Shown here: in pieces, positions 1 to 64,000 of the stretch
Layout: every line of letters starts with the position of its first letter
How positions within the stretch are numbered: the first letter of the stretch is position 1
Source of the DNA: Oceanospirillaceae bacterium
GTDB taxonomy: Bacteria; Pseudomonadota; Gammaproteobacteria; Pseudomonadales; Balneatricaceae
Length of the DNA stretch: 64,000 nt
Direction of reading: 5' to 3'
Assembly (NCBI GenBank): GCA_024640955.1
Contig: JAHEDZ010000003.1
Location: 43,866-107,865, forward strand
Program-made: the position numbers and the translations under genes
The notes under the pieces: generated by a model
Databases searched by the model: none
Told to the model about the DNA's origin: nothing
What the model saw: only the letters and a program-made list of their open reading frames with translations

Positions 1-627
1 TTCTATTCGCATCGAGTAGACCCCAACACACCGCTAGAAGAGACCATGGGGGCACTCGATCAGATTGTCCGCTCGGGTAAAGCGCTCTATGTCGGTATAT
101 CGTCATACAACTCTGAGCGCACTCGCCGTGCGGCCGCGATTCTTAAGGACTTAGGTACACCCTGCCTAATCCATCAGCCGAGTTACAATATGCTCAATCG
201 CTGGGTCGAAGAGGACGGCTTGAAGCAGACGCTCAGCTCACTAGGGGTCGGCTCAATCGCGTTTACGCCCCTGGCTCAAGGGTTGCTAACCAATAAGTAC
301 CTCAACGGCATTCCCGAAGGTAGTCGAGCGACGCAGGGTAAATCGCTAGATGACCAAACCATCTCGCCAGAGATGATTCAGAGCCTGCGATCCTTGAATG
401 AGTTGGCCCAACAGCGTGGGCAATCGCTTGCGCAGATGGCGATCGCATGGGTGCTTCGCAATCAGGGTATTACCAGTGCATTGATCGGTGCCTCTTCAGC
501 TAAACAGGTAGAAGATTGCGCCGCTGCCGTCCATAACCTTGAGTTCACAGAGGGCGAACTAGTCAAGATTGACTCCCTAGTGACTGATGCAGGCATCAAT
601 CTTTGGAAGCAGTCCTCAGACGCTTAA
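1..627 (+). CDS. Aldo/keto reductase, YghZ-like (5' truncated by window edge)
   Basis: This is the C-terminal part of an NADPH-dependent aldo/keto reductase; the frame is open from base 1, so the start lies outside the window. The visible 208 residues include a segment reading YSHRVDPNTPLEETMGAL, then GKALYVGISSYN and the late barrel motif IGASSAKQVEDC. These match the YghZ / L-glyceraldehyde-3-phosphate reductase branch (related to voltage-gated K+ channel beta subunits), recalled from family knowledge. Members reduce aldehydes such as glyceraldehyde-3-phosphate and methylglyoxal. It is followed by 237 bp of non-coding DNA before the glycogen operon, so it is probably a separate unit. Substrate is not decidable from sequence. 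Confidence 0.9.
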   Translation, partial: FYSHRVDPNTPLEETMGALDQIVRSGKALYVGISSYNSERTRRAAAILKDLGTPCLIHQPSYNMLNRWVEEDGLKQTLSSLGVGSIAFTPLAQGLLTNKYLNGIPEGSRATQGKSLDDQTISPEMIQSLRSLNELAQQRGQSLAQMAIAWVLRNQGITSALIGASSAKQVEDCAAAVHNLEFTEGELVKIDSLVTDAGINLWKQSSDA

Positions 628-644
628 GCTGCCTATAAATAGGA

Positions 645-661
645 GCGCAGCTTTGCTGCGC
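645..661 (+). terminator. GC-rich hairpin after aldo/keto reductase
   Basis: A perfect 7-bp stem (GCGCAGC / GCTGCGC) with a TTT loop lies 18 bp after the reductase stop. There is no downstream T-tract, so intrinsic termination is uncertain; it may act as a 3' stabilising hairpin. Confidence 0.35.
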
Positions 662-729
662 GAGAACACTTAGCGCGGCTGTAACTGCTGCGTTTAAGTT
701 TTCTTGCTTAAAAGACAGGTCGAATCTAT

Positions 730-743
730 CTTAATGCATTAAG
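730..743. promoter_or_regulatory. 14-bp perfect palindrome upstream of glycogen operon
   Basis: CTTAATGCATTAAG is a perfect palindrome lying about 8 bp upstream of a weak -35-like element (TTAATA, 751-756) and 29 bp upstream of TATAAT (773-778). The position fits a regulator site for the amylosucrase/glg operon. The regulator is unknown and the call rests on symmetry and position only. Confidence 0.35.
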
Positions 744-750
744 GCTTATC

Positions 751-778
751 TTAATATTTCCTTCCTGTTAGCTATAAT
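751..778 (+). promoter_or_regulatory. Candidate sigma70 promoter of the amylosucrase/glg operon
   Basis: A consensus TATAAT at 773-778 is preceded at 16 bp by the weak -35-like hexamer TTAATA (751-756). It lies 87 bp upstream of the amylosucrase start in the only large gap before the operon. The poor -35 suggests an activator may be needed. Confidence 0.4.
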
Positions 779-864
779 TCCCTAATTAAACGTGACTAAA
801 TCGTTTAAGAGATGTAGTCTCGTTGCAACTAATCGGACAACTATACCTTATATGAGTTAGGACA

Positions 865-2772
865 ATGGATAGAGCTTTTGAAGCGCAGAAGACCTTGGCA
901 CGCCTGCTACCGAGCATTACCGCTAAGCGTTGGAAAAACAGAAGCGCAAAAACACAGTTCAAAGCCAATCTAGAGCAGAACTTCCAGGAGCTGTTTGATG
1001 CGATGGTGGAGCTCTATGGTCACCACTATGATCTGCATTTTCACCTAGACCGCCTGCTTAAACAGCTGGCAGCTCACTCTGATGCTAACCACGGTTCTAA
1101 GCTCGCCTCAACTGACCCCTACTGGTACCAGTCCGAAAAGAATTTGGGAATGGCAGTCTACGTTGATCTCTTCGCTGGCGACCTTGCTAAGCTGCGTAAT
1201 CGCATCCCGTATCTGAAATCCCTGGGTGTTAACTACTTGCACCTGATGCCGCTTTATCTGTCACCTGAGGGTGATAGCGACGGTGGTTACGCGGTCTCGG
1301 ACTACCGGCAGGTTAGCCCTGAGCTCGGAACCAATGAAGACCTAAAAGCCCTTGCCGATGCTTTGCACAAAGAGGGTATGCGCCTGGTGCTAGATTTTGT
1401 CTTCAACCATACATCAGATGAGCACCGCTGGGCTGAGGCGGCCAAGGCGGGTGATAAACGCTACCAGGATTACTACTACCTGCTAGATGATGGTAATGAG
1501 GTCGCACAGTACAACGAGACGGTGCGAGAGATCTTTCCAACAGTCCGCCGCGGTTCTTTTACCTGGGTTGAAGAGGTCGATGCTTGGGTGTGGACCACAT
1601 TCAACTCCTTCCAGTGGGACCTGAACTACACTAACCCCGAAGTGTTTGTCGCAATCACCGATGAGATGCTGCACCTCGCAAGCCTTGGTTGTGATGTGTT
1701 GCGCCTCGACGCACTCGCTTTTATCTGGAAGCAGAAGGGGACGATGTGTGAGAGCCTGCCGCAAGCGCATACCTTGATCAAAGCTTTTAATGCCTGCTTG
1801 CGCATCTGTGCTCCACAGCTGCTGTTTAAGTCGGAGGCGATCGTGCACCCGGATGAGGTGAATAAATACATCTCTATCGAGGAGTGCCAGCTCTCTTACA
1901 ACCCGCTTATGATGGCACTGATGTGGGAGAGTCTTGCAACACGCGAGACCAAACTACTAACCGCATCCCTCAAGCGCAGTTTCCAGATTCCGCAGCATAC
2001 ACGCTGGGTCAACTATATCCGCTGCCATGATGATATTGGCTGGACTTGGGATGATGCTGTAGCCGGGCAGCTGGGTATAAATGGTCAGGATCATCGGCTG
2101 TTTCTCAACCGCTTCTATACCGGCCAGTTTGAGGGTAGCTTTGCCCGCGGTGTGCCGTTCCAGATGAACACATCGAACGGTGACTGTCGCGTTTGCGGTA
2201 CGCTCGCTTCCCTGACTGGATTGGAGTCGGCGATCGAGGCGCAAGACGCTGAGGCGACTGAGCTGGCGCTAGCACGCGTTCGCCTACTTAATGCGATCAA
2301 TCTGAGCATGACAGGCTTGCCATTGCTCTACCAGGGTGACGAGCTAGGTGTTTTGAATGATCATGCTTACCTTGATGACCCTTACAAACGTGAGGACGCA
2401 CGCTGGGTTAATCGCAAACAACTCACTGAGGAGGATTTTGCCATTGCAGGCAACGCAAACTCAGTTCAGGGGCGTGTAGCCGCACAGTTGGAGCAGTTGA
2501 TCAAGATTCGCCAATCGCATGCGGTCTTTGGCTCCAGCCAAACTGAAATCCTCGAGACCTACAATCCACACGCATTCTCTTTTGCCCGTATCGGGGACAG
2601 CCAGCGGTTGCTCGTTATAGCAAACTTTAGCGAGCAGAGTATCAGCATCCCCGGGTCGATAACTGATATCTTGGCTTCATCAGAGATGACGGAGTTGCTA
2701 TCAAGTACAGCGGTTAAGCGTGAAGATCCAATAAATCTTGAGGCGTACCAGGTCGTCTGGATTCATACCTGA
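865..2772 (+). CDS. Amylosucrase (GH13 subfamily 4)
   Basis: A 635-residue GH13 enzyme expected to transfer glucose from sucrose onto alpha-1,4-glucan, releasing fructose. Length and layout match Neisseria polysaccharea amylosucrase (about 636 aa): an all-helical N-terminal domain, then the barrel with LVLDFVFNHTSDEH. The nucleophile is Asp282 (LRLDALAFIWKQ), the acid/base Glu324 (FKSEAIVHPDEV) and the transition-state Asp Asp389 (RCHDDIGW). PLLYQGDELG lies near the C-terminus. The triad is offset by four residues from the numbering recalled for Neisseria (286/328/393). It is the first gene of the glycogen operon, 118 bp before glgB, so sucrose may feed glycogen directly without ADP-glucose. 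A sucrose hydrolase with little polymerase activity is the main alternative. No signal peptide is seen, so it is probably cytoplasmic. Confidence 0.9.
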   Translation: MDRAFEAQKTLARLLPSITAKRWKNRSAKTQFKANLEQNFQELFDAMVELYGHHYDLHFHLDRLLKQLAAHSDANHGSKLASTDPYWYQSEKNLGMAVYVDLFAGDLAKLRNRIPYLKSLGVNYLHLMPLYLSPEGDSDGGYAVSDYRQVSPELGTNEDLKALADALHKEGMRLVLDFVFNHTSDEHRWAEAAKAGDKRYQDYYYLLDDGNEVAQYNETVREIFPTVRRGSFTWVEEVDAWVWTTFNSFQWDLNYTNPEVFVAITDEMLHLASLGCDVLRLDALAFIWKQKGTMCESLPQAHTLIKAFNACLRICAPQLLFKSEAIVHPDEVNKYISIEECQLSYNPLMMALMWESLATRETKLLTASLKRSFQIPQHTRWVNYIRCHDDIGWTWDDAVAGQLGINGQDHRLFLNRFYTGQFEGSFARGVPFQMNTSNGDCRVCGTLASLTGLESAIEAQDAEATELALARVRLLNAINLSMTGLPLLYQGDELGVLNDHAYLDDPYKREDARWVNRKQLTEEDFAIAGNANSVQGRVAAQLEQLIKIRQSHAVFGSSQTEILETYNPHAFSFARIGDSQRLLVIANFSEQSISIPGSITDILASSEMTELLSSTAVKREDPINLEAYQVVWIHT

Positions 2773-2813
2773 GTCTGGGGCCTGGAACTTGCTTGAATTA
2801 ATGAGCTCGGATG

Positions 2814-2845
2814 AGCGGGACTATACTGAAGCTCTAAATCCCGCT
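2814..2845 (+). promoter_or_regulatory. Inverted repeat between amylosucrase and glgB
   Basis: AGCGGGA (2814-2820) pairs with TCCCGCT (2839-2845) across an 18-nt loop, and a T-rich run follows about 20 bp later. It could be an attenuator or a processing hairpin separating amylosucrase from glgB expression. Only the inverted repeat itself is seen. Confidence 0.3.
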
Positions 2846-2890
2846 GAGATGTCTCTGTGTTAGCGTTTTTTGATCAATTAAGGAGCCGTC

Positions 2891-5119
2891 GTGGCTAAAT
2901 CTCCCAAAGCCTATGTTTCAAGTCTGGATGAGGGCTGCATTGCCGCAATTTCAGAGGGTCGACACAGGGATACCTTCGCTGTTCTGGGTCTGCACACGCA
3001 TCCATCGGGCAAAGGACTCGTCGTTAGAGCACTGCTACCGAATGCCGAGTCGGTACGTGTGATCAGCACCGATACCGGGCGCTCCCTGGGTGAGATGCAC
3101 CAGATTGGTTCGCAAGGGCTGTTCGAACTGCCCCTGCCGCGACGCAAAAATCGCTTTGGTTACCGTTATGAGGTGGTTTGGAATGGTGAGACCTATCATG
3201 AAACCGACCCATATTCGGTGGGTGAACTGCTGACCCAAGAGCAGCACTACCTTTTCGCTGAGGGTTCGGATGAGCGCGCCTACCGCTGGATGGGTGCTCA
3301 CCCACTCATCGTTGGTGGGGTCGAAGGCACACACTTCGTTGTTTGGGCTCCCTCTGCGCAGCGTGTCTCAGTGGTCGGTGAGTTCAACTACTGGGATGGT
3401 CGCCGTCATGTGATGCGCGCTAACCCGGGCTCTGGCATCTGGGATATCTTCATTCCCGGCGTTGCGCCGGGGACGCTGTACAAGTATGAGATTGTTGACC
3501 AGCACGGGCAGCGCCTGCCGCTTAAGTCGGATCCGTACGGGCGTGGGTTTGAACATCCGCCTCAAACCGCATCTCTGGTTGTTCCTGAGCCTGCGCACAG
3601 CTGGCAGGATAGCCAGTGGATGGCCGCGCGAGAAAAACGACAGAACTTCGACCAGCCTATTTCTGTGTATGAGCTGCATCTGGGAAGCTGGCGTCGCAAA
3701 CCGGAAGAGGGCAACCGCTACCTTAGCTACGTTGAGCTGGCTGATGAACTGGTTCCCTATGTAAAATCGCTTGGCTTTACCCATATTCAGCTGATGCCGG
3801 TCAGCGAGTACCCCTTTGATGGATCCTGGGGCTACCAACCGGTTGGGATGTTTGCTCCCACCATTCGTTTTGGTACGGCTGATGAGTTTCGCTATTTCGT
3901 CGATCAGTGTCATCAGGCTGGCCTGGGTGTGTTTATCGACTGGGTGCCGGGACACTTCCCGACTGATGAGCATGGACTCGGCCGGTTCGATGGCACTGCG
4001 CTATACGAGCATGAGGACCCCCGCCAGGGCTACCACCCTGATTGGAATACGCTGATCTACAACTACGGCCGTAAAGAGGTGGTGAGCTACCTTCTCAGCA
4101 ACGCTTTCTATTGGCTTGATGAGTTTCATATCGACGGGCTACGGGTCGATGCCGTTGCTTCTATGCTCTATCTGGATTACAGCCGCAAAGAGGGTGAATG
4201 GATACCAAACGAGCAGGGCGGGCGTGAAAACCTTGAGGCGATCGCCATGCTACAGGCGGTTAACCAGCGTGTTGGTTTCAACTACCCAGGTGTTCTGATG
4301 ATCGCCGAGGAGTCCACCTCTTTCCCGGGTGTGACCAAACCGGTTGATATGGGTGGGCTTGGCTTCCACTACAAATGGAACATGGGTTGGATGAATGACA
4401 CTTTAGCGTACATGGAGCGTGATCCGATCTACCGTCAATACCACCAGGATCAGCTCACATTTGGCCTCGTCTACGCCTTTAGCGAGAATTTCGTGCTGCC
4501 ACTTAGCCACGATGAGGTGGTGCATGGGAAAGGGTCGCTACTCAGTAAGATGCCGGGCGACGACTGGCAGCAGTTTGCCAACTTGCGAGCCTACCTCAGC
4601 TTTATGTGGAGCCATCCTGGCAAAAAATTACTCTTCATGGGTGGCGAATTCGCTCAGCGCGAGGAGTGGAACCACAACACCAGTCTGGATTGGCATCTGT
4701 TAGCTGCACCCGCACATGCGGGTATCAGCGATATGATCAAGGACCTAAACGCCTGCCTCAGCGAGTTTCCAGCGCTCTATCAGCAGGACTGTTCACATGA
4801 GGGGTTCGACTGGCTGCAGATCGACAATACAGCGCAATCAGTGTTGGCTTGGCTACGAAGAGATGCTCAGGGTAATGCTGTTGTTGTGACTGCGAACCTG
4901 ACTCCTCAATACCACTCTGACTACCGTATCGGCGTGCCGCAAGGCGGGTCGTTGATTGAGCGCTTCAACTCCGATCAGGCGCGTTATGGTGGTAGTGGCC
5001 GGTTAAACGCTGAGGCGATCACTGTCGATGAGATCGAATCCAATGGTCGCGGGTACTCCGCCAATGTTTCGCTAGCGCCGTTGGCGGTACAGATTTTTGA
5101 GCTTAAAAAGTTAAGCTGA
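2891..5119 (+). CDS. glgB: 1,4-alpha-glucan branching enzyme GlgB
   Basis: A 742-residue GH13 branching enzyme that cuts alpha-1,4 chains and re-attaches them through alpha-1,6 bonds. There is an N-terminal double beta-sandwich region (about residues 20-220, with THFVVWAPSAQRVSVVGEFN). The catalytic barrel carries the nucleophile Asp420 (GLRVDAVASM), acid/base Glu473 (MIAEEST) and the LSHDEVVHGKGS motif. Length matches the long E. coli-type GlgB. The start is GTG at 2891 with AGGAG five bases upstream. glgX follows after 2 bp, so the two are probably translationally coupled. Confidence 0.97.
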   Translation: MAKSPKAYVSSLDEGCIAAISEGRHRDTFAVLGLHTHPSGKGLVVRALLPNAESVRVISTDTGRSLGEMHQIGSQGLFELPLPRRKNRFGYRYEVVWNGETYHETDPYSVGELLTQEQHYLFAEGSDERAYRWMGAHPLIVGGVEGTHFVVWAPSAQRVSVVGEFNYWDGRRHVMRANPGSGIWDIFIPGVAPGTLYKYEIVDQHGQRLPLKSDPYGRGFEHPPQTASLVVPEPAHSWQDSQWMAAREKRQNFDQPISVYELHLGSWRRKPEEGNRYLSYVELADELVPYVKSLGFTHIQLMPVSEYPFDGSWGYQPVGMFAPTIRFGTADEFRYFVDQCHQAGLGVFIDWVPGHFPTDEHGLGRFDGTALYEHEDPRQGYHPDWNTLIYNYGRKEVVSYLLSNAFYWLDEFHIDGLRVDAVASMLYLDYSRKEGEWIPNEQGGRENLEAIAMLQAVNQRVGFNYPGVLMIAEESTSFPGVTKPVDMGGLGFHYKWNMGWMNDTLAYMERDPIYRQYHQDQLTFGLVYAFSENFVLPLSHDEVVHGKGSLLSKMPGDDWQQFANLRAYLSFMWSHPGKKLLFMGGEFAQREEWNHNTSLDWHLLAAPAHAGISDMIKDLNACLSEFPALYQQDCSHEGFDWLQIDNTAQSVLAWLRRDAQGNAVVVTANLTPQYHSDYRIGVPQGGSLIERFNSDQARYGGSGRLNAEAITVDEIESNGRGYSANVSLAPLAVQIFELKKLS

Positions 5120-5121
5120 AT

Positions 5122-7197
5122 ATGAGTACTGGTTTCACGATTTTACCCGGTATCAGCTGCCCTTTAGGCTCCACGCCAATGGAGGGGGGCGTCAACTTTG
5201 CTCTAGTCTCTGAAGCGGCGCACCGGGTTGAGCTCTGCATCTACGATCAGGCGGGCGAGGTTGAGCTGGCGCGCTTGGAAATGCCTGAGCGCTCGGGTGA
5301 CCTCTGGCACGGTTTTGTGCCGGCGCTCGATACCCGTCTGAGTTACGCTTACCGTGTACATGGATCCTATGAGCCAGAGTCGGGCCACAGATTTAACGCC
5401 AACAAACTGCTGTTGGATCCTTACGCCAAAGGGCTGGTTGGTGAGTTTAAGTGGACCCATAAACACTTTGGTTACGATCGCCAAGACCCGCGCAATGACT
5501 TAAGTTTCAGCCTATCGGATAACGCCCCGTATATGGTTAAGGCGCGGCTAATGGCTGACTCACCTGCTGCGATTGTTCAACGTCCCTGGATGGCCTCAGA
5601 TTGCAATCGCATGATATACGAGCTGCATGTCAAAGGTTTTACCCAAGGTATAGAGTTGGGTGAGCAGGGAGCGCGCGGCACACTGGAGGCGCTCGCCCAG
5701 CCAAAGATTCTGGACTATCTCAGAAGCCTCGGTATTACTACATTAGAGCTGCTACCTGTACACGCGTTTATCGACGACTACTTTCTGAACGAGCGAGGCC
5801 TGTCAAACTACTGGGGCTACAACACGCTGAGCTTCTTCGCGCCCCATCAAGCCTATCTGGATGACCCCAACCCCTTCGCCTTTCGACGGACCATTGATCA
5901 CCTGCATGATGCGGGTTTTGAGGTGGTACTCGATGTGGTCTACAACCACAGCGCCGAGAGTGACCAGTTTGGACCAACGCTGAGTCTGCGAGGCATCGAT
6001 AACGCGCTCTACTATCGTTTAGCTGAGGATAAACGTCACTACGTCAACGATACCGGCTGCGGTAACACCCTCAACTTTGATCAACCTAGAGTGGTTCAGT
6101 TGGTGATGGATAGCCTAAGGTACTGGCATCGGGTGCAGGGGGTCGACGGCTTCCGGTTTGATCTCGCCCCGGTACTAGCGCGCCGCACTGACGGCTTTGA
6201 TCCAGCTCACCCATTGTTGCAGGCGATTGCCCAGGATCCAGAGTTACAAACAGCTCTCTTTATTGCTGAGCCTTGGGATATTGGTCCCGGCGGTTATCAG
6301 TTGGGCTCTTTTCCAAATGGTTGGCTCGAGTGGAATGATCGCTATCGCGATGCAGTGCGCCGCTTCTGGCGTGGAGACGCAGGTGTAGTGCCTGAATTTG
6401 CGAAACGAGTGCATGGCTCTGCCGACATTTTTGAGACGCGCAGACGTCGCCCCGCTGAATCGCTCAACTTTATCACCTCTCACGACGGCTTCACTCTGCA
6501 TGACTGGACAAGTTACAAACATCGCCACAATCTCGACAATGGCGAGCATAACCGTGACGGCCACCACGAGAACTTCAGTAGCAACTGGGGTGTTGATGGC
6601 GAGACCGCCGATCCTCAAATTGCACTGACGCGCGTTTCGCTGCAGCGTGCAATGCTGATGACGCTGTTTCTGTCACAAGGCACGCCCATGCTGTTAGCCG
6701 GCGACGAACGCAGTCGGACGCAGCGCGGTAACAACAACGCCTACTGCCAGGACAACGAGATCAACTGGCTTGATTGGAGCGAAGATGCCGCAAGCGAGGA
6801 GTTGGTGGAGTTTACTCGCCAGCTGACAGCGCTGCGTTGGACCGAACCGCTGCTCGGCTGTGTCGATTACATCCATCATCCAGAGTCTCATGAGGAGCGG
6901 GCAACGCTCTGGTTTAACTCAGCAGGAGAGTCACTGACTGCTTCGCAATGGGAGCAACCGGATCTGTGCCACCTTGGCTATCTGCTGCGAGGTAAGCCAG
7001 AGGAGTCTGCGCTCTATCTAATTTATAACCGTGCCGTTCAGGCTCAGCACTTTGTATTACCCCCTGTTGAGCGCGGCACAATCTGGGCTGTACGTTTGTG
7101 CAGCTCACCGAATGCTAATCTTGATTCAACTTATTCGATGGGTGCAGTGCTGGAGCTACCAGCGCAGAGTCTTACGCTCTTTAGCGCCTGTCACTGA
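5122..7197 (+). CDS. glgX: Glycogen debranching enzyme GlgX
   Basis: A 691-residue isoamylase-type GH13 enzyme that hydrolyses the alpha-1,6 branches of phosphorylase limit dextrin. It has an N-terminal CBM48-like domain (first 100 residues or so, reading GVNFALVSEAAHRVELCIYD). Catalytic residues are Asp347 (GFRFDLAPVLAR), Glu383 (FIAEPWDIGPGGYQLG) and Asp455 (TSHDGFTLHDW). PMLLAGDERSRTQ.GNNNAYCQ late in the protein is typical of GlgX. It lies 2 bp after glgB and 17 bp before glgP, so debranching and phosphorolysis are co-expressed. Confidence 0.96.
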   Translation: MSTGFTILPGISCPLGSTPMEGGVNFALVSEAAHRVELCIYDQAGEVELARLEMPERSGDLWHGFVPALDTRLSYAYRVHGSYEPESGHRFNANKLLLDPYAKGLVGEFKWTHKHFGYDRQDPRNDLSFSLSDNAPYMVKARLMADSPAAIVQRPWMASDCNRMIYELHVKGFTQGIELGEQGARGTLEALAQPKILDYLRSLGITTLELLPVHAFIDDYFLNERGLSNYWGYNTLSFFAPHQAYLDDPNPFAFRRTIDHLHDAGFEVVLDVVYNHSAESDQFGPTLSLRGIDNALYYRLAEDKRHYVNDTGCGNTLNFDQPRVVQLVMDSLRYWHRVQGVDGFRFDLAPVLARRTDGFDPAHPLLQAIAQDPELQTALFIAEPWDIGPGGYQLGSFPNGWLEWNDRYRDAVRRFWRGDAGVVPEFAKRVHGSADIFETRRRRPAESLNFITSHDGFTLHDWTSYKHRHNLDNGEHNRDGHHENFSSNWGVDGETADPQIALTRVSLQRAMLMTLFLSQGTPMLLAGDERSRTQRGNNNAYCQDNEINWLDWSEDAASEELVEFTRQLTALRWTEPLLGCVDYIHHPESHEERATLWFNSAGESLTASQWEQPDLCHLGYLLRGKPEESALYLIYNRAVQAQHFVLPPVERGTIWAVRLCSSPNANLDSTYSMGAVLELPAQSLTLFSACH

Positions 7198-7214
7198 TCT
7201 ATACAGGAATACCA

Positions 7215-9698
7215 ATGTCTACTGCTAAACCGACTAAACAAAAGCCAACAAGCAAAGCTAAAGCTGTCGCTAAGCCGGCGGTCGAACTGGAGTCGATGAC
7301 CGATGACCTACGACGCCACTTTGAGGTCACGCTGGGACGTGACGAGGTCAGCGAATCGCACTATTACCTCTACAATGCGTTGGCATTGACGCTGCGAGAT
7401 CGTCTGACGCAGCGTTGGCGTGAAACCCGTGAGCGTTACCGCGATGAGGATCCGAAACGGGTCTCCTACCTGTCACTCGAATTTTTGATGGGGCGCGCGC
7501 TAAACAACGCTATCCTCAATCTCGATTTAGATGCAGACACGCGCGAAGCATTACGGGGCTACGCTGTCGATCTTGAGACCTTGGCTGAGGAGGAGATGGA
7601 TGCGGGCTTGGGTAACGGTGGTCTAGGACGGCTAGCGGCCTGTTTCTTGGATAGCTGTGCGACCCTCGAACTTCCCGTTACCGGCTATGGTCTGCGCTAC
7701 GAGTACGGTATGTTCCATCAGCGGATCGATAACGGCTATCAGATCGAGAGCCCCGATAAGTGGCTGCGCGCCGGTAACCCTTGGGAGATTGAGAGCCCAG
7801 AGAATGCCTGTCGTGTGAAGTTCTATGGCCGTACAGAGTATGTCACTGGTAAAGATGGCAAGATGCAGGTTCGCTGGATCGATACTGCCGATGTGTTGGC
7901 GGTACCTTATGATTTTCCGGTACCAGGTTACCGCAATGCGACCGTGAACACGCTGCGTTTGTGGAAGTCTGAAGCGACTGATGAGTTCAACCTGCATGAG
8001 TTCAACGCCGGTAGTTACACCGATGCCGTCGCGGCGAAGAATTTGGCTGAGCAGATTACGATGGTGCTCTATCCGAACGACAGTTCGGAGAATGGAAAAA
8101 TCTTGCGCTTGCGCCAGCAGTACTTCCTATCTTCAGCCAGCTTGCAGGATGTTATTCGTCGATGGGTGAAACGCAAGGGTGCAGACTTCTCAACTTTCGC
8201 TGAGAAGAACTGTTTCCAGCTCAATGATACGCACCCAACCATCGCCGTAGCCGAATTGATGCGGCTGTTGATGGATGAACAGGGGCTCTCTTGGGACGCT
8301 GCTTGGGCGGTAACCTCAAAGACCATGGCCTACACCAACCATACACTGCTGCCAGAGGCGCTTGAGACCTGGCCAGTACGGATGTTATCCGAAATGCTAC
8401 CGCGACTGATGGATATTATTTACGAGATCAATGCGCGCTTCCTCGCTGATATTGCGCGCCTCTACCCGGGTGATGTCGACCGTCTGCGTCGTATGTCGAT
8501 CATCGGTGAGGATGGCGAACCACGTGTCCGCATGGCGTATCTCGCCATTGTTGGTAGTTTTTCTGTGAATGGCGTTGCAGCCCTGCACACTAAGCTGCTC
8601 AAAGCAGGTCTGTTTAAAGATTTCTATGAAGTCTGGCCTGAGAAGTTCAACAACAAAACCAACGGTGTCACGCCGCGTCGCTGGCTTAGCGGTGCCAATC
8701 CAGCGCTACACGAGCTGATTAGCTCCAAGATCGGTGAGGATTGGGTACGTGATCTCAGTCAGCTGGAAGGGCTTAAGCGCTTCGCTAAGCAGAAGACTTT
8801 TCAGAAGCGCTGGGCTGAGGTGAAGCAGTCGAACAAGCAGCTGCTCGCAGACCTTGTTGCGGAGCACACCGGCGTACAGTTCGACACCAACATGCTGTTC
8901 GATATTCAGGTTAAACGCATCCACGAGTACAAGCGTCAGCTACTCAACGTACTTCATGTAATACACCTCTATGATCGTATTACGCGTGGCGATGTCGATG
9001 GGATGGTACCGCGTGCAGTACTCATTGGTGGTAAAGCAGCGCCCGGCTACGATATGGCGAAGACGTTGATCAAATTGGTCAACAATGTTGCGGCAGTTGT
9101 TAATGCTGACCCGCGCTGCGATGGCCTACTAAAAGTCGCCTTCTTGCCAGACTACAAAGTAAGCTTCATGGAGGTGATCTCCCCAGCGGCTGATCTGTCT
9201 GAGCAGATCTCTACAGCCGGCAAAGAGGCTTCCGGTACCGGTAACATGAAGTTTATGATGAACGGGGCACTCACGATTGGCACACTTGATGGCGCTAACA
9301 TAGAAATTCGTGAAGCAGTCGGTGAGGAGAACTTCTTCCTCTTCGGCCTTGACGCCCAAGGTGTACAGGAGACCCGCCTAAACTACGATCCAAATGCTAT
9401 TATTGCAGCAGATGAGGATTTTAGTCGGGTTATGGGGCTGATTGAGTGTGGCCACTTTAATCAGTTTGAACCCGGTATCTTCGAACCAGTGATTGCATCT
9501 ATTCGCAGTCCATACGATGCTTGGCTGACCGCCGCCGACTTCCGCAGTTTCATTGATGCGCAGGCAGCGGTAGCTGAAGCCTATCAACAGCCCGCCCATT
9601 GGTGGCAGATGAGCATTCTCAACACGGCATGCAGTGGTCGCTTCTCAAGTGACCGTACGATTGAGGATTACAACAGGAAAATTTGGCAGGTGAGGTAA
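7215..9698 (+). CDS. glgP: Glycogen/alpha-glucan phosphorylase
   Basis: An 827-residue GT35 phosphorylase that releases glucose-1-phosphate from glycogen with pyridoxal phosphate. SYLSLEFLMGRAL, the nucleotide-site region KRIHEYKRQLLNVLHV and the PLP-lysine motif GTGNMKFMMNGALTIG are all visible; the lysine is about residue 679. Length is normal. The first 25 or so residues (rich in Lys, Ala, Thr and Pro) are a low-complexity extension before the conserved body. It sits between glgX and glgC, so its product can return to the pathway through pgm and glgC in the same operon. Confidence 0.97.
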   Translation: MSTAKPTKQKPTSKAKAVAKPAVELESMTDDLRRHFEVTLGRDEVSESHYYLYNALALTLRDRLTQRWRETRERYRDEDPKRVSYLSLEFLMGRALNNAILNLDLDADTREALRGYAVDLETLAEEEMDAGLGNGGLGRLAACFLDSCATLELPVTGYGLRYEYGMFHQRIDNGYQIESPDKWLRAGNPWEIESPENACRVKFYGRTEYVTGKDGKMQVRWIDTADVLAVPYDFPVPGYRNATVNTLRLWKSEATDEFNLHEFNAGSYTDAVAAKNLAEQITMVLYPNDSSENGKILRLRQQYFLSSASLQDVIRRWVKRKGADFSTFAEKNCFQLNDTHPTIAVAELMRLLMDEQGLSWDAAWAVTSKTMAYTNHTLLPEALETWPVRMLSEMLPRLMDIIYEINARFLADIARLYPGDVDRLRRMSIIGEDGEPRVRMAYLAIVGSFSVNGVAALHTKLLKAGLFKDFYEVWPEKFNNKTNGVTPRRWLSGANPALHELISSKIGEDWVRDLSQLEGLKRFAKQKTFQKRWAEVKQSNKQLLADLVAEHTGVQFDTNMLFDIQVKRIHEYKRQLLNVLHVIHLYDRITRGDVDGMVPRAVLIGGKAAPGYDMAKTLIKLVNNVAAVVNADPRCDGLLKVAFLPDYKVSFMEVISPAADLSEQISTAGKEASGTGNMKFMMNGALTIGTLDGANIEIREAVGEENFFLFGLDAQGVQETRLNYDPNAIIAADEDFSRVMGLIECGHFNQFEPGIFEPVIASIRSPYDAWLTAADFRSFIDAQAAVAEAYQQPAHWWQMSILNTACSGRFSSDRTIEDYNRKIWQVR

Positions 9699-9743
9699 CT
9701 TGACCCCATCCGCCAGCGGAGATAACAACTCAAAGGATTCGTT

Positions 9744-11018
9744 ATGCGTGGAGATAACCCCAATCCCCGTCATGTAAGTCGTATGACACGTGACACTCTG
9801 GCTTTAGTTCTAGCAGGCGGGCGCGGTTCGCGCCTGCACGAACTAACAGACTGGCGCGCTAAACCAGCGCTCTACTTCGGCGGTAAGTACCGAATTATCG
9901 ACTTTCCGCTTTCCAACTGTATCAATTCCGGTATTCGCCGAATTGGAGTTCTCACGCAGTACAAGGCGCATTCTCTGATACGCCACCTGGGTCGTGGCTG
10001 GGGCTTCTTTAAGAATGAGCTGGGTGAGTTTGTCGATGTGTTACCGGCTTCTCAGCGCCACTCCGATGCCTGGTATCAAGGTACAGCTGATGCGATCTAC
10101 CAGAACCTCGATATCATTCGCGCTCAACGCCCCAAGTATGTTTTGGTGCTCTCGGGTGACCATGTCTACAAGATGGACTACGGCCTGATGCTGGCGGAGC
10201 ATGTCGCCTCAGGTGCTGAGATGACTGTGTCCTGTTTGGAGGTTCCAGTAGAGGAGGCGGCAGGTGCTTTCGGCGTGATGAAAGTTGATGAGACTAATCG
10301 TGTGATCGGTTTTGAAGAGAAGCCGGCCAATCCATCAATCATCCCCGGCTCCGATAACCTGACGCTCGCTTCGATGGGCAACTATGTCTTTAACACCGAC
10401 TTTTTATTTGAGGTGTTGAGGGCTGATGCTAAAACGGAAGGATCGAGTCGCGACTTTGGTAATGACATCATCCCAAGCATTATAGAGTCTCACAATGTTC
10501 ATGCTTTTCCATTCCGTGATGAGCAGACGAGTGAGCGCGCTTACTGGCGCGACGTGGGTACGCTCGATTCATTCTGGACAGCCAATATGGAGCTTATTCA
10601 GACAGTTCCGCCGTTGAATATGTACGATGAGGATTGGCCTCTCTGGACCTACCAGGAGCAGCTGCCACCGGCTAAGTTCGTATTCGACGAGGAGTCTCGC
10701 TGTGGTTTCGCCACTGAGTCGATGGTTTCAGGTGGCTGTATCATCTCCGGCGCTAAAGTGCGCCACTCAGTACTATTCAGCAATGTTTTGATAGAAGAGC
10801 ACTCCGAGGTAAATCACTCAGTGATACTGCCTGACGTGCATATTGGTCGAAATGTGACGTTGAACAAGGTGATTGTCGACCGCAAGGTTGTGCTTGAGGA
10901 TGGCTTTGAAGCAGGTCTGAATCATGATCAGGATCGTGAGCGTGGCTTTAGAGTGACAGCGCAGGGTATTGTCTTGATTACACGCGGTATGCTGGGACAG
11001 GAGGAGGGCTCTGCATAA
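9744..11018 (+). CDS. glgC: Glucose-1-phosphate adenylyltransferase GlgC
   Basis: A 424-residue ADP-glucose pyrophosphorylase that makes ADP-glucose from ATP and glucose-1-phosphate, usually the allosterically controlled step of glycogen synthesis. The nucleotide motif [20 protein letters not shown] is followed by [15 protein letters not shown] and substrate-site segments GTADAIYQN and FEEKP. The C-terminal third shows the left-handed beta-helix hexapeptide pattern. Length matches the family. The start at 9744 lies 45 bp after glgP; pgm follows 13 bp downstream. Confidence 0.97.
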
Positions 11019-11031
11019 CGGGCCCAATTGA

Positions 11032-12651
<1,620 letters not shown>

Positions 12652-12661
12652 GGGCTGCTCA

Positions 12662-14242
12662 TTGAATATATTGATGATCGCCGCCGAGAATGACGCTCTG
12701 GCGGGCGCAAAAGTGGGTGGTATTGCTGATGTGGTAAGAGATATTGCCCCAGCATTGGCACAACGCTCACACCAGGTTCAGGTACTGTTGCCCGGTTACC
12801 AAAGCTTATCAGAGCAGTCCGGTAGCCAACGGCGCGACCGCTTTCAGGTGAATTTTTGGGGACGAGTCGAGACGGTCGATCTCTACTCTGTTCCTGGGCG
12901 CAATCCGGTGGATGGCGTGCAGCAGTGGGTTTTAGAACACCCACTGTTTGCGGCAGCGGGTAAGGGGCGTATCTACTGCGATGATCCCCCCGATCGTCCA
13001 TTTGCCACCGATGCCTCCAAGTTCGGACTGTTCTGCGTAGCGGCCGCTGAGGCGGTAAGGCGCGGGCTGTTTGGGCACCTAGATGTACTGCACCTGCACG
13101 ACTGGCATGCTTCTATCGTAGCGCTGTTACGGGCCTATCATGCAGAATACTCAGTACTTCAGCAGATCCATACAGTGTTTAGTATTCACAACCTTGCGCT
13201 GCAAGGTATTCGCCCCTTTGATGGCGATATTTCCGCGGTGCACGCTTGGTTCCCCGGTTTAGAGCTCGAATATGAGCGCGTATCTGACCCTCGCTATGAC
13301 GACTGTATCAACCTGATGCGTACAGGGATTAACCTCAGCGACAAGGTGCATGCAGTATCACCCACCTATGTCGACGAAATTACCCGTCCGAGCCGTCCCG
13401 AACAGGGCTTCTTTGGCGGTGAGGGTTTGGACCCGGATCTCCTCACTGCACAGCAGCAGGGACGCTTGGTTGGCATTCTCAACGGCGCCGAGTATGAATC
13501 GACTGTGCAGCCAAAGATGGACTCAGAGCTGGAGCGTCTGCTGCTAGCCGCTGAGAGCGAAGTGATTAACTGGATGTCCAAAGAGAGCCACTGCTACTCG
13601 GGCCACAGTATCGCCCTCGGCCGTATTCAGCAGTGGCTGAGAACGCTCGATCAAGAGAGTGGCGACAAGCAGATGTTGCTAACATCTGTGGGGCGCCTGA
13701 CCGATCAGAAGGCACTGCTGCTGCGACAAGCAATGCTTAACGGGAAATCTGCGCTCGATAATCTGCTGCTACAGTTAGAGGGGCGGGGCAGGTTGATTCT
13801 GCTTGGCTCAGGTGATCCGCTTCTTGAACAGTTCTTGCTTGAGGTTGCCGGTCGTCACGCTAACTTTATCTTCTTGCGCGGTTTCTCAATTGACCTCTCA
13901 GAACTGTTCTATCGTGCGGGTGATCTGTTCCTGATGCCGAGCTCGTTTGAACCCTGCGGTATCAGCCAGATGCTGGCAATGCGTGCTGGGCAGCCCTGTC
14001 TTGTTCATTCCGTCGGGGGATTAGCTGACACCGTTGAGGATGGCGTAAACGGCTTTAGCTTCAGCGGTGCAAGTTTGAATGAACAGTGCCAGGGCATGCT
14101 GGATACCTGCGAGCGTGCGATCAGCGAATTTGCCCGCACCGCTCACTGGAATGAGCTCTGTGCACAGGCAGCTGCCCAGCGTTTTCTTTGGTCTGACTCT
14201 GCGTTAGCCTACGAGCAACAACTCTACACAGCAGGAGATTAG
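12662..14242 (+). CDS. glgA: Glycogen synthase GlgA
   Basis: A 526-residue GT5 ADP-glucose-dependent glycogen synthase. The N-terminal ADP-binding motif is KVGGIADVVRD, a histidine-rich HLHDWHAS loop follows, and the C-terminal lobe holds MPSSFEPCGISQMLAM with the catalytic glutamate. The start codon appears to be TTG at 12662 preceded by AGGGG; the in-frame ATG four codons later would remove part of the first beta strand. It is somewhat longer than E. coli GlgA (477 aa). It is 10 bp after pgm and 2 bp before gloA. Confidence 0.95.
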   Translation: MNILMIAAENDALAGAKVGGIADVVRDIAPALAQRSHQVQVLLPGYQSLSEQSGSQRRDRFQVNFWGRVETVDLYSVPGRNPVDGVQQWVLEHPLFAAAGKGRIYCDDPPDRPFATDASKFGLFCVAAAEAVRRGLFGHLDVLHLHDWHASIVALLRAYHAEYSVLQQIHTVFSIHNLALQGIRPFDGDISAVHAWFPGLELEYERVSDPRYDDCINLMRTGINLSDKVHAVSPTYVDEITRPSRPEQGFFGGEGLDPDLLTAQQQGRLVGILNGAEYESTVQPKMDSELERLLLAAESEVINWMSKESHCYSGHSIALGRIQQWLRTLDQESGDKQMLLTSVGRLTDQKALLLRQAMLNGKSALDNLLLQLEGRGRLILLGSGDPLLEQFLLEVAGRHANFIFLRGFSIDLSELFYRAGDLFLMPSSFEPCGISQMLAMRAGQPCLVHSVGGLADTVEDGVNGFSFSGASLNEQCQGMLDTCERAISEFARTAHWNELCAQAAAQRFLWSDSALAYEQQLYTAGD

Positions 14243-14244
14243 TC

Positions 14245-14685
14245 ATGCGTTACCTTCATACTATGGTTCGAGTTTCCGATCTGGATGCATCACTGGAGTT
14301 CTACACCCAAGGTTTGGGCTTAGTTGAAGTGCGTCGCAAAGAGAGTGAGAAAGGGCGTTTTACGCTGGTCTTTCTGGCTGCTCCCGAGGACGCTGAGCAG
14401 GGGGCTGCAAAGGCGGCACCGTTAATGGAGCTGACCTACAACTGGGATCCTGAGGAGTATAGCGGCGGCAGGAATTTTGGTCATTTGGCCTATGAGGTTG
14501 ATGATATCTATGGGATCTGTCAGCACTTAAGCGATATGGGGGTGGTCATCAACCGCCCACCCCGTGATGGTCATATGGCCTTCGTGCGCTCACCCGATGG
14601 TATCTCGTTTGAGTTACTTCAGAAGGGGGAGGCTCTGTCACCTTCAGAGCCTTGGCTCACAATGGAGAACAGCGGCAGCTGGTGA
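14245..14685 (+). CDS. gloA: Lactoylglutathione lyase (glyoxalase I)
   Basis: A 146-residue VOC-fold metalloenzyme that converts the methylglyoxal-glutathione hemithioacetal to S-lactoylglutathione. Two beta-alpha-beta-beta-beta modules are visible: LHTMVRVSDLDASLEFYTQGLGL and GHLAYEVDDIYG, with metal-ligand candidates His5, Glu in LMELTYNW, the His of the second module, and Glu in SFELLQKG. It is the last gene of the glycogen operon, starting 2 bp after glgA with AGGAG upstream. Methylglyoxal arises from excess sugar phosphate, so co-expression with glycogen genes is sensible; that link is inference. Confidence 0.92.
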   Translation: MRYLHTMVRVSDLDASLEFYTQGLGLVEVRRKESEKGRFTLVFLAAPEDAEQGAAKAAPLMELTYNWDPEEYSGGRNFGHLAYEVDDIYGICQHLSDMGVVINRPPRDGHMAFVRSPDGISFELLQKGEALSPSEPWLTMENSGSW

Positions 14686-14940
14686 TCAGCAGTGATTGCG
14701 CAGCGCTGCTAGGAAGCAGTTCAACTCTTCGCGGCTAGTAAAGCCCGCTGCCATGGCGAGCTCGCGCCCACGCTGCTCGTCAAACCGTCTTGCCTGGCTC
14801 GCTGAGCGACAGCCTGCATCGTAGGCCGTTAATAGTCGTTCAACACGATCGGTTGTCGGCTGTTCACTATTTAGGTTGCTCTTTAGGTTTCTCGTACGTG
14901 TTAAACGGGTCGTGCGGCGTTCCAGCATCCAATGCTCCAA
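14686..14940 (-). CDS. Hypothetical protein, 84 aa
   Basis: A small basic protein, convergent with and directly abutting gloA (no gap). The first 30 residues are rich in Arg, Thr and Asn; the rest is helical (VERLLTAYDAGCRSASQARRFDEQ). No family recognised. Coding appearance is reasonable but unsupported by any motif. Confidence 0.55.
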   Translation of the reverse strand: MEHWMLERRTTRLTRTRNLKSNLNSEQPTTDRVERLLTAYDAGCRSASQARRFDEQRGRELAMAAGFTSREELNCFLAALRNHC

Positions 14941-15064
14941 ATCTAACTATTTCACTCCAGTAGATTAATGTAGACCATCGTCCGCTGTTTGCCTGCTTGG
15001 CACTAAAAAATTTAGAAAATTTCTTAATGACGGTGGATCGAGACGCCTTTCCAGCTTTATCGCG

Positions 15065-15649
15065 TTAGGAGAGCCGTTCGGCGAGATCCAGAGCATCATC
15101 GAGGCGATCCTGCCCCCAGAAGGGCTCACCGTTGACGATATAGAAAGGTAATCCAAATACACCTGCTGCAATCGCAGCACGGGTCTCGCTCTCGAGCTGA
15201 TCATCGAGCTGTTCTGAAGCTTCGAGCAGATAGGGATCCAACTTTTGCTCTTTTAGAATTGTAACGAGAGTTTCAGAGTCGCTGATGTCCCGCTCCTCAA
15301 CCCATACAGCGGTTAGTAGCGCGCGTAGCACCTGAGCGATCTGATCGGTGTTATCGCGCACAGCCAAGAGTAGTTTTGTTGCAGGTTTGGGATCGACGGG
15401 AAAGTGCTTTGGTGTAAAGTTAATGGTGGCCTGGCGTTTAGCAGCAATGCGATGGAGCTCAGCCATTCGATAGTCCAGCCGCTGCTTGGAGCGCTGGCCC
15501 AAAGGGATACCCCCGGTCTCAGCAAAGAGTAGCGCTAGGTCTACCGGGTGATAGCGGATGTGCCCGGGCGCCTGACGTTCAAGGTCATCGCCGGCAAGAA
15601 AGGTGAACGGAGAGATGGGTGAGAAGTAGTAGTCTATGTTGGCAGGCAT
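15065..15649 (-). CDS. 2-hydroxychromene-2-carboxylate isomerase family protein
   Basis: A 194-residue DsbA-fold protein of the NahD/kappa-class GST family. It begins with IDYYFSPISPFTFLAGDDLE, in which a serine-containing SPISPF segment replaces the CxxC of thiol oxidoreductases, and ends with GVFGLPFYIVNGEPFWGQDRL, the hallmark cis-proline and F-WGQDR motif. Family members isomerise 2-hydroxychromene-2-carboxylate in naphthalene degradation or act as glutathione transferases. No aromatic pathway genes are nearby, so the substrate is unknown and a glutathione-linked role is equally likely. Start is ATG at 15649. Confidence 0.85.
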   Translation of the reverse strand: MPANIDYYFSPISPFTFLAGDDLERQAPGHIRYHPVDLALLFAETGGIPLGQRSKQRLDYRMAELHRIAAKRQATINFTPKHFPVDPKPATKLLLAVRDNTDQIAQVLRALLTAVWVEERDISDSETLVTILKEQKLDPYLLEASEQLDDQLESETRAAIAAGVFGLPFYIVNGEPFWGQDRLDDALDLAERLS

Positions 15650-15682
15650 TGGATGCTCTCCTGTTTTTTAGTATTCCGCTGA

Positions 15683-16054
15683 CTAACCCAGAACGCTTTC
15701 GACCGTGTCACAGACCTCTTGCAGGCTACAGGGTTTGCCTAAGAAGGCGGCAGCTCCGAGCGCAGCGGCTCGTTTCTTCTCCAAATCTGTGTCGTAGGCT
15801 GACAGAAACACGATCGGAATCTCCTTAGTTGAGGGTACTCGGCGCAGCATTTCAGCCGCCTCAATCCCGCTCATGCCTGGCATATTAATATCGAGCATGA
15901 TTAGGTCTGGAAGATGCTTCATCGCCAAGTTTATTCCGGTGTCAGGGTCTAACGCTAGCATCACTTCGTAGCGGTTACTGAGTGACTCTTTTAGGCTACT
16001 CAGGGTGAAGGTGTCGTCATCCACACAGAGAATCATTTTATCCGCTGGGCTCAT
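15683..16054 (-). CDS. Stand-alone response-regulator receiver protein
   Basis: A 123-residue CheY-like single receiver domain. It shows the acidic pocket VDDD, the phospho-acceptor Asp in LIMLDINMPGMSG, the conserved Ser in FLSAY and the Lys in FLGKP. It has no output domain. It is a clear paralog of the receiver at 39891-40271, sharing CxDDDxFTLxxLKxSLS and LGAAAFLxKP, so the two probably act in the same or parallel relays. There is no adjacent kinase; upstream on the other strand is gnd. Confidence 0.9.
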   Translation of the reverse strand: MSPADKMILCVDDDTFTLSSLKESLSNRYEVMLALDPDTGINLAMKHLPDLIMLDINMPGMSGIEAAEMLRRVPSTKEIPIVFLSAYDTDLEKKRAAALGAAAFLGKPCSLQEVCDTVESVLG

Positions 16055-16199
16055 ACTGCTTCCAATAAACTCGGGCGTTGTGTCAGCAGTCTAGTGCACC
16101 TTTCGTTCCAGAGCACGATTTTCTGCGAAGTTTGCAGCCTTTGAATCAGTAGAACGTTATAATTCGCCCCAAAAATCGGATTATACGAGGAGCAGTGGA

Positions 16200-17720
16200 A
16201 TGTCAGAGGGACAAAGCTTGGCGAATGTAGGCTTTATCGGGATGGGGGTTATGGGTAAAAACCTAGCGCTCAACTTAGCCGATAACGGTTATTCGCTTGC
16301 CGCCTTTGATCTGGATATTGGGAAAGTAGAGGCAGCGATTGAGCAGGATCGTGCAGAAGCGCCAAACTCTGAACCGCGTATACGTGGCTGCTCTTCGTAC
16401 ACAGAACTTCTTGCTAACACTGCGACACCCCGAATCATCTTTGTTTCTGTTCCCGCTGGCGATCCTGTTGATCATGTGTGCAGCAAACTGATTGATGCCG
16501 GCATTGGCGCTGACGATATCGTGGTCGATACAGGTAACTCACTCTGGACCGACACGCGCGATCGCGAAGCCAAGTATTCGGGTAGCTTTATCTTCTTCTC
16601 AACAGCGGTGTCCGGGGGTGAGGAGGGTGCGCGCTTCGGCCCCGCTCTGATGCCATCGGGCGACCCCTACGCTTGGACACGTATGCGTCCTATACTGGAA
16701 GCGATCTCTGCGAAGGTTGATGCTGAAACCGGCCTACCAATAGAGCGGCGTGAGCCGGGTAATCCGATAACAGAGGGCGAGCCCTGTGCTGCATACATCG
16801 GCGACTCAGGTTCTGGCCACTATGTGAAAATGGTCCATAACGGTATCGAATATGCAGATATGCAGTTGATCTGCGAGGTGTATCACCTGATGCGTCACGC
16901 AATGTCGATGACCCCCGCTGAGATTGCTGAGGTCTTCAGAGCCTGGAATAAGGGCCCGTTACACTCCTATCTGATTGAGATCAGTGCAGAGGTGCTCGAC
17001 CACGTAGATCAGGAGACCGGCAAACCGTTAGTTGACATCATTCTCGATAAGGCGGGTCAAAAAGGTACCGGGCTCTGGACAGCTGTTAGCAGCCTGCAGG
17101 TTGGCGCACCAGCACCCACTATTACCAATGCAGTCTTTGCTCGTGCTCTATCAACGCTCAAAGATGTTCGCGTAGCGGCCTCTAAATTGCTGCCCGGACC
17201 GGCCAGTAACGGTATTACCACCAGTCGCGAAGAGATGGTGGATCAGCTCCACGATGCGCTCTACTGCGCTAAAATCTGCGCCTACGCTCAGGGTTTCCAG
17301 TTGATGCAGATCGCTGCCAAAGAGCACGGTTGGGATCTTAACTTCTCGTCGATTGCCAAGATCTGGCGTGCCGGATGTATTATTCGGGCGGTGTTCTTGC
17401 AACCGATCGCTGATGCATTTGAGCGCAACCCCGAGCTGCACAGCCTGCTGATGGATCCGTTCTTTGCCGAGCAGGTGGGGCTCTACCAGTCCAACTGGCG
17501 CTCCGTTGTAGCACAGGCGGTACTAGCCGGTATTCCAGCTGGTGCCATCAGTTCAGCACTGGCTTACTACGACTCTTACCGGACTGAGGTGTTGCCGGCC
17601 AACCTGCTACAGGGCCAGCGCGACTTCTTTGGCGCTCACACCTTTGAACGGGTTGATCGTCAGGATGGTAAGTATCACGTGAAGTGGGCCGATCCAGAAC
17701 GTCCGCTGGTTAAGGCGTAA
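16200..17720 (+). CDS. gnd: 6-phosphogluconate dehydrogenase, decarboxylating
   Basis: A 506-residue dehydrogenase of the oxidative pentose phosphate pathway, converting 6-phosphogluconate to ribulose-5-phosphate with release of CO2 and a reduced cofactor. The Rossmann motif GFIGMGVMGKNLALNLADNG is at residues 10-29. The substrate-site motifs SGGEEGARFGP and GHYVKMVHNGIEYADMQ are present. The all-helical C-terminal domain includes DKAGQKGTGLWT and ends with AHTFERVD. The length is that of the roughly 470-510-aa enzymes. ATG start with GAGG upstream. It is monocistronic; the 3' end overlaps the convergent unknown gene by 11 bp. Confidence 0.96.
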   Translation: MSEGQSLANVGFIGMGVMGKNLALNLADNGYSLAAFDLDIGKVEAAIEQDRAEAPNSEPRIRGCSSYTELLANTATPRIIFVSVPAGDPVDHVCSKLIDAGIGADDIVVDTGNSLWTDTRDREAKYSGSFIFFSTAVSGGEEGARFGPALMPSGDPYAWTRMRPILEAISAKVDAETGLPIERREPGNPITEGEPCAAYIGDSGSGHYVKMVHNGIEYADMQLICEVYHLMRHAMSMTPAEIAEVFRAWNKGPLHSYLIEISAEVLDHVDQETGKPLVDIILDKAGQKGTGLWTAVSSLQVGAPAPTITNAVFARALSTLKDVRVAASKLLPGPASNGITTSREEMVDQLHDALYCAKICAYAQGFQLMQIAAKEHGWDLNFSSIAKIWRAGCIIRAVFLQPIADAFERNPELHSLLMDPFFAEQVGLYQSNWRSVVAQAVLAGIPAGAISSALAYYDSYRTEVLPANLLQGQRDFFGAHTFERVDRQDGKYHVKWADPERPLVKA

Positions 17721-18294
17721 ATTCGGCGAAATGAGCTGAGAGCTCTCGGGCGATCAGCTCAGGTTTGCGTTGGCGCTCGCTGAACTGGCGAGCGAACAGC
17801 GCGCTCTGCTCGAACGTTTCTGGCGCCAGCAGGTTCTCAATCTCCTCAAGTTTGAAAAACTCCGGCATCCCCTCATCGCCGAGCAGGTGAGGGCAGGCGT
17901 ATACCTGGTACTGTCTCAACTTTTCCGCTAGTCCCCGCGAGTTGGGTACCAGAGTTGCTGCTAAACTCAACAGGTGCTGCGCTTCAGATTGATAGACTCT
18001 GTGCCAGCTCTCTCCACTACCTCCCACCGCTCTGAGACGCGCGCAGGCCGAAATCTCCTCGCTTAATGCCTCGGGCCAATCTGCGTGGTACTCGTTGAGC
18101 AGATTGATGATGCGATCGATGTGAGCGCAATTAGCGCTAATTACAAATTGATAGCTATGCATCCCCAATATACTGGCGCGCACGCTACCGATCTGTTCGA
18201 CCAGCGGTAACTGAATGTTGAGCGCCCGTTGCAGCGCTTTCATATCCAGCTGATCGTAGAGATGGGTATTGAGTCGCAGTAGTTGTTCGCTCAT
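17710..18294 (-). CDS. Unknown protein, third gene of the lapD-lapG operon
   Basis: A 194-residue soluble, mostly helical protein with no recognised family. I chose ATG at 18294 because it overlaps the lapG stop in an ATGA arrangement; a longer frame from 18324 would overlap lapG needlessly. Visible features are an N-terminal helical segment with many leucines (LLRLNTHLYDQLDMKALQRAL) and a central HLLSLAATLVPNSRGLAEKLRQY. Translational coupling to lapG suggests a role in, or regulated with, the LapD/LapG adhesion switch; that is inference from position only. Confidence 0.75.
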   Translation of the reverse strand: MSEQLLRLNTHLYDQLDMKALQRALNIQLPLVEQIGSVRASILGMHSYQFVISANCAHIDRIINLLNEYHADWPEALSEEISACARLRAVGGSGESWHRVYQSEAQHLLSLAATLVPNSRGLAEKLRQYQVYACPHLLGDEGMPEFFKLEEIENLLAPETFEQSALFARQFSERQRKPELIARELSAHFAEFTP

Positions 18295-18950
18295 TTGGCC
18301 AGCCGCTCCAGCAACGCAGACCACTGTCCGATACGGTCAGATCCACCGACAAATTGACCAGAGCCTCGCTCCTTCGCCAACCAGAGTCCCTGCACATTAA
18401 AACTGTAGACCGGTACCAAGTCTTTGCGTTGGGTTGCCGGTTTGATCTCGGGTATGAGGTTGTCCAGCACCAACGGCACGGTGCGCGGATCAGGTGCGTA
18501 GGTGAGGACCATATGCGCCTCATCCCAATTTAGCGCTTTAACATAGGTGATACGCATCTTGCCGTCATCGACGCCCAGCTCGCGAAGCGTGAAATATTTG
18601 GCGATGGAGTAGTCCTCACAATCACCGCCGAAGGTTGTGAGTTTCTCAAACGGCGTCGCCCAATAATCCTCGGCACCCCAATGCTCAAGATCTGAGTAAT
18701 AGGGGACCAAGTTAAAGAAGTTGTTCACCAGCTCAAGCTTTTCAAGTTCACTCAGGCTTTGGTTTTCGAGCACGATATTGCGCATTGCCTGAAGGCGTTT
18801 AACTGCTGAAGCACCCCATTTTGCCCCGACACGTTCAAGCAATTCGGGTGAAAACTCGATAAGGCCGTCCGCGCGCACTACCGGCGCAAGCAGTCCAAGC
18901 AGCGCGAAGCAGAAGAGAATCAGGCGCTTGTATAACCGATTCACTATCAA
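18291..18950 (-). CDS. lapG: LapG-type periplasmic transglutaminase-like cysteine protease
   Basis: A 219-residue protein with a hydrophobic N-terminal signal segment (about residues 9-27, ending in RADG). It carries the bacterial transglutaminase-like cysteine protease triad: Cys111 in FGGDCEDYS, His146 in WDEAHMVL and Asp163 in LVLDNL. In Pseudomonas, LapG cleaves the N-terminus of giant adhesins such as LapA unless sequestered by LapD at high c-di-GMP. The start is a TTG at 18950 overlapping the lapD stop (TTGA); a GTG two codons in is an alternative. No LapA-size adhesin lies in the window. Confidence 0.92.
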   Translation of the reverse strand: MIVNRLYKRLILFCFALLGLLAPVVRADGLIEFSPELLERVGAKWGASAVKRLQAMRNIVLENQSLSELEKLELVNNFFNLVPYYSDLEHWGAEDYWATPFEKLTTFGGDCEDYSIAKYFTLRELGVDDGKMRITYVKALNWDEAHMVLTYAPDPRTVPLVLDNLIPEIKPATQRKDLVPVYSFNVQGLWLAKERGSGQFVGGSDRIGQWSALLERLAK

Positions 18951-20869
18951 TCCTCTTTGCGGCTTGCACCGGCCAGGCCGATCTGGCGTAGCGTCTCGAG
19001 ATCCTCTGCAGACGCAACAGATTCAGCGTGGACTTTTATATCCAGAAGATGGCCAAGCTCCTGCAGCGCTTCAACCATCTGGCGTTTTTCCGTGGACTGC
19101 GCAATCTCCTCGGTGTAGTGGCGCGCGATACGGATATAGTCGAGCTTGTGTCCGCTGAGGCTGTCGATATTGAACTGCTGAGATTCAAAGCGTTTCAACA
19201 TCACACTGGAGCCAGCGCGGTGGGCGAACTCAATGAAGCTGAGAAAAGCGGGAATATCCTGAGATGCCGCGTATGCGCTAAGGCTAAATGCGATTGAGCT
19301 GGACTCAGTCTGATAAGTCTTCAACAATTCAAACAGCGTCTGGCGGAAGTGATTGGAGCGGATTGACTGCAGTGAGAGATTAACGGCGATTGGATGTTGG
19401 GTGGCGTCGACGCGGATACGGTCAATGACGCGGCGTACTACCTTGAGGTCGAACTCTTCTACACGGTGAGTACTCTCAGCTATCGAAACAAAGGTGCCGA
19501 CCGGGACGGCTTGGTTATTCTCGTCGCGAATATCAGCGAGCGCCTCCTCAATCAGCACCGTAGATTCCTTGCCAACATCAAGCGCATAGCTAAGGTTAGC
19601 GTAATTGATATTGAAGCTCTCTGAGTCAATTGCTCGAGCAACTAGACGGTTCCACTCTTCAACACTGCGAGCGGCTGCTACAGCCTCGCTCAGAGCATAT
19701 TTGTTCGGTCCAATAATGCGGGATTTCTCATAGGCCTCTGTGGCTGCTGCTAGCAAGCTGGTTGTAGTGCAGCGCGCATCATAGGCGACGCCCCCTATGT
19801 GACCAACTTCTGTAACATCAAAGGCTTCGCCTACGGTTCTGAACGCTTCACAGAGTTTTCCGCAAAGCGCCTCAGCATCTCCTGGAGTCGCTGCAGGCGA
19901 GATTAGAATGAACTCAGCCCCGATAATGCGGAACAGGTGTGCATCTCCATCGGCGTCCTTGCCCGCAACCTCTTTTATCGCCGTAGCAAAGGCTCTAATG
20001 TAGGCATCAACCTGAACACTTGAGTGACGGCTGGCATAGACCGCAAGGTTATCCATACGAATTATGAACAGATGACCCTCTTCACCCTGCATCAAGAGTT
20101 CTTTCATGCGGCTCTCAAAACGGGCCTTGTTTGGTAATCCTGTCAGCGGGTCCGTATGTAGACGATCACCCGCTTCGGATAGGCGCTGGTTGAGTGAGCC
20201 GACCACGCGCTCAATCTTGCCCGACATCAGGTTCATCGAGTTTGCCACGCTGCGCATCTCGGCTGTCCAGGGGAGTGGCTCAATCTTCTCGTACTTGCCC
20301 TCGCCGATACGCTCGGCCATCAGACGGATACGTTGCAGCGGTGCTAGCAGTGTGCGAATGACCAACGCCAAGAACGCCAACGAAATAAGGAAAAGCATTG
20401 CGGAGTAGCGCAGTGAATCGTTGAACTGTTTCCACAGTTTAAGGTATCCAAAGCCTGGGTGGATAGTCACCTCAACTCGGCCACCAATCATCCATCCTGA
20501 ATCGATATCCGAGAAGGCGCTGCCGGTCTTCATTGGCAGCCAATCGACAAACCAGCCAGGGACCTCGTCATATGTTTCGGGGTTACGCTTGCGCACCAGC
20601 TCTTGGCCGTCCATGTCAGTTAGGCGTATCTCCAGGAAGTAGCCGCGGTCGAAGATGGTGTTCACCATTGTCTCTAAAATCGGATCTCCAGTCTCAAGAA
20701 TATAGGGTGCCAATGAGAGTCCCAGAGAGGTGGCTGTGTCCTGAGCATGAACCTCTGATTCTACTTCAAGATAGCTCTTTATATTATTGATACTGCTATA
20801 GAAATTTATTGCAAATATCGCAAGAAAAATACCCGATATTAGCAGCATTAACTGTTTGGAGAGTGACAT
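18947..20869 (-). CDS. lapD: LapD-type inner-membrane c-di-GMP receptor (HAMP, degenerate GGDEF and EAL)
   Basis: A 640-residue membrane protein. TM1 is at about 7-27, a periplasmic domain spans roughly 28-150, TM2 about 153-175, followed by HAMP (LLAPLQRIRLMAERIGEG), a GGDEF-like domain and an EAL-like domain. Both catalytic domains are degenerate: the GGDEF position reads IGAEF and no EAL signature motif remains. This is the state expected of LapD, a receptor that binds c-di-GMP in its EAL domain and sequesters LapG outside. It is the first gene of the lapD-lapG-unknown operon, with GGGAG before its ATG. It is divergent from the 20977 gene. Confidence 0.92.
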   Translation of the reverse strand: MSLSKQLMLLISGIFLAIFAINFYSSINNIKSYLEVESEVHAQDTATSLGLSLAPYILETGDPILETMVNTIFDRGYFLEIRLTDMDGQELVRKRNPETYDEVPGWFVDWLPMKTGSAFSDIDSGWMIGGRVEVTIHPGFGYLKLWKQFNDSLRYSAMLFLISLAFLALVIRTLLAPLQRIRLMAERIGEGKYEKIEPLPWTAEMRSVANSMNLMSGKIERVVGSLNQRLSEAGDRLHTDPLTGLPNKARFESRMKELLMQGEEGHLFIIRMDNLAVYASRHSSVQVDAYIRAFATAIKEVAGKDADGDAHLFRIIGAEFILISPAATPGDAEALCGKLCEAFRTVGEAFDVTEVGHIGGVAYDARCTTTSLLAAATEAYEKSRIIGPNKYALSEAVAAARSVEEWNRLVARAIDSESFNINYANLSYALDVGKESTVLIEEALADIRDENNQAVPVGTFVSIAESTHRVEEFDLKVVRRVIDRIRVDATQHPIAVNLSLQSIRSNHFRQTLFELLKTYQTESSSIAFSLSAYAASQDIPAFLSFIEFAHRAGSSVMLKRFESQQFNIDSLSGHKLDYIRIARHYTEEIAQSTEKRQMVEALQELGHLLDIKVHAESVASAEDLETLRQIGLAGASRKED

Positions 20870-20976
20870 GTACAGGCTCCCAGGTGTCCTTAATTTGGCT
20901 TAAGCTAAGACTAGTCTAGTTGTCGACTTATGTCATGAAATCAAACGGATCGGGCAATGTTTTATATTGCTGATCA

Positions 20977-21513
20977 TTGTTAAATCGTTCTGCTGAACTA
21001 GCCTTAGACCAGATACATTTCAACCAGTATGTATTTGTGGCACGGGAGCCTGAATCCCGCGCGCTCGCCGAGCGAGGATTGCGAACTTTTACTCACCGAG
21101 AAAACTTGTTTGAACTCGACCACGCGGCTGATATGGATATCTACCACGATCCTGTGCGGCTGGAGATGGAGAAGAGCGTTACGCTCGCTTTCGCTGATGC
21201 GCCGGTTCTGGGCGTCGATCTGACGACATGGGATAAGGTGGACCAGTTAAACTTTAGACTCGTACCCACAAACACGCATATTGGTTGGATTCCAGAGGTT
21301 AGCGTACTGAAACACCTGCGAGTGGTTGATGCCCGTGGTGACAATCGGCTCGAAAATTATTTTGAAATCTGTGGCGACAGGTTGCAAACTAAGGCACCGC
21401 AGAAGTTATTTATGGTAAACATACGTCCCGACATTGCGCTGAGTGATTGTCTGCTTTACTCAGCCTTTGAGACAGAACATGCAAGGGTGCATCTTGAAGA
21501 CAGACCAAAATGA
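20977..21513 (+). CDS. Hypothetical protein upstream of fadD, 178 aa
   Basis: No family recognised. The frame has no in-frame ATG near its 5' end; TTG at 20977 is the first start, and an internal start is possible. The sequence is soluble and acidic, with segments such as TTWDKVDQLNFRLVPTNTHIGWIPE and IRPDIALSDCLLYSAFE. Its 3' end overlaps the predicted start of fadD by 35 bp, so the two are probably co-transcribed. A relation to acyl-CoA ligase function is untested. Confidence 0.6.
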   Translation: MLNRSAELALDQIHFNQYVFVAREPESRALAERGLRTFTHRENLFELDHAADMDIYHDPVRLEMEKSVTLAFADAPVLGVDLTTWDKVDQLNFRLVPTNTHIGWIPEVSVLKHLRVVDARGDNRLENYFEICGDRLQTKAPQKLFMVNIRPDIALSDCLLYSAFETEHARVHLEDRPK

Positions 21514-23146
21514 GCGCGGCTCCTCTCTCCCATCCGACCTCAACCCCGAAGGTTATCAAAACTTAATCGAACTTTTTGATCGCGGCGTGGAGCAATTCAG
21601 TGCCCGACCTGCGGTCACCAGCCTCGGCTGCACATTGAGTTTTGCAGATCTCGATAGGTATAGCCGTGCCTTCGCGACCTATCTTCTGGAGGACGCTAAG
21701 CTTCAGCCTGGCGACCGTGTAGCCCTGCAGCTGCCCAACCTTATTCAGTACCCGGTGCTGGTGTTCGGCGCACTTAGAGCAGGCATCATTCTCGTAAACA
21801 CCAATCCGCTTTACACCCCCGAAGAGATGGCTCGACAGTTTAAAGACAGTGGGGCAAAGCTGGTGGTCATTTACGCGGGTATGGCGCACAAGCTGGAATC
21901 CATCCTGGATCAGACTGACATTGAGAGAGTTTTGGTGACTCAGGTTGGTGATTTTGGGCCAAAACTTCGTGGCACATTTCTCAATTTTGCTGTTCGCTGG
22001 ATAAAGCGGGCAGAGCCGAAATTCAACTTGCCGCGAGTAGCCTGGCTCAAGCCGACACTGGATTCCTATGTCGGGCGCAATGCCCGCTATCCACAGCTAG
22101 GTCTTGGCGATGTTGCGGTGCTGCAATACACCGGCGGTACTACGGGTGTGGCTAAGGGAGCTGTTCTTACCCATGCCAACCTACTAGCCAACATCCTGCA
22201 GGGTCGTGCGGTGATGAGTGTTATGCCAAAAGGCTGGGTGGAACAGGTGATCTCGCCCCTGCCGCTGTACCATATCTACGCCTTTGTAGTATCCCAAATT
22301 ATTGCTGCAGAGGGTGGTCATTCGCTGTTGATTCCCAACCCACGAGACTTAGATGGTTTCGTCAAGACGTTGAAGTCCACACGTATGAGCTGTTTTATCG
22401 GCCTGAACACGCTGTTTGTGGCGCTTTGCCGTCATCCAGAGTTCTCCAAGGTTGATTTCTCTAACTTCAAGGCAACTGTGTCTGGTGGAATGGCGCTCAC
22501 GTCGGCGGCGGCAGATGCTTGGCGTAAAGTGACCGGTCAGGAGATTATCGAAGCTTACGGCCTAACGGAGGCCTCGCCAGCCGTTACCGCCAACGACCCG
22601 TTAAATCCGCAGATAGGTAGTATCGGCAAACCCTTACCCAGCACTGAGGTTGATATTCGCGAGCAGGGCTATCGCTCACTCGGTACTAACGAACCTGGCG
22701 AGCTATGCGTGAAAGGTCCACAGGTTATGCGAGCGTACTGGAATCGACCTGAAGAGACGGCAGCAACCTTTACCGAGGATGGTTGGTTGCGCACCGGCGA
22801 TATCGCCACGATTGACCAAGGCGGTTTGATACACATCGTTGATCGCGCTAAGGATCTAATCATTGTCTCGGGCTTTAATGTCTACCCCAACGAGGTAGAG
22901 GAGGTGGTCGCCTCACACCCTGACGTGGTGGAGTGTGCTGTTATTGGCGAGGCTAATGAGGAGAGTGGCGAGCAAGTCCATCTGTTTGTCGTATCGGCTC
23001 AGCCTGAACTGACAGAGAAGGAGCTGATTGAGCACTGCCGCGCAAATCTGGCCCCCTACAAGTGTCCCAAGCGTGTCAGCTTCCGTGACGAATTGCCGAA
23101 GACTCCAGTGGGCAAGGTGTTACGTCGTGCTCTGAGAGAGGAGTAG
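21479..23146 (+). CDS. fadD: Long-chain-fatty-acid--CoA ligase
   Basis: An AMP-forming acyl-CoA synthetase (about 555 aa) that activates long-chain fatty acids for beta-oxidation or lipid synthesis. ATP-binding P-loop YTGGTTGVAKGAVLTH, the A4-A5 region ISPLPLYHIYAF, IIEAYGLTEASPAV, the adenylate motif DGWLRTGDIATID and the C-terminal catalytic lysine motif KTPVGKVLRR are all present. The open frame runs back to a GTG at 21443, but ATG 21479 is preferred because it removes sequence unlike FadD N-termini; the exact start is uncertain. It overlaps the upstream unknown gene. Confidence 0.93.
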   Translation: MQGCILKTDQNERGSSLPSDLNPEGYQNLIELFDRGVEQFSARPAVTSLGCTLSFADLDRYSRAFATYLLEDAKLQPGDRVALQLPNLIQYPVLVFGALRAGIILVNTNPLYTPEEMARQFKDSGAKLVVIYAGMAHKLESILDQTDIERVLVTQVGDFGPKLRGTFLNFAVRWIKRAEPKFNLPRVAWLKPTLDSYVGRNARYPQLGLGDVAVLQYTGGTTGVAKGAVLTHANLLANILQGRAVMSVMPKGWVEQVISPLPLYHIYAFVVSQIIAAEGGHSLLIPNPRDLDGFVKTLKSTRMSCFIGLNTLFVALCRHPEFSKVDFSNFKATVSGGMALTSAAADAWRKVTGQEIIEAYGLTEASPAVTANDPLNPQIGSIGKPLPSTEVDIREQGYRSLGTNEPGELCVKGPQVMRAYWNRPEETAATFTEDGWLRTGDIATIDQGGLIHIVDRAKDLIIVSGFNVYPNEVEEVVASHPDVVECAVIGEANEESGEQVHLFVVSAQPELTEKELIEHCRANLAPYKCPKRVSFRDELPKTPVGKVLRRALREE

Positions 23147-23202
23147 GGGTTCCAAGGGCGAGATGCTATCATCTCGCTCTATCTTCATTACCGGATACCG
23201 CT

Positions 23203-24096
23203 GTGTTTGCCGCTTTTCTCGCTGCCATCTTCCCAACCGTTGCAATCGCAACCTTGGGCTATCTGATTACCCGCAAAACAGACCTACTGCGTCACGAGGG
23301 GATGCCGATGCTTACCAGTCAGGTAGCACTGCCTGCCCTGGTACTACACTCGCTACTGACCAAGGGGCTTCCGCTGGCACAGATGGGGCAGTTGATGTTC
23401 ACTACTGCCTGCTGTGTAGCGATTGGCGCAATGCTGGTGTGGAGTGGTTGTAAACTGCTTGGAAAGTCTTCGCGCTTCTATATGACATCACTGGTAAATC
23501 CCAACACCGGAAACTTCGGTACGCCGGTGGTATTTGCGCTTTTGGGTGCTGATGCGCTTGCGCCGGCGCTGATTATCTCTGTCACGATAACTCTGAGCCA
23601 CTTTACTCTGGGTATTACGGCGATGTCTGGCGGTTTTGCTTGGCGCAAATTAGCCTCCAACACACCTTTGATAGCACTAACAACCGGAGCTCTGTTGCTC
23701 GGCTTTGACCTGCAACTACCCGCACCGGTAATGGGTTTGTTGGAGATGCTCGGTGGTGTTGCGCTACCGATGCTGTTGTTGTTATTGGGTAGTTCGCTGG
23801 CCAATCTAAATCTGAAGGGGCGCAGGGAGCTGGGCGCAGTGGCCCTGCTATCGCTCTATCGCCCACTTAGCGGGTTCTTAATTGCTTTCATAGTTTCCCG
23901 TTACGCAGGGCTCGACCCGCTCACAAGTCTTGCGCTAATGCTGCAGATGTCTATGCCCGTAGCGGTTATGAGCTATCTGCTTACGCTGCGTTACGGCGGC
24001 CCCTCAGATCGCATCGCTGCGCTAACGATCACGAGTTTGCCGGTGTCGCTGGTAGTCTTGGCGCTGATCTATGCCTATCAGAGCGCTCTGTTCTGA
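23203..24096 (+). CDS. AEC (auxin efflux carrier) family transporter
   Basis: A 297-residue membrane protein with about ten hydrophobic helices throughout. It carries the N-terminal FAAFLAAIFPTVAIATLGYL helix, the mid-protein NTGNFGTPVVFALLG segment typical of AEC permeases, and a C-terminal QMSMPVAVMSYLLTLRYGG segment. AEC carriers export or import small organic acids or amino acids; substrate cannot be assigned. The start is GTG at 23203. It lies 56 bp after fadD and may be co-transcribed. Confidence 0.85.
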   Translation: MFAAFLAAIFPTVAIATLGYLITRKTDLLRHEGMPMLTSQVALPALVLHSLLTKGLPLAQMGQLMFTTACCVAIGAMLVWSGCKLLGKSSRFYMTSLVNPNTGNFGTPVVFALLGADALAPALIISVTITLSHFTLGITAMSGGFAWRKLASNTPLIALTTGALLLGFDLQLPAPVMGLLEMLGGVALPMLLLLLGSSLANLNLKGRRELGAVALLSLYRPLSGFLIAFIVSRYAGLDPLTSLALMLQMSMPVAVMSYLLTLRYGGPSDRIAALTITSLPVSLVVLALIYAYQSALF

Positions 24097-24169
24097 GAGT
24101 ATGTGCTGCTCTTGACTGATAGCCGAGGTTGCTCGCGTCTAACAGCGGAGTGTAGCGCCTTGTCTGGAT

Positions 24170-25081
24170 TTAATTTGCCAGCGCGAGTCGCGCATCAATC
24201 TCCCGCATACGCGAGTGTGAATTGCGCAGAAACGCCTGCGCCGCGTTATAGCGTCCCGCCTTGTCCGCTTTGAATTCCAGATAGGCGCGTGTCAGATTCT
24301 CTTTACGCTGATCGAGCCAGGCTTGCTGTTCGACCATCAACAGTTTTGCCTGATCGGTATCAAGGCGATCAAGGAGCTCGCGGAAACTGATATAGAGTTT
24401 GGCATCAACCACGAAAGCTAATGACATCAGAGCATCGATCTTCTCATCTAGAGAGGCACTTTCTTTGAACTGCGCGTCCATGCCTGCAAGGGTATCGTCT
24501 AACGATGGCAGCCAGTTGAGTTGCTGGCTAACGGTGGTTGGATAGCTCTGCTGGACTATTGTCGAGGTTGTGTCTGAGGGTTCTGCAGCCTCTGTTTCGG
24601 ATCTGTTTGTACCCGAGTCTGCAGCCGCGATATCGGCCTCTTCAGCCGTAGCAGGTTGTTCCGGCCACACCAGAGATTCACTCGCCTCAAGAGGGGGCAG
24701 TTCATCCTCGGTTTTGAGTCGGGTTGGAGCGCTCTGTGTTGAGCGTTCGGCCACCTCTATATCGGACTCTGCTGCTGTATCTGTCTCATTCACCGCCAAA
24801 GGCTCAGTTTCTAGTTGAGAGATTGGTACGGGAGATAGACCAATACTGAGAAGGTTCTGAGTTTCAGTAGCTGATGGAGCAAGCTCAGTATCGCCAGCAA
24901 CTTCCCCTGTAACCTCTTCGGCATTAGAGCGGGCAAGGATTTCTGCTAAAGGCGTGCCGCTACTAGACCCTGTTTTTGGATCAATTCGCAGGTCGCTTTG
25001 TGGAATTGGTAGTGACTGGCAGCCGGCGACCAGCAAGCTGGTTAGAACAAAGGTGCTTTTGATTCTAATTTTAGATGGCAT
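24170..25081 (-). CDS. Putative lipoprotein with acidic low-complexity linker
   Basis: A 303-residue protein with a classic lipobox: a basic N-terminus, a hydrophobic stretch, then LLVAGC with Cys21. Residues about 40-180 are a Glu/Ser/Thr/Ala-rich disordered linker. The C-terminal 120 residues are helical (AQFKESASLDEKIDALMSLA; LVMVEQQAW-like segment with WLDQRKENLTRAYLEF). The last part loosely resembles LprI/DUF1311-type lysozyme-inhibitor modules, but the typical cysteines are absent, so no function is assigned. It is divergent from purE. Confidence 0.75.
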   Translation of the reverse strand: MPSKIRIKSTFVLTSLLVAGCQSLPIPQSDLRIDPKTGSSSGTPLAEILARSNAEEVTGEVAGDTELAPSATETQNLLSIGLSPVPISQLETEPLAVNETDTAAESDIEVAERSTQSAPTRLKTEDELPPLEASESLVWPEQPATAEEADIAAADSGTNRSETEAAEPSDTTSTIVQQSYPTTVSQQLNWLPSLDDTLAGMDAQFKESASLDEKIDALMSLAFVVDAKLYISFRELLDRLDTDQAKLLMVEQQAWLDQRKENLTRAYLEFKADKAGRYNAAQAFLRNSHSRMREIDARLALAN

Positions 25082-25188
25082 CTTGGTCTCTTCGAATGTG
25101 GGTAAACAGTGCCTAGACTCGTCATTGTATAGGAGTTAATCCTCGGATAGCAGATACTTGTTGTTTGGCAGATAATAGGCGGATTCTC

Positions 25189-25197
25189 TGTTATAAT
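25189..25197 (+). promoter_or_regulatory. Extended -10 promoter of purEK
   Basis: TGTTATAAT forms an extended -10 (TG-N-TATAAT), 38 bp upstream of the purE ATG. No good -35 hexamer is present at 16-18 bp, which fits an extended -10 promoter. No PurR-like palindrome was recognised. Confidence 0.5.
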
Positions 25198-25234
25198 CGC
25201 GCGCTTTCTTGTGAGCAGCTCCACGGAGAGAGTA

Positions 25235-25723
25235 ATGAGCGCTAAAGTAGCGATTGTAATGGGTTCTAAATCCGATTGGCCGACCATGCAGGAAGCGGCC
25301 GATATCCTCGATACCCTTGGGGTTAACTACACCGCTGAGGTGGTTTCAGCACACCGTACTCCAGACAAGATGTTTCGCTTCGCCGAAGGCGCTGCGGCTC
25401 TGGGTATTAAGGTAATTATCGCCGGCGCTGGCGGCGCTGCTCACCTACCGGGCATGATCGCTGCTAAGACGCTGGTTCCTGTGCTGGGTGTGCCGGTGCA
25501 GAGTAAAGCGCTCAGCGGGCAGGATAGCCTGCTCTCTATCGTACAGATGCCGCGCGGTATTCCAGTAGGTACTCTGGCTATTGGTGGTGCTGGCGCCTTC
25601 AATGCTGGCTTGCTGTCTGCACAGATGCTGGCAACTGAAGATAGCGATCTTGCCCACCGCCTGGGTGAGTGGCGTGCTGCACAGTCTCAAGCTGTTCTCG
25701 ATAATCCTGATCCAAGAGGTTAA
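25235..25723 (+). CDS. purE: N5-carboxyaminoimidazole ribonucleotide mutase PurE
   Basis: A class I PurE (about 162 aa) that converts N5-CAIR to CAIR in purine biosynthesis. The signature GSKSDWPTM near the N-terminus, SAHRTPDKM and [12 protein letters not shown] are present. The start is set at ATG 25235, preceded by GGAGAGAG, rather than an upstream GTG at 25211 that would add eight unrelated residues. It lies 2 bp before purK, its pathway partner. Confidence 0.97.
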
Positions 25724-25725
25724 AG

Positions 25726-26793
25726 ATGGAACTGCCGCGTATTGTTGTTGCTGGTAACGGCCAGCTAGGTCAGATGCTGCAGCAGGCAGGTGCGCCTATG
25801 CAGCTGCAGGTTCAACCCATACATCCGATTGGCGATCAGCTCGTTGAGCTGCGTGATGATGATGTTATCAGTGTTGAAATAGAGCATTGGCCGGATAATC
25901 CGGTGGGCGATCAGCTCAAAGGTCATCCTAATTTCCGCAACGCGAGTGCATTGTATGCGGTGATTGATCGTCAGCGACAGAAAAGTCTTCTAGATCGTTT
26001 AGAGGTGCCGACAGCGCCCTGGGTCAATCTAGACTCCAGTAGCGAAGATCCTTCCACTTCACTCGCCTCACTTGGCGAGGCCGCTGTCGTGAAAGCTCGT
26101 ATGGGTGGTTACGATGGCCGCGGTCAATGGCGCTGGAAAGTCGGCGATGATTGCGAGTCCGAGTGGGACGGCAACTGCATCGCTGAAGCGATGATACCGT
26201 TCTCTCATGAGGTATCTCTGGTGGGTGCACGTAATGCCCAAGGCGAGAAGGTGTTCTATCCGCTCACTCGCAACTGGCACCAGGATGGCATACTGCGTGC
26301 TAGCATCACCAATCTCGACAATGATTATTCGCAACAGCAAGACGCACAGAGCTGGCTCGGTCGTATTATGGATGATCAAGAGTACATCGGTGTAATGGCG
26401 ATGGAGTGCTTCGTGGTTGAAGGAAAGCTGTTAGTCAATGAACTGGCGCCCCGCGTGCACAACTCTGGCCACTGGAGCCAAGAGGGTGCCACGATCAGCC
26501 AATTTGAGCTGCATCTGCGTGCACTCGCTGGCCTACCATTGATTCAGCCTGAACTTCGTGGTGAAGCACTGATGTACAACCTGCTGGGTCGTGACTGGAA
26601 ACCTGAGTGGTTGAACGTCACTGGGCTCAATGTGCACTGGTACGGTAAAGAGATCCGCCCGGGGCGTAAAGTAGGGCATGCGAATATCGTGCGGCCGTCG
26701 CGCACGGCTCTGATCGACTCGCTGGAGCAGTTACGCCCACTTGTCGATAAGAGCGAAGAGCAGGTGATAGACTGGTGCCTGGCTCAGCTTTAA
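25726..26793 (+). CDS. purK: 5-(carboxyamino)imidazole ribonucleotide synthase PurK
   Basis: A 355-residue ATP-grasp enzyme that makes N5-CAIR from AIR, bicarbonate and ATP, feeding PurE. The N-terminal VAGNGQLGQMLQQAG motif, the ATP-grasp segment AVVKARMGGYDGRGQW, and NELAPRVHNSGHWS with metal-binding residues are all visible. Length is normal. It closes the purEK operon, and a hairpin terminator follows 32 bp downstream. Confidence 0.97.
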   Translation: MELPRIVVAGNGQLGQMLQQAGAPMQLQVQPIHPIGDQLVELRDDDVISVEIEHWPDNPVGDQLKGHPNFRNASALYAVIDRQRQKSLLDRLEVPTAPWVNLDSSSEDPSTSLASLGEAAVVKARMGGYDGRGQWRWKVGDDCESEWDGNCIAEAMIPFSHEVSLVGARNAQGEKVFYPLTRNWHQDGILRASITNLDNDYSQQQDAQSWLGRIMDDQEYIGVMAMECFVVEGKLLVNELAPRVHNSGHWSQEGATISQFELHLRALAGLPLIQPELRGEALMYNLLGRDWKPEWLNVTGLNVHWYGKEIRPGRKVGHANIVRPSRTALIDSLEQLRPLVDKSEEQVIDWCLAQL

Positions 26794-26825
26794 GCCTCTC
26801 AGATAGGTAACGCGTTACAAAAAAA

Positions 26826-26847
26826 ACCGCTCAGATGAGCGGTTTTT
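26826..26847. terminator. Bidirectional intrinsic terminator between purK and phasin gene
   Basis: ACCGCTCA (26826-26833) and TGAGCGGT (26836-26843) form an 8-bp perfect stem with a 2-nt spacer. A run of A on the left and T on the right allows termination in both directions, serving the convergent purK and phasin transcripts. Confidence 0.9.
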
Positions 26848-26882
26848 CGGTTTTATGCTTCGCGTTATCTTACAGCAAGCAG

Positions 26883-27308
26883 TTACGCCTTAGGCGCAGC
26901 TGCTTTGCGCGCAGCGCGTGGCTTCTTCTCAGCTGTTGGCATCATTGCTGTGAAGTCAAAGTTGCTCATCTCTGTGAGATAGTCAACTTCAGCCAGGTTG
27001 GCCATTGACTCTTCAAATACAGAAGATAGCTCTTCGCGTGCTGTCGTCAGAGCTGCAATTTCCTGCTCAGCCGCAGCGGTCAATTTAGCTTCCATATCTT
27101 TGTAAAACGCGATTTGCATCTCCACAGCTGACTTCGGCTCAGTTGCACCGGTCAGTGCTTTGAATTGAGTCATTCCTGCGTTGAACATCTCAGTCATGTA
27201 GGCAGACTGAAGTTCGAACAGCTTCTCAGCAGTCTTTTTGTTGATCTCAGCAGCTTTGTTAAACGGAGCCATCTGGTCAGCGAATGTTTTCATCATAGTG
27301 TCGTACAT
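26883..27308 (-). CDS. Phasin family protein (copy 1)
   Basis: A 141-residue phasin (phasin_2-type), expected to coat polyhydroxyalkanoate granules. Long amphipathic helices run from residue 10 to about 115, including EINKKTAEKLFELQSAYMTE; the last 20 residues are Lys/Ala/Pro-rich, a PhaF-like basic tail. The ATG at 27308 has GAGG nine bases upstream. It is a paralog of the phasin at 29891-30247 (shared INKKTAEKL and LQSAYxTE). Its promoter is bracketed by two TGC-GCA dyads, so PhaR-like control is likely. No PHA synthase is in the window. Confidence 0.9.
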   Translation of the reverse strand: MYDTMMKTFADQMAPFNKAAEINKKTAEKLFELQSAYMTEMFNAGMTQFKALTGATEPKSAVEMQIAFYKDMEAKLTAAAEQEIAALTTAREELSSVFEESMANLAEVDYLTEMSNFDFTAMMPTAEKKPRAARKAAAPKA

Positions 27309-27343
27309 GGTTCAAACCTCAGTTTGTAAGTTTAAAAACAATT

Positions 27344-27358
27344 TTGTGCACTGCACAA
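27344..27358. promoter_or_regulatory. PhaR-like operator, phasin 1, proximal site
   Basis: TTGTGCA-C-TGCACAA is a perfect 15-bp dyad located just downstream of the phasin 1 -10 element, at the expected transcription start or early leader. The half-site matches the TGC/GCA dyads bound by PhaR repressors (family knowledge). See the matching sites at 27404, 30271 and 30331. Confidence 0.7.
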
Positions 27359-27367
27359 TATATGTCC

Positions 27368-27396
27368 AATTTAGGCTAGAAGATTGTTAGTGTCAA
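27368..27396 (-). promoter_or_regulatory. Sigma70 promoter of phasin 1
   Basis: Reading the minus strand, -35 is TTGACA (27391-27396), followed by a 17-bp spacer and -10 TAAATT (27368-27373). It is bracketed by the two dyads at 27344-27358 and 27404-27420. Confidence 0.75.
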
Positions 27397-27403
27397 ATGT
27401 TTT

Positions 27404-27420
27404 TTGTTGCAGTGCAGCAA
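27404..27420. promoter_or_regulatory. PhaR-like operator, phasin 1, distal site
   Basis: TTGTTGCA-G-TGCAGCAA is a 17-bp dyad with one mismatched pair, immediately upstream of the -35. Its centre is 61 bp from the proximal site, about six helical turns, so two regulator dimers would lie on the same DNA face. Confidence 0.65.
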
Positions 27421-27539
27421 ATCACCCGACTCAGCCAGAAAGCTCAGCCTGAAAACTAAGTTAGAAAGCTCAGCAAGAATGCTGTTCGAGAATACTGTAT
27501 CCTCTGACCCAATTACCTAAGGCTTAAGGGAACGCAGGG

Positions 27540-28358
27540 TTGGTAACAGACAGGCAGGTTGCGGCAGATGCGCCTATTGGTGTGTTCGATTCAGGCGTCG
27601 GTGGCTTATCAGTGATGCAAGCTATATCGGCCGAGTTGCCACACGAGCAGATCATCTATTTTGCTGATACAGCTTATGCTCCGTATGGGGATCGTTCAGA
27701 TAGCGAAATTGTCGAGCGCTCGTACCGGGTAACTGCTTGGCTGGTAGAGCAGGGTTGTAAAGCAGTGGTAGTTGCGTGCAATACAGCCACTGCGGCAGCG
27801 ATCAACACCCTAAGAGAGCGCTTCAATATCGCAATCATCGGTATCGAACCCGGGCTCAAACCAGCTGTGCAGCGCAGCAAATCTAGACGCGTGGGTGTTC
27901 TCGCAACAACTTATACTGTTCAGTCTGAAAAGTTCAAACGGCTCGTCGAGGCCTTTGCCGCTGATGCACAGCTCTCAATCCAGGCCTGTCCAGGGTTAGT
28001 AGAGGCGCTCGAACAACCGGGTGAGCATGCCGCGCAGCTACAGAGCCTTTTAATTCGTTATCTCGAACCCATGCAGGAGCAGGAGGTCGATACCCTGGTG
28101 CTGGGCTGCACCCACTACTCGTTCTTGCGTGAGGCTATCCAGAGTTATCTCGGAGAGTCGGTTGAGATTCTTGATACACCTAAAGCCGTAGCATTGGAGG
28201 TTCGCAGACAACTAGAGCTGCGTAAACTTTTATCCTTGAACAGTGAAACTTTCTCGTTGCATCGCTATCTAACGACAGGAAGTGATGTGCGGGTGATTTG
28301 TGCCGTTATGCAGTCGCTGATACACAAGAAGATTGAGATTGAACAGATTCAGGAATAG
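27540..28358 (+). CDS. murI: Glutamate racemase
   Basis: A 272-residue cofactor-independent racemase making D-glutamate for peptidoglycan. The two catalytic-cysteine motifs are present, VVACNTATAAA and LGCTHYSFL, together with the N-terminal GVFDSGVGGLSV and the YADTAYAPYG-like segment. The start is TTG at 27540 with AAGGGA upstream; no ATG lies before the conserved core. It lies 4 bp before the HlyU-like gene, so they probably share a transcript. Confidence 0.95.
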   Translation: MVTDRQVAADAPIGVFDSGVGGLSVMQAISAELPHEQIIYFADTAYAPYGDRSDSEIVERSYRVTAWLVEQGCKAVVVACNTATAAAINTLRERFNIAIIGIEPGLKPAVQRSKSRRVGVLATTYTVQSEKFKRLVEAFAADAQLSIQACPGLVEALEQPGEHAAQLQSLLIRYLEPMQEQEVDTLVLGCTHYSFLREAIQSYLGESVEILDTPKAVALEVRRQLELRKLLSLNSETFSLHRYLTTGSDVRVICAVMQSLIHKKIEIEQIQE

Positions 28359-28362
28359 ATGA

Positions 28363-28647
28363 ATGGGATTTTTATCGAGCCTAATGGGGCTTTTTGGTAC
28401 CAAGGATGACGCACCTGCCATAGAGCTTGTTGACTACAAGGGCTTTCAGATACTTGTGGAACCGCGCCATGCCGGTGGGCAGTTTGGCGTCGGTGCTCGG
28501 ATTTTAAAAACTGTCGATGGAGAGCCAAAGGAGCACCGATTTATCCGAGCAGATATGCTGCCATCGCGCGAATCTTGCACAGAAGTGACTCTGAATAAGG
28601 CGAAGATGACGATTGACCAATTAGGTGATCGCCTCTTCAGTGGCTGA
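28363..28647 (+). CDS. HlyU family protein
   Basis: A 94-residue protein of the DUF/HlyU family (GFLSSLMGLFG start, YKGFQILVEPRHAGGQFGVGARI, and HRFIRADMLPSRE). HlyU of Vibrio is described as a virulence regulator, but this family is distinct from the ArsR-type HlyU and its molecular role is unclear. It lies 4 bp downstream of murI. The next gene is convergent. Confidence 0.8.
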   Translation: MGFLSSLMGLFGTKDDAPAIELVDYKGFQILVEPRHAGGQFGVGARILKTVDGEPKEHRFIRADMLPSRESCTEVTLNKAKMTIDQLGDRLFSG

Positions 28648-28674
28648 AATTCAACAAGCCACTCGGGGATTATC

Positions 28675-29649
28675 CTAGCCCGTCTTTTGTCCGCTGGACT
28701 GGTGTTCGTGCTCAGGGAATGGGGTGGAGCTGTGATTCACCATACAGACAGTGTTACGGCCTGAGTGCTTCGCTCGGTAGAGCGCGGCGTCTGCATCGGC
28801 AAGTAGCGAGAGAATACCCTTAGCGTCGTTAACCTCCTCGCCGGAGAAGGTGCGCACTCCTCCACTGACGGTCAGATCTATGGCTAGATCGTTTGCCAGG
28901 AAGGGCGTCTCTTCAATTACTTTGCGAAAGCGCTCAAATAGCTCAAAGCTCTTTTGCGCCTCAATTGGACAGACGACAATAAACTCCTCGCCACCGTAGC
29001 GCCCAACAGTATCGTAGGGCCTAAAGGTGTCCCGGAGGCGGTCAGCGAACTCACGTAAAACGCGATCGCCGACCGGATGGCCATAGGTATCGTTTACCTT
29101 TTTGAAAAAGTCGATATCGAGGATAGCGATCGACAGTTCAGAGTGGTATCGCTGGGCGCGCGCGAGCTCAGATTCGAGCTGTTCAACCACCGCTCCACGA
29201 TTACGCAGGCCAGTCAAATCATCGTGGTTTGCCCGGTAAGCCAGCATGTGGTTTGCAATATTGAGTCTGCGTTGCAGCTCGAGTGTACGTAGCCCCACAC
29301 CGATGCGCGCGCGCAAAACTCCTGAGTTTGTCGGTTTGCTGATAAAGTCGTTGGCACCCGCATCTAGTGCAGTTTGAATGTATTCCGCCTCAGCGTGACC
29401 GGTCACAAGGATAATATACGGCGGGTCGTTGTTCTCATCCTCGCGCAGAGCTTTACAGAGATCGAGCCCGTTAATTTTCGGCATCTCCCAATCGAGCAGC
29501 AGCAGGCGCGGTGCTTCATCAGAATCCTGCATTAATTTCAGGGCCTCTTCGCCATCGGATGCAATAACGGGTTCAAAGCCCCATCCCTCTAGCATCTTCT
29601 GCATAATAAAGCGCAGGGCTAAATCGTCATCTGCTATCAGAGCCTTCAT
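28675..29649 (-). CDS. Response regulator with GGDEF domain (diguanylate cyclase)
   Basis: A 324-residue PleD-like protein: a receiver domain at 1-120 with phospho-acceptor Asp in LLLLDWEMPKING, then a linker and GGDEF domain from about 160. The active-site motif is intact (RYGGEEF), and the inhibitory I-site RxxD (RPYD) sits five residues upstream, so the enzyme should be active and product-inhibited. It should make c-di-GMP in response to phosphorylation. It could supply the LapD receptor encoded about 8 kb away, though this link is inference. No cognate kinase is adjacent. Confidence 0.95.
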   Translation of the reverse strand: MKALIADDDLALRFIMQKMLEGWGFEPVIASDGEEALKLMQDSDEAPRLLLLDWEMPKINGLDLCKALREDENNDPPYIILVTGHAEAEYIQTALDAGANDFISKPTNSGVLRARIGVGLRTLELQRRLNIANHMLAYRANHDDLTGLRNRGAVVEQLESELARAQRYHSELSIAILDIDFFKKVNDTYGHPVGDRVLREFADRLRDTFRPYDTVGRYGGEEFIVVCPIEAQKSFELFERFRKVIEETPFLANDLAIDLTVSGGVRTFSGEEVNDAKGILSLLADADAALYRAKHSGRNTVCMVNHSSTPFPEHEHQSSGQKTG

Positions 29650-29833
29650 TTGGTTTCGTAAATCCTTGTAAGGTTGACAATATATCAGTGCACTTAATCC
29701 TAGCCGGATAATTCAATTTCCGCCATTTGACGGAGACGTTTGTTATCGCTCTGTGCTGTCCCGCACTGACACCACAACTCAACCATTGCACAGGCTGTGC
29801 CAACTATTGGACATTGTTTGAAGCACAGGACAC

Positions 29834-29858
29834 AAAAAAGCCGGCGCAGTTGCCGGCT
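29834..29858 (-). terminator. Intrinsic terminator of phasin 2
   Basis: On the minus strand AGCCGGC (29858-29852) pairs with GCCGGCT (29845-29839), followed by a T-run (plus-strand A's at 29834-29839). It lies about 30 bp after the phasin 2 stop. Confidence 0.9.
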
Positions 29859-29890
29859 CTTCGTGATGTTATAAACGGTGTTGGAAGCGA

Positions 29891-30247
29891 TTAGCTTTTA
29901 GCAGCCATGAACTTCTGCAGTTCAGCGAAAGGCTGAGCAGTTGCTAGATCAGTGAAGCTCTTCTCAACCAGAGTTGAAAGCTCTTCTTTGGCTTCAGCCA
30001 GTGCAGCGATCTCTTTCTCAGCAACTTCAGTCATTTTAGACTCAGCATCTTTCAGGTACTTTACCTGTAGGTCCAGAGCCGCTTTAGGGTCTTTAGTTTC
30101 AGATAGCGTCTTCATCTGAGACAGTGAAGCGTTAACAACCTCAGTTACGTAAGCAGACTGAAGAGCAATCAGTTTCTCAGCAGTCTTCTTGTTGATTTCA
30201 GCCATATCCATTACTGGTTTCATGCTGTCTTTAAATTCGTTGATCAT
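29891..30247 (-). CDS. Phasin family protein (copy 2)
   Basis: A 118-residue phasin with helices that carry DMAEINKKTAEKLIALQ and LQVKYLKDAESKMTEVAE. The start is ATG at 30247 with GGGAG seven bases upstream. A longer open frame to 30322 must be rejected because it would include the promoter. Unlike copy 1 it lacks the basic Ala/Lys/Pro tail, so copy 1 may bind DNA or a partner as well as the granule. The promoter has the same two-dyad arrangement as copy 1. Confidence 0.92.
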   Translation of the reverse strand: MINEFKDSMKPVMDMAEINKKTAEKLIALQSAYVTEVVNASLSQMKTLSETKDPKAALDLQVKYLKDAESKMTEVAEKEIAALAEAKEELSTLVEKSFTDLATAQPFAELQKFMAAKS

Positions 30248-30270
30248 GGTATATCTCCCGATTTGGTAAT

Positions 30271-30286
30271 TTGTGCAGTGCAACAA
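30271..30286. promoter_or_regulatory. PhaR-like operator, phasin 2, proximal site
   Basis: TTGTGCA-G-TGCAACAA has a perfect inner dyad TGCAGTGCA with less exact outer bases. It lies just downstream of the -10, as in phasin 1. Confidence 0.65.
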
Positions 30287-30293
30287 TATGGTT

Positions 30294-30322
30294 ACTTTAT
30301 GAGCAATATTTGTAGCTGTCAA
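30294..30322 (-). promoter_or_regulatory. Sigma70 promoter of phasin 2
   Basis: Reading the minus strand, -35 TTGACA (30317-30322), 17-bp spacer, -10 TAAAGT (30294-30299). It has the same geometry as the phasin 1 promoter and is bracketed by dyads. Confidence 0.75.
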
Positions 30323-30330
30323 ATATTAAT

Positions 30331-30345
30331 TTGTGCGGCGCACAA
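30331..30345. promoter_or_regulatory. PhaR-like operator, phasin 2, distal site
   Basis: TTGTGCG-G-CGCACAA is a perfect 15-bp dyad upstream of the -35. Its centre is 60 bp from the proximal site, nearly identical to the 61 bp at phasin 1. Confidence 0.7.
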
Positions 30346-30450
30346 AAAAACCATGTTAGTTCTCGGAGTCGCATATTTTGTGGGATCAGCTGGATACTGA
30401 ATTAAGCGGCTGGTAGAGTGCGGCGCCATATTTAGGGGGCCATAATAAGC

Positions 30451-31197
30451 GTGACAGACTTAGACATTGTATTTGAAGACGACTATTTAATCGGTGTGAA
30501 CAAGCCCGCAGGTTTGCTGGTACATCCGAGTTGGATCACAGCAGCTGATGAGCCGACCCTGATGGGGCTTCTAAAAGTCTACAAGGGTGTGCCCAAACTC
30601 CATACCATTCATCGCCTAGATCGGGCGACCTCAGGCATCATCCTGGTGGGTAAAACGCTTGAGGCGACGCAGCATATCCAAGCGCAGTTCATGCAGCGCA
30701 GCATTCGCAAGACTTACCTCGCGGTCGTGCGCGGATGGAGTGCTGACAGTGACCTGATTGATTACGCATTGGTACCGAAAAGAGATAAATTTGCTGAACC
30801 GATGGCACAGGAGAATCCTGAACCCAAAGAGGCGATCTCGGCCTATCGTACGTTAGGGCGAGTAGAGCTGGATATCGCTGTTGGCCGCTACCCTAAAGCG
30901 CGCTACTCCCTGGTTGAGGTCAAACCGAGCACAGGACGCAAACATCAAATCCGCCGTCATATGAAGCATATCTTGCACCCAATCGTGGGGGATACCAAAT
31001 ATGGTGAGGGTCGCCACAACCGGCTGTACCGTGAGCACTTCGAGATCCATCGTTTGCTACTGATGGCGACTGAACTGGAATTTACTCACCCGGTTAGCGA
31101 GCAGCGGATATCACTCTCGGCGCCTGTTGATCACCAGGTTAATAAACTATTTAATCGCTTCGGTTGGCAGGGGCTCTATCCAGCGCCTAAAAGCTGA
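30451..31197 (+). CDS. truC: tRNA pseudouridine(65) synthase TruC-like (RluA family)
   Basis: A 248-residue RluA-family pseudouridine synthase. The catalytic-Asp motif HRLDRATSG, the N-terminal VNKPAGLLVHPSW and the C-terminal GRYPKARYSLVEVKPSTGRKHQIRRH are strongly like E. coli TruC, which modifies U65 of tRNA. The start is GTG at 30451 with AGGGGG about 12 bases upstream. Distinction from other RluA paralogs rests on recalled similarity. Confidence 0.88.
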   Translation: MTDLDIVFEDDYLIGVNKPAGLLVHPSWITAADEPTLMGLLKVYKGVPKLHTIHRLDRATSGIILVGKTLEATQHIQAQFMQRSIRKTYLAVVRGWSADSDLIDYALVPKRDKFAEPMAQENPEPKEAISAYRTLGRVELDIAVGRYPKARYSLVEVKPSTGRKHQIRRHMKHILHPIVGDTKYGEGRHNRLYREHFEIHRLLLMATELEFTHPVSEQRISLSAPVDHQVNKLFNRFGWQGLYPAPKS

Positions 31198-31266
31198 ACC
31201 AAGCATGCAAATCCATCTCAGGGTGGTACCATAGGATCACCCTTACTTTGTCACAAAGGATCCCGC

Positions 31267-32052
31267 ATGAGTCGCCCCGAAGATTTGAATCCATCAAACT
31301 CTGCCGATAATTCTGCAACCTCTCTAAAATCCCAACTGGCCGGCGATGCTCGTATTGCCTTGATCGGCGCTATGGATCAGGAGATCGAGCGACTGAAACA
31401 GTCTATTTCAGGACTCGAGCAGCAGAGCATTGCGGGTTTTCTTTTCTTTACCGGCACCATCGGTAAGTTTAACGTGGTTCTGCTCAAGTCGGGTATCGGG
31501 AAAGTAAATGCGGCAGTTGGCACGGCGCTGCTATTGGACCACTTTAAACCGACATGTGTGATTAATACTGGGTCTGCCGGCGGTTTCGACCCGAACCTGC
31601 GTGTTGGTGATGTAGTTATCTCCACAGAGGTCCGTCATCACGACGTTGACTTAACAGTATTTGGCTACGAGATCGGCCAGATGGCCCGCATGCCTGCAGC
31701 TTATGAGGCGGATCATTTGCTGGTGGATGTGGCCGAAGCTTCGGTTGAGAAGATGGCGGGTATGGCATGCAGCCGCGGTCTTATTGCGACCGGCGATACC
31801 TTTATGAGCGATCCGGAGCACGTTGCTCGAACGCGTGCAAACTTCCCGCAGATGAAAGCTGCCGAAATGGAGGCCGCTGCGATCGCGCAAACCTGCTTCT
31901 GCTTTGAAACACCCTTCTTAGTTATCCGCGCTCTATCGGATATTGCAGGGCAGGAGTCTAATGTCTCCTTCGACCAGTTCATCGAAACGGCCTCAGAGAA
32001 CTCTGCACAGATGGTATTAAATATCTTGGTCGAGCTTGAGGGCCGTGTCTAA
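31267..32052 (+). CDS. mtnN: 5'-methylthioadenosine/S-adenosylhomocysteine nucleosidase
   Basis: A 261-residue nucleosidase that removes adenine from MTA and SAH. The conserved AlIGAMDQEIERL-type start of the core is at about residue 30; GSAGGFDPNLRVGDVVIS, AEMEAAAIAQTC and VIRALSDIAG with its catalytic Asp follow. A 28-residue Ser/Asn-rich N-terminal extension precedes the core, but the ATG at 31267 has AAGGA at good spacing. Confidence 0.92.
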   Translation: MSRPEDLNPSNSADNSATSLKSQLAGDARIALIGAMDQEIERLKQSISGLEQQSIAGFLFFTGTIGKFNVVLLKSGIGKVNAAVGTALLLDHFKPTCVINTGSAGGFDPNLRVGDVVISTEVRHHDVDLTVFGYEIGQMARMPAAYEADHLLVDVAEASVEKMAGMACSRGLIATGDTFMSDPEHVARTRANFPQMKAAEMEAAAIAQTCFCFETPFLVIRALSDIAGQESNVSFDQFIETASENSAQMVLNILVELEGRV

Positions 32053-32065
32053 TCAAAATAGAGGC

Positions 32066-32563
32066 CTAGTTCGCTAGGCCTTTAATCGCTTCCACCATCT
32101 CGGGTGAGTCCCATTCGCGCTCGCCGAGGGCGTAATCCAAAATCTGGTTATCTGAAGAGACCACGACCGTAATAGGCAAGCCGCTCAGTTTAAACGCAGG
32201 GAAGGCCTTGCCCGGAGGGTCGAGCAGCATGGTCATATCGTTAGGCTCCAGGTTTTCGAGGATAAATGCTTCCACCTGATCTTGCTGCTCACCCACATTG
32301 ATGGTGATCACACCACCATCGATCTCTTCAAGCTTCTCATCTAACGTGGCGAGAGAGGGCATCTCTTTGACACAGGGTGGGCACCAGGTAGCCCAGAAAT
32401 TGATCACACGAAATTTGCCATTTGTTTCGCTTAGGAGCATTGATTCGCCGTCGAGTGTCTGTAACTCTATCTCGGGCAGTGGATTTTCGGCTTGGGCACT
32501 GATACTCAGCGCTGCCAAGATAGGGACTAGGGGTCCGAATAGGCTCGTCATTCGTATGCTCAT
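32066..32563 (-). CDS. TlpA-like exported thioredoxin-fold protein
   Basis: A 165-residue thioredoxin-fold protein with a signal-like hydrophobic N-terminus (residues 8-22) and the active site WCPPC in INFWATWCPPCVKEMPS. This is typical of TlpA/ResA-type periplasmic reductases used in cytochrome c or disulfide maintenance. A longer frame reaches 32614, but ATG 32563 gives a proper signal peptide and leaves room for the divergent promoter. It is convergent with mtnN. Confidence 0.88.
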   Translation of the reverse strand: MSIRMTSLFGPLVPILAALSISAQAENPLPEIELQTLDGESMLLSETNGKFRVINFWATWCPPCVKEMPSLATLDEKLEEIDGGVITINVGEQQDQVEAFILENLEPNDMTMLLDPPGKAFPAFKLSGLPITVVVSSDNQILDYALGEREWDSPEMVEAIKGLAN

Positions 32564-32598
32564 GGCGTTTCCAATAATTTCAATAAAGAGATAATAGC

Positions 32599-33471
32599 AT
32601 GGCAAAGGTTGCATTCATCGGTCTAGGTACGATGGGTTACCCAATGGCGGGTCACCTACAGAAAGCCGGCCACGAAGTTTGTGTTTTTAACCGAACTAGC
32701 GCTAAAGCGCAAAGCTGGGTAGAGACCTATGGCGGTTCTAGCGCCGGCACTCCCGCCGCTGCAGCGGCGGGCGCGGAGATGGTATTTGTCTGCGTCGGTA
32801 ACGACCAAGACCTCTACTCAGTCACTACAGCTGAGGGCGGTGCGATCTCTGGCATGGCCGCTGGTGCAGTGCTCGTCGACCATACTACGGCATCAGCGCA
32901 AGCCGCACGGACACTGGCTGAGGCCTGTGAGAAAGGAGGCCTTAGCTTCTTAGATGCACCTGTTTCAGGCGGACAAGCGGGTGCTGAGAACGGTGTACTC
33001 AGTATCATGATTGGCGGTGATGAGACTGTTTACCGGCGCGTCTCCACCGTAATCGATGCTTATGCGAAGTCCCATAGCCTGCTTGGCCCTGTCGGTAGCG
33101 GTCAGTTGGCCAAGATGATGAATCAGATCTGTATTGCGGGTCTGGTACAGGGGCTGGCAGAGGCGATCCACTTTGGCCAGAAGTCAGGTATGGATGTTGC
33201 GGCTGTGATCGACGTAATCCAACACGGCGCTGCGGGCTCCTGGCAGATGGTCAACCGCCACCAGACGATGATCGAAGACCACTATGATCATGGTTTTGCA
33301 GTTGACTGGATGCGAAAAGACTTGGGCATTGTACTGGACGAGGCGCGCTCCAACGGCGCCCAGCTGCCTGTGACTGCACTAGTTGATCAGTTCTACTCTG
33401 ATGTGCAGGCTATTGGCGGTAGCCGTTGGGATACGAGTGCACTGCTCAAGCGTCTGCAACGCGACGAGTAA
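32599..33471 (+). CDS. 3-hydroxyisobutyrate dehydrogenase family oxidoreductase
   Basis: A 290-residue beta-hydroxyacid dehydrogenase. The Rossmann motif FIGLGTMGYPMAGHLQKAGH is at the N-terminus, FLDAPVSGGQAGAENG is the substrate-binding signature, and the catalytic lysine motif is GSGQLAKMMNQ. Members include 3-hydroxyisobutyrate, tartronate-semialdehyde and glyoxylate/succinic-semialdehyde reductases. The substrate is not resolved. It is divergent from the TlpA-like gene. Confidence 0.9.
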   Translation: MAKVAFIGLGTMGYPMAGHLQKAGHEVCVFNRTSAKAQSWVETYGGSSAGTPAAAAAGAEMVFVCVGNDQDLYSVTTAEGGAISGMAAGAVLVDHTTASAQAARTLAEACEKGGLSFLDAPVSGGQAGAENGVLSIMIGGDETVYRRVSTVIDAYAKSHSLLGPVGSGQLAKMMNQICIAGLVQGLAEAIHFGQKSGMDVAAVIDVIQHGAAGSWQMVNRHQTMIEDHYDHGFAVDWMRKDLGIVLDEARSNGAQLPVTALVDQFYSDVQAIGGSRWDTSALLKRLQRDE

Positions 33472-33585
33472 CTGGACTGTTTTCTGCGCTAATAACCGAA
33501 AACGTGAAAAGCCGCTGTTGCATAGACCTGAGGCTGTAAATAGAATGCGCGCCATCTTTTATACGACCATCATGGAGTTATGAAA

Positions 33586-33726
33586 ATGGCCAATATCGAC
33601 AAGTACAGCCTTATCTCTTTCGCACCTAGTATCGCAATCATTGCTGCAATGCTTGTTATGACTGTTGTGGGCGCGCGTTTCCTGAAAAAAGCCATGGCTG
33701 CAGACGCGGCTAAAGTGGTTCAGTAA
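33586..33726 (+). CDS. Small single-pass membrane protein, 46 aa
   Basis: A short frame starting ATG at 33586, with GGAG eight bases upstream; the ATG at 33580 is only two bases from GGAG, so the second is preferred. It has a hydrophobic helix of about 20 residues (SIAIIAAMLVMTVVGARF) followed by a basic-then-Ala tail (LKKAMAADAAKVVQ). No family recognised. A strong terminator follows, so it is a discrete transcript. Confidence 0.7.
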   Translation: MANIDKYSLISFAPSIAIIAAMLVMTVVGARFLKKAMAADAAKVVQ

Positions 33727-33774
33727 TTACTTAGAGCGCATCGAGCTGTGCTTGCAAGTTAAGCATAGAGCAGG

Positions 33775-33801
33775 AGAAGGGGGCATCGGCCCTCTTTTTT
33801 T
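33775..33801 (+). terminator. Intrinsic terminator after the 46-aa gene
   Basis: An A/G-rich arm (33775-33784) and a GCCCTCTT-containing arm (33789-33798) pair across an ATCG loop with two G-U pairs, followed by a run of T. Confidence 0.85.
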
Positions 33802-33817
33802 GGTTTAAAAATAAGCT

Positions 33818-34738
33818 CTACAGCTGTTCAGTTCGCTGTCGGGCCAACAGGAAAAATCCGAATAGCAGAAGTCCGATCGCCAATAGGTACAGATTGCGCC
33901 ACGCGGTGAGGTTAAGGATTAGCTCCGCCAGCAGGTAGAGCATTGGGGCTTGGTATGAGTAGGCAGATAGCATGCTTGGAGCGAGTTTTAGTGCACAGAT
34001 CTGAAGGATCCAGAAGCTCAGTAGAGAGGTAAAGAGCGTTAAATATAAGAGCGCCCAGAGGTCCGGCCAACTGAAGTTAGCGGCGAAGGCTTCAAGGTCT
34101 CCCGTCAGCAGGTCAGGAATGGCTAGCAGAGCTCCGCCGGCAATTAAGCTAAGACAGGTTGTGGCATAGGGGTCCGCTGCTATCCACTGGCGATCAGTAG
34201 TGTAACGTGACAGCGTGTTGTAGCCTGCCGCTAGCATACAGCCGCCTAAATAGAGCGTCTCTCCGAAGCCCCATTCAATTGAGCCGATTGACCTGAGATC
34301 GGCCCGGCTTAGGATGATCAGCGCTGCACAAGCGACCAAGGCAAGTAGACCAGCACGTTGCCAGCTGAATCGCTCCATTCTCAGTAGCATAGAGATAGAG
34401 TAAGCGAAGAATGGGAGGCTGATGTAGATCGCTGCCAAGTTAAGTGGTGCGCTGTGCCTTAGCGCGACGAACATGATGATGAAGTTGCCACCGAGCAAGA
34501 GTCCCAGTAGCGCATAACTGGACCAGGCGATTAGTGACTGGCGCATTGGTAGCGGACGGATTAACCAGAGAATTGCTCCGGCAAGAATAAAGCGGATTGC
34601 GACCAGTAGGGTAGCAGAGAGTTCCGGCGTGAAAGCAGCCGCAACTGGGAAAGAGGAGGCCACCAGTGCGGCCCACAGCAGCATCATCAGATGCGGTAAT
34701 ATCTGGCGTACAACTGATCTCACAGATTCAATTGCCAT
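33818..34738 (-). CDS. EamA/DMT superfamily transporter
   Basis: A protein of about 306 residues with ten predicted hydrophobic helices in two EamA halves (for example LLWAALVASSFPVAAAF and LYLLAIGLLLFGFFLLARQ). These drug/metabolite transporters move amino acids, nucleobases or other small metabolites; substrate unknown. The ATG at 34738 is chosen because it follows a G-rich stretch and overlaps the upstream DUF1853 gene by 11 bp; an extension to 34801 would lie inside that gene. Confidence 0.88.
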   Translation of the reverse strand: MAIESVRSVVRQILPHLMMLLWAALVASSFPVAAAFTPELSATLLVAIRFILAGAILWLIRPLPMRQSLIAWSSYALLGLLLGGNFIIMFVALRHSAPLNLAAIYISLPFFAYSISMLLRMERFSWQRAGLLALVACAALIILSRADLRSIGSIEWGFGETLYLGGCMLAAGYNTLSRYTTDRQWIAADPYATTCLSLIAGGALLAIPDLLTGDLEAFAANFSWPDLWALLYLTLFTSLLSFWILQICALKLAPSMLSAYSYQAPMLYLLAELILNLTAWRNLYLLAIGLLLFGFFLLARQRTEQL

Positions 34739-35537
34739 CCATCCCCCATAGATCTTGAACCACATACCCGCGACTAAGAACTTGGCGCGAATAACTCTCA
34801 CCGATAACGACCCAAATCTGCACCGCCCCTTGGCGTTTGACCAGCTCGCGCTCGAGCTGGTTTTTGCTCAGAGCCCGACCGGTTATACGGCCTGGAGGGT
34901 AGAGCCAATAGGGTTTCTCAACAATCATAAAACGAGCAGACGATGGGTGTGTATTGAGCCAGGTATTGAGTTCTGTCTGGCGCACCCACCAGCCACCTGC
35001 ATGATGTGGATTGATTGGATCAGGGTAGGTAGAACGTGGGTCATTGGGATGCTGGAACACCCAGCCCTTGATTAGGCAAGCTTTGTAAAGTCGCTCGATG
35101 CCGCGACTCTGGAGTAAGCTCTGCGCTGCCGGCTGGCTAAATATCTGAGTTTGATGAGCCAGCATATGTTGCCACTTTATATCAAAGCGATCCTTGCGGT
35201 TGGGGCCGTAGTAGCCTTTGAGACCCTCGGTTCCGATTTCACGCAGGTAGAATTTTAGTGCAAGTTCCAGGTGCCACCAAGCATCACCCAAGCGTAGTAA
35301 AAGGTCAGCTTCGCCGACGGTTACCTTGCCGCTCCTAATCGGTATGTTTGATTCTATATCAGTGATTTGGGGGTTTAATCTTAAACCAATTCTAACTAGC
35401 TGTTCGAACTGAAGTCCAAGCCGTCGGGCGCTTACATCAGCACTTGGCTGACGCTTAGCATCGTAGGTCAATAAACCCTCAGGGAGCTCGAGTGGCGCAC
35501 ATCGGGTTAGATTCGATGAAGCTGCGAGCCAACGCAA
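34728..35537 (-). CDS. DUF1853 family protein
   Basis: A 269-residue cytoplasmic protein with the DUF1853 features LGLQFEQLVR and WWHLELALKFYL, the latter a nuclease-like ELxxK arrangement. The family has no established function. Start is problematic: TTG at 35537 is the first usual start, but the frame is open to a TAG at 35571. An AGGAG sits six bases before an in-frame ATT at 35564, which would add nine residues (ITNHRLIEQ). It is upstream of the DMT transporter and overlaps it. Confidence 0.8.
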   Translation of the reverse strand: MRWLAASSNLTRCAPLELPEGLLTYDAKRQPSADVSARRLGLQFEQLVRIGLRLNPQITDIESNIPIRSGKVTVGEADLLLRLGDAWWHLELALKFYLREIGTEGLKGYYGPNRKDRFDIKWQHMLAHQTQIFSQPAAQSLLQSRGIERLYKACLIKGWVFQHPNDPRSTYPDPINPHHAGGWWVRQTELNTWLNTHPSSARFMIVEKPYWLYPPGRITGRALSKNQLERELVKRQGAVQIWVVIGESYSRQVLSRGYVVQDLWGMDGN

Positions 35538-35687
35538 CTGCTCGATGAGGCGGTGGTTAGTAATACCAATCTCCTATCGGATTAAACTCAATTAAACGGG
35601 GCTCTCTCTTGGGTTAACACCGTTAAAACTCTACACTAGCAGATTCTGATACAAGCGACCCCAAAGAACCCGTACAGGAGAGCGTTG

Positions 35688-35999
35688 ATGCCCCCATTGA
35701 CCAAGCGTCAAGTTCAAGAAGCAGAAGCTGAAGCACGTAGCCAGCGAACTGCTCGAGACCCGCGCATGTCGGATACCGACATCAACAACATCCTGATGAA
35801 TGGTGCGCAGATCGCTCTGACTAAGATGGCTCGCTCCGAGGGGTACGATGACCGACTCTATCAATACGCTCAGATCAGCGCGTTCCTTGAGGTCTCTTTG
35901 TCGCGCGGCGCGGGTATTACCGATGATACTCGCGATGATCTTAATCAGATCCATCAACAGGCAACACATCTCTACATGCAAGCTAGTCGCGCCGAGTAA
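35688..35999 (+). CDS. Hypothetical protein, 103 aa
   Basis: A small, mostly helical, charged protein starting ATG 35688 with AGGAG seven bases upstream. The N-terminal 30 residues are rich in Glu, Gln, Ala and Arg; the rest is soluble and helical. No family recognised. It lies 11 bp before uvrC, so it is probably co-transcribed with it. Confidence 0.75.
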   Translation: MPPLTKRQVQEAEAEARSQRTARDPRMSDTDINNILMNGAQIALTKMARSEGYDDRLYQYAQISAFLEVSLSRGAGITDDTRDDLNQIHQQATHLYMQASRAE

Positions 36000-36010
36000 G
36001 GTGGGTTCGC

Positions 36011-37855
36011 GTGTCCGATTTGGTGCTTAAAGAGTTTGACCCCAAGGCTTTTCTTGAAAACCTGACGCAACGCCCAGGCTGTTATCAGATGTATGATGCG
36101 GCAGGCGAGTTGCTTTATGTAGGTAAGGCGCGAAATCTGAAGAACCGCGTTAGCTCATACTTCCGCAATACCGGTTTGAGCATCAAGACCCAGGCGCTGG
36201 TCTCAAAAATCGCTCACGTTGAAATCACAGTGACCGGTAGTGAAACCGAAGCACTGTTGCTAGAACAGAACCTAATCAAGAGTTATCGCCCTCCGTACAA
36301 CATTCTGCTGCGTGACGATAAGTCTTACCCCTATATTTTGATCACAGATGGTGAAGATCACCCGGCTGTTCGCTTTCAGCGCGGGAAATCTAAACGCAAG
36401 GGCAAATTGTTTGGGCCGTTCCCGAGTGGCTTGGCTGTACGCGACAGCCTCAATTTACTTCAGAAACTCTTTAAAGTTCGCCAGTGTGATGACACTCAGT
36501 TCCGCAATCGCTCTAGGCCCTGCTTACAGTACCAGATAGAGCGCTGCTCAGGCCCCTGTGTAGGTTTAGTTTCGCCCGAAGACTATGCGCGAGACGTGCG
36601 ACATACGAAGATGTTTCTGGAGGGTAAGAATCCTGCAGTTTTATCGGAGTTGAGTCAGCAGATGGATGAAGCTGCAGCAGCGCTTGAGTTTGAACGTGCT
36701 GCAGAGCTTCGAGATCAACTCCAAAAACTGCGACACGTTCAGGAGCAGCAGTTCGTCTCTGGTCAGAAAGGTGACGCTGATGTTTTTGGTTGTGCGATCA
36801 AGCCTGGGGGTGTCTGCGTGCACGCGCTCTTTGTGCGTCAGGGTCGGGTAATCGGCTCGCGAGTCTATCATCCGCGGGTATCAATAGAGGAGGGCGCCAG
36901 TGAGTTGCTGGCGGCCTTTGTTGCTCAATTTTATCTCGGTGGTGGTCGGGAGATACCCGCCAGCATTATCACCTCTGATGCTGCTGAAGGCGAAGACGCA
37001 CTATCGCAGGCACTGTCAGAGTTACGTGGTGCAAAGGTACAGTTGACCTCCTCGGTTCGAGGCGAACGTGCTGCCTGGCAGCGATTAGCTGTTACCAATG
37101 CAGAGCAGAATCTCACAGCTCAGTTAGCGAATAAACAAAATATGTACAACCGCTTCATGACACTTCAGGAGGCCCTTAAGCTAGAAGAGATTCCGTCACG
37201 CCTTGAGTGTTTTGATATTAGCCACTCAAGTGGTGAAGCAACGGTCGCCTCCTGTGTTGTTTTCGACCGCAATGGGCCGCTTAAGCGCGACTATCGCAAA
37301 TTTAACATCGACGGTATAACCGGAGGGGACGATTACGCCGCGATGCATCAAGCCCTCGAGCGGCGCTACGGTCGCTTGCAGAAGGAGGAGGCGCTACTGC
37401 CCGACATTTTGGTTATTGATGGTGGCAAAGGGCAGGTGACTCAGGCGATGGATGTGTTGGGAACACTGGGCTTAAAAGAGGTTCGCGTTATCGGTATCGC
37501 TAAGGGTCCGACCCGTAAAGCTGGTTTTGAAGTGCTGATAGAGGGTGAGACAGGTCGGGAAAACATCCTGCAATCAGACTCTTTGGCACTGCACCTACTT
37601 CAGCACATTCGTGATGAGGCACACCGTTTTGCGATTACGGGGCATCGAGCTCGGCGCGCGAAAGCTCGCAAGCAGTCCCTGTTAGAGGGTATAGAAGGCG
37701 TGGGCCCGAAACGGCGTCGAGCACTGCTTAACCATTTCGGCAGTGCCAAGGCTGTAGAGTCCGCGAGTGTTGAAGAGATCGCAAAAGTTGCTACGATAAG
37801 CAAAAGTCTCGCAGAGACGATCTATTTTGCCTTGCATCCCGAACCCAGGGATTGA
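36011..37855 (+). CDS. uvrC: Excinuclease ABC subunit C
   Basis: A 614-residue nuclease that makes both incisions in nucleotide excision repair. N-terminal GIY-YIG domain (PGCYQMYDAAGELLYVGKARNLKNR), cysteine-rich segment CLQYQIERCSGPCVG, UvrB-binding UVR region at about 205-240, RNase H-like domain (DISHSSGEATVASCVVF and LVIDGGKGQVT), and C-terminal tandem HhH (GVGPKRRRALLNHFGS). GTG start with AAGGTGGG upstream. It precedes pgsA by 9 bp, as in enteric bacteria. Confidence 0.97.
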   Translation: MSDLVLKEFDPKAFLENLTQRPGCYQMYDAAGELLYVGKARNLKNRVSSYFRNTGLSIKTQALVSKIAHVEITVTGSETEALLLEQNLIKSYRPPYNILLRDDKSYPYILITDGEDHPAVRFQRGKSKRKGKLFGPFPSGLAVRDSLNLLQKLFKVRQCDDTQFRNRSRPCLQYQIERCSGPCVGLVSPEDYARDVRHTKMFLEGKNPAVLSELSQQMDEAAAALEFERAAELRDQLQKLRHVQEQQFVSGQKGDADVFGCAIKPGGVCVHALFVRQGRVIGSRVYHPRVSIEEGASELLAAFVAQFYLGGGREIPASIITSDAAEGEDALSQALSELRGAKVQLTSSVRGERAAWQRLAVTNAEQNLTAQLANKQNMYNRFMTLQEALKLEEIPSRLECFDISHSSGEATVASCVVFDRNGPLKRDYRKFNIDGITGGDDYAAMHQALERRYGRLQKEEALLPDILVIDGGKGQVTQAMDVLGTLGLKEVRVIGIAKGPTRKAGFEVLIEGETGRENILQSDSLALHLLQHIRDEAHRFAITGHRARRAKARKQSLLEGIEGVGPKRRRALLNHFGSAKAVESASVEEIAKVATISKSLAETIYFALHPEPRD

Positions 37856-37864
37856 TGGAACTGA

Positions 37865-38431
37865 ATGAAAATCCCAAATATCCTGACGCTTCTGCGCATT
37901 ATTCTCATCCCTGTTTTCGTACTGGTCTACTACCTACCGATACAAGATGCTCGCATTTATGCCGCGCTGCTGTTTGCATTGGCGGCCGTCACCGACTGGC
38001 TTGACGGCTATCTAGCCCGCAAGCTCGATCAGTCTAGCCCTTTTGGCGCGTTCCTCGACCCTGTGGCGGACAAGTTAATGGTGGCCGCGGCGCTGGTTGT
38101 ACTGGTTGATACCTACTCACGAGAGTTACAAACCTGGCCGGTACTTACGGCAATACCAGCAGTCGTCATTATTGGTCGAGAGATTGTTATCTCAGCCCTG
38201 CGTGAGTGGATGGCCGAGATCGGTAAGCGCACTCAAGTTGCCGTGTCGATGGTTGGTAAGGTGAAGACGGCGCTGCAGATGCTGGCGATCCTCGTATTAC
38301 TGGCGCTTGAGCCAGGTTCAAGCGGCGCTTGGGCAGGTATTGCAGCGCTCTACGCGGCAACGCTACTGACGCTCTGGTCAATGTTTGTCTATCTACGTGC
38401 CGCCTGGCCGCATTTGAGTGAGGATATTTAA
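37865..38431 (+). CDS. pgsA: CDP-diacylglycerol--glycerol-3-phosphate phosphatidyltransferase
   Basis: A 188-residue membrane enzyme making phosphatidylglycerolphosphate. The CDP-alcohol phosphotransferase motif is complete, from DWLDGYLARKL to GAFLDPVADK (D-G-AR-G-D-D). Four to five hydrophobic helices are present. The gene order uvrC-pgsA-tRNA(Gly)-tRNA(Cys) matches the Enterobacteria arrangement. Confidence 0.96.
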   Translation: MKIPNILTLLRIILIPVFVLVYYLPIQDARIYAALLFALAAVTDWLDGYLARKLDQSSPFGAFLDPVADKLMVAAALVVLVDTYSRELQTWPVLTAIPAVVIIGREIVISALREWMAEIGKRTQVAVSMVGKVKTALQMLAILVLLALEPGSSGAWAGIAALYAATLLTLWSMFVYLRAAWPHLSEDI

Positions 38432-38485
38432 ACGGCTGAAATCTAAGTGGTTAATTCTTATACAAAAATATTTAGAAGTAGAGCA

Positions 38486-38513
38486 TTGACTCTAATCTGT
38501 TAGCCTCTATAAT
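38486..38513 (+). promoter_or_regulatory. Sigma70 promoter of tRNA-Gly/tRNA-Cys
   Basis: TTGACT (38486-38491), a 16-bp spacer and TATAAT (38508-38513), 20 bp before the tRNA-Gly start. Confidence 0.8.
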
Positions 38514-38532
38514 ACGCACCTCTTGACGAGAT

Positions 38533-38608
38533 GCGGGATTAGCTCAGTTGGTAGAGCGATACCTTGCCAAGGTATAGGTCGTCGGTTCGAGCCCGATATC
38601 CCGCTCCA
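38533..38608 (+). tRNA. tRNA-Gly(GCC)
   Basis: A 76-nt cloverleaf with acceptor GCGGGAT/ATCCCGC, D-arm AGCTCAGTTGGTAGAGC, anticodon loop TTGCCAA (anticodon GCC) and T-loop GGTTCGAGCC, ending in encoded CCA. Confidence 0.97.
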
Positions 38609-38622
38609 TCTTTTTCAAGTAA

Positions 38623-38697
38623 GGCGAGTTGGCAGAGCGGTGATGCAACAGATTGCAAATCTGTATTAGGCCGGTTCGACTCCGGTGCTCGCCTCCA
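38623..38697 (+). tRNA. tRNA-Cys(GCA)
   Basis: A cloverleaf with acceptor GGCGAGT/GCTCGCC, anticodon loop TTGCAAA (anticodon GCA), T-loop GGTTCGACTCC, and encoded CCA preceded by discriminator T. It is 14 bp after tRNA-Gly in the same transcript. Confidence 0.96.
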
Positions 38698-38854
38698 TTC
38701 TTTTTTCAGTGTTTCAGCCGAGCTAGTGCTGCTCCCGACATTCCGAAACACCGGTATTCTTAGCTACTTTAAAATTTTGTGTTTCTAAGAATCTTGACTA
38801 AACTAGGGCGACAGATGGTGTTTTTTCATCACTCCCTGTTGTTGTGTGTTATTT

Positions 38855-38878
38855 GGCCAGCCTAGCGCTGGCCTTTTT
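38855..38878 (+). terminator. Intrinsic terminator downstream of tRNA-Cys
   Basis: GGCCAGC (38855-38861) and GCTGGCC (38867-38873) form a 7-bp stem with a 5-nt loop followed by TTTTT. It ends the tRNA-Gly/Cys transcript 158 bp after tRNA-Cys and also separates it from the convergent 38893 gene. Confidence 0.85.
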
Positions 38879-38892
38879 GTGTTTTGAGGATC

Positions 38893-39147
38893 TCAGTGGC
38901 TGAACGCGCCGCCAATCTCTGACTTTGCCAGGACCACTCCTGACTCGGCCTCCATCAGAACAATCGGGATACCGCTAGTCAAACGCAGATGGAGAAGGGT
39001 GGCTACCTGTTGGAGATACTCTTCAAATTCGAGCTGCCAACTCTCGTGGTGTTCGAATCCTACTCCGGTCAAATTGTTATAAAGCAGCTCCAGAGCAACA
39101 CGATCGCCCTGGATTTTGTGTTTTCCGTTGAATTTAAGCTGCAGCAT
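38893..39147 (-). CDS. Hypothetical protein between tRNA-Cys and tRNA-Leu, 84 aa
   Basis: A small soluble protein with a beta-rich pattern (LQLKFNGKHKIQGDRVALELLY) and an acidic middle. Start ATG 39147, weak SD. No family recognised. It is part of the DNA separating tRNA-Leu from the tRNA-Gly/Cys pair, so it may be an insertion acquired there. Confidence 0.55.
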   Translation of the reverse strand: MLQLKFNGKHKIQGDRVALELLYNNLTGVGFEHHESWQLEFEEYLQQVATLLHLRLTSGIPIVLMEAESGVVLAKSEIGGAFSH

Positions 39148-39582
39148 CAGCTGGGTCTCTATTTCTTTTTAGTTATGAATGGTCGTGGCCGGACCTCTTT
39201 GCTGAGTCCGTTCCTGTATTAAGCCACAAGCAAAACTCAGGCCAGAAAATTAGTGATTGCTAACTTAAACTAAAGTACAAGGTTTTTCGTGAGGATGAAA
39301 GGGTTTAGCCGGAGATATCTTCTATATAAGCATCAAGAGGCATCTGGGCGCTTGGCTGGCCGGCCGCATCAGCCCGTTTCAACCTATAGGGACCGAGCAT
39401 CGCGTTCTCCAGATTTGAGCCCAAACCCTGCATTGTCTTGGACCGCTTCTTTATAGTCACTGATAAGTCGTAGCCTGTAGACTATCCTGCTCGTCTCTAT
39501 TTTTCCGCTAAGCCTATGTTTTGCGTTGACATTTTTCGAGTCTAACAACACAATACCCGCACTTTCGCAGCCGCAACACTCA
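39148..39582. other. 435-bp gap before tRNA-Leu, with one possible tiny gene
   Basis: No well-supported gene. A 42-codon minus-strand frame (39305-39433, ATG start, reading MQGLGSNLENAMLGPYRLKR at its N-terminus) has protein-like composition but no clear SD; it may be a remnant. The tRNA-Leu promoter is at the right end. Confidence 0.5.
39526..39554 (+). promoter_or_regulatory. Promoter of tRNA-Leu
   Basis: TTGACA (39526-39531), 17-bp spacer, CACAAT (39549-39554), 29 bp before the tRNA. It shows that tRNA-Leu is transcribed independently of the Gly/Cys pair. Confidence 0.6.
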
Positions 39583-39669
39583 GCCTCGGTGGTGAAATTG
39601 GTAGACACAGGAGACTTAAAATCTCCCGCTGGTAACAGTGTACCGGTTCGAGTCCGGTCCGAGGCACCA
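39583..39669 (+). tRNA. tRNA-Leu(UAA)
   Basis: An 87-nt class II tRNA with acceptor GCCTCGG/CCGAGGC, anticodon loop CTTAAAA (anticodon TAA), long variable arm, T-loop GGTTCGAGTCC, and encoded CCA. It is the counterpart of E. coli leuZ, which normally follows glyW-cysT directly. Confidence 0.97.
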
Positions 39670-39743
39670 ACAAAACGATATAATCTGCTTGGATTTCACG
39701 AATTTTCTTCTACGCTTATAAGTAAGTAGGAGGGCAGATTGTC

Positions 39744-39878
39744 ATGAGTATCCAACAGAAAACTTTACTAATTGCTGTTTTTGCTCTGGCGTCCACAACG
39801 GCTGCTTCAGTAATGTTCCAGCCTGCCGTTGACTCGGCACTGACCTCGGGTAAGATGCAGGTATTGACTGAGAAATAG
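39744..39878 (+). CDS. Small exported protein, 44 aa
   Basis: A short frame with ATG 39744 and AGGAGGG upstream. It has a signal-like start MSIQQKTLLIAVFALASTT followed by a short Ala/Ser-rich tail (PAVDSALTSGKMQVLTEK). No family recognised. It is 12 bp before the receiver gene at 39891, suggesting they share a transcript. Confidence 0.65.
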   Translation: MSIQQKTLLIAVFALASTTAASVMFQPAVDSALTSGKMQVLTEK

Positions 39879-39890
39879 GGCTCAACACAG

Positions 39891-40271
39891 ATGGATCAAA
39901 ACAAGCGTACAGTGCTGTGTATTGATGATGATAGCTTCACACTGGCACATCTGAAAGACAGTCTTAGTGAGTACTATAATCTCATATTTGCGATCGATCC
40001 TGACGTTGGCTTTGAGCTGGCGATAAAGAAACGTCCCGATCTGATCGTCTTGGATCTGAACATGCCTAATATGAACGGCTTTGAGCTAGCTGATATGACA
40101 TCTAAGCTCTCGCTGACAAAGGATATACCTTTTGTTTTTCTCAGCGCATTTGCCAGCGAAGAGATTAAGTCTCGGGCGAGTTCTTTGGGGGCCGCCGCCT
40201 TTTTGAGTAAGCCGGTAGACCCTGACCACCTAGCAGCGACCTTGGAGTCCGTTTTCGAGAAGAGCAGTTAG
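39891..40271 (+). CDS. Stand-alone response-regulator receiver protein (paralog)
   Basis: A 126-residue CheY-like domain with the acidic pair in CIDDDSF, phospho-acceptor Asp in LIVLDLNMPNMNG, and the conserved Lys in FLSKP. It has no output domain. It is closely similar to the receiver at 15683-16054. It sits 88 bp upstream of a 1469-residue hybrid kinase that carries an HPT domain, which could be its phosphodonor; that pairing is inferred from position. Confidence 0.92.
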   Translation: MDQNKRTVLCIDDDSFTLAHLKDSLSEYYNLIFAIDPDVGFELAIKKRPDLIVLDLNMPNMNGFELADMTSKLSLTKDIPFVFLSAFASEEIKSRASSLGAAAFLSKPVDPDHLAATLESVFEKSS

Positions 40272-40359
40272 GCCATATCCTGTAAGTTCAATCAATAACG
40301 TTGAGCTGAACAGTCACCTTTGCAACAGCAACATACATAGAAGGGAGTCTGCGTCGTAA

Positions 40360-43300
40360 ATGATCAAAGCAGCTCCAATATCGAGTCGAGTTCCCAGGGT
40401 AGCGATAGTTGCGTTGTGCCTCTTTCTACTCTTATCGACGATTATCTCTCTCAATTACCAGTCTCAGCGTACTGAATCGCTGCAGCGCATCACCAAAGAG
40501 CAAGCCGCACTGCTGATCAAAGATAATGAACTAATAGCCACAGAGCTGCGAGAGACGATCTATGCGCTTCAAATTCTTTTACAGCGCGCTGAGGAGCTAG
40601 GTGCGCCCCCGGCTGAAGCGTTACGATCTGCCATTTTCGCGAATTCGGCGGCGTTTCAGGCGCGCTGGCTGTCCCTAGAGGGTCAGGAGCTGATGAGATT
40701 TGATCGCGATGCCGGAGTGGTCAGTCAGGTTCCGGAGCAAGAGCTTCAAGATAAATCAAACCGAGACTATTTCCGCTCGATGCTCGATCTGGAGGTCGGT
40801 CAGATCTACATATCGGAGTTTAACCTCAATGTAGAGCAGGGAAGCATAGAAGTCCCGTTTCGCCCAACCGTAAGGATCGGTGTGCGTGCTCCACAAGGGT
40901 ATATTCTTGCGAATCTCATTCTGACTGATCTTTTCGCCCTGATACGCACCTCCAACTACTCTCTGCATGAAACCTGGCTGGTAAACGCTGAGGGTGACTG
41001 GTTAATTGCGCCCCAGCAATCACTGGAGTGGGGTTTCCAGCTTGGTGAGCCAATTAAGGTTGGCGATACTCTATCCTTTTCAGATGTCGATCAGCTTCTG
41101 TCTGGCGACAGTTGGTACTCAATAGAGCCTGACTCCGGCGATATACTCTTGGCGAGCTCACTCAACATGGGCCCCACAAGTTTATCGCAAGCTCGGCTAG
41201 AGGATGATCACCCAATAATCCTGCGACTGATACCCGGTAGCTTTGTCGATGATTCCATAAGCCAGCACCGTCTTATAGAGCCCGCTCTCGCCTACCTACT
41301 GGCTTTACTGTTCTCTGCATTAGGCTGCGGGCTGCTGACCCAGTGGCGTAACCGGTTAATCGCTGATGCTTCAGCATTGGTCGAGCGTGAAGAGCTTGAG
41401 CGCCTAGTCGGTATCGCTAACCTCCTGCCCCAAATGACTTGGACTACCACTTCAGATGGCTATTGCGATTTCATTAACTCTCGCTGGGAGTCCTACACAG
41501 GTGCGACTCAGCATGAGTTAGAGGGTATGGGGTGGCTTCAGTTTATTCATCCAGATGATCAAGAGCGCGTCCAGAGTGCCTGGCAGAAATGCTTACTAAC
41601 AGGTGAGAATTTCTCGGTCCAGTTTCGATTACGAGATGAGGCGGGTAACTATCGTATGTTCGACACCCGAGCTCATGCATTGAAGGACAGCAGTGGGCGA
41701 GTCATCAAATGGTTTGGTTCGAATACCGATGTGCAGAGTGCGATCGATCTTACGGACAGAGTCAAGGATGAGAAGCGAATCCTTGAATCTAATCTGTCGG
41801 AGCTACTCAAAGAGAAACGAGAGCTGCTGCATAGGTTTGAATTTGCTGCAGGCTCTGCAAAGCTCGGTATTTGGGAGTTAGACCTCTCCCGCCAACATCT
41901 CGTCTGGGATGACAGGATGTTTGCTATTTTTAGGCGACATCGCTCGACAAAAAATAGTATCTATCGCCTCTGGAAGGAGAGCATACATCCTGATGACCTC
42001 TCCGAGGTGGAGTCTAAATTGGCGTGCGTCGGCCAAGAGGTGCAAAATATCCACCTCGAGTATCGAGTGAGGCGACCCGATGGCACCACTATTTGGGTTA
42101 GAGACAACGCCTCAGTGCAGCAAGACTCAACGGGGGCTCGGGTTAAGCTGGTTGGCTGTTCACAAGATATAACCGCAAACAAAAGCCTTACCCTCTCACT
42201 GGAGGAGGCGTTAGCACACCTCGAGCAGGCGAGAAAGGTTGCGGGCATCGGTATCTTTAGAATCGCTTTGGCAGAGAGTCGCTCCGAGTGGTCACGTGAA
42301 GTCTTCTCTCTGCTCGGGCTACCAGAGCAATCGACCTTCTCTCTAGCGCGTCTGCTGCTATATATCGTGCCGGAACAGCGTGACCAGGTAGAGGTGGACT
42401 ATGAAGCGGCAATCGCCCAACACGAGCCGTACGACGCCTATATTCAGATTCGAACGCCTCTGGGTGATACCCGTTTCTTACACCTGTTTCTCGATGCGAT
42501 CGTGGATGAAACAGGTGATGATCTTGTGATCTACGGAGTTCTGCTTGATGTCTCTGCACAGAAAGAAGTTGAGCATGATTTAGAGGAGGCTCGCTCACAA
42601 GCAGAGAGTTCAAACCTTGCGAAGTCAGCTTTTCTGGCCAATATGAGTCATGAGATACGCACACCCATGAATGGAATTCTGGGCATGTTGGCACTTTTGC
42701 GGCAGCGGATCCAAGAAGAGGAGGGTGCCAGCCTGGTTAATAAGGCCCTCCAAGCCGCAGAGCGTCTGATGGGAATCCTCAATGATGTCCTTGATATCTC
42801 CAGAGCTGATGCCGGCAAACTGACGTTGAACAAAGCTGAAATCGACTTAGATAGCCTTCTGCAAGAGTCTGTCGATATATTTGCGACTAACGCGGAGCTA
42901 AAGCGCGTTGCACTCGAAGTGGAGGTAGCCCCAAGCTTGCCCTCTAGTATAAAGGCAGATGGGTTAAGGCTGGGGCAGATCGTCTCTAATTTGGTCGGCA
43001 ATGCCGTTAAGTTTACCGACGAGGGAGGTCGGATTTTGATTCGTTTTGAGCTCGATCAGATATCGCAAACGCCGCATCTTAAGATCTCTGTTATCGATAC
43101 CGGGATCGGCATGACTGAACAGCAGGCGGCTAGCGCTTTTGAAGAGTTTAAGCAGGCTGACGAGAGTATATCTAAGCGCTTCGGTGGAACTGGGCTCGGC
43201 CTATCGATCTGCAAGCGCTTAACAGAGCTTATGCATGGACAGATTCACCTCGCGAGTACCCCGGGGAGAGGTACAACAGCAACAGTTGTTGTGCCTTTTG

Positions 43301-44769
43301 AGTTCCCCGCACCTAAAACCGCTAAGCAGCCTAAACCTCATCCGTGTCAGGTTGACCTGGTTACGCTCAGCCCAACTCTAGAGCGGAGCTTGAGACCCGC
43401 TCTTGTCGCAGACGGCGTAAGTCTGCGTGTATTCTCAAATCTTGATGAACTCATTGAGAGTGGCATTGGCTCAGTAAAGGCAACCTCCCATCTAATCGTA
43501 GATTCGGATCAGATCGAAGGACCAGCCGGTCAGGCTTTTGCGGCCAAGTATGATGAGGTCAAACCGCTCTTGCAGGGGTTCACAACCCAAACTCTCCACC
43601 TTCCTCCAGTGGTTAACACCTCTTTGCGCACACGTATAAGTTCTGGCAGGAATCGTTTGGTACACGGTACCGTGACCGCTGCGGGTATCGAGAGAGAGTT
43701 GTTATATTCGATATCAAACCACTATCCGGAAAAGATACCGACAGGGAACATAAACCCAGAAAGAAAGCTCAGTAGCCTCAAAATTATCAGCGTAGATGAT
43801 GTTGAGCTCAACAACGAGGTAATTAAAGGGCTACTGGCACAATACCAGGCTGATGTAGAGCTGTTTAGTGGCGCTAGCGGAGCGATAGAGCGAATAAAAC
43901 AAGGGGGTATTGACCTGGTGTTGATGGATGTTCACATGCCGGATATGGATGGATTAGAAGCAACTCGACAAATTAGAGCGCTGGCGGAGAATCTACAGCC
44001 GGTAATCTACGGGCTGTCAGCTTCAGTCCTGCCCGAGGATAGAGCTAAAGGCCTAGCGGCAGGAATGGATGACTATCTGAACAAACCATTTAGAATCAAA
44101 GATCTAATCAGCAAACTGAATCTGGAAATAGACGATTCAATTGCTGGGAAATCCTTATTCAATCGCAAAAATCAGTCAACTTACAGTTGGCCTAAGTTTA
44201 TGGATTTAGAGGGAGCCCTCAAACAGACAAGTGGTGACGAGCCAGCACTCCTAAATCTTGTTCGCGCCTTCGTAAATGGTTTCGCCTCCTACCCAGCTGA
44301 ATACGCTGAGGCAGTTGCAAACCGAGATGCCGATCAGTTGGAGCTTTTAACCCATCGCGTCAAAGGTGCAGCGGGCTATATCGGTGATACAAAGTTGCAA
44401 AAGCTAGCTAAGGGTCTCGAGCTAGATGTAAAACAGGGCAGGCTTCCAATAGACAATGAACTGGGCGAACTGGTTGCGGCCCATGCAGAGGGTTTGCAGC
44501 CGCTGATCAATGAGATAAAGGCTCAGTCAGTAAAGCCGGTATCGAGCGCAGATATCGAGAGCGTGACCAGTGAGCTGTTAGCGGCCTATTCTGACAACTG
44601 CTATACGCCAGCCAATGAATGGAAAGCTTATGTTGCTGGACTTAGGGCCATGGGATTCGATAGCATGGCACAGGAGTTAGAGGAAGTGCTGGAGCTCAAC
44701 GATTTCACCAGCGCTGCATCGATTTTGACCGAGATCCGCGCCTCGCTTGAGCAGCAGCCAAAGGCCTAA
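40360..44769 (+). CDS. Hybrid sensor histidine kinase with HPT (CACHE-like/PAS/HisKA/HATPase/REC/HPT)
   Basis: A 1469-residue membrane kinase. TM1 is at about 15-33, a periplasmic sensor region runs to about 305, and TM2 is about 308-326. Three PAS-like domains follow (about 345-465, 490-620, 630-735). HisKA carries His764 in FLANMSHEIRTPMNG; the ATP-binding domain has NAVKFTDEGG and GTGLGLSICKRL. A degenerate receiver-like segment (about 990-1120) lacks the phospho-Asp motif, followed by an intact REC domain with Asp1190 (LVLMDVHMPDMDG) and a C-terminal HPT domain with His1332 (THRVKGAAGYIG). A full internal phosphorelay is therefore present; output is probably the receiver upstream or a remote regulator. 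Confidence 0.95.
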   Translation: MIKAAPISSRVPRVAIVALCLFLLLSTIISLNYQSQRTESLQRITKEQAALLIKDNELIATELRETIYALQILLQRAEELGAPPAEALRSAIFANSAAFQARWLSLEGQELMRFDRDAGVVSQVPEQELQDKSNRDYFRSMLDLEVGQIYISEFNLNVEQGSIEVPFRPTVRIGVRAPQGYILANLILTDLFALIRTSNYSLHETWLVNAEGDWLIAPQQSLEWGFQLGEPIKVGDTLSFSDVDQLLSGDSWYSIEPDSGDILLASSLNMGPTSLSQARLEDDHPIILRLIPGSFVDDSISQHRLIEPALAYLLALLFSALGCGLLTQWRNRLIADASALVEREELERLVGIANLLPQMTWTTTSDGYCDFINSRWESYTGATQHELEGMGWLQFIHPDDQERVQSAWQKCLLTGENFSVQFRLRDEAGNYRMFDTRAHALKDSSGRVIKWFGSNTDVQSAIDLTDRVKDEKRILESNLSELLKEKRELLHRFEFAAGSAKLGIWELDLSRQHLVWDDRMFAIFRRHRSTKNSIYRLWKESIHPDDLSEVESKLACVGQEVQNIHLEYRVRRPDGTTIWVRDNASVQQDSTGARVKLVGCSQDITANKSLTLSLEEALAHLEQARKVAGIGIFRIALAESRSEWSREVFSLLGLPEQSTFSLARLLLYIVPEQRDQVEVDYEAAIAQHEPYDAYIQIRTPLGDTRFLHLFLDAIVDETGDDLVIYGVLLDVSAQKEVEHDLEEARSQAESSNLAKSAFLANMSHEIRTPMNGILGMLALLRQRIQEEEGASLVNKALQAAERLMGILNDVLDISRADAGKLTLNKAEIDLDSLLQESVDIFATNAELKRVALEVEVAPSLPSSIKADGLRLGQIVSNLVGNAVKFTDEGGRILIRFELDQISQTPHLKISVIDTGIGMTEQQAASAFEEFKQADESISKRFGGTGLGLSICKRLTELMHGQIHLASTPGRGTTATVVVPFEFPAPKTAKQPKPHPCQVDLVTLSPTLERSLRPALVADGVSLRVFSNLDELIESGIGSVKATSHLIVDSDQIEGPAGQAFAAKYDEVKPLLQGFTTQTLHLPPVVNTSLRTRISSGRNRLVHGTVTAAGIERELLYSISNHYPEKIPTGNINPERKLSSLKIISVDDVELNNEVIKGLLAQYQADVELFSGASGAIERIKQGGIDLVLMDVHMPDMDGLEATRQIRALAENLQPVIYGLSASVLPEDRAKGLAAGMDDYLNKPFRIKDLISKLNLEIDDSIAGKSLFNRKNQSTYSWPKFMDLEGALKQTSGDEPALLNLVRAFVNGFASYPAEYAEAVANRDADQLELLTHRVKGAAGYIGDTKLQKLAKGLELDVKQGRLPIDNELGELVAAHAEGLQPLINEIKAQSVKPVSSADIESVTSELLAAYSDNCYTPANEWKAYVAGLRAMGFDSMAQELEEVLELNDFTSAASILTEIRASLEQQPKA

Positions 44770-44807
44770 TCGGTCTTGGTTTAATTACCCATCTAACGTG
44801 AGATGAT

Positions 44808-45134
44808 ATGGACAGCGACGCAAACGTCAGCAAAGAGAAGCTCAAAGTTTATGTCAAGATGGCAGATGGTCAGCGCCTGCTTGGTTTTTTCTTTGCCGAA
44901 CCAAATGAGAGGCTGCAGGATCTATTGAATGATCAAAGAGCCTTCCTGCCACTCCATGCCCTTAACGATAATGGAAAGTATCAATTAATCATGCTTTCTA
45001 AGTCCTTCGTACAGCAAGTTGAAGAGGTTGCCGAGCTACCAAATATTGATGTTGAGGGCGACAGAAGATCCGCTGAAAGACGAACGGGGCATGAACTGCG
45101 CTCACCGAGCACACCAAAATTTGAACTAGACTAA
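44808..45134 (+). CDS. Hypothetical protein, 108 aa
   Basis: A small soluble protein between two sensor kinases: a beta-strand pattern at the start (EKLKVYVKMADGQRLLGFFF), then a charged C-terminus with a run of Arg/Glu (DRRSAERRTGHE). No family recognised. It lies 38 bp after the hybrid kinase and 65 bp before the next one, so the three genes may form one operon. Confidence 0.7.
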   Translation: MDSDANVSKEKLKVYVKMADGQRLLGFFFAEPNERLQDLLNDQRAFLPLHALNDNGKYQLIMLSKSFVQQVEEVAELPNIDVEGDRRSAERRTGHELRSPSTPKFELD

Positions 45135-45199
45135 TAGTCGAGCTCGGCTCTGGCACGCACCCTGCATTGCTCGAGCTAAACCCTAGAAGACTGGTTTAA

Positions 45200-46684
45200 A
45201 TGAACAATCAAACGAAAGAGCCGCAACTAAACAACCTTGAGCTGTTATCGAATCAGGCAAACTCGCTGTTCGGACGCTTAATGATTGTTCAACTCCAAGT
45301 TAGTAGTGATCGGCAGACGGTTATTGCGGACCATATGGGGCAAGCAGCACTGGGCATGAATGAGCACCAGTCGCGGGAAGAATTTCTTGCGCGAATCGAG
45401 CCTGCTGAGATACACGGTTTAATCGGCAAGGTTGACATCGATAGCAGTTCAATTTTGGTCCGCGATCTATCGGGTATATACAACCCTGCAAAACTTTGGC
45501 AATACCGACCCAGTCGTGCAGATAACTGGCAAATTGCGATTCAAATTGAGATGCAAAATACAATTGAGGAAAACCCTCTTGAGAAGCGGTTTTTTGCCCA
45601 GCAGCAGCTTCTCTCAATCATTTCGCATGAGCTACGCACGCCAGCAGCTACCCTGAAGATGTTAATTGACGAACTGAGTGAGGCGAGCCTCGCCGAGCAG
45701 TTACCACTTCTTCGTGAAACTAGCGAGCACTTGATGACTGTGCTTCACGACATGCGTCAGGCTATCAACCCGCAACAGAATCTGCCGCAACAGCTCAGAG
45801 TCTTTCATCCCAACAGGTTGTTGGAGAGCGTTACCAGTCAAGTGAGGCGCATGGCTCAAGCCCAAGGCATTACGCTGCGCATGGAGATGATCAGTGATGA
45901 GCGGCTTCGGGTAAATGCAGATCTTGAGCGATGTAAACTAATTCTTCTCAATCTCCTCAAAAACGCCATCATCCACTCGGGCGGTAAGGAGGTGAGTGTA
46001 GGTGCTGAACTCATCTACCCAGAAGGGAATAAAGCATCGATGGAGTTTGTTATCCATGATGACGGTGTGGGCATCGAACCTCTCGAGATAGAGCGCATTC
46101 TTCAGCCGTTTGAGCGGATGCAGGGGTTAGAGCAAGGTGGCGACGGTGCAGGACTCGGACTATTTGTTGTTAAGCAAAGCGTCAAAGAGCTTGGTGGTAC
46201 CTTCTCCCTCACTCCGATACCCTCATCTGGCCTTGAGGCGCGTGTAGTCATACCCTTTACCGCAGTCGAGAACGAGACCACAACGCGTGCTGACGCTAGC
46301 CAGGAGTCGGAAAGGTTTCAGAAGCGCCTCGCTGTAATGCGAGTATTGGTTGTCGAAGATGATCCGGTGATTCGTATGGTTTCACAGAAGCTACTGTCCA
46401 AAAGAGTCGGCCAGGTTGATGTTGCGGAAAATGGCGCAGTCGGGCTGGAGAAGATAAAAAGCACGCCGTACGATCTGATTCTCAGTGATTTCTTCATGCC
46501 CGTCATGGATGGCGCAGAGATGATCCGTCAAGCACGCGCTTGCGGTATTCAAACGCCGATTATCTCGGTCACGGCAGCCGTGCTTGGTGAAGAGGCACAG
46601 GAGTTGCGCGAAGCCGGGGCCAACCAGATTCTTGCTAAGCCGATCTCTATGAAGGCGTTCATTGACGCCGTCGAGCAACTCTAG
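45200..46684 (+). CDS. Soluble hybrid histidine kinase-response regulator
   Basis: A 494-residue cytoplasmic kinase with no membrane segment. The N-terminal region (1-120) is PAS-sized but no PAS motif is clear. HisKA carries His143 in SIISHELRTPAATLKML; the ATP-binding domain has NLLKNAIIHSGG and GAGLGLFVVKQ. The C-terminal REC has phospho-acceptor Asp430 (LILSDFFMPVMDG). The catalytic core is clearly paralogous to the kinases at 55256, 58385 and 61077. No HPT is present, so phosphate must leave through a separate protein. Confidence 0.94.
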   Translation: MNNQTKEPQLNNLELLSNQANSLFGRLMIVQLQVSSDRQTVIADHMGQAALGMNEHQSREEFLARIEPAEIHGLIGKVDIDSSSILVRDLSGIYNPAKLWQYRPSRADNWQIAIQIEMQNTIEENPLEKRFFAQQQLLSIISHELRTPAATLKMLIDELSEASLAEQLPLLRETSEHLMTVLHDMRQAINPQQNLPQQLRVFHPNRLLESVTSQVRRMAQAQGITLRMEMISDERLRVNADLERCKLILLNLLKNAIIHSGGKEVSVGAELIYPEGNKASMEFVIHDDGVGIEPLEIERILQPFERMQGLEQGGDGAGLGLFVVKQSVKELGGTFSLTPIPSSGLEARVVIPFTAVENETTTRADASQESERFQKRLAVMRVLVVEDDPVIRMVSQKLLSKRVGQVDVAENGAVGLEKIKSTPYDLILSDFFMPVMDGAEMIRQARACGIQTPIISVTAAVLGEEAQELREAGANQILAKPISMKAFIDAVEQL

Positions 46685-46711
46685 CAAGTAGTTCGTTCTA
46701 AAGGTATATTG

Positions 46712-46730
46712 TACGTATTATTAATACGTA
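46712..46730. promoter_or_regulatory. 19-bp perfect palindrome upstream of the KfrA-like gene
   Basis: TACGTATTA-T-TAATACGTA is a perfect palindrome with 9-bp arms, ending 11 bp before the KfrA-like ATG. It overlaps the predicted leader/SD region. KfrA proteins are known to bind their own promoters, so this is a candidate autoregulatory operator. Confidence 0.65.
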
Positions 46731-46741
46731 AGGTGTACTTT

Positions 46742-47398
46742 ATGACTGGCGATACTCGTCGCAAAGTATTTGAGGTTGCAGATGAGCTGCTACGGGAAGG
46801 GAAGCGCCCTACGCAACAGCTTGTTCGAGATCGAATTGGTGTAGGCTCAATTACTACTATTAACAAGGGTTTGAACGAGTGGTGGGCCGCGCTAAGCGAT
46901 CGCTTTAACAGCGTAGATGCTCACGGAACCGTACCTGAGGTGGTAATTCGCCACAGCGCAAGACTCTGGAGTGAGGCCCTCGGTTACGCAAGAGCGGAGC
47001 ACAACAAGCTTCGCTCGGAACAACAAAGCCTGTTAGAAAGCACTAATAATCAATTGCTTAAAGAACGCTCTGAATATGCCGCTAAACTTCAAGATCTTAG
47101 CGCTACGATCGCAAATCAACAGCAAGCCGCTTCAGAGCTCGAGAGCGAGCGGCGAGACTTGCAAAAGTCTCTTCACGCCGTAGAGGAGGAGTGCTATCGT
47201 CTGTCTAAGTTAGAAAACTCACGCAAAAACAGTAGCATAGCCAATAATGCAGATGAAAACATGCGTGACCAGCTACTCGAAGAACGCGTGAAGCTTCGAA
47301 TTAAGCAGGATACTATCGATGAGCTAAATATTAAAAATCAAAAGCTTATCGAAGAAAATGCAGAACTAAGATTAAGACTAAGACGGGCGGAAAGTTAG
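46742..47398 (+). CDS. KfrA-like DNA-binding coiled-coil protein
   Basis: A 218-residue protein with an N-terminal KfrA-type helix-turn-helix domain (TRRKVFEVADELLREGKRPT then VRDRIGVGSITTINKGLNEW, residues 4-48) followed by an extended coiled coil from about 80 to the end. KfrA proteins of plasmids bind DNA through the N-terminal domain and form filament-like coils; a chromosomal location beside signalling genes is less usual. The ATG at 46742 has AAGGTG upstream; an earlier TTG (46709) would lie upstream of the palindrome. It is 2 bp before the next gene. Confidence 0.88.
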   Translation: MTGDTRRKVFEVADELLREGKRPTQQLVRDRIGVGSITTINKGLNEWWAALSDRFNSVDAHGTVPEVVIRHSARLWSEALGYARAEHNKLRSEQQSLLESTNNQLLKERSEYAAKLQDLSATIANQQQAASELESERRDLQKSLHAVEEECYRLSKLENSRKNSSIANNADENMRDQLLEERVKLRIKQDTIDELNIKNQKLIEENAELRLRLRRAES

Positions 47399-47400
47399 CC

Positions 47401-47838
47401 ATGGAGAGTCAACTAAACAGTACGGCTACCGACGCTGCAATGCGGGACCTTGTAAGCAAGGCCAGCACTGGGGATACAATCAACGTAGTAACGCAAGCGC
47501 AATTCGACCGACTAAAACGACTCCTTGTTGAGTACAAAAAAGTGGGTTTGCGTCTATGCTTGTTAGACGAAGATGGCTACATACTGCGCCAAGTCTCGAG
47601 CCGCTCTAAGTCCGCACGAGTTGAGTCCGCCGGATTCAACGAGCAGCAGAAGAGGGTGCTTAAGGCCCTCGAGCGCGTACTCGAGGCCTGTGAGCGCGAA
47701 AAAATAAGCCTGGTTGGCTACAGTGATTCATTGGTTGCCGTACCAGCAGCGTTACTGCATACAGATTTGGCATCGGCAGAAGCCAGGGAGCTAGAGTGTG
47801 GCGAGGTCTATCTGGGCGCCGACATCCTGAAAAGTTAA
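47401..47838 (+). CDS. Hypothetical partner of the KfrA-like protein, 145 aa
   Basis: No family recognised. It has helical N- and C-terminal thirds around a small beta region (VGLRLCLLDEDGYILRQVSS). It starts 2 bp after the KfrA-like gene and is probably translationally coupled, suggesting the two act together. It is soluble, and contains no DNA-binding motif that I can see. Confidence 0.7.
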   Translation: MESQLNSTATDAAMRDLVSKASTGDTINVVTQAQFDRLKRLLVEYKKVGLRLCLLDEDGYILRQVSSRSKSARVESAGFNEQQKRVLKALERVLEACEREKISLVGYSDSLVAVPAALLHTDLASAEARELECGEVYLGADILKS

Positions 47839-47874
47839 AAAAAGACGACCAACCAGACCTGAGTGAGTAAGTAA

Positions 47875-48537
47875 ATGCCTAAAACTATCAGCGTTGTGCT
47901 CGCAGATGACCATCCAGTCGTACTAGCGGGGTACCAGCACCTGCTAGATGAGGATAGTGAAATTCATATCCTGGCCCAAACCGGTAGCGTTGATGATGCT
48001 GTTGATCTTTGTATTGAGCACAATCCTGATATTTTGGTACTAGATCTCGGACTGCCTGCGTCTAAAGGGGATGATCAAACGCATTCGCTTGGGGGTATGG
48101 AGGTCATAAAAGCGCTTGCCGAAAAAGGCTCAGATACCAAGGTGTTAATTTCTACGATGTTAGGCAAATCGCCGGTACCAGAGCGCGTCTTAAAGGCTGG
48201 TGCACACGGCTATTTGGTAAAAACTGAAGCGGCAGACGCGCTGGCTAATGCAATTCGCACAGTTGCCTCTGGCGGGCAGTACATCTCTCCATCAATCGCT
48301 AATGAGCTAGCTACGGAGAGCGACGCTATCAGTCGTATTGAGGAGCTATCTAAACGTGAGGTACAGATCTTTTTGCTACTCGCAGAGGGCTTGCCGGCCG
48401 TAGAAATCGCTGAGAAAACCAGCCTCAGCCCGAAAACAGTGCATGCGCATCGCGCCAACATCCTGCGTAAGCTGAGTCTCAAAAACAACTCAGACCTCGT
48501 TCGCTTCGCGCTCTCATCGGGCGTCATTCAGCAGTAG
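47875..48537 (+). CDS. NarL/FixJ-family response regulator
   Basis: A 220-residue transcription regulator. The receiver domain (1-130) has the phospho-acceptor Asp in ILVLDLGLPASKG and the Lys in LVKTE. The C-terminal LuxR-type HTH (about 150-215) carries LSKREVQIFLLLAEGL and ISLSPKTVHAHRANILRKL-like sequence. An insertion SKGDDQTHSLGG follows the phospho-Asp. It is the only clear DNA-binding response regulator in this signalling block, so it could be the output of one of the nearby hybrid kinases; this is inference. Confidence 0.93.
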   Translation: MPKTISVVLADDHPVVLAGYQHLLDEDSEIHILAQTGSVDDAVDLCIEHNPDILVLDLGLPASKGDDQTHSLGGMEVIKALAEKGSDTKVLISTMLGKSPVPERVLKAGAHGYLVKTEAADALANAIRTVASGGQYISPSIANELATESDAISRIEELSKREVQIFLLLAEGLPAVEIAEKTSLSPKTVHAHRANILRKLSLKNNSDLVRFALSSGVIQQ

Positions 48538-48542
48538 TTATT

Positions 48543-48830
48543 ATGGAAGTAGGAGCCAAGATAGCCGAAGATCCAAACAGCACTACAGCGCTCTGGTCTG
48601 CCATCTCGATTGGCGATCAAATTCAGCTAGAAGCTGATCTAATCGAGCAAGGGGTCAAGCGCCTCAGTAAATCAAAACTCTACACAGTCCTAGCCAAGGT
48701 TGATTCCCAAGGTGAGGCTTACTTCGATGCTTTTGTTGTTGAGTCTGATCTTGTCGACGGGCTAGTACACGTCTCTCCGGCGTTTATTTGCAACTACAAC
48801 AAGGCTGAGCAGACACCGCTGCTCACATAG
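48543..48830 (+). CDS. Hypothetical protein, 95 aa
   Basis: A small acidic soluble protein 5 bp after the NarL-type regulator and probably co-transcribed. Segments such as SIGDQIQLEADLIEQGVK and SPAFICNYNKAEQ show no recognised domain. Function unknown. Confidence 0.7.
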   Translation: MEVGAKIAEDPNSTTALWSAISIGDQIQLEADLIEQGVKRLSKSKLYTVLAKVDSQGEAYFDAFVVESDLVDGLVHVSPAFICNYNKAEQTPLLT

Positions 48831-48885
48831 TCATATCTGCTTAATCACTCGCTATTCGCTCCCGATTCATTAAGGATTATTGGCC

Positions 48886-48905
48886 AATGACGCAATTGTG
48901 TCATT
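48886..48905. promoter_or_regulatory. 20-bp near-perfect palindrome in the 48831-49114 gap
   Basis: AATGACGCAATTGTGTCATT pairs at nine of ten positions. It lies in an AT-rich gap between the unknown gene and phnA/yjdM, which also contains a perfect 14-bp AT palindrome (48953-48966) followed by ATTATACGTAA, similar to half of the KfrA-like palindrome. Regulator unknown. Confidence 0.4.
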
Positions 48906-49114
48906 TTGCTCGCGAAGGGCGTTGCCCCATTCTTTCAGCCATATAATTTAACATAATATATATTATACGTAACTATATATATCGATATTCCGGCGCTTAA
49001 GCCCGTGTGAAAGCACACTTACCAGCATCAAGAAAGCTATAAAGCCTTAGAAAAATTGGCGAATTAAATCGCAACCCGTTAGCCTAAGCGCTCTCGAATC
49101 AAGGAAGCGTTTTA

Positions 49115-49468
49115 ATGAGCACCGAACTACCACCCTGCCCGCAGTGTAACTCTCCCTATGCCTACGAGGATCAGCAGATGCTCATCTGCCCTGAGTGTGG
49201 CCACGAATGGGATCCAGCGGCGAACGCTATTGATGAAACTACTGATGAGGACGTTTTGGTCGTCAAAGACTCAAATGGTAACGAGCTCAATGAAGGCGAT
49301 TATGTAACGTTAATTAAGGACCTTAAGGTTAAAGGCTCATCGAATATTGCGAAGATCGGTACGCGCGCAAAGATTGGGCGTCTTGTGGATGGCGATCACG
49401 ACCTAGACTGCAAAATGGATGGTTTCGGCGCAATCATGCTGAAGTCGCAGTTCGTTAAGAAAGCTTAA
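49115..49468 (+). CDS. yjdM: PhnA/YjdM zinc-ribbon protein
   Basis: A 117-residue protein with an N-terminal zinc ribbon: [20 protein letters not shown] then CGHEW, four cysteines. The C-terminal SH3-like domain reads [26 protein letters not shown], ending with [11 protein letters not shown]. Named PhnA historically, but its function in phosphonate metabolism is not established. AAGGAAG precedes the ATG. A 229-bp non-coding stretch follows. Confidence 0.94.
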
Positions 49469-49697
49469 TAGCTTTTTAAAACAATAATCTATGCGCACTA
49501 TCTGAGGTTTTATGTAAGGCGCTTTCCGCTTTTTTGGTAAAAGCCAAAATCCTCCTCCAGTAAAATGATCTAGCGTAATAGATAGCGCTGCTAAGTTATT
49601 ATTTTCTGGCGCTATTTCATCTCTAAGCTAGACTGAAGCTATCTGTATTTTACGCCTGAATGCAGCAGCAGGCAGCGCTCAATATATCGAGGAGTTT

Positions 49698-51242
49698 ATG
49701 GATAGTCTCTCACAGCTTGCTAGTTTTGTTTTAAGCCACATTACAGGGCTGATCACCCTTTTAATAATCCTTGGCATTGGCATACTTTATGTACAGGATC
49801 GCAGTCAGGTCGATCAGACAATACGACGCAACTACCCTGTTATTGGTCGCTTTCGTTATCTTTTCGAAGACCTTGGCGTCTTCTTTCGTCAATATTTCTT
49901 TGCACTAGACCGTGAGGAGATGCCGTTTAACCGCGCCGACCGCTCCTGGGCGTACCGAGCCGCAAAGCGAGAATCAACGCTGCAAGCCTTTGGATCAACC
50001 CGTGTCCACCATGAGGGCGACGTGGTTTTTGCGAATGCGGTTATCCCCTTCACCGGAGAGAGCCAAAATTCACCAATTACTTTCGGGCCAAAGTGCCAAG
50101 CTCCCTACACTACTGACCGACTTTTCCATATCTCAGGCATGAGCTATGGCGCCATCTCTAAGCCCGCCGTTACGGCACTTGCGCTAGGAGCCAAGCAAGC
50201 AGGTATCTGGATCAACACTGGTGAAGGCGGTGCTAGTGACGCGCATCTGGAGTCTGGTGCCGATCTTGTCTACCAGATTGGCACCGCTAAATACGGAGTT
50301 CGCACATCAGAGGGGAATCTGGATCCCGAAAAGCTCAGATCGCTAGCCGCGCGAGAGTCTGTAAAGATGTTTGAGATAAAGATTAGCCAGGGAGCCAAAC
50401 CGGGTAAAGGCGGGATTCTGCCGGCAGACAAGGTAACCCCGGAAATTGCAGCCCAGCGTGGTATTCCTGCCGGTGAGGCGAGTATCTCACCGCCTGGTCA
50501 TCAAGAGATAAACAGCGCTGCTGAGCTCTTCGACTTCATCCACGAGGTTCGCGAGATTACTGGAAAGCCGACCGGCTTCAAGGTCTGTATCGGCAATATA
50601 GATGACTTTAGAGCTGTACTCGAAGTATTGATATCTGATGCCCAAAAAGCGGCTGATTTAGCCACTGCTGAGCAATCAAAACAGGTGTTTCAAACTTACC
50701 TGACAGACTACGCTCCCGACTTTATTACTCTCGATAGCGGTAATGGTGGTACCGGAGCAGCTCCTATGTCATTAATCGATGCCGCTGGGATGAATATTCA
50801 AGAGTCTCTCCCCTCGGTGGTCAATCTACTCACTTCGATGGGGTTGCGTGACCGGATACGGCTGGTCGCGTCAGGCAAGCTGATTACACCTGTCGATGTT
50901 GCCTGGGCGTTGTGTGCCGGCGCCGACTGCGTTACTAGTGCTCGCGGCTTTATGTTTTCGCTAGGATGTATACAGGCTCTACAGTGCCATCAGAACACGT
51001 GCCCAACCGGAATAACGACACATAACAAGAAGTTACAACGCGGATTGGATGCAAAAGTTAAATCGAATCGTGTCGCTAACTACGCTAACGAGATGCATTC
51101 AGAACTGGACACAATTGCACACAGCTGCGGTGCCGCTAACGCTTCAATGCTGAATCGCAGTCATGCGTTGATTTACGTCGGCAACCAGCGCGCCGTGTCG
51201 ATGACACAGGTCTACGCTGGTGATTTAACGCATGAGAAGTAG
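49698..51242 (+). CDS. FMN-binding glutamate synthase family protein (GltB2-like)
   Basis: A 514-residue protein with an N-terminal membrane helix (about 10-28) followed by a glutamate-synthase central/FMN domain. Motifs are ISGMSYGAISKPAVTAL, the flavin-site GEGGASDAHLESG-type segment, TLDSGNGGTGAAPMS and the iron-sulfur-cluster-like CIQALQCHQNTCPTGI. Such proteins occur alone and lack the amidotransferase domain, so they are not canonical GOGAT; their physiological electron donor and substrate are unknown. GAGGAG upstream of the ATG. Confidence 0.9.
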   Translation: MDSLSQLASFVLSHITGLITLLIILGIGILYVQDRSQVDQTIRRNYPVIGRFRYLFEDLGVFFRQYFFALDREEMPFNRADRSWAYRAAKRESTLQAFGSTRVHHEGDVVFANAVIPFTGESQNSPITFGPKCQAPYTTDRLFHISGMSYGAISKPAVTALALGAKQAGIWINTGEGGASDAHLESGADLVYQIGTAKYGVRTSEGNLDPEKLRSLAARESVKMFEIKISQGAKPGKGGILPADKVTPEIAAQRGIPAGEASISPPGHQEINSAAELFDFIHEVREITGKPTGFKVCIGNIDDFRAVLEVLISDAQKAADLATAEQSKQVFQTYLTDYAPDFITLDSGNGGTGAAPMSLIDAAGMNIQESLPSVVNLLTSMGLRDRIRLVASGKLITPVDVAWALCAGADCVTSARGFMFSLGCIQALQCHQNTCPTGITTHNKKLQRGLDAKVKSNRVANYANEMHSELDTIAHSCGAANASMLNRSHALIYVGNQRAVSMTQVYAGDLTHEK

Positions 51243-51256
51243 CTTGCTCTGAGGCA

Positions 51257-51646
51257 TCAGTGTGAAAAAAGACGCTGCTGAAGGTCAGTGCTCACGCTGT
51301 CGAGATCCAGATGCATAAGCAGGTCCCACTGCAGTGCACGACGTGATGAGCGGTGCACCTCAAAACCGTATTTATCCAACAGACGGATTCGACGATCGAT
51401 TTCAGGGCAGCACTGACACGATGGCATTACCATTTGCTGATTGCCCTGCTCGGCGGCGATAAAGTTCAACAGAAAACAGAGCTCTGCGCCCTGCTCGTCT
51501 TTCCAGCGAGTGAGTACACGATGATGTGTGTGCCTATCGACTGACTCTGTCTCAAGCAGCACAGACTCGGTGTAGCTCCAGTGCGATTGGAGCACCTGCT
51601 CAACTTTGAGGGCTTGCTGTCGTTCGGTCTTTGCGATGCTAGTCAT
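51257..51646 (-). CDS. Hypothetical protein, 129 aa
   Basis: A soluble protein with no recognised family. Features are a helical start, a central THHRVLTRWKDEQGAELCF and a CQCCPEIDRRIRLLDKYGF segment with three cysteines near each other, which could bind a metal. GGAG lies ten bases before the ATG at 51646. It is convergent with the GltB2-like gene. Confidence 0.65.
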   Translation of the reverse strand: MTSIAKTERQQALKVEQVLQSHWSYTESVLLETESVDRHTHHRVLTRWKDEQGAELCFLLNFIAAEQGNQQMVMPSCQCCPEIDRRIRLLDKYGFEVHRSSRRALQWDLLMHLDLDSVSTDLQQRLFSH

Positions 51647-51732
51647 GAGAACAAAACTCCACTTTATTCATTGCTTAAAGTTGAGTTAGCAAGCCCTATG
51701 CCAATTCACCGCATCGCTTATAACCTTTCTAG

Positions 51733-52317
51733 CTAGCCGCGAACTATCGCTGACACGCCGATCAGCATCGGGTGTAACCAGATCGCGAATACACCTGTGA
51801 GTACTACGCCCACGACAAGTGTGAGGATAGTTGCCCCTGCGGTTGCAGCGGCTGGCCCTAGACCGGCAGCGCGGTCAGCTTTACGGTGCTTGATGAAAGC
51901 CAATACACCCCAAGCCAAAAAGCTACCGAATAGAATGAGATCAGCGAGGGTTCCGTTGACCAGTAGGTGCGCTATCGCCCAGGTTTTCACCGCTATCAGC
52001 ATTGGGTGACCAAGTCGGGCCTTAATGGCATTGCCCGGCACATAGGTCGCCGCAAGAAAGATAAACGCAATAAGCATGAGCAGTGCGGTGACGTGAGAAA
52101 GGAAAGCGGGCGGGTGCCAGATCCACACCGGCTCCATGCGAGCTGCGCCGTAACCGGTCGCTATCAGGTATAGACCAAGCACCGAGATCAGACTAAACAG
52201 CCCTTTCCAAGCCCCTACCCCAAGTTTTTCCGCCAGGTTTTCTCGCGTTGCGGGTTGCATGGCAGGCAGAAGATGAATGCCCAGGAATAGAACTAGCCCG
52301 ATCACCAGTGATGTCAT
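51733..52317 (-). CDS. NnrU family membrane protein
   Basis: A 194-residue protein with five to six hydrophobic helices (for example VIGLVLFLGIHLLPAM and FLAWGVLAFIKHRKA). It has the NnrU features GVGAWKGLFSLISVLGLYLIA-type and HPPAFLSHVTALLM segments. NnrU is linked to nitric-oxide/denitrification gene clusters, but no denitrification gene is adjacent. The ATG at 52317 overlaps the stop of the upstream gene (ATGA), so the pair form an operon. Confidence 0.88.
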   Translation of the reverse strand: MTSLVIGLVLFLGIHLLPAMQPATRENLAEKLGVGAWKGLFSLISVLGLYLIATGYGAARMEPVWIWHPPAFLSHVTALLMLIAFIFLAATYVPGNAIKARLGHPMLIAVKTWAIAHLLVNGTLADLILFGSFLAWGVLAFIKHRKADRAAGLGPAAATAGATILTLVVGVVLTGVFAIWLHPMLIGVSAIVRG

Positions 52318-52793
52318 TTAACAGCTCCTTGATGCTGATTTATCCATGTCTCAATGTTTTGGGCTACAGTCGCTAGCTGGCGATGCGCACCCGGTAATAT
52401 ATCCGTACTGCTGAGTATCAGTGCGGGTTGTTCATATCGCTGCAGTAACAGCCGTCCGCCACTCCCTTTTACACCACCGAATCCGGGCTCCATCTTCAAG
52501 CAAGATATCTCGCCCAGCGCACCGCTCCAGCGATTAATCCCCGATAACAGCCCGATACTCATCAAGCGGTATTCACTCTTGTTGGTGTCGAGTTGCAGCC
52601 GGTGGTACTTCTGCAACGCCAAAATAGCGATCAACAGAAAGTTGAACAGCGTAAAGTGCAGTGGTTTTAGCCCAGTCTCAACTACCAGAGCAAGAAACCA
52701 GAATAGCCCGAATAGAGCGACACACAGCAGCGCCAGTACAACTGGAAACTGCTGATATTCAAGTTGATCTTGCTTCTCTACTAGAATACGCAT
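52314..52793 (-). CDS. Hypothetical membrane protein, 159 aa
   Basis: A membrane-anchored protein with two hydrophobic helices in the first half (FPVVLALLCVALFGLFWFLA and LFNFLLIAILALQK) and a cytosolic beta-rich C-terminal part. ATG 52793 is preferred over a TTG at 52841 with no good SD. ATGA overlap couples it to the NnrU gene. It resembles PH-like membrane proteins in outline but no family is assigned. Confidence 0.65.
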   Translation of the reverse strand: MRILVEKQDQLEYQQFPVVLALLCVALFGLFWFLALVVETGLKPLHFTLFNFLLIAILALQKYHRLQLDTNKSEYRLMSIGLLSGINRWSGALGEISCLKMEPGFGGVKGSGGRLLLQRYEQPALILSSTDILPGAHRQLATVAQNIETWINQHQGAVK

Positions 52794-52838
52794 ACTTAGA
52801 GTTTGGGCATTACGGATCAATCTTACAAGCGATATACT

Positions 52839-52854
52839 CAAACAAATTTGTTTG
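52839..52854. promoter_or_regulatory. 16-bp perfect palindrome between divergent genes
   Basis: CAAACAAATTTGTTTG is a perfect palindrome 11 bp before the ATG of the FrnE-like gene, and 46 bp from the divergent membrane-protein start. It overlaps the SD of the FrnE-like gene (GGAGG at 52854-52858), so a bound regulator or a hairpin could control translation or transcription. Confidence 0.5.
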
Positions 52855-52864
52855 GAGGTCTGTA

Positions 52865-53473
52865 ATGAAGCTGATCTATGTTCTCGATCCTATGTGCTCC
52901 TGGTGTTGGGCCTTTCGTCCCCAGCTAGAACGGTTTTTAAACGCTCACCCTGAGTTGGAGGTAAAGCTAATACTGGGCGGTTTGGCACCCGATTCCGATG
53001 AACCTATGCCTGCAGCTCAACGGCAACAGATCGAGCAGATTTGGCATCGCATCGCAGAACAGACTGGGGCCGAGTTTAACTATGAGTTCTGGCAGCACAA
53101 CACTCCCAGACGCTCCACCTATCAGGCCTGTCGGGCTGTCATTGCTGCTGGGCAGTTGGCCAACAAGTCAAGCGCTATGGTTGATGCGATACAGCATGCA
53201 TACTATCAGCGAGCGATGAATCCAAGTGACACATCCACATTGGTACAACTGGCTGTTGAACTCGGTATGGGCGAAGCGAATTTTACAGCAGCGCTCGTTA
53301 GCGAGGCGGTCGATAACCACTTCCAGCAAGATTTAGCACACGCACGTTCGATCGGTATTTCAGGCTTTCCAGCGCTTGTGCTCGAGGTGAATGGAGCGCA
53401 CGAGGCGCTGGCACTCGGATATACAGAGAGCGCCAAAATCGAGCAGCGGTTCAGCCGACTCACAGCGGTATAG
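52865..53473 (+). CDS. FrnE-like DsbA-family thiol oxidoreductase
   Basis: A 202-residue DsbA-fold protein with a CSWC active site (Cys11 and Cys14) in LDPMCSWCWAF near the N-terminus, a helical insertion domain, and cis-proline segment SGFPALVL. It lacks a signal peptide, so it is cytosolic, like FrnE of Deinococcus. The start is ATG 52865 with GGAGG at ideal spacing; a longer frame to 52661 runs through the divergent gene and is not used. Redox partner unknown. Confidence 0.9.
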   Translation: MKLIYVLDPMCSWCWAFRPQLERFLNAHPELEVKLILGGLAPDSDEPMPAAQRQQIEQIWHRIAEQTGAEFNYEFWQHNTPRRSTYQACRAVIAAGQLANKSSAMVDAIQHAYYQRAMNPSDTSTLVQLAVELGMGEANFTAALVSEAVDNHFQQDLAHARSIGISGFPALVLEVNGAHEALALGYTESAKIEQRFSRLTAV

Positions 53474-53612
53474 GGCTCGAGTCTCTATCTAGGGCGTTTA
53501 CTGCTTCGGGTAGAGTGTCTCGAACGATTGGGTTGGCGTCAGCACCGCATGCACCGCCATTCCAGTGTATCAGCAGCTGTTTTCGGTTAGCTTCGAGTAG
53601 ACGCTCGATGCT
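53460..53612 (-). pseudogene. Possible decayed gene remnant (about 50 codons)
   Basis: Minus-strand frame that opens directly after a TAA and has no ATG/GTG start. It reads as protein-like sequence (LLIHWNGGACGADANP, then VRDTLPEAVNALDRDS). It overlaps the end of the FrnE-like gene by 14 bp. Its family is not recognised. It is offered as a remnant, not a working gene. Confidence 0.3.
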
Positions 53613-53793
53613 TTAAGTATCGAACCCGGGCTGTTTTAAGTAGTAAACCGTCATACTTTTTTAAATCGCAAGGAGTAAGCCAACTTTTAGCTTTACTTGC
53701 GTAGGTTCTGTTCATGAAAAGTTGGTGTTGAAGTATATATAATAAATCTCTAATATACTGCGACTTTACACACTATCGAGAGAACGACAACTC
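53474..53793. other. Gap upstream of YeeE/YedE genes
   Basis: A 320-bp stretch with no complete gene. It contains the remnant at 53460-53612 and an AT-rich promoter region at about 53730-53765 that carries an inverted repeat. Confidence 0.5.
53732..53759. promoter_or_regulatory. Inverted repeat upstream of YeeE/YedE genes
   Basis: AGTATAT (53732-53738) and ATATACT (53753-53759) form a perfect 7-bp inverted repeat separated by 14 bp, 34 bp before the first YeeE/YedE start, inside AT-rich promoter-like sequence. This is the place expected for an ArsR/BigR-type repressor of sulfur-transport genes, but the regulator is not in the window. Confidence 0.45.
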
Positions 53794-54231
53794 ATGGAAA
53801 TAGTAAACTTCACCCCCGTACCCGCCTTCATTGGCGGAGCGTTGATTGGGCTATCTGCAGCCCTTTTGTTACTCCTCAAAGGACGGGTGGCCGGTATTTC
53901 GGGTATTGCCGGTGGCATCATCCTGCCTGAAAAAGGTGATGTGCCTTGGCGTGTCCTCTTTGTACTGGGCCTTATTCTTGGTGGCCTGATTTATCAGTTT
54001 TTCGATCTGGGTCCCGATGTGGCACTAATCGAAGCACAGACTGATAAAGGCATGCTGATTGTGGCAGGTCTGTTGGTCGGTATCGGTACTACGGTCGGTA
54101 CCGGCTGCACCAGCGGCCACGGCATCTGTGGACTTGCGCGCCGCAGCCCCCGCTCACTGGTCGCTACACTTACCTTTATGGCAAGCGCGATGGTGACAGT
54201 ATTTATGGTTCGTCACCTAGGAGGTGCCTGA
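53794..54231 (+). CDS. YeeE/YedE family sulfur transporter, first subunit
   Basis: A 145-residue membrane protein with about four helices, the half-size version of the YeeE/YedE (DUF395/PF04143) family. It carries the cysteine motif GTTVGTGCTSGHGICGLARRSPRS expected to contact thiosulfate (no more than its core GCTSGHGICG is needed for recognition). Family members import thiosulfate or related sulfur species. It precedes the second subunit with 1 bp between stop and next ATG, so they probably assemble. Confidence 0.9.
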   Translation: MEIVNFTPVPAFIGGALIGLSAALLLLLKGRVAGISGIAGGIILPEKGDVPWRVLFVLGLILGGLIYQFFDLGPDVALIEAQTDKGMLIVAGLLVGIGTTVGTGCTSGHGICGLARRSPRSLVATLTFMASAMVTVFMVRHLGGA

Positions 54232-54232
54232 T

Positions 54233-54685
54233 ATGATGCCGCTAATTGCTGCTCTGGTTGCTGGTACCCTCTTCGGTTTGGGATTGGCAGTTGCCGGTAT
54301 GATCGATCCAGCGAAAGTTGTTAATTTTCTGGATATCTTTGGTACTTGGGATCCCTCCCTTGCGTTCGTTATGGGTGGTGGTCTGCTTGTAAACGCGATC
54401 GCAACCCCGTTTATTATGCGTCGTAAGACTCCAATTCTTGCTGAGTTTTTCCGCACGCCGACCAAGCATCAGGTGGATAAGCGTTTGATTATTGGTGGTG
54501 TACTCTTCGGTGCCGGTTGGGGGATTGGCGGTTACTGTCCTGGCCCTATGCTGACCTCGCTGAGCTTTGCCAATAGCGACATTATTGTTGTGGTTGGCGC
54601 TTATGTTGTTGGCACCTTCCTAGCCCGCACAATGCTGCGCGCTTGGGAGCGTGATCAACTGACTCAGGCGCAGAAGGATCAATAA
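54233..54685 (+). CDS. YeeE/YedE family sulfur transporter, second subunit
   Basis: A 150-residue membrane protein with about four helices and the family motif GAGWGIGGYCPGPMLTSL. ATG 54233 is preceded by AGGAGG inside the end of the first subunit. Together the pair equal one full-length YeeE. A hairpin terminator lies 78 bp after the stop. Confidence 0.9.
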   Translation: MMPLIAALVAGTLFGLGLAVAGMIDPAKVVNFLDIFGTWDPSLAFVMGGGLLVNAIATPFIMRRKTPILAEFFRTPTKHQVDKRLIIGGVLFGAGWGIGGYCPGPMLTSLSFANSDIIVVVGAYVVGTFLARTMLRAWERDQLTQAQKDQ

Positions 54686-54762
54686 ACCTGCGTAGAGTAA
54701 TCTGCGACTGGTATATTCTGGGGCTGCTAATGCCCTGTCGGTTCAGTTGAACACTAATACAG

Positions 54763-54792
54763 AGAAGGGAGGCTAAATAGCCTCCCTTCTTT
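54763..54792 (+). terminator. Hairpin terminator after YeeE/YedE genes
   Basis: AGAAGGGAGGCT (54763-54774) and AGCCTCCCTTCT (54779-54790) form a 12-bp perfect stem with an AAAT loop, followed by a short T run. Confidence 0.8.
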
Positions 54793-54825
54793 GGTGTGAA
54801 AGCAGCGTAGACTTTCCCTATAAAT

Positions 54826-54977
54826 TTAAGTCCGCTTTTCGATGGGCGAATAAATCTTACCTTTCTCCCGCTTGCCGACAGCGAGAACATAGACCAGCAA
54901 TTCATCATCAACAACTTCATATTGCCTGAGAGATTAGAGAAGATGGGTTTCTCTTTAGTTCTGATATGCTTACGGAA
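54826..54977 (-). pseudogene. Decayed RelE/ParE-type toxin gene
   Basis: The minus-strand frame ending at TAA 54826-54828 reads QYEVVDDELLVYVLAVGKRE and continues KGKIYSPIEKRT, the characteristic C-terminus of RelE-type toxins. Just upstream, in another frame, are FRKHIRTKEKPIFSNLSGN, like the middle of the same family. The intervening strand (YRLVY region) is missing, and the two frames meet within about 15 bp, so a deletion/frameshift has broken the gene. No start, no antitoxin gene and no palindrome were found near it. Confidence 0.65.
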
Positions 54978-55209
54978 AAATCTGCTAAAACATGCTGCTT
55001 AAAACACCCTATATTGGTCCAAAAATTGATCTTAATTTAGGTCATTTTCTCTGAATGTTCTAGGAAATAACATAAACATCTGCTTCGGATTCCACAGACT
55101 GCAACACCAACGACGCTGAATGATGGGTAAATCTAAGACCCAAATTTCAATTTGCCGGACATGTTTAAGCCATTGTTTAGACTTACACCCACCTCGAATT
55201 CCGCCTGTG

Positions 55210-55233
55210 AAATGACCGCTATGGGTCGAAAAC
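55210..55233. repeat. Short intergenic repeat, copy a
   Basis: AAATGACCGCT-ATGGGTCGAAAAC, similar to copy b at 58212-58235 (AAATGTCGCTTATGGGTCGCTAAC). Both lie just 3' of a hybrid kinase gene. Probably an intergenic repeat family; no function assigned. Confidence 0.4.
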
Positions 55234-55255
55234 GCAGCTGGGCATTAGGAAAACA

Positions 55256-57841
55256 CTACTCTGCCAACTCAGCCCAAGCTCTTTGAAGACTATCTTTTGT
55301 TATTGGTTTGGATATCACCAAGTCAGCCCCAGCCGCCAGTAACCGATCTGTCTCGTCACCCACTGTAGCCGCTGTCACGCCAACAATTGGTAACGCGTTT
55401 CCACTGGAACGAACAGCTTCAACAAATCCATACCCATCAAGCTCGGGCATAAATATATCGGTTACGATTAAATCAAAATCGTTGCCAGCTATAACCTCAA
55501 GCGCTTGCCTGCCGTTCTCGGCCAGCGTGCACTCAGCCCCCAACCCGTTTACGATGTTCTCTGTTAGCTTTCGCAGCATTTGATTATCTTCTACAACCAA
55601 GATGTGCTTGCCTCTTAGCGCAGCGGTAAAGTCGCGAGCATTCGTCGCTGAATTGGCAATCTGATCCGACTCAATTGGCAATGAGATCTCGAACGCTGCC
55701 CCCCCAAGGGCAGCCGATTCGCTTAGCCAGAGTATTCCGCCATTTCCTTCTACAATTTCCCTACAAATGTGAAGGCCTAGTCCAGTACCATCTTCAGTTG
55801 CGTTAGCACGCTCAAACGCATCGAAGATTTTCTCGCGCAAGTGCTCAGCAATCCCTCTCCCATCGTCGTGAACAGAGATGCGCAATACATTAGAGCCGTC
55901 CTGATCCGCAGAGTGCTCTAGCCCCACCTGCACTTTAATGCGGCTAGCCCCACTGTGAATGGTAGCGTTCTTGACCAAATTCGTAACTACCTGACGTAAA
56001 CCGCGCTGATCGAAGATCGCATATTCGCCGGCACGCGCGTCAGATTCTAGGGAGATGTGCATACCCCGTGTATTAATCATATCTTTCAGCGGTGTTACTG
56101 AACGTTCTACGACTTCATACGGTATAGCCCTAGCAGTCGCGCGCGTGCGAATGAGGTCGGGCTCGACCACTGCTCGCAAATCATCAAGGACACTAAGCAG
56201 ATGCGAGGCAGTCGCTCGAATATCCTCAGCATAAACCGTGGTGCCCTCATTGGACTGCGCTTCTAGCATCATATTCAACGACGCCGCAGGGGTTCGCAAC
56301 TCATGACCAACTACTGCAAATAACTGTTTCTGCTTCTCTGATGCTGTTTCCAGTTGCATAAGACTGGTAGCGGCATCTTTATACGCGGTGGCCAATGATT
56401 GCTGTGTTTCGTACGCGTCTGTCAGGTCTTGAGACACTCGAATTCGAATAGGATCGCCCTTGTTATCCAAATACTCATCAAGTACCTGCGTCCGTATCCA
56501 CCTAGCCTGATCCTGCCCGCTCAAGCGCACCGGATACTCCACTGGCTCACCTATCCTCGCAAGAGCCGATTCAACCTTTGCCTTATATTCAGGTAAGGTC
56601 GCAACTAATCGCTGCTTGCAAACGTAAGGGTTATCATCTTCATCCACGGGCGGACGGACAATAAAATGGGCCTCACCTGAGGCAGAGTTCTCTTCAAATA
56701 AAACCATTCCTGACATCGTCAATGCACGATGAAATTGACCATTTATGCGTTCAACCTTTGCTTGATGTGCTAGTCCCTGACGACGGGTTCGAAGTTCTCG
56801 CATTCCAATAAATCCGAAAAGCAATAGACCCGCTGTGGCGGCCACGGTTGTTAACTGAAACACTCCGGTTTTAGATAGCCCGAACTGCGGTTCATTGAAC
56901 AGCGTCGGAGTGGCAGGTAGGCTATCCAACTCGAAACCCCAGCGTTCAGCCTGAAGATAATCAAACTGCAATGAAGTAAGAGGTACCGACGTATCGACTT
57001 TCTCGTCATATGCCAGACGCGCAATATTGCGCCCCAGTAACTCAGCACCCATGACGAAGCCGCCGACTCCGCCGGCCTTGTGCAAGCTTGATTGCATACC
57101 AAACACTGGCGCAATGCCTAGGTCAGCAATCTGTTTGATAATCCGAATTGGCAGTCCTTCTTTGGCCAGAAGGTCAGAAGAGCGCCCTAGCCAAAAAACT
57201 GCACTGTTATCCCCGGCTTCGGAAATTCGATCCACAATTTCTTCGGCGCTACGGGTCTCATCTAGCAATTCCAGGTCAAAATGCTCGGAATAGTCGAAGT
57301 CCCACAGATCCTCCACCTCTACCGCACGCGAACTCGGCGCGACAACATACAGCGTTTGAAGTTCCGGCAAAACCGCAGCAATCGTCTCGAGCGATTTCGA
57401 AATGCTGTACAGTTCTGCCTTTGAGTAGCCTTTCAAAGCGTTTTGGGATGCGTTTACTGCTAAGACCTTTATAGGTTGATCAGTCATCATTACTAGTCGG
57501 TTTGCGATACGTTGCGCGGCGTTACCCTCTGCGACTATCAGGTTGGGCAAGTGATCGTATTTTTTGTAGATTTTGTCGGCCAGTAAGTCATCGTTAATGC
57601 GATCAAAACTGCGGTATACATCAACGCGCTCAATGTAGACTTCACGGGCAAAATGACGAAAGTCTTCGGTTCCTAGGACGTATTGCTCGTCGGAAAAACC
57701 CCGAAAAATCTCCGCTTGTAATGGAACCTGCTCATGTCCGGAGAAAATAACCATCGACTTCGGATAGTGCTCGACGGCCTGGGCGGGGGGGGCATATATC
57801 GATATCAGCAGTAAGGACCGAAGCAAAAAACTAAGCCGCAC
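55256..57841 (-). CDS. Hybrid histidine kinase with periplasmic binding-protein-like sensor
   Basis: A kinase of about 861 residues. The GTG start at 57841 gives a proper signal peptide (RLSFLLRSLLLISIYAPPAQA); the frame continues to a TTG at 57901, so the start is uncertain. Residues 25-315 form an ABC-substrate-binding-like (PF04392-type) domain, with SMVIFSGHEQVPL and IAPVFGMQSSLHKAGGVGGFVMG-like features. A TM helix is at about 325-345, a PAS-like domain follows, then HisKA with His at about 513 (FAVVGHELRTPAASLNMML), an ATPase domain (NLVKNATIHSGA; DGTGLGLHICRE) and REC (LIVTDIFMPELDG). It is expected to sense a small ligand in the periplasm. Core shared with the 45200, 58385 and 61077 kinases. 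Confidence 0.93.
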   Translation of the reverse strand: MRLSFLLRSLLLISIYAPPAQAVEHYPKSMVIFSGHEQVPLQAEIFRGFSDEQYVLGTEDFRHFAREVYIERVDVYRSFDRINDDLLADKIYKKYDHLPNLIVAEGNAAQRIANRLVMMTDQPIKVLAVNASQNALKGYSKAELYSISKSLETIAAVLPELQTLYVVAPSSRAVEVEDLWDFDYSEHFDLELLDETRSAEEIVDRISEAGDNSAVFWLGRSSDLLAKEGLPIRIIKQIADLGIAPVFGMQSSLHKAGGVGGFVMGAELLGRNIARLAYDEKVDTSVPLTSLQFDYLQAERWGFELDSLPATPTLFNEPQFGLSKTGVFQLTTVAATAGLLLFGFIGMRELRTRRQGLAHQAKVERINGQFHRALTMSGMVLFEENSASGEAHFIVRPPVDEDDNPYVCKQRLVATLPEYKAKVESALARIGEPVEYPVRLSGQDQARWIRTQVLDEYLDNKGDPIRIRVSQDLTDAYETQQSLATAYKDAATSLMQLETASEKQKQLFAVVGHELRTPAASLNMMLEAQSNEGTTVYAEDIRATASHLLSVLDDLRAVVEPDLIRTRATARAIPYEVVERSVTPLKDMINTRGMHISLESDARAGEYAIFDQRGLRQVVTNLVKNATIHSGASRIKVQVGLEHSADQDGSNVLRISVHDDGRGIAEHLREKIFDAFERANATEDGTGLGLHICREIVEGNGGILWLSESAALGGAAFEISLPIESDQIANSATNARDFTAALRGKHILVVEDNQMLRKLTENIVNGLGAECTLAENGRQALEVIAGNDFDLIVTDIFMPELDGYGFVEAVRSSGNALPIVGVTAATVGDETDRLLAAGADLVISKPITKDSLQRAWAELAE

Positions 57842-58032
57842 GCGCTCCCATGTGAATACATATTGTAGTATTTTATTTGTTGCCCAGATGTACTTCTTCA
57901 AAACGAACGACTCAACTTAAACAGCTTTAGATCTATCGGAATGCAAAAAAAGAGCCAATTCCGCCCCGAGATAATCCAGAACACAAAGTTTCGCGCCCAA
58001 ACTGGCTTATCGAAGTGAGAAAGTCGGTGCCG

Positions 58033-58176
58033 TTAAGTCGGCGAATAGATACAAGGGACTGCAACATCGCTGCTTGCAGTGGAGGAGCCATCAAGAACTA
58101 GCCAGCCTACATAAGCAACAGAAAACACTATTCCAACAGCAGTTCTAAACAATTCGATCGTAAATAGCTTTTGCAA
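58033..58176 (-). CDS. Possible small membrane protein, 47 aa
   Basis: A minus-strand frame starting TTG at 58176 directly after a TGA. It has a hydrophobic helix (RTAVGIVFSVAYVGWLVLDG) and a short polar tail. No clear SD and no family, so this is tentative. The helix would make a single-pass membrane protein. Confidence 0.3.
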   Translation of the reverse strand: MQKLFTIELFRTAVGIVFSVAYVGWLVLDGSSTASSDVAVPCIYSPT

Positions 58177-58211
58177 ATCTCATTTCATTCTGTGACGCAA
58201 AATGGTTCGTA

Positions 58212-58235
58212 AAATGTCGCTTATGGGTCGCTAAC
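58212..58235. repeat. Short intergenic repeat, copy b
   Basis: See copy a at 55210-55233. A third, degenerate copy may lie near 60855-60878. Confidence 0.4.
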
Positions 58236-58384
58236 TGACCTTTCGACTCAGGGCCCCTGCAAGAATTAAGACCGTTCTAATTGAGTAGCCTTAGAAGCTA
58301 AATACTCGAAGTTTTCTGCTGTTGCAGTGCTTTACATTTATTACTTTCATTAATCTTGATAGCGCACAAAAATTAGCCTAGGCT

Positions 58385-59848
58385 TTAATGAAACCTACCT
58401 GATTTCATAGCTAACACATCATAAAGAGCCTTTAAATTAATGGGCTTGGATAAAACATGATCTGCACCAGCCTCTAGGAGTCGCTTTTGTTCCTCGCCTA
58501 TCGTGGCCGCAGTAATACCCAAGATGGGTAGCTTACACCCATCGAGACGGAGCGCTGTTGTGAGCTCGTAACCATCCATTTCTGGCATCATTATATCCGT
58601 AAAGATCAGATCAAACTTCTGGCGATCTTCAACGTAACATTGCAGCGCTGACTTACCATCGCAAGCTGAAGTTACCAAAGCCCCAGCCGCCGTTAATATT
58701 TTTTCGGTTATCAACCGGATTGTCTCGTTGTCTTCCGCCAAAAGAATTCGTTTATTTGATATGACCGATAAATCAGTCTGAGTTTCGACGGGCGCAGAAA
58801 CAACATCATTACAAACCTCCGCATCAAAACTGAGTGTAAACCTGCTCCCCCCCTCTACAGCCTCTTTATACTCAAGCGTACCACCTATTTGGTCCGCCAA
58901 CTCTCTTGAAATGTACAAGCCAAGTCCTGTTCCATCTGAATCTGTTTCACCGCGAGAGAAGGCTTCCCATATTTTGTCCTGCAACTCAGAGTCGACACCG
59001 CAACCATTATCAGACACGCAAACGGTTATTTCCGCCAAATTTTCTTTAACCTCGCAAAAGCCCTCAACTCCGATTTGCGTGGCACCTGAGTGCAGCACCG
59101 CATTCTTGATCAAGTTAGTAACAATCTGTCGGACAGCCTTTGAATTATGCTTCACACGCCAGTGCAGACCATCAACTCGTACATCGCAGTGCTGCTTATA
59201 CTCAGCTAGGAGGGGATAGAGAGAGTGAACAACTGATCTGACAACCTCAGAAACTGGTTGCGCTTTGATATCAATCGTTTTGGCTTGATTCGGATCAACA
59301 ACAAATCGCAGATCATCAAGAACTCGCAAACAGTGTTCCGAAATTTGGCGTAGCTGAGTTTTATCCTGCTCTGTACACCCACTCTCTGGCGTTTGCCCTA
59401 ACAACATGTTCAAGCTAGCCACTGGAGTACGCAGCTCATGTCCAATGACTGCAAACATTTGACGCTGGCGCTCCAGTTGTGTCTCCAGCACCTCTCGGGC
59501 AGTCAAAAGCTCTTGATAGAGGGTGTTGCGCTCCACCGCAGGCATGATGCACCAGGCGGCTTGATTCTCGCCCCTCACCTCAAGATTAACAACAACAGGG
59601 ATCCGGTCCCCGTTAACGTGCCTGATTGTTAATAATCTCTCGTCGCACTTACCCTCCGATAACAGCATAGGGTATAGGTAGCTATCGGTGAAAATTAGAG
59701 AAGCTTTGGTGAATATTTGCTCTAGCACCTCAATTGGGTCATCAGAGGGCTGACGGCCAATTAATTTGTAAAGATAAATATTGGTGTGGCTCACACGTCG
59801 CGACTTTATGTCAGTTACCATCAATCCACAGGGGAATGGGTCAGACAC
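58385..59848 (-). CDS. RsbP-like PAS domain hybrid histidine kinase, partner of RsbQ-like hydrolase
   Basis: A 487-residue cytoplasmic kinase with no TM helix. Residues 1-108 are a PAS domain starting FPCGLMVTDIKSRRVSHTN with FTDSYLYPMLL and GDRIPVVVNLEVRG, resembling the N-terminal PAS domain of Bacillus RsbP (PCGFLALS..., FCQLYFFPLL..., EEIPVLINAIAR as recalled). A coiled linker (108-130) leads to HisKA with His137 (FAVIGHELRTPVASLNML), an ATPase domain (NLIKNAVLHSGA; DGTGLGLYISRE) and REC with LIFTDIMMPEMDG. The GTG start overlaps the TAG of the hydrolase gene by one base, giving translational coupling. Unlike RsbP it has a kinase output, not a PP2C phosphatase. Confidence 0.93.
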   Translation of the reverse strand: MSDPFPCGLMVTDIKSRRVSHTNIYLYKLIGRQPSDDPIEVLEQIFTKASLIFTDSYLYPMLLSEGKCDERLLTIRHVNGDRIPVVVNLEVRGENQAAWCIMPAVERNTLYQELLTAREVLETQLERQRQMFAVIGHELRTPVASLNMLLGQTPESGCTEQDKTQLRQISEHCLRVLDDLRFVVDPNQAKTIDIKAQPVSEVVRSVVHSLYPLLAEYKQHCDVRVDGLHWRVKHNSKAVRQIVTNLIKNAVLHSGATQIGVEGFCEVKENLAEITVCVSDNGCGVDSELQDKIWEAFSRGETDSDGTGLGLYISRELADQIGGTLEYKEAVEGGSRFTLSFDAEVCNDVVSAPVETQTDLSVISNKRILLAEDNETIRLITEKILTAAGALVTSACDGKSALQCYVEDRQKFDLIFTDIMMPEMDGYELTTALRLDGCKLPILGITAATIGEEQKRLLEAGADHVLSKPINLKALYDVLAMKSGRFH

Positions 59849-60681
59849 TATTTCGCCTCTGTTTCCGCAATGAACCGACTCATTGAATCATAGACAGAGT
59901 TTGGATCAGTCATATGCAGGCAGTGCCCGGTAGCGTCAATAACATCTATTTTAGATGATGGGATTTGAGTGGCCATGTAATGACCAACTTCAACCGAAGC
60001 CAGCGTGTCCCTCTCACTTTGAAGTATTAAAGTGCTATGCTTTGTCTTGCTTAAATCAGCCCGGTGGTCAGACAGAAATGTCGCCCGAGCGAAGGGTTTT
60101 AAATAGTTTGGGTCTGTGGAGCAAAAACTGTCGGATAGTTCTTTGGTAAATTCTTCGTTCGGTTGGGTACCGATTACGAGTGGTGCCAAATAGTTTGCCC
60201 ATCCAATATAGTTTTTATCCATAAGACTCAAAAGTTCTTCGAGATCTTCCCGCTCAAAACCACCACGATATTCGGGCTCAAAATTCATAAAAGACGGAGA
60301 TGGGCAAACCAATACGAGCTGGGCAAAAAGATCTGGTCGATTGTTGGCTGCAAGTATCCCAATGATTGAGCTGACCGAGTGCCCGACAAACACTACATCG
60401 CTGACGGCAAGAGCGTCGCATATTTCAATCACATCCTCAGCATAGCCCTGAAGTTTTGAGTAACGTGCTTTGTCATAGTTCGATACATCGGATTTTCCAG
60501 AACCCGTGTAATCGAATAGAATGATACGAAAATCTGACTCGAGCAGAGGTGTCAAAAAGCGCCACATTTTTTGGTCGCAGCCGAAGCCATGAGCAAGGAC
60601 TAGCGGACGACTGCCGTGCCCGATAATGTGAACGTTGTTACGCTTTAGTATAGCCTCGGATGAATGTTTTGAAACTGTCAT
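59848..60681 (-). CDS. RsbQ/KAI2-family alpha/beta hydrolase
   Basis: A 277-residue hydrolase with the complete triad Ser102 (FVGHSVSS), Asp225 (QSERDTLA) and His253 (TGHCLHM). It closely resembles Bacillus RsbQ: FGCDQKMW, ILFDYTGSGKSD, EYRGGFEREDLEELL, NYIGWANYLAPLV, FCSTDP and FLSDHRADLS align with RsbQ segments from memory. RsbQ hydrolyses an unidentified small hydrophobic ligand and, with RsbP PAS, relays energy stress. Here the gene precedes the RsbP-PAS-like kinase and overlaps it by one base, so the two should work together. No signal peptide. Confidence 0.92.
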   Translation of the reverse strand: MTVSKHSSEAILKRNNVHIIGHGSRPLVLAHGFGCDQKMWRFLTPLLESDFRIILFDYTGSGKSDVSNYDKARYSKLQGYAEDVIEICDALAVSDVVFVGHSVSSIIGILAANNRPDLFAQLVLVCPSPSFMNFEPEYRGGFEREDLEELLSLMDKNYIGWANYLAPLVIGTQPNEEFTKELSDSFCSTDPNYLKPFARATFLSDHRADLSKTKHSTLILQSERDTLASVEVGHYMATQIPSSKIDVIDATGHCLHMTDPNSVYDSMSRFIAETEAK

Positions 60682-61076
60682 AATTGAAACCTCTTATAGC
60701 TTGTCTTCCTCACAATGTTCAAACTCAGGCAAAAACTGGGCCAAGTATGCCGCCTAACTTTAAGGCAGTCTCAAAACATTCACAGTAAGCAACAATATTA
60801 TGCGTTCATTAACTCCCTTTAAGAATCAAATTTACCATTCTTAGGATCGGCGATAATGTCGTGTTTCGGTCGGTGAGCGTAGTTCGCTGGACAACCATCT
60901 CTGCTGCCCCCCCCTGTCGACCTACACTGAAATCCTCACCGCCACACACCGTGAACTAGTCCAAATACCCCAAAGCACGCTTAATATGGCATAGTTTTTG
61001 CTGTGATCTTGGCTCGTAAACAACCGCATGTGTAATCGGAATTAAAGTCTGTTACCGAACACTTAGGATCAAGAGT
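60682..61076. other. Divergent gap between RsbQ-like gene and membrane-sensor kinase
   Basis: A 395-bp stretch that should hold promoters for the minus-strand hydrolase-kinase pair and the plus-strand kinase. No convincing -35/-10 pair, no RNA and no gene was recognised. A degenerate copy of the intergenic repeat may be at 60855-60878. Confidence 0.5.
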
Positions 61077-63425
61077 ATGGATACGCAGAACACTTTGGAC
61101 GCGCCCAACGACAACTTACCGATCGCGTACCGACGTGCCATGCCGGTTGTGCTCAGCGCACTCTGGTTTTGGTCTCTGAGCTGTTGGTTGATTGTTATCA
61201 GTGATGCACTTGGATTTGAACTGTTGGCAGCACCCAGTGTTCTGCCTGTATTTGTCGCAGCGTTCGTTACCACGATCTTGGCTTACAAGATCCAGTCAAA
61301 TAGCGCCTCCAGTCGACAAATACACTGGCTGCCTTACATGTTTGTAGTGCCGATGCTCTGTATCCCTGTAGCCTACCTTAACGGCTATCTGCCGATGACG
61401 TTTGCACCCATCCTCATGATCATCACGCAATGCGTTTACCGAGGCCGGGGAAGTAAAGCCATACCCTTTCTGATCCTAGCCAGTTGGTGCGCTGCAGTTT
61501 ATCTAAGCCCAGTCAAAGAGGGGCAGGCTTACGTGCTGCGTCTATTGTTGACTACGCTAATTTTTATTCCAGTTATCGATGTGTTGTTACGACAGGCTGA
61601 CTGGGAGCGTGATACTAAAACTAGACTTCTTTTAAACGTCTTAGTGCTTGGCGTTGGTATGGTGTTAATACTTGGCTTTCAAAATTACATGACTGGGGCG
61701 AGTATATCCGCTACGCTGTTGGCCTTGGTAATTTTCGCAGCCTGCTACGGTGCAGTTTCCAAAGGAAAACTGACCAACATCAAATATCGATCGGCGATCG
61801 CAATCGCCATTCTTGCAGCCTATTCGTTCGCCATTTCGCAGAACGGCCTGTTACCCGTTACGATGGTTGCGCTCTTGATTCTTTTCACTTTCCTGTTGTT
61901 ACCAGCGTTCGAAGGTCTCTACTTAAGTCTTGGGTTGACCACGGTCTCCATGATCCCGCTGATAACTTTGGACCCAGCGAGCCTCGATTTCGCGCCGGCG
62001 CCATTTTTTATAGGTCACTTTGCAGTGACCCTGATGGTTATCTTTGCGCTGTACCGACTATTCCGCGCTCGTGAACTGGAAATTGAGGATGAATCTAAAC
62101 CAACACCGGTATTCAAAGGAGCGCTGATCGCTACCGCAACGATAGGTGTTTTGGCACTAATTGAGGGCATAACGACTGCGCGCGTACTCACATTTGAATT
62201 GAACGAGGCGCTCGGTACTTGGCTAATCAACGTGGTACTCGGCTGGCTCTTCGTGACTTGGCTGAGCTCTGTTTACCTTCGCAACCAACAGTCACTCAAA
62301 CAGACCGTCTACGAGCTTGACGAATCTAAAAAGGCGCTCCAAGACCAGCTTGAGAGGCAACAGCGCCTGTTTGCCGTCATCAGCCACGAATTGCGGACCC
62401 CGGCGGCAGCAATGTCTATGCTTCTGAAGGAGCACAAAGGCGGTGAGCGGGCAGAGAGCGAGGAGCGAAGGCTGGTTGAAATCTCAGAGCATCTAGTGGA
62501 CGTGCTCAACGATTTACGCCAGGTCGCCCAGCCTGACCAAATTAAAGCCGTTGAGCTCCAGCCAACAAACCTTTATGAACTGATTGAGCGCACGACAGGC
62601 TCCCTCACTTCGACCCTGAATGAGCGTCAACAGAATCTCACCTTGAACTCTTTCGGCACACTACCGCAGGCGCTATTGCTTGACCGACAGCGTCTGCGAC
62701 AAGTGCTTACCAACTTGGTAAAGAACGCTTCAGTTCACTCCGGTGGTTCCCAGATCGATATCCAGATCCATAGCGAACTCCAACAACAGGATGCAAATAT
62801 CCGCATTTGCGTCAGCGATAATGGCACAGGCCTGGATCCGTCGATGCAGAGCCGCTTGTTTGAGGCGTTTGCTCGGGGTCACACGGACGCCGACGGCACT
62901 GGTCTCGGGCTTTATATCTGCCAACAACTCGCAAATCAAATCAACGGCCAGCTGAGTTACCAACCTCGTGAGGGTTGCGGTAGCTGTTTCACACTGGAGT
63001 TTTCAGCGCGACGTCCCAATGAAGAGACCCTAGAACAACTCCAACCAACAGAGTTTCAAGATAACATCAGAGGCAAGCGTGTCCTGCTAGCGGAGGACAA
63101 TAAAACCATTCAGATGATTACCGCCAAGATGCTAGAAAATGCCGGAGCGTCTCTAGCATTGGCTGAAAATGGACAGGCTGCATTAGAACTCTACCAGCAC
63201 ACACCAGATGCCTTCGATCTGATACTTACGGATATCATGATGCCGCAGATGGATGGCTACCAACTCACACGCGAGCTACGAGCATTGGGCTGTACCCTGC
63301 CTATAATTGGTGTTACGGCCGCAACTATCGGCACGGAGAGCGAGCAATTACTTGAACAAGGGGCGACGCAGGTCATCTTCAAACCCATCAGCATAAGTTT
63401 GTTGCAGCAAGCACTCCAAGCCTGA
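61077..63425 (+). CDS. Hybrid histidine kinase with polytopic membrane sensor
   Basis: A 782-residue kinase. Residues about 25-400 carry roughly ten hydrophobic helices (for example VLSALWFWSLSCWLIVIS and LINVVLGWLFVTWLSSVY), a MASE-like membrane sensor without a large extracytoplasmic domain. A coiled segment follows, then HisKA with His437 (FAVISHELRTPAAAMSML), an ATPase domain (NLVKNASVHSGG; DGTGLGLYICQQ) and REC with Asp719 (LILTDIMMPQMDG). ITAATIG-type sequence TAATIGTESEQLLEQGATQV is shared with 58385. It is divergent from the RsbQ-like operon, consistent with a duplicated family of kinases with exchanged sensors. Confidence 0.93.
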   Translation: MDTQNTLDAPNDNLPIAYRRAMPVVLSALWFWSLSCWLIVISDALGFELLAAPSVLPVFVAAFVTTILAYKIQSNSASSRQIHWLPYMFVVPMLCIPVAYLNGYLPMTFAPILMIITQCVYRGRGSKAIPFLILASWCAAVYLSPVKEGQAYVLRLLLTTLIFIPVIDVLLRQADWERDTKTRLLLNVLVLGVGMVLILGFQNYMTGASISATLLALVIFAACYGAVSKGKLTNIKYRSAIAIAILAAYSFAISQNGLLPVTMVALLILFTFLLLPAFEGLYLSLGLTTVSMIPLITLDPASLDFAPAPFFIGHFAVTLMVIFALYRLFRARELEIEDESKPTPVFKGALIATATIGVLALIEGITTARVLTFELNEALGTWLINVVLGWLFVTWLSSVYLRNQQSLKQTVYELDESKKALQDQLERQQRLFAVISHELRTPAAAMSMLLKEHKGGERAESEERRLVEISEHLVDVLNDLRQVAQPDQIKAVELQPTNLYELIERTTGSLTSTLNERQQNLTLNSFGTLPQALLLDRQRLRQVLTNLVKNASVHSGGSQIDIQIHSELQQQDANIRICVSDNGTGLDPSMQSRLFEAFARGHTDADGTGLGLYICQQLANQINGQLSYQPREGCGSCFTLEFSARRPNEETLEQLQPTEFQDNIRGKRVLLAEDNKTIQMITAKMLENAGASLALAENGQAALELYQHTPDAFDLILTDIMMPQMDGYQLTRELRALGCTLPIIGVTAATIGTESEQLLEQGATQVIFKPISISLLQQALQA

Positions 63426-63547
63426 AGTAGGCTGATTGTTATATTTGTTCGGCTCGAATTCGGAGGTCGTGAAGGCGGGTACTGGAATCCATTAACTGGA
63501 TGAAAATCTGCCGTAGGTTCAATCGTTTGCAAGGCAAAGACCTTTCG

Positions 63548-64000
63548 TTATTGCCGTCCCCACTCCTTTCCACCCATTTCTATTAACCGAGACCGTGCTC
63601 GTCGAAAGGAAAATGCCAGATCATTGGCGCCCGATAACTGTGCCAGTGACACGCCATTTAGACCCGTAGCCGACCACTCAAATTGTTCACCCTCTTTGGT
63701 GCAAATCATGGTCGTCGCAAAGGAACTCGAGTTTCCACCCTTCTCACTGACAAATAACTCTTCATTTCCATCACTGCTTTCAAATTGCGCTTCAAAATCG
63801 ACAAATAATTGATCGAGCGGAACTTTTGCAGCCAGTACCAAGCGGGTGCGAGATTCATAACACACGTCAATGAGGGTCACGAATCGTCGCGCTTCGTCGA
63901 GGTAATTGGCATCTAATTGCGGCACGCGGTCAATGATGAGGACCGTAAATCGGTCGCAGAGGGAAATATAATCGGCCGCGCCGAGCGGTTGGTAGCATAA
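63548..64000 (-). CDS. ZapE/AFG1-type ATPase (5' truncated by window edge)
   Basis: The C-terminal part of a ZapE-like ATPase, whose frame runs through the right edge of the window (open from 64000). Visible family features are LCYQPLGAADYISLCDRF, VLIIDRVPQLD, the DEARRFVTLIDVCYESRTRLVL arginine-finger/sensor region and FSFRRARSRLIEMGG near the end. ZapE is an ATP-dependent regulator of the FtsZ ring in E. coli. It is convergent with the membrane-sensor kinase, with 122 bp between. The unusual length of its acidic insert before the C-terminus is not assessed. Confidence 0.9.
   Translation of the reverse strand, partial: LCYQPLGAADYISLCDRFTVLIIDRVPQLDANYLDEARRFVTLIDVCYESRTRLVLAAKVPLDQLFVDFEAQFESSDGNEELFVSEKGGNSSSFATTMICTKEGEQFEWSATGLNGVSLAQLSGANDLAFSFRRARSRLIEMGGKEWGRQ

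Follow-up and report, generated by a model that had tools for sequence, protein, structure and literature searches.

A chromosomal KfrA-type operon with a conserved putative operator is linked to the dif site in one bacterial family

The perfect 19-bp palindrome ahead of a chromosomal kfrA-like gene is supported, by its recurrence upstream of kfrA orthologs, as a conserved putative operator of that gene. The gene heads an operon of four genes, kfrA-p145-LuxR-type response regulator-p95, not two, and in the family studied this operon is linked to dif. We consider it likely that the KfrA-type protein is an autorepressor which has this palindrome as its operator and belongs to an old, terminus-resident operon. 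The preliminary description of the window (the whole 64-kb stretch of DNA that was analysed) had put forward a KfrA operator and a coupled partner gene, a reading that conservation now supports. The features concerned are these:

46712..46730, no strand: putative KfrA operator, a perfect 19-bp palindrome with two TACGTA boxes 7 bp apart (sequence, genome scans, ortholog counterparts)
46742..47398, + strand: kfrA-like gene, 218 aa, with a KfrA_N helix-turn-helix head and probably a coiled-coil tail (PF11740 1.8e-19, alignment)
47401..47838, + strand: p145, conserved partner with a predicted alpha/beta domain (ORF, co-occurrence, structure prediction)
47875..48537, + strand: NarL/LuxR-type response regulator, GacA-like, under the GacA model cut-off (Pfam/NCBIfam profiles, tree)
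48543..48830, + strand: p95, a small protein for which an SH3-like beta barrel is predicted (locus comparison, predicted structure)
48946..48973, - strand: dif, candidate XerCD chromosome dimer resolution site, GTTACGTATAATATATATTATGTTAAAT (pattern match, likeness to E. coli dif, GC-skew turn)

The palindrome reads TACGTATTA-T-TAATACGTA and, as first described, ends 11 bp ahead of the kfrA ATG at 46742. An alternative TTG start at 46709, present in the list of open reading frames, would enclose the palindrome in the ORF; we favour the ATG, as the alignment of orthologues begins there and AAGGTG (by eye) precedes it. The KfrA-like nature of the product is borne out by a Pfam match to KfrA_N (PF11740; 71 bits against a cut-off of 26.1, E 1.8e-19), and the protein has weak matches to coiled-coil proteins, namely SMC and a designed one. 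The coordinates also agree with the proposed coupling to a 145-aa protein assigned to no family: kfrA runs to 47398 and p145 begins at 47401, leaving a 2-bp gap, and p145 matches no Pfam model above cut-off and no NCBIfam model at E values up to 1.

Just upstream of kfrA lie genes for a DUF6812 protein (44808-45134) and a kinase-receiver protein (45200-46684), both found again in three relatives from the same genus; within the 35 loci compared, the window's genus is the only one with them ahead of kfrA. Also between the tRNA cluster and kfrA, the window has a gene for a hybrid sensor kinase of 1469 aa (40360-44769). At some other loci, a tRNA-Cys gene is found directly upstream of kfrA (L071 8893-8966, L072 13293-13366 and L069 8845-8918); for L071 and L072 this gene is additional to the tRNA-Cys of the Gly-Cys-Leu cluster.

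A genome scan, suggested in the preliminary description, found the palindrome at a single place. With up to 3 mismatches allowed, there was no second copy within the 64-kb window (and none in 100 shuffles), nor was there one in the whole 2.59-Mb genome. The two-box pattern TACRTA-N7/8-TACRTA likewise has one place in this genome, the palindrome itself. Among relatives, the aligned KfrA proteins are 28-36% identical to that of the window, and despite this divergence the upstream signal is retained, as TACGTATTATTAATACGTA in the window and as ATACGTATCAAATAATACGTAT and similar sequences in relatives, where GTGTAT or GTGTAC often comes next before the ATG (a third box, by eye). Across 35 relative loci and the window, pairs of boxes with a spacing of 7 or 8 bp occurred 20 times (6 at 7 bp, 14 at 8 bp), and no other spacing from 0 to 59 bp occurred more than 5 times. 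Each of these 20 sites is found where a KfrA_N gene begins, in one case in another family; the window's spacing of 7 bp is the rarer one.

Loss of the palindrome upstream of orthologs, named beforehand as grounds for giving up the proposal, did not occur. In the 70 readable kfrA upstream regions (from 75 named genome loci), two boxes were found in 42 and at least one box in 66; 28 were not of the two-box form, including 4 with no box. The stricter pattern ATACRTAT-N6-ATAYGTAT, with at most 1 mismatch, was present in 47 of 116 family genomes, compared with 10 of 116 for the reversed control, and genomes with the pattern mostly hold one operator each. It matched 56 places in total. Loci were fetched for 30 of them: the match immediately precedes kfrA in 22, and the other eight, each with 1 mismatch, show no KfrA within the fetched 3 kb. 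In several relatives the boxes just upstream of kfrA directly follow a TAATAT-like hexamer (by eye); a consensus promoter scan of the window returned no + strand promoter before kfrA.

A KfrA-type site of three boxes was also observed in five genomes of genus g11, an Osedax symbiont group, where it is the most highly conserved part of a non-coding region adjoining genes for a PAS histidine kinase and a LuxR regulator (L277 9346, L272 9360, L274 4886, L276 9331 and L273 9285). In L244, which represents the same place as L277, no ORF of at least 80 aa starts within about 480 bp after the site. The g11 kfrA upstream regions that were fetched had no strict-pattern match. No closeness of the separate g11 sites to dif was found, the dif pattern being without a match in 6 of 7 g11 genomes.

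The four-gene order recurs through the family, a group of mainly marine bacteria that we take to be the Nitrincolaceae and whose members include Marinobacterium, Nitrincola, Neptunomonas, Neptuniibacter, Amphritea, Pontibacterium, Motiliproteus, Balneatrix and Osedax symbionts, among others. In a search of 57 relatives, KfrA had a match in 32 (30 in the window's own family, some of them only a paralogue) and p145 in 32, all within the family. With the alignment-based search, p145 was found in 108 of 116 family genomes and KfrA-type proteins in 94, two of which (G012 and G028) hold only a longer paralogue. Co-occurrence of the 145-aa partner with KfrA, which had been singled out for checking, is extensive: at 75 named p145 loci, some cut by contig ends, kfrA lies upstream in 72, the response regulator is present in 67 and p95 in 45. 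In three further species of the window's genus the regulator and p95 are missing, whereas the DUF6812 gene, the kinase-receiver gene, kfrA and p145 are present; genus g2 has p145 with no KfrA match at 1e-10. Since p145 is kept without the regulator and p95 in some species and without KfrA in g2, it probably has a use of its own.

Many other family genomes encode a second, longer KfrA_N protein, mostly in frames of 333-405 aa (for example, G022:C7:240320 and G031:C22:367790), which had no match in the window's genome. On plasmids, searches with p145 and with the stretch round dif gave no match; KfrA matched 214 records, every one below 60% identity, so no recent plasmid origin is visible.

Structure prediction gave p145 an AlphaFold2 model with pLDDT 87.6 and pTM 0.46. 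Because its best Foldseek E was 0.048 and its best VIA-align Z was 4.8 (residues 1-63, 62 aligned, rmsd 2.9), we claim no structural relative; a profile search of PDB sequences likewise gave nothing below E 0.15. Where KfrA is missing, the neighbours of p145 are genes for a peptidase, an FAD enzyme, S30AE and ETF-QO in g2, and for hemerythrin and YcaO in L085 (genome G018), which suggest no common function. The predicted structure of p95 is most like HERC2 (Z 8.6, rmsd 3.2, 85 aligned), with ribosomal and SH3 folds scoring lower; its SH3-like barrel was taken only as a common arrangement.

Chromosomes that have become joined are separated at dif. Read on the reverse strand, 48946-48973 is GTTACGTATAATATATATTATGTTAAAT, equal at 24 of 28 bases to the E. 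coli dif sequence (PMC3025954, as quoted in the part of that paper used for comparison). We regard this stretch as a dif site and a candidate for XerCD recombination. The preliminary description had noted a second KfrA half-site at 48962-48972: the letters ATTATACGTAA do exist there, but they form an arm of dif, and their reading as a KfrA target is not supported, so that a motif taken by eye for a half-site turned out to belong to a dimer resolution site. Three relatives of the same genus have TTTAACATAATATATATTATACGTA in common with the window, after the operon. A dif pattern with up to 3 mismatches matched once in the window and once in its genome; it matched 102 of 116 family genomes, in 98 of them singly, and the reversed control matched none. 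The cumulative GC skew of the window rises until about 46-54 kb and then falls, and because dif lies at this turn the window spans the replication terminus. In genome G015, a dif-like site is seen among genes that flank kfrA in its relatives.

The operon is linked to dif across the family. With genus g2 set aside, true KfrA was found in 92 genomes and a dif match in 87; both occur in 83, on one contig in 71 and on different contigs in 12. In all 71 one-contig genomes dif lies downstream of kfrA and the operon points at it, at a median distance of 2.2 kb: at most 3 kb in 40, at most 15 kb in 53 and at most 100 kb in 70, the largest distance being 124 kb in one genome. For 20 loci around dif, selected mainly for a short distance, the gap from dif to the end of the last operon gene found is at most 251 bp in 13 and 273-8498 bp in seven. 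The orientation of dif relative to the operon is the same in 55 of the 71 genomes and opposite in 16, seven of the latter pairs lying less than 1.8 kb apart. In all 58 genomes with kfrA, dif and uvrC on a shared contig, kfrA is the closer of the two genes to dif. In genome G017 a perfect KfrA-type operator was observed 2.05 kb beyond dif (L278 9473; G017:C22:319972), where the 19-kb stretch examined contains no kfrA gene; the operon lies 34 kb from dif on the other side.

Why the operon stands at this place is a matter separate from autorepression, with which any passive explanation of the place is compatible. Such an explanation, in which the operon is part of an old block, uvrC-pgsA-tRNA-gap-kfrA operon, whose end falls at dif by chance and whose closeness to dif has no function, seems to us somewhat better than an even bet. 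In genus g2, which has no KfrA match, the distance between uvrC and dif is 2.3-4.2 kb in 14 of 15 genomes and 16.7 kb in the remaining one, and p145 is 65-79 kb away from dif in all four genomes where this was checked. Closeness to dif is therefore not special to kfrA, and the block beside dif is older or wider than kfrA. At 10 of the 20 chosen loci uvrC and pgsA are on the operon's side of dif. Nor do broken linkages suggest that linkage to dif is kept more strictly than linkage to uvrC: among the 41 of 71 genomes with kfrA at most 3.2 kb from dif, uvrC and kfrA are less than 7 kb apart in 18, at least 7 kb apart in 16 and set aside in 7 (uvrC on another contig or not found), and among the other 30 they are less than 7 kb apart in 14, further apart in 10 and left without a distance in 6. 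Because 16 genomes keep dif and not uvrC and 14 do the reverse, selection and inherited order are not separated. Some loci do speak against mere inheritance. Nine clusters recurring in at least five genera lie on the operon side and one beyond dif at the 20 mostly close loci (one of the nine merges response regulators with kinases); in G029 and G016 kfrA is within 2.3 kb of dif while uvrC is 277 or 365 kb from it; and kfrA remains within 1.8 kb of dif in the seven genomes with close, reversed pairs. These same seven pairs, together with the uniform direction of the operon, its distances from dif, the order relative to uvrC and the lone operator of G017, would suit a role at the terminus, in which an operator-bound KfrA coiled-coil complex holds, pairs or positions the terminus for XerCD/FtsK, as a chromosomal counterpart of the plasmid KfrA maintenance role in bacteria without MatP. 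No match to MatP (PF06303) was found in any of 116 family genomes, the E. coli control being positive. We nevertheless think such a role quite unlikely: inherited order accounts for the linkage nearly as well and is the likelier reason for the operon's place, kfrA is more than 3.2 kb from dif in 30 of 71 genomes, most genomes with the strict pattern have a single operator, the separate g11 sites have no known link to dif, and the operon also contains a transcription factor. The more specific proposal that this MatP-less family uses a plasmid-type KfrA, nucleated on an operator beside dif and produced by an operon directed towards dif, as a local terminus-holding element is improbable in our judgement; if it were true, a single site would serve both autorepression and segregation.

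A further explanation centres on the response regulator, which could be a derived GacA/UvrY displaced across uvrC-pgsA-tRNA, its level being set by KfrA and p145. The operon regulator is the best match to the GacA model in five of the seven family genomes with any match (eight searched), and the GacA/UvrY cut-off is passed by no regulator in nine family genomes, compared with 39 of 73 other genomes of the order. E. coli has the order uvrY-uvrC-pgsA-tRNA-Gly-Cys-Leu, and GacA and uvrC are no more than 1.5 kb apart in 26 of 30 cases. A tree that took in six E. coli proteins sets the operon regulators next to GacA, but the joining branch has support of only 77/61, and GacA and UvrY form a clade (100/99) without them. 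The regulator scores 143.7-143.8 bits against the GacA/UvrY model (NF007018), short of the cut-off of 280, and the three genus relatives without the regulator still have kfrA-p145. We hold displacement of a GacA unit to be possible yet doubtful. The autorepressor reading, which we prefer, has difficulties of its own in the upstream regions that lack the two-box form or any box, in the non-coding g11 site of five genomes and its absence from the fetched g11 kfrA upstream regions, in the lack of a + strand consensus promoter before kfrA in the window, in the window's rarer spacing and in the presence of p145 without KfrA in g2.

Under autorepression, KfrA dimers would bind the TACRTA boxes just before the kfrA start codon, which in many relatives seem to be followed by a third, GTGTAT/GTGTAC-like box, and this binding would block transcription of kfrA, p145, the response regulator and p95. 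We propose repression of its own operon by analogy with the autoregulators RA3 KfrA and R751 KfrA, and as in those plasmid proteins the helical tail may join dimers and make binding cooperative. Within such an operon, p145 would be a co-expressed partner that may also act on its own account, the response regulator might carry a signal in or out, and p95 could be a small accessory protein. The operon itself appears to be old in one family, sited at the replication terminus and transcribed towards dif.

KfrA proteins are accessory maintenance and filament proteins of plasmids, and the operon described here is a chromosomal, terminus-resident variant of KfrA operons. According to the excerpted reports on RA3 and R751, plasmid KfrAs are autoregulators with operators over their own promoters; the helix-turn-helix head binds and the helical tail oligomerises, and RA3 KfrA uses repeats TGTATTGTA, at least two of which must be close together (PMC7783346, PMC7821693). 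The KfrA of Acidithiobacillia is treated as plasmid-related in the part of the source cited (PMC10561277). As far as these partial accounts go, the window's protein shares with the KfrA of RA3, R751 and RK2 the KfrA_N head and an operator before its own gene, and the RA3 repeats TGTATTGTA resemble, by eye, the GTATTGTGTATT part of the relatives' three-box operators. Unlike the plasmid genes, the window's gene is chromosomal and kept through one family. Set against the same excerpts, it encodes 218 aa rather than the 345 aa of RA3 KfrA; its putative operator has two self-complementary TACRTA boxes, whereas RA3 has five 9-bp repeats and RK2 a 24-nt imperfect palindrome; and its neighbours are p145, the response regulator and p95, whereas the partners reported for RA3 are KfrC, IncC and KorB.

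The nearest clade to the operon regulator is GacA/UvrY, with which it shares the uvrC-pgsA-tRNA neighbourhood; it differs in falling under the model cut-off, in forming a separate clade and in belonging to a different operon. MatP is a DNA-binding protein tied to the terminus, a likeness that KfrA would share if the terminus role held; MatP belongs to another protein family, the one unmatched in the 116 family genomes. In E. coli, 23 matS sites are spread over 800 kb, according to the part of the source cited (PMC3330122), compared with one KfrA-type site in the window's genome. KfrA and the dif site treated together were not found in the CC-licensed PubMed Central texts searched. A family-wide chromosomal KfrA with its own putative site, its partners and its place at the side of dif offers a handle on KfrA outside plasmids, and makes a role in terminus management directly testable in bacteria without MatP. 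As a member of the dif/XerCD system, 48946-48973 looks ordinary, with 24 of 28 bases as in E. coli, a single match in its genome and a position at the skew turn; the site itself shows no difference, and what is added here is its constant neighbour.
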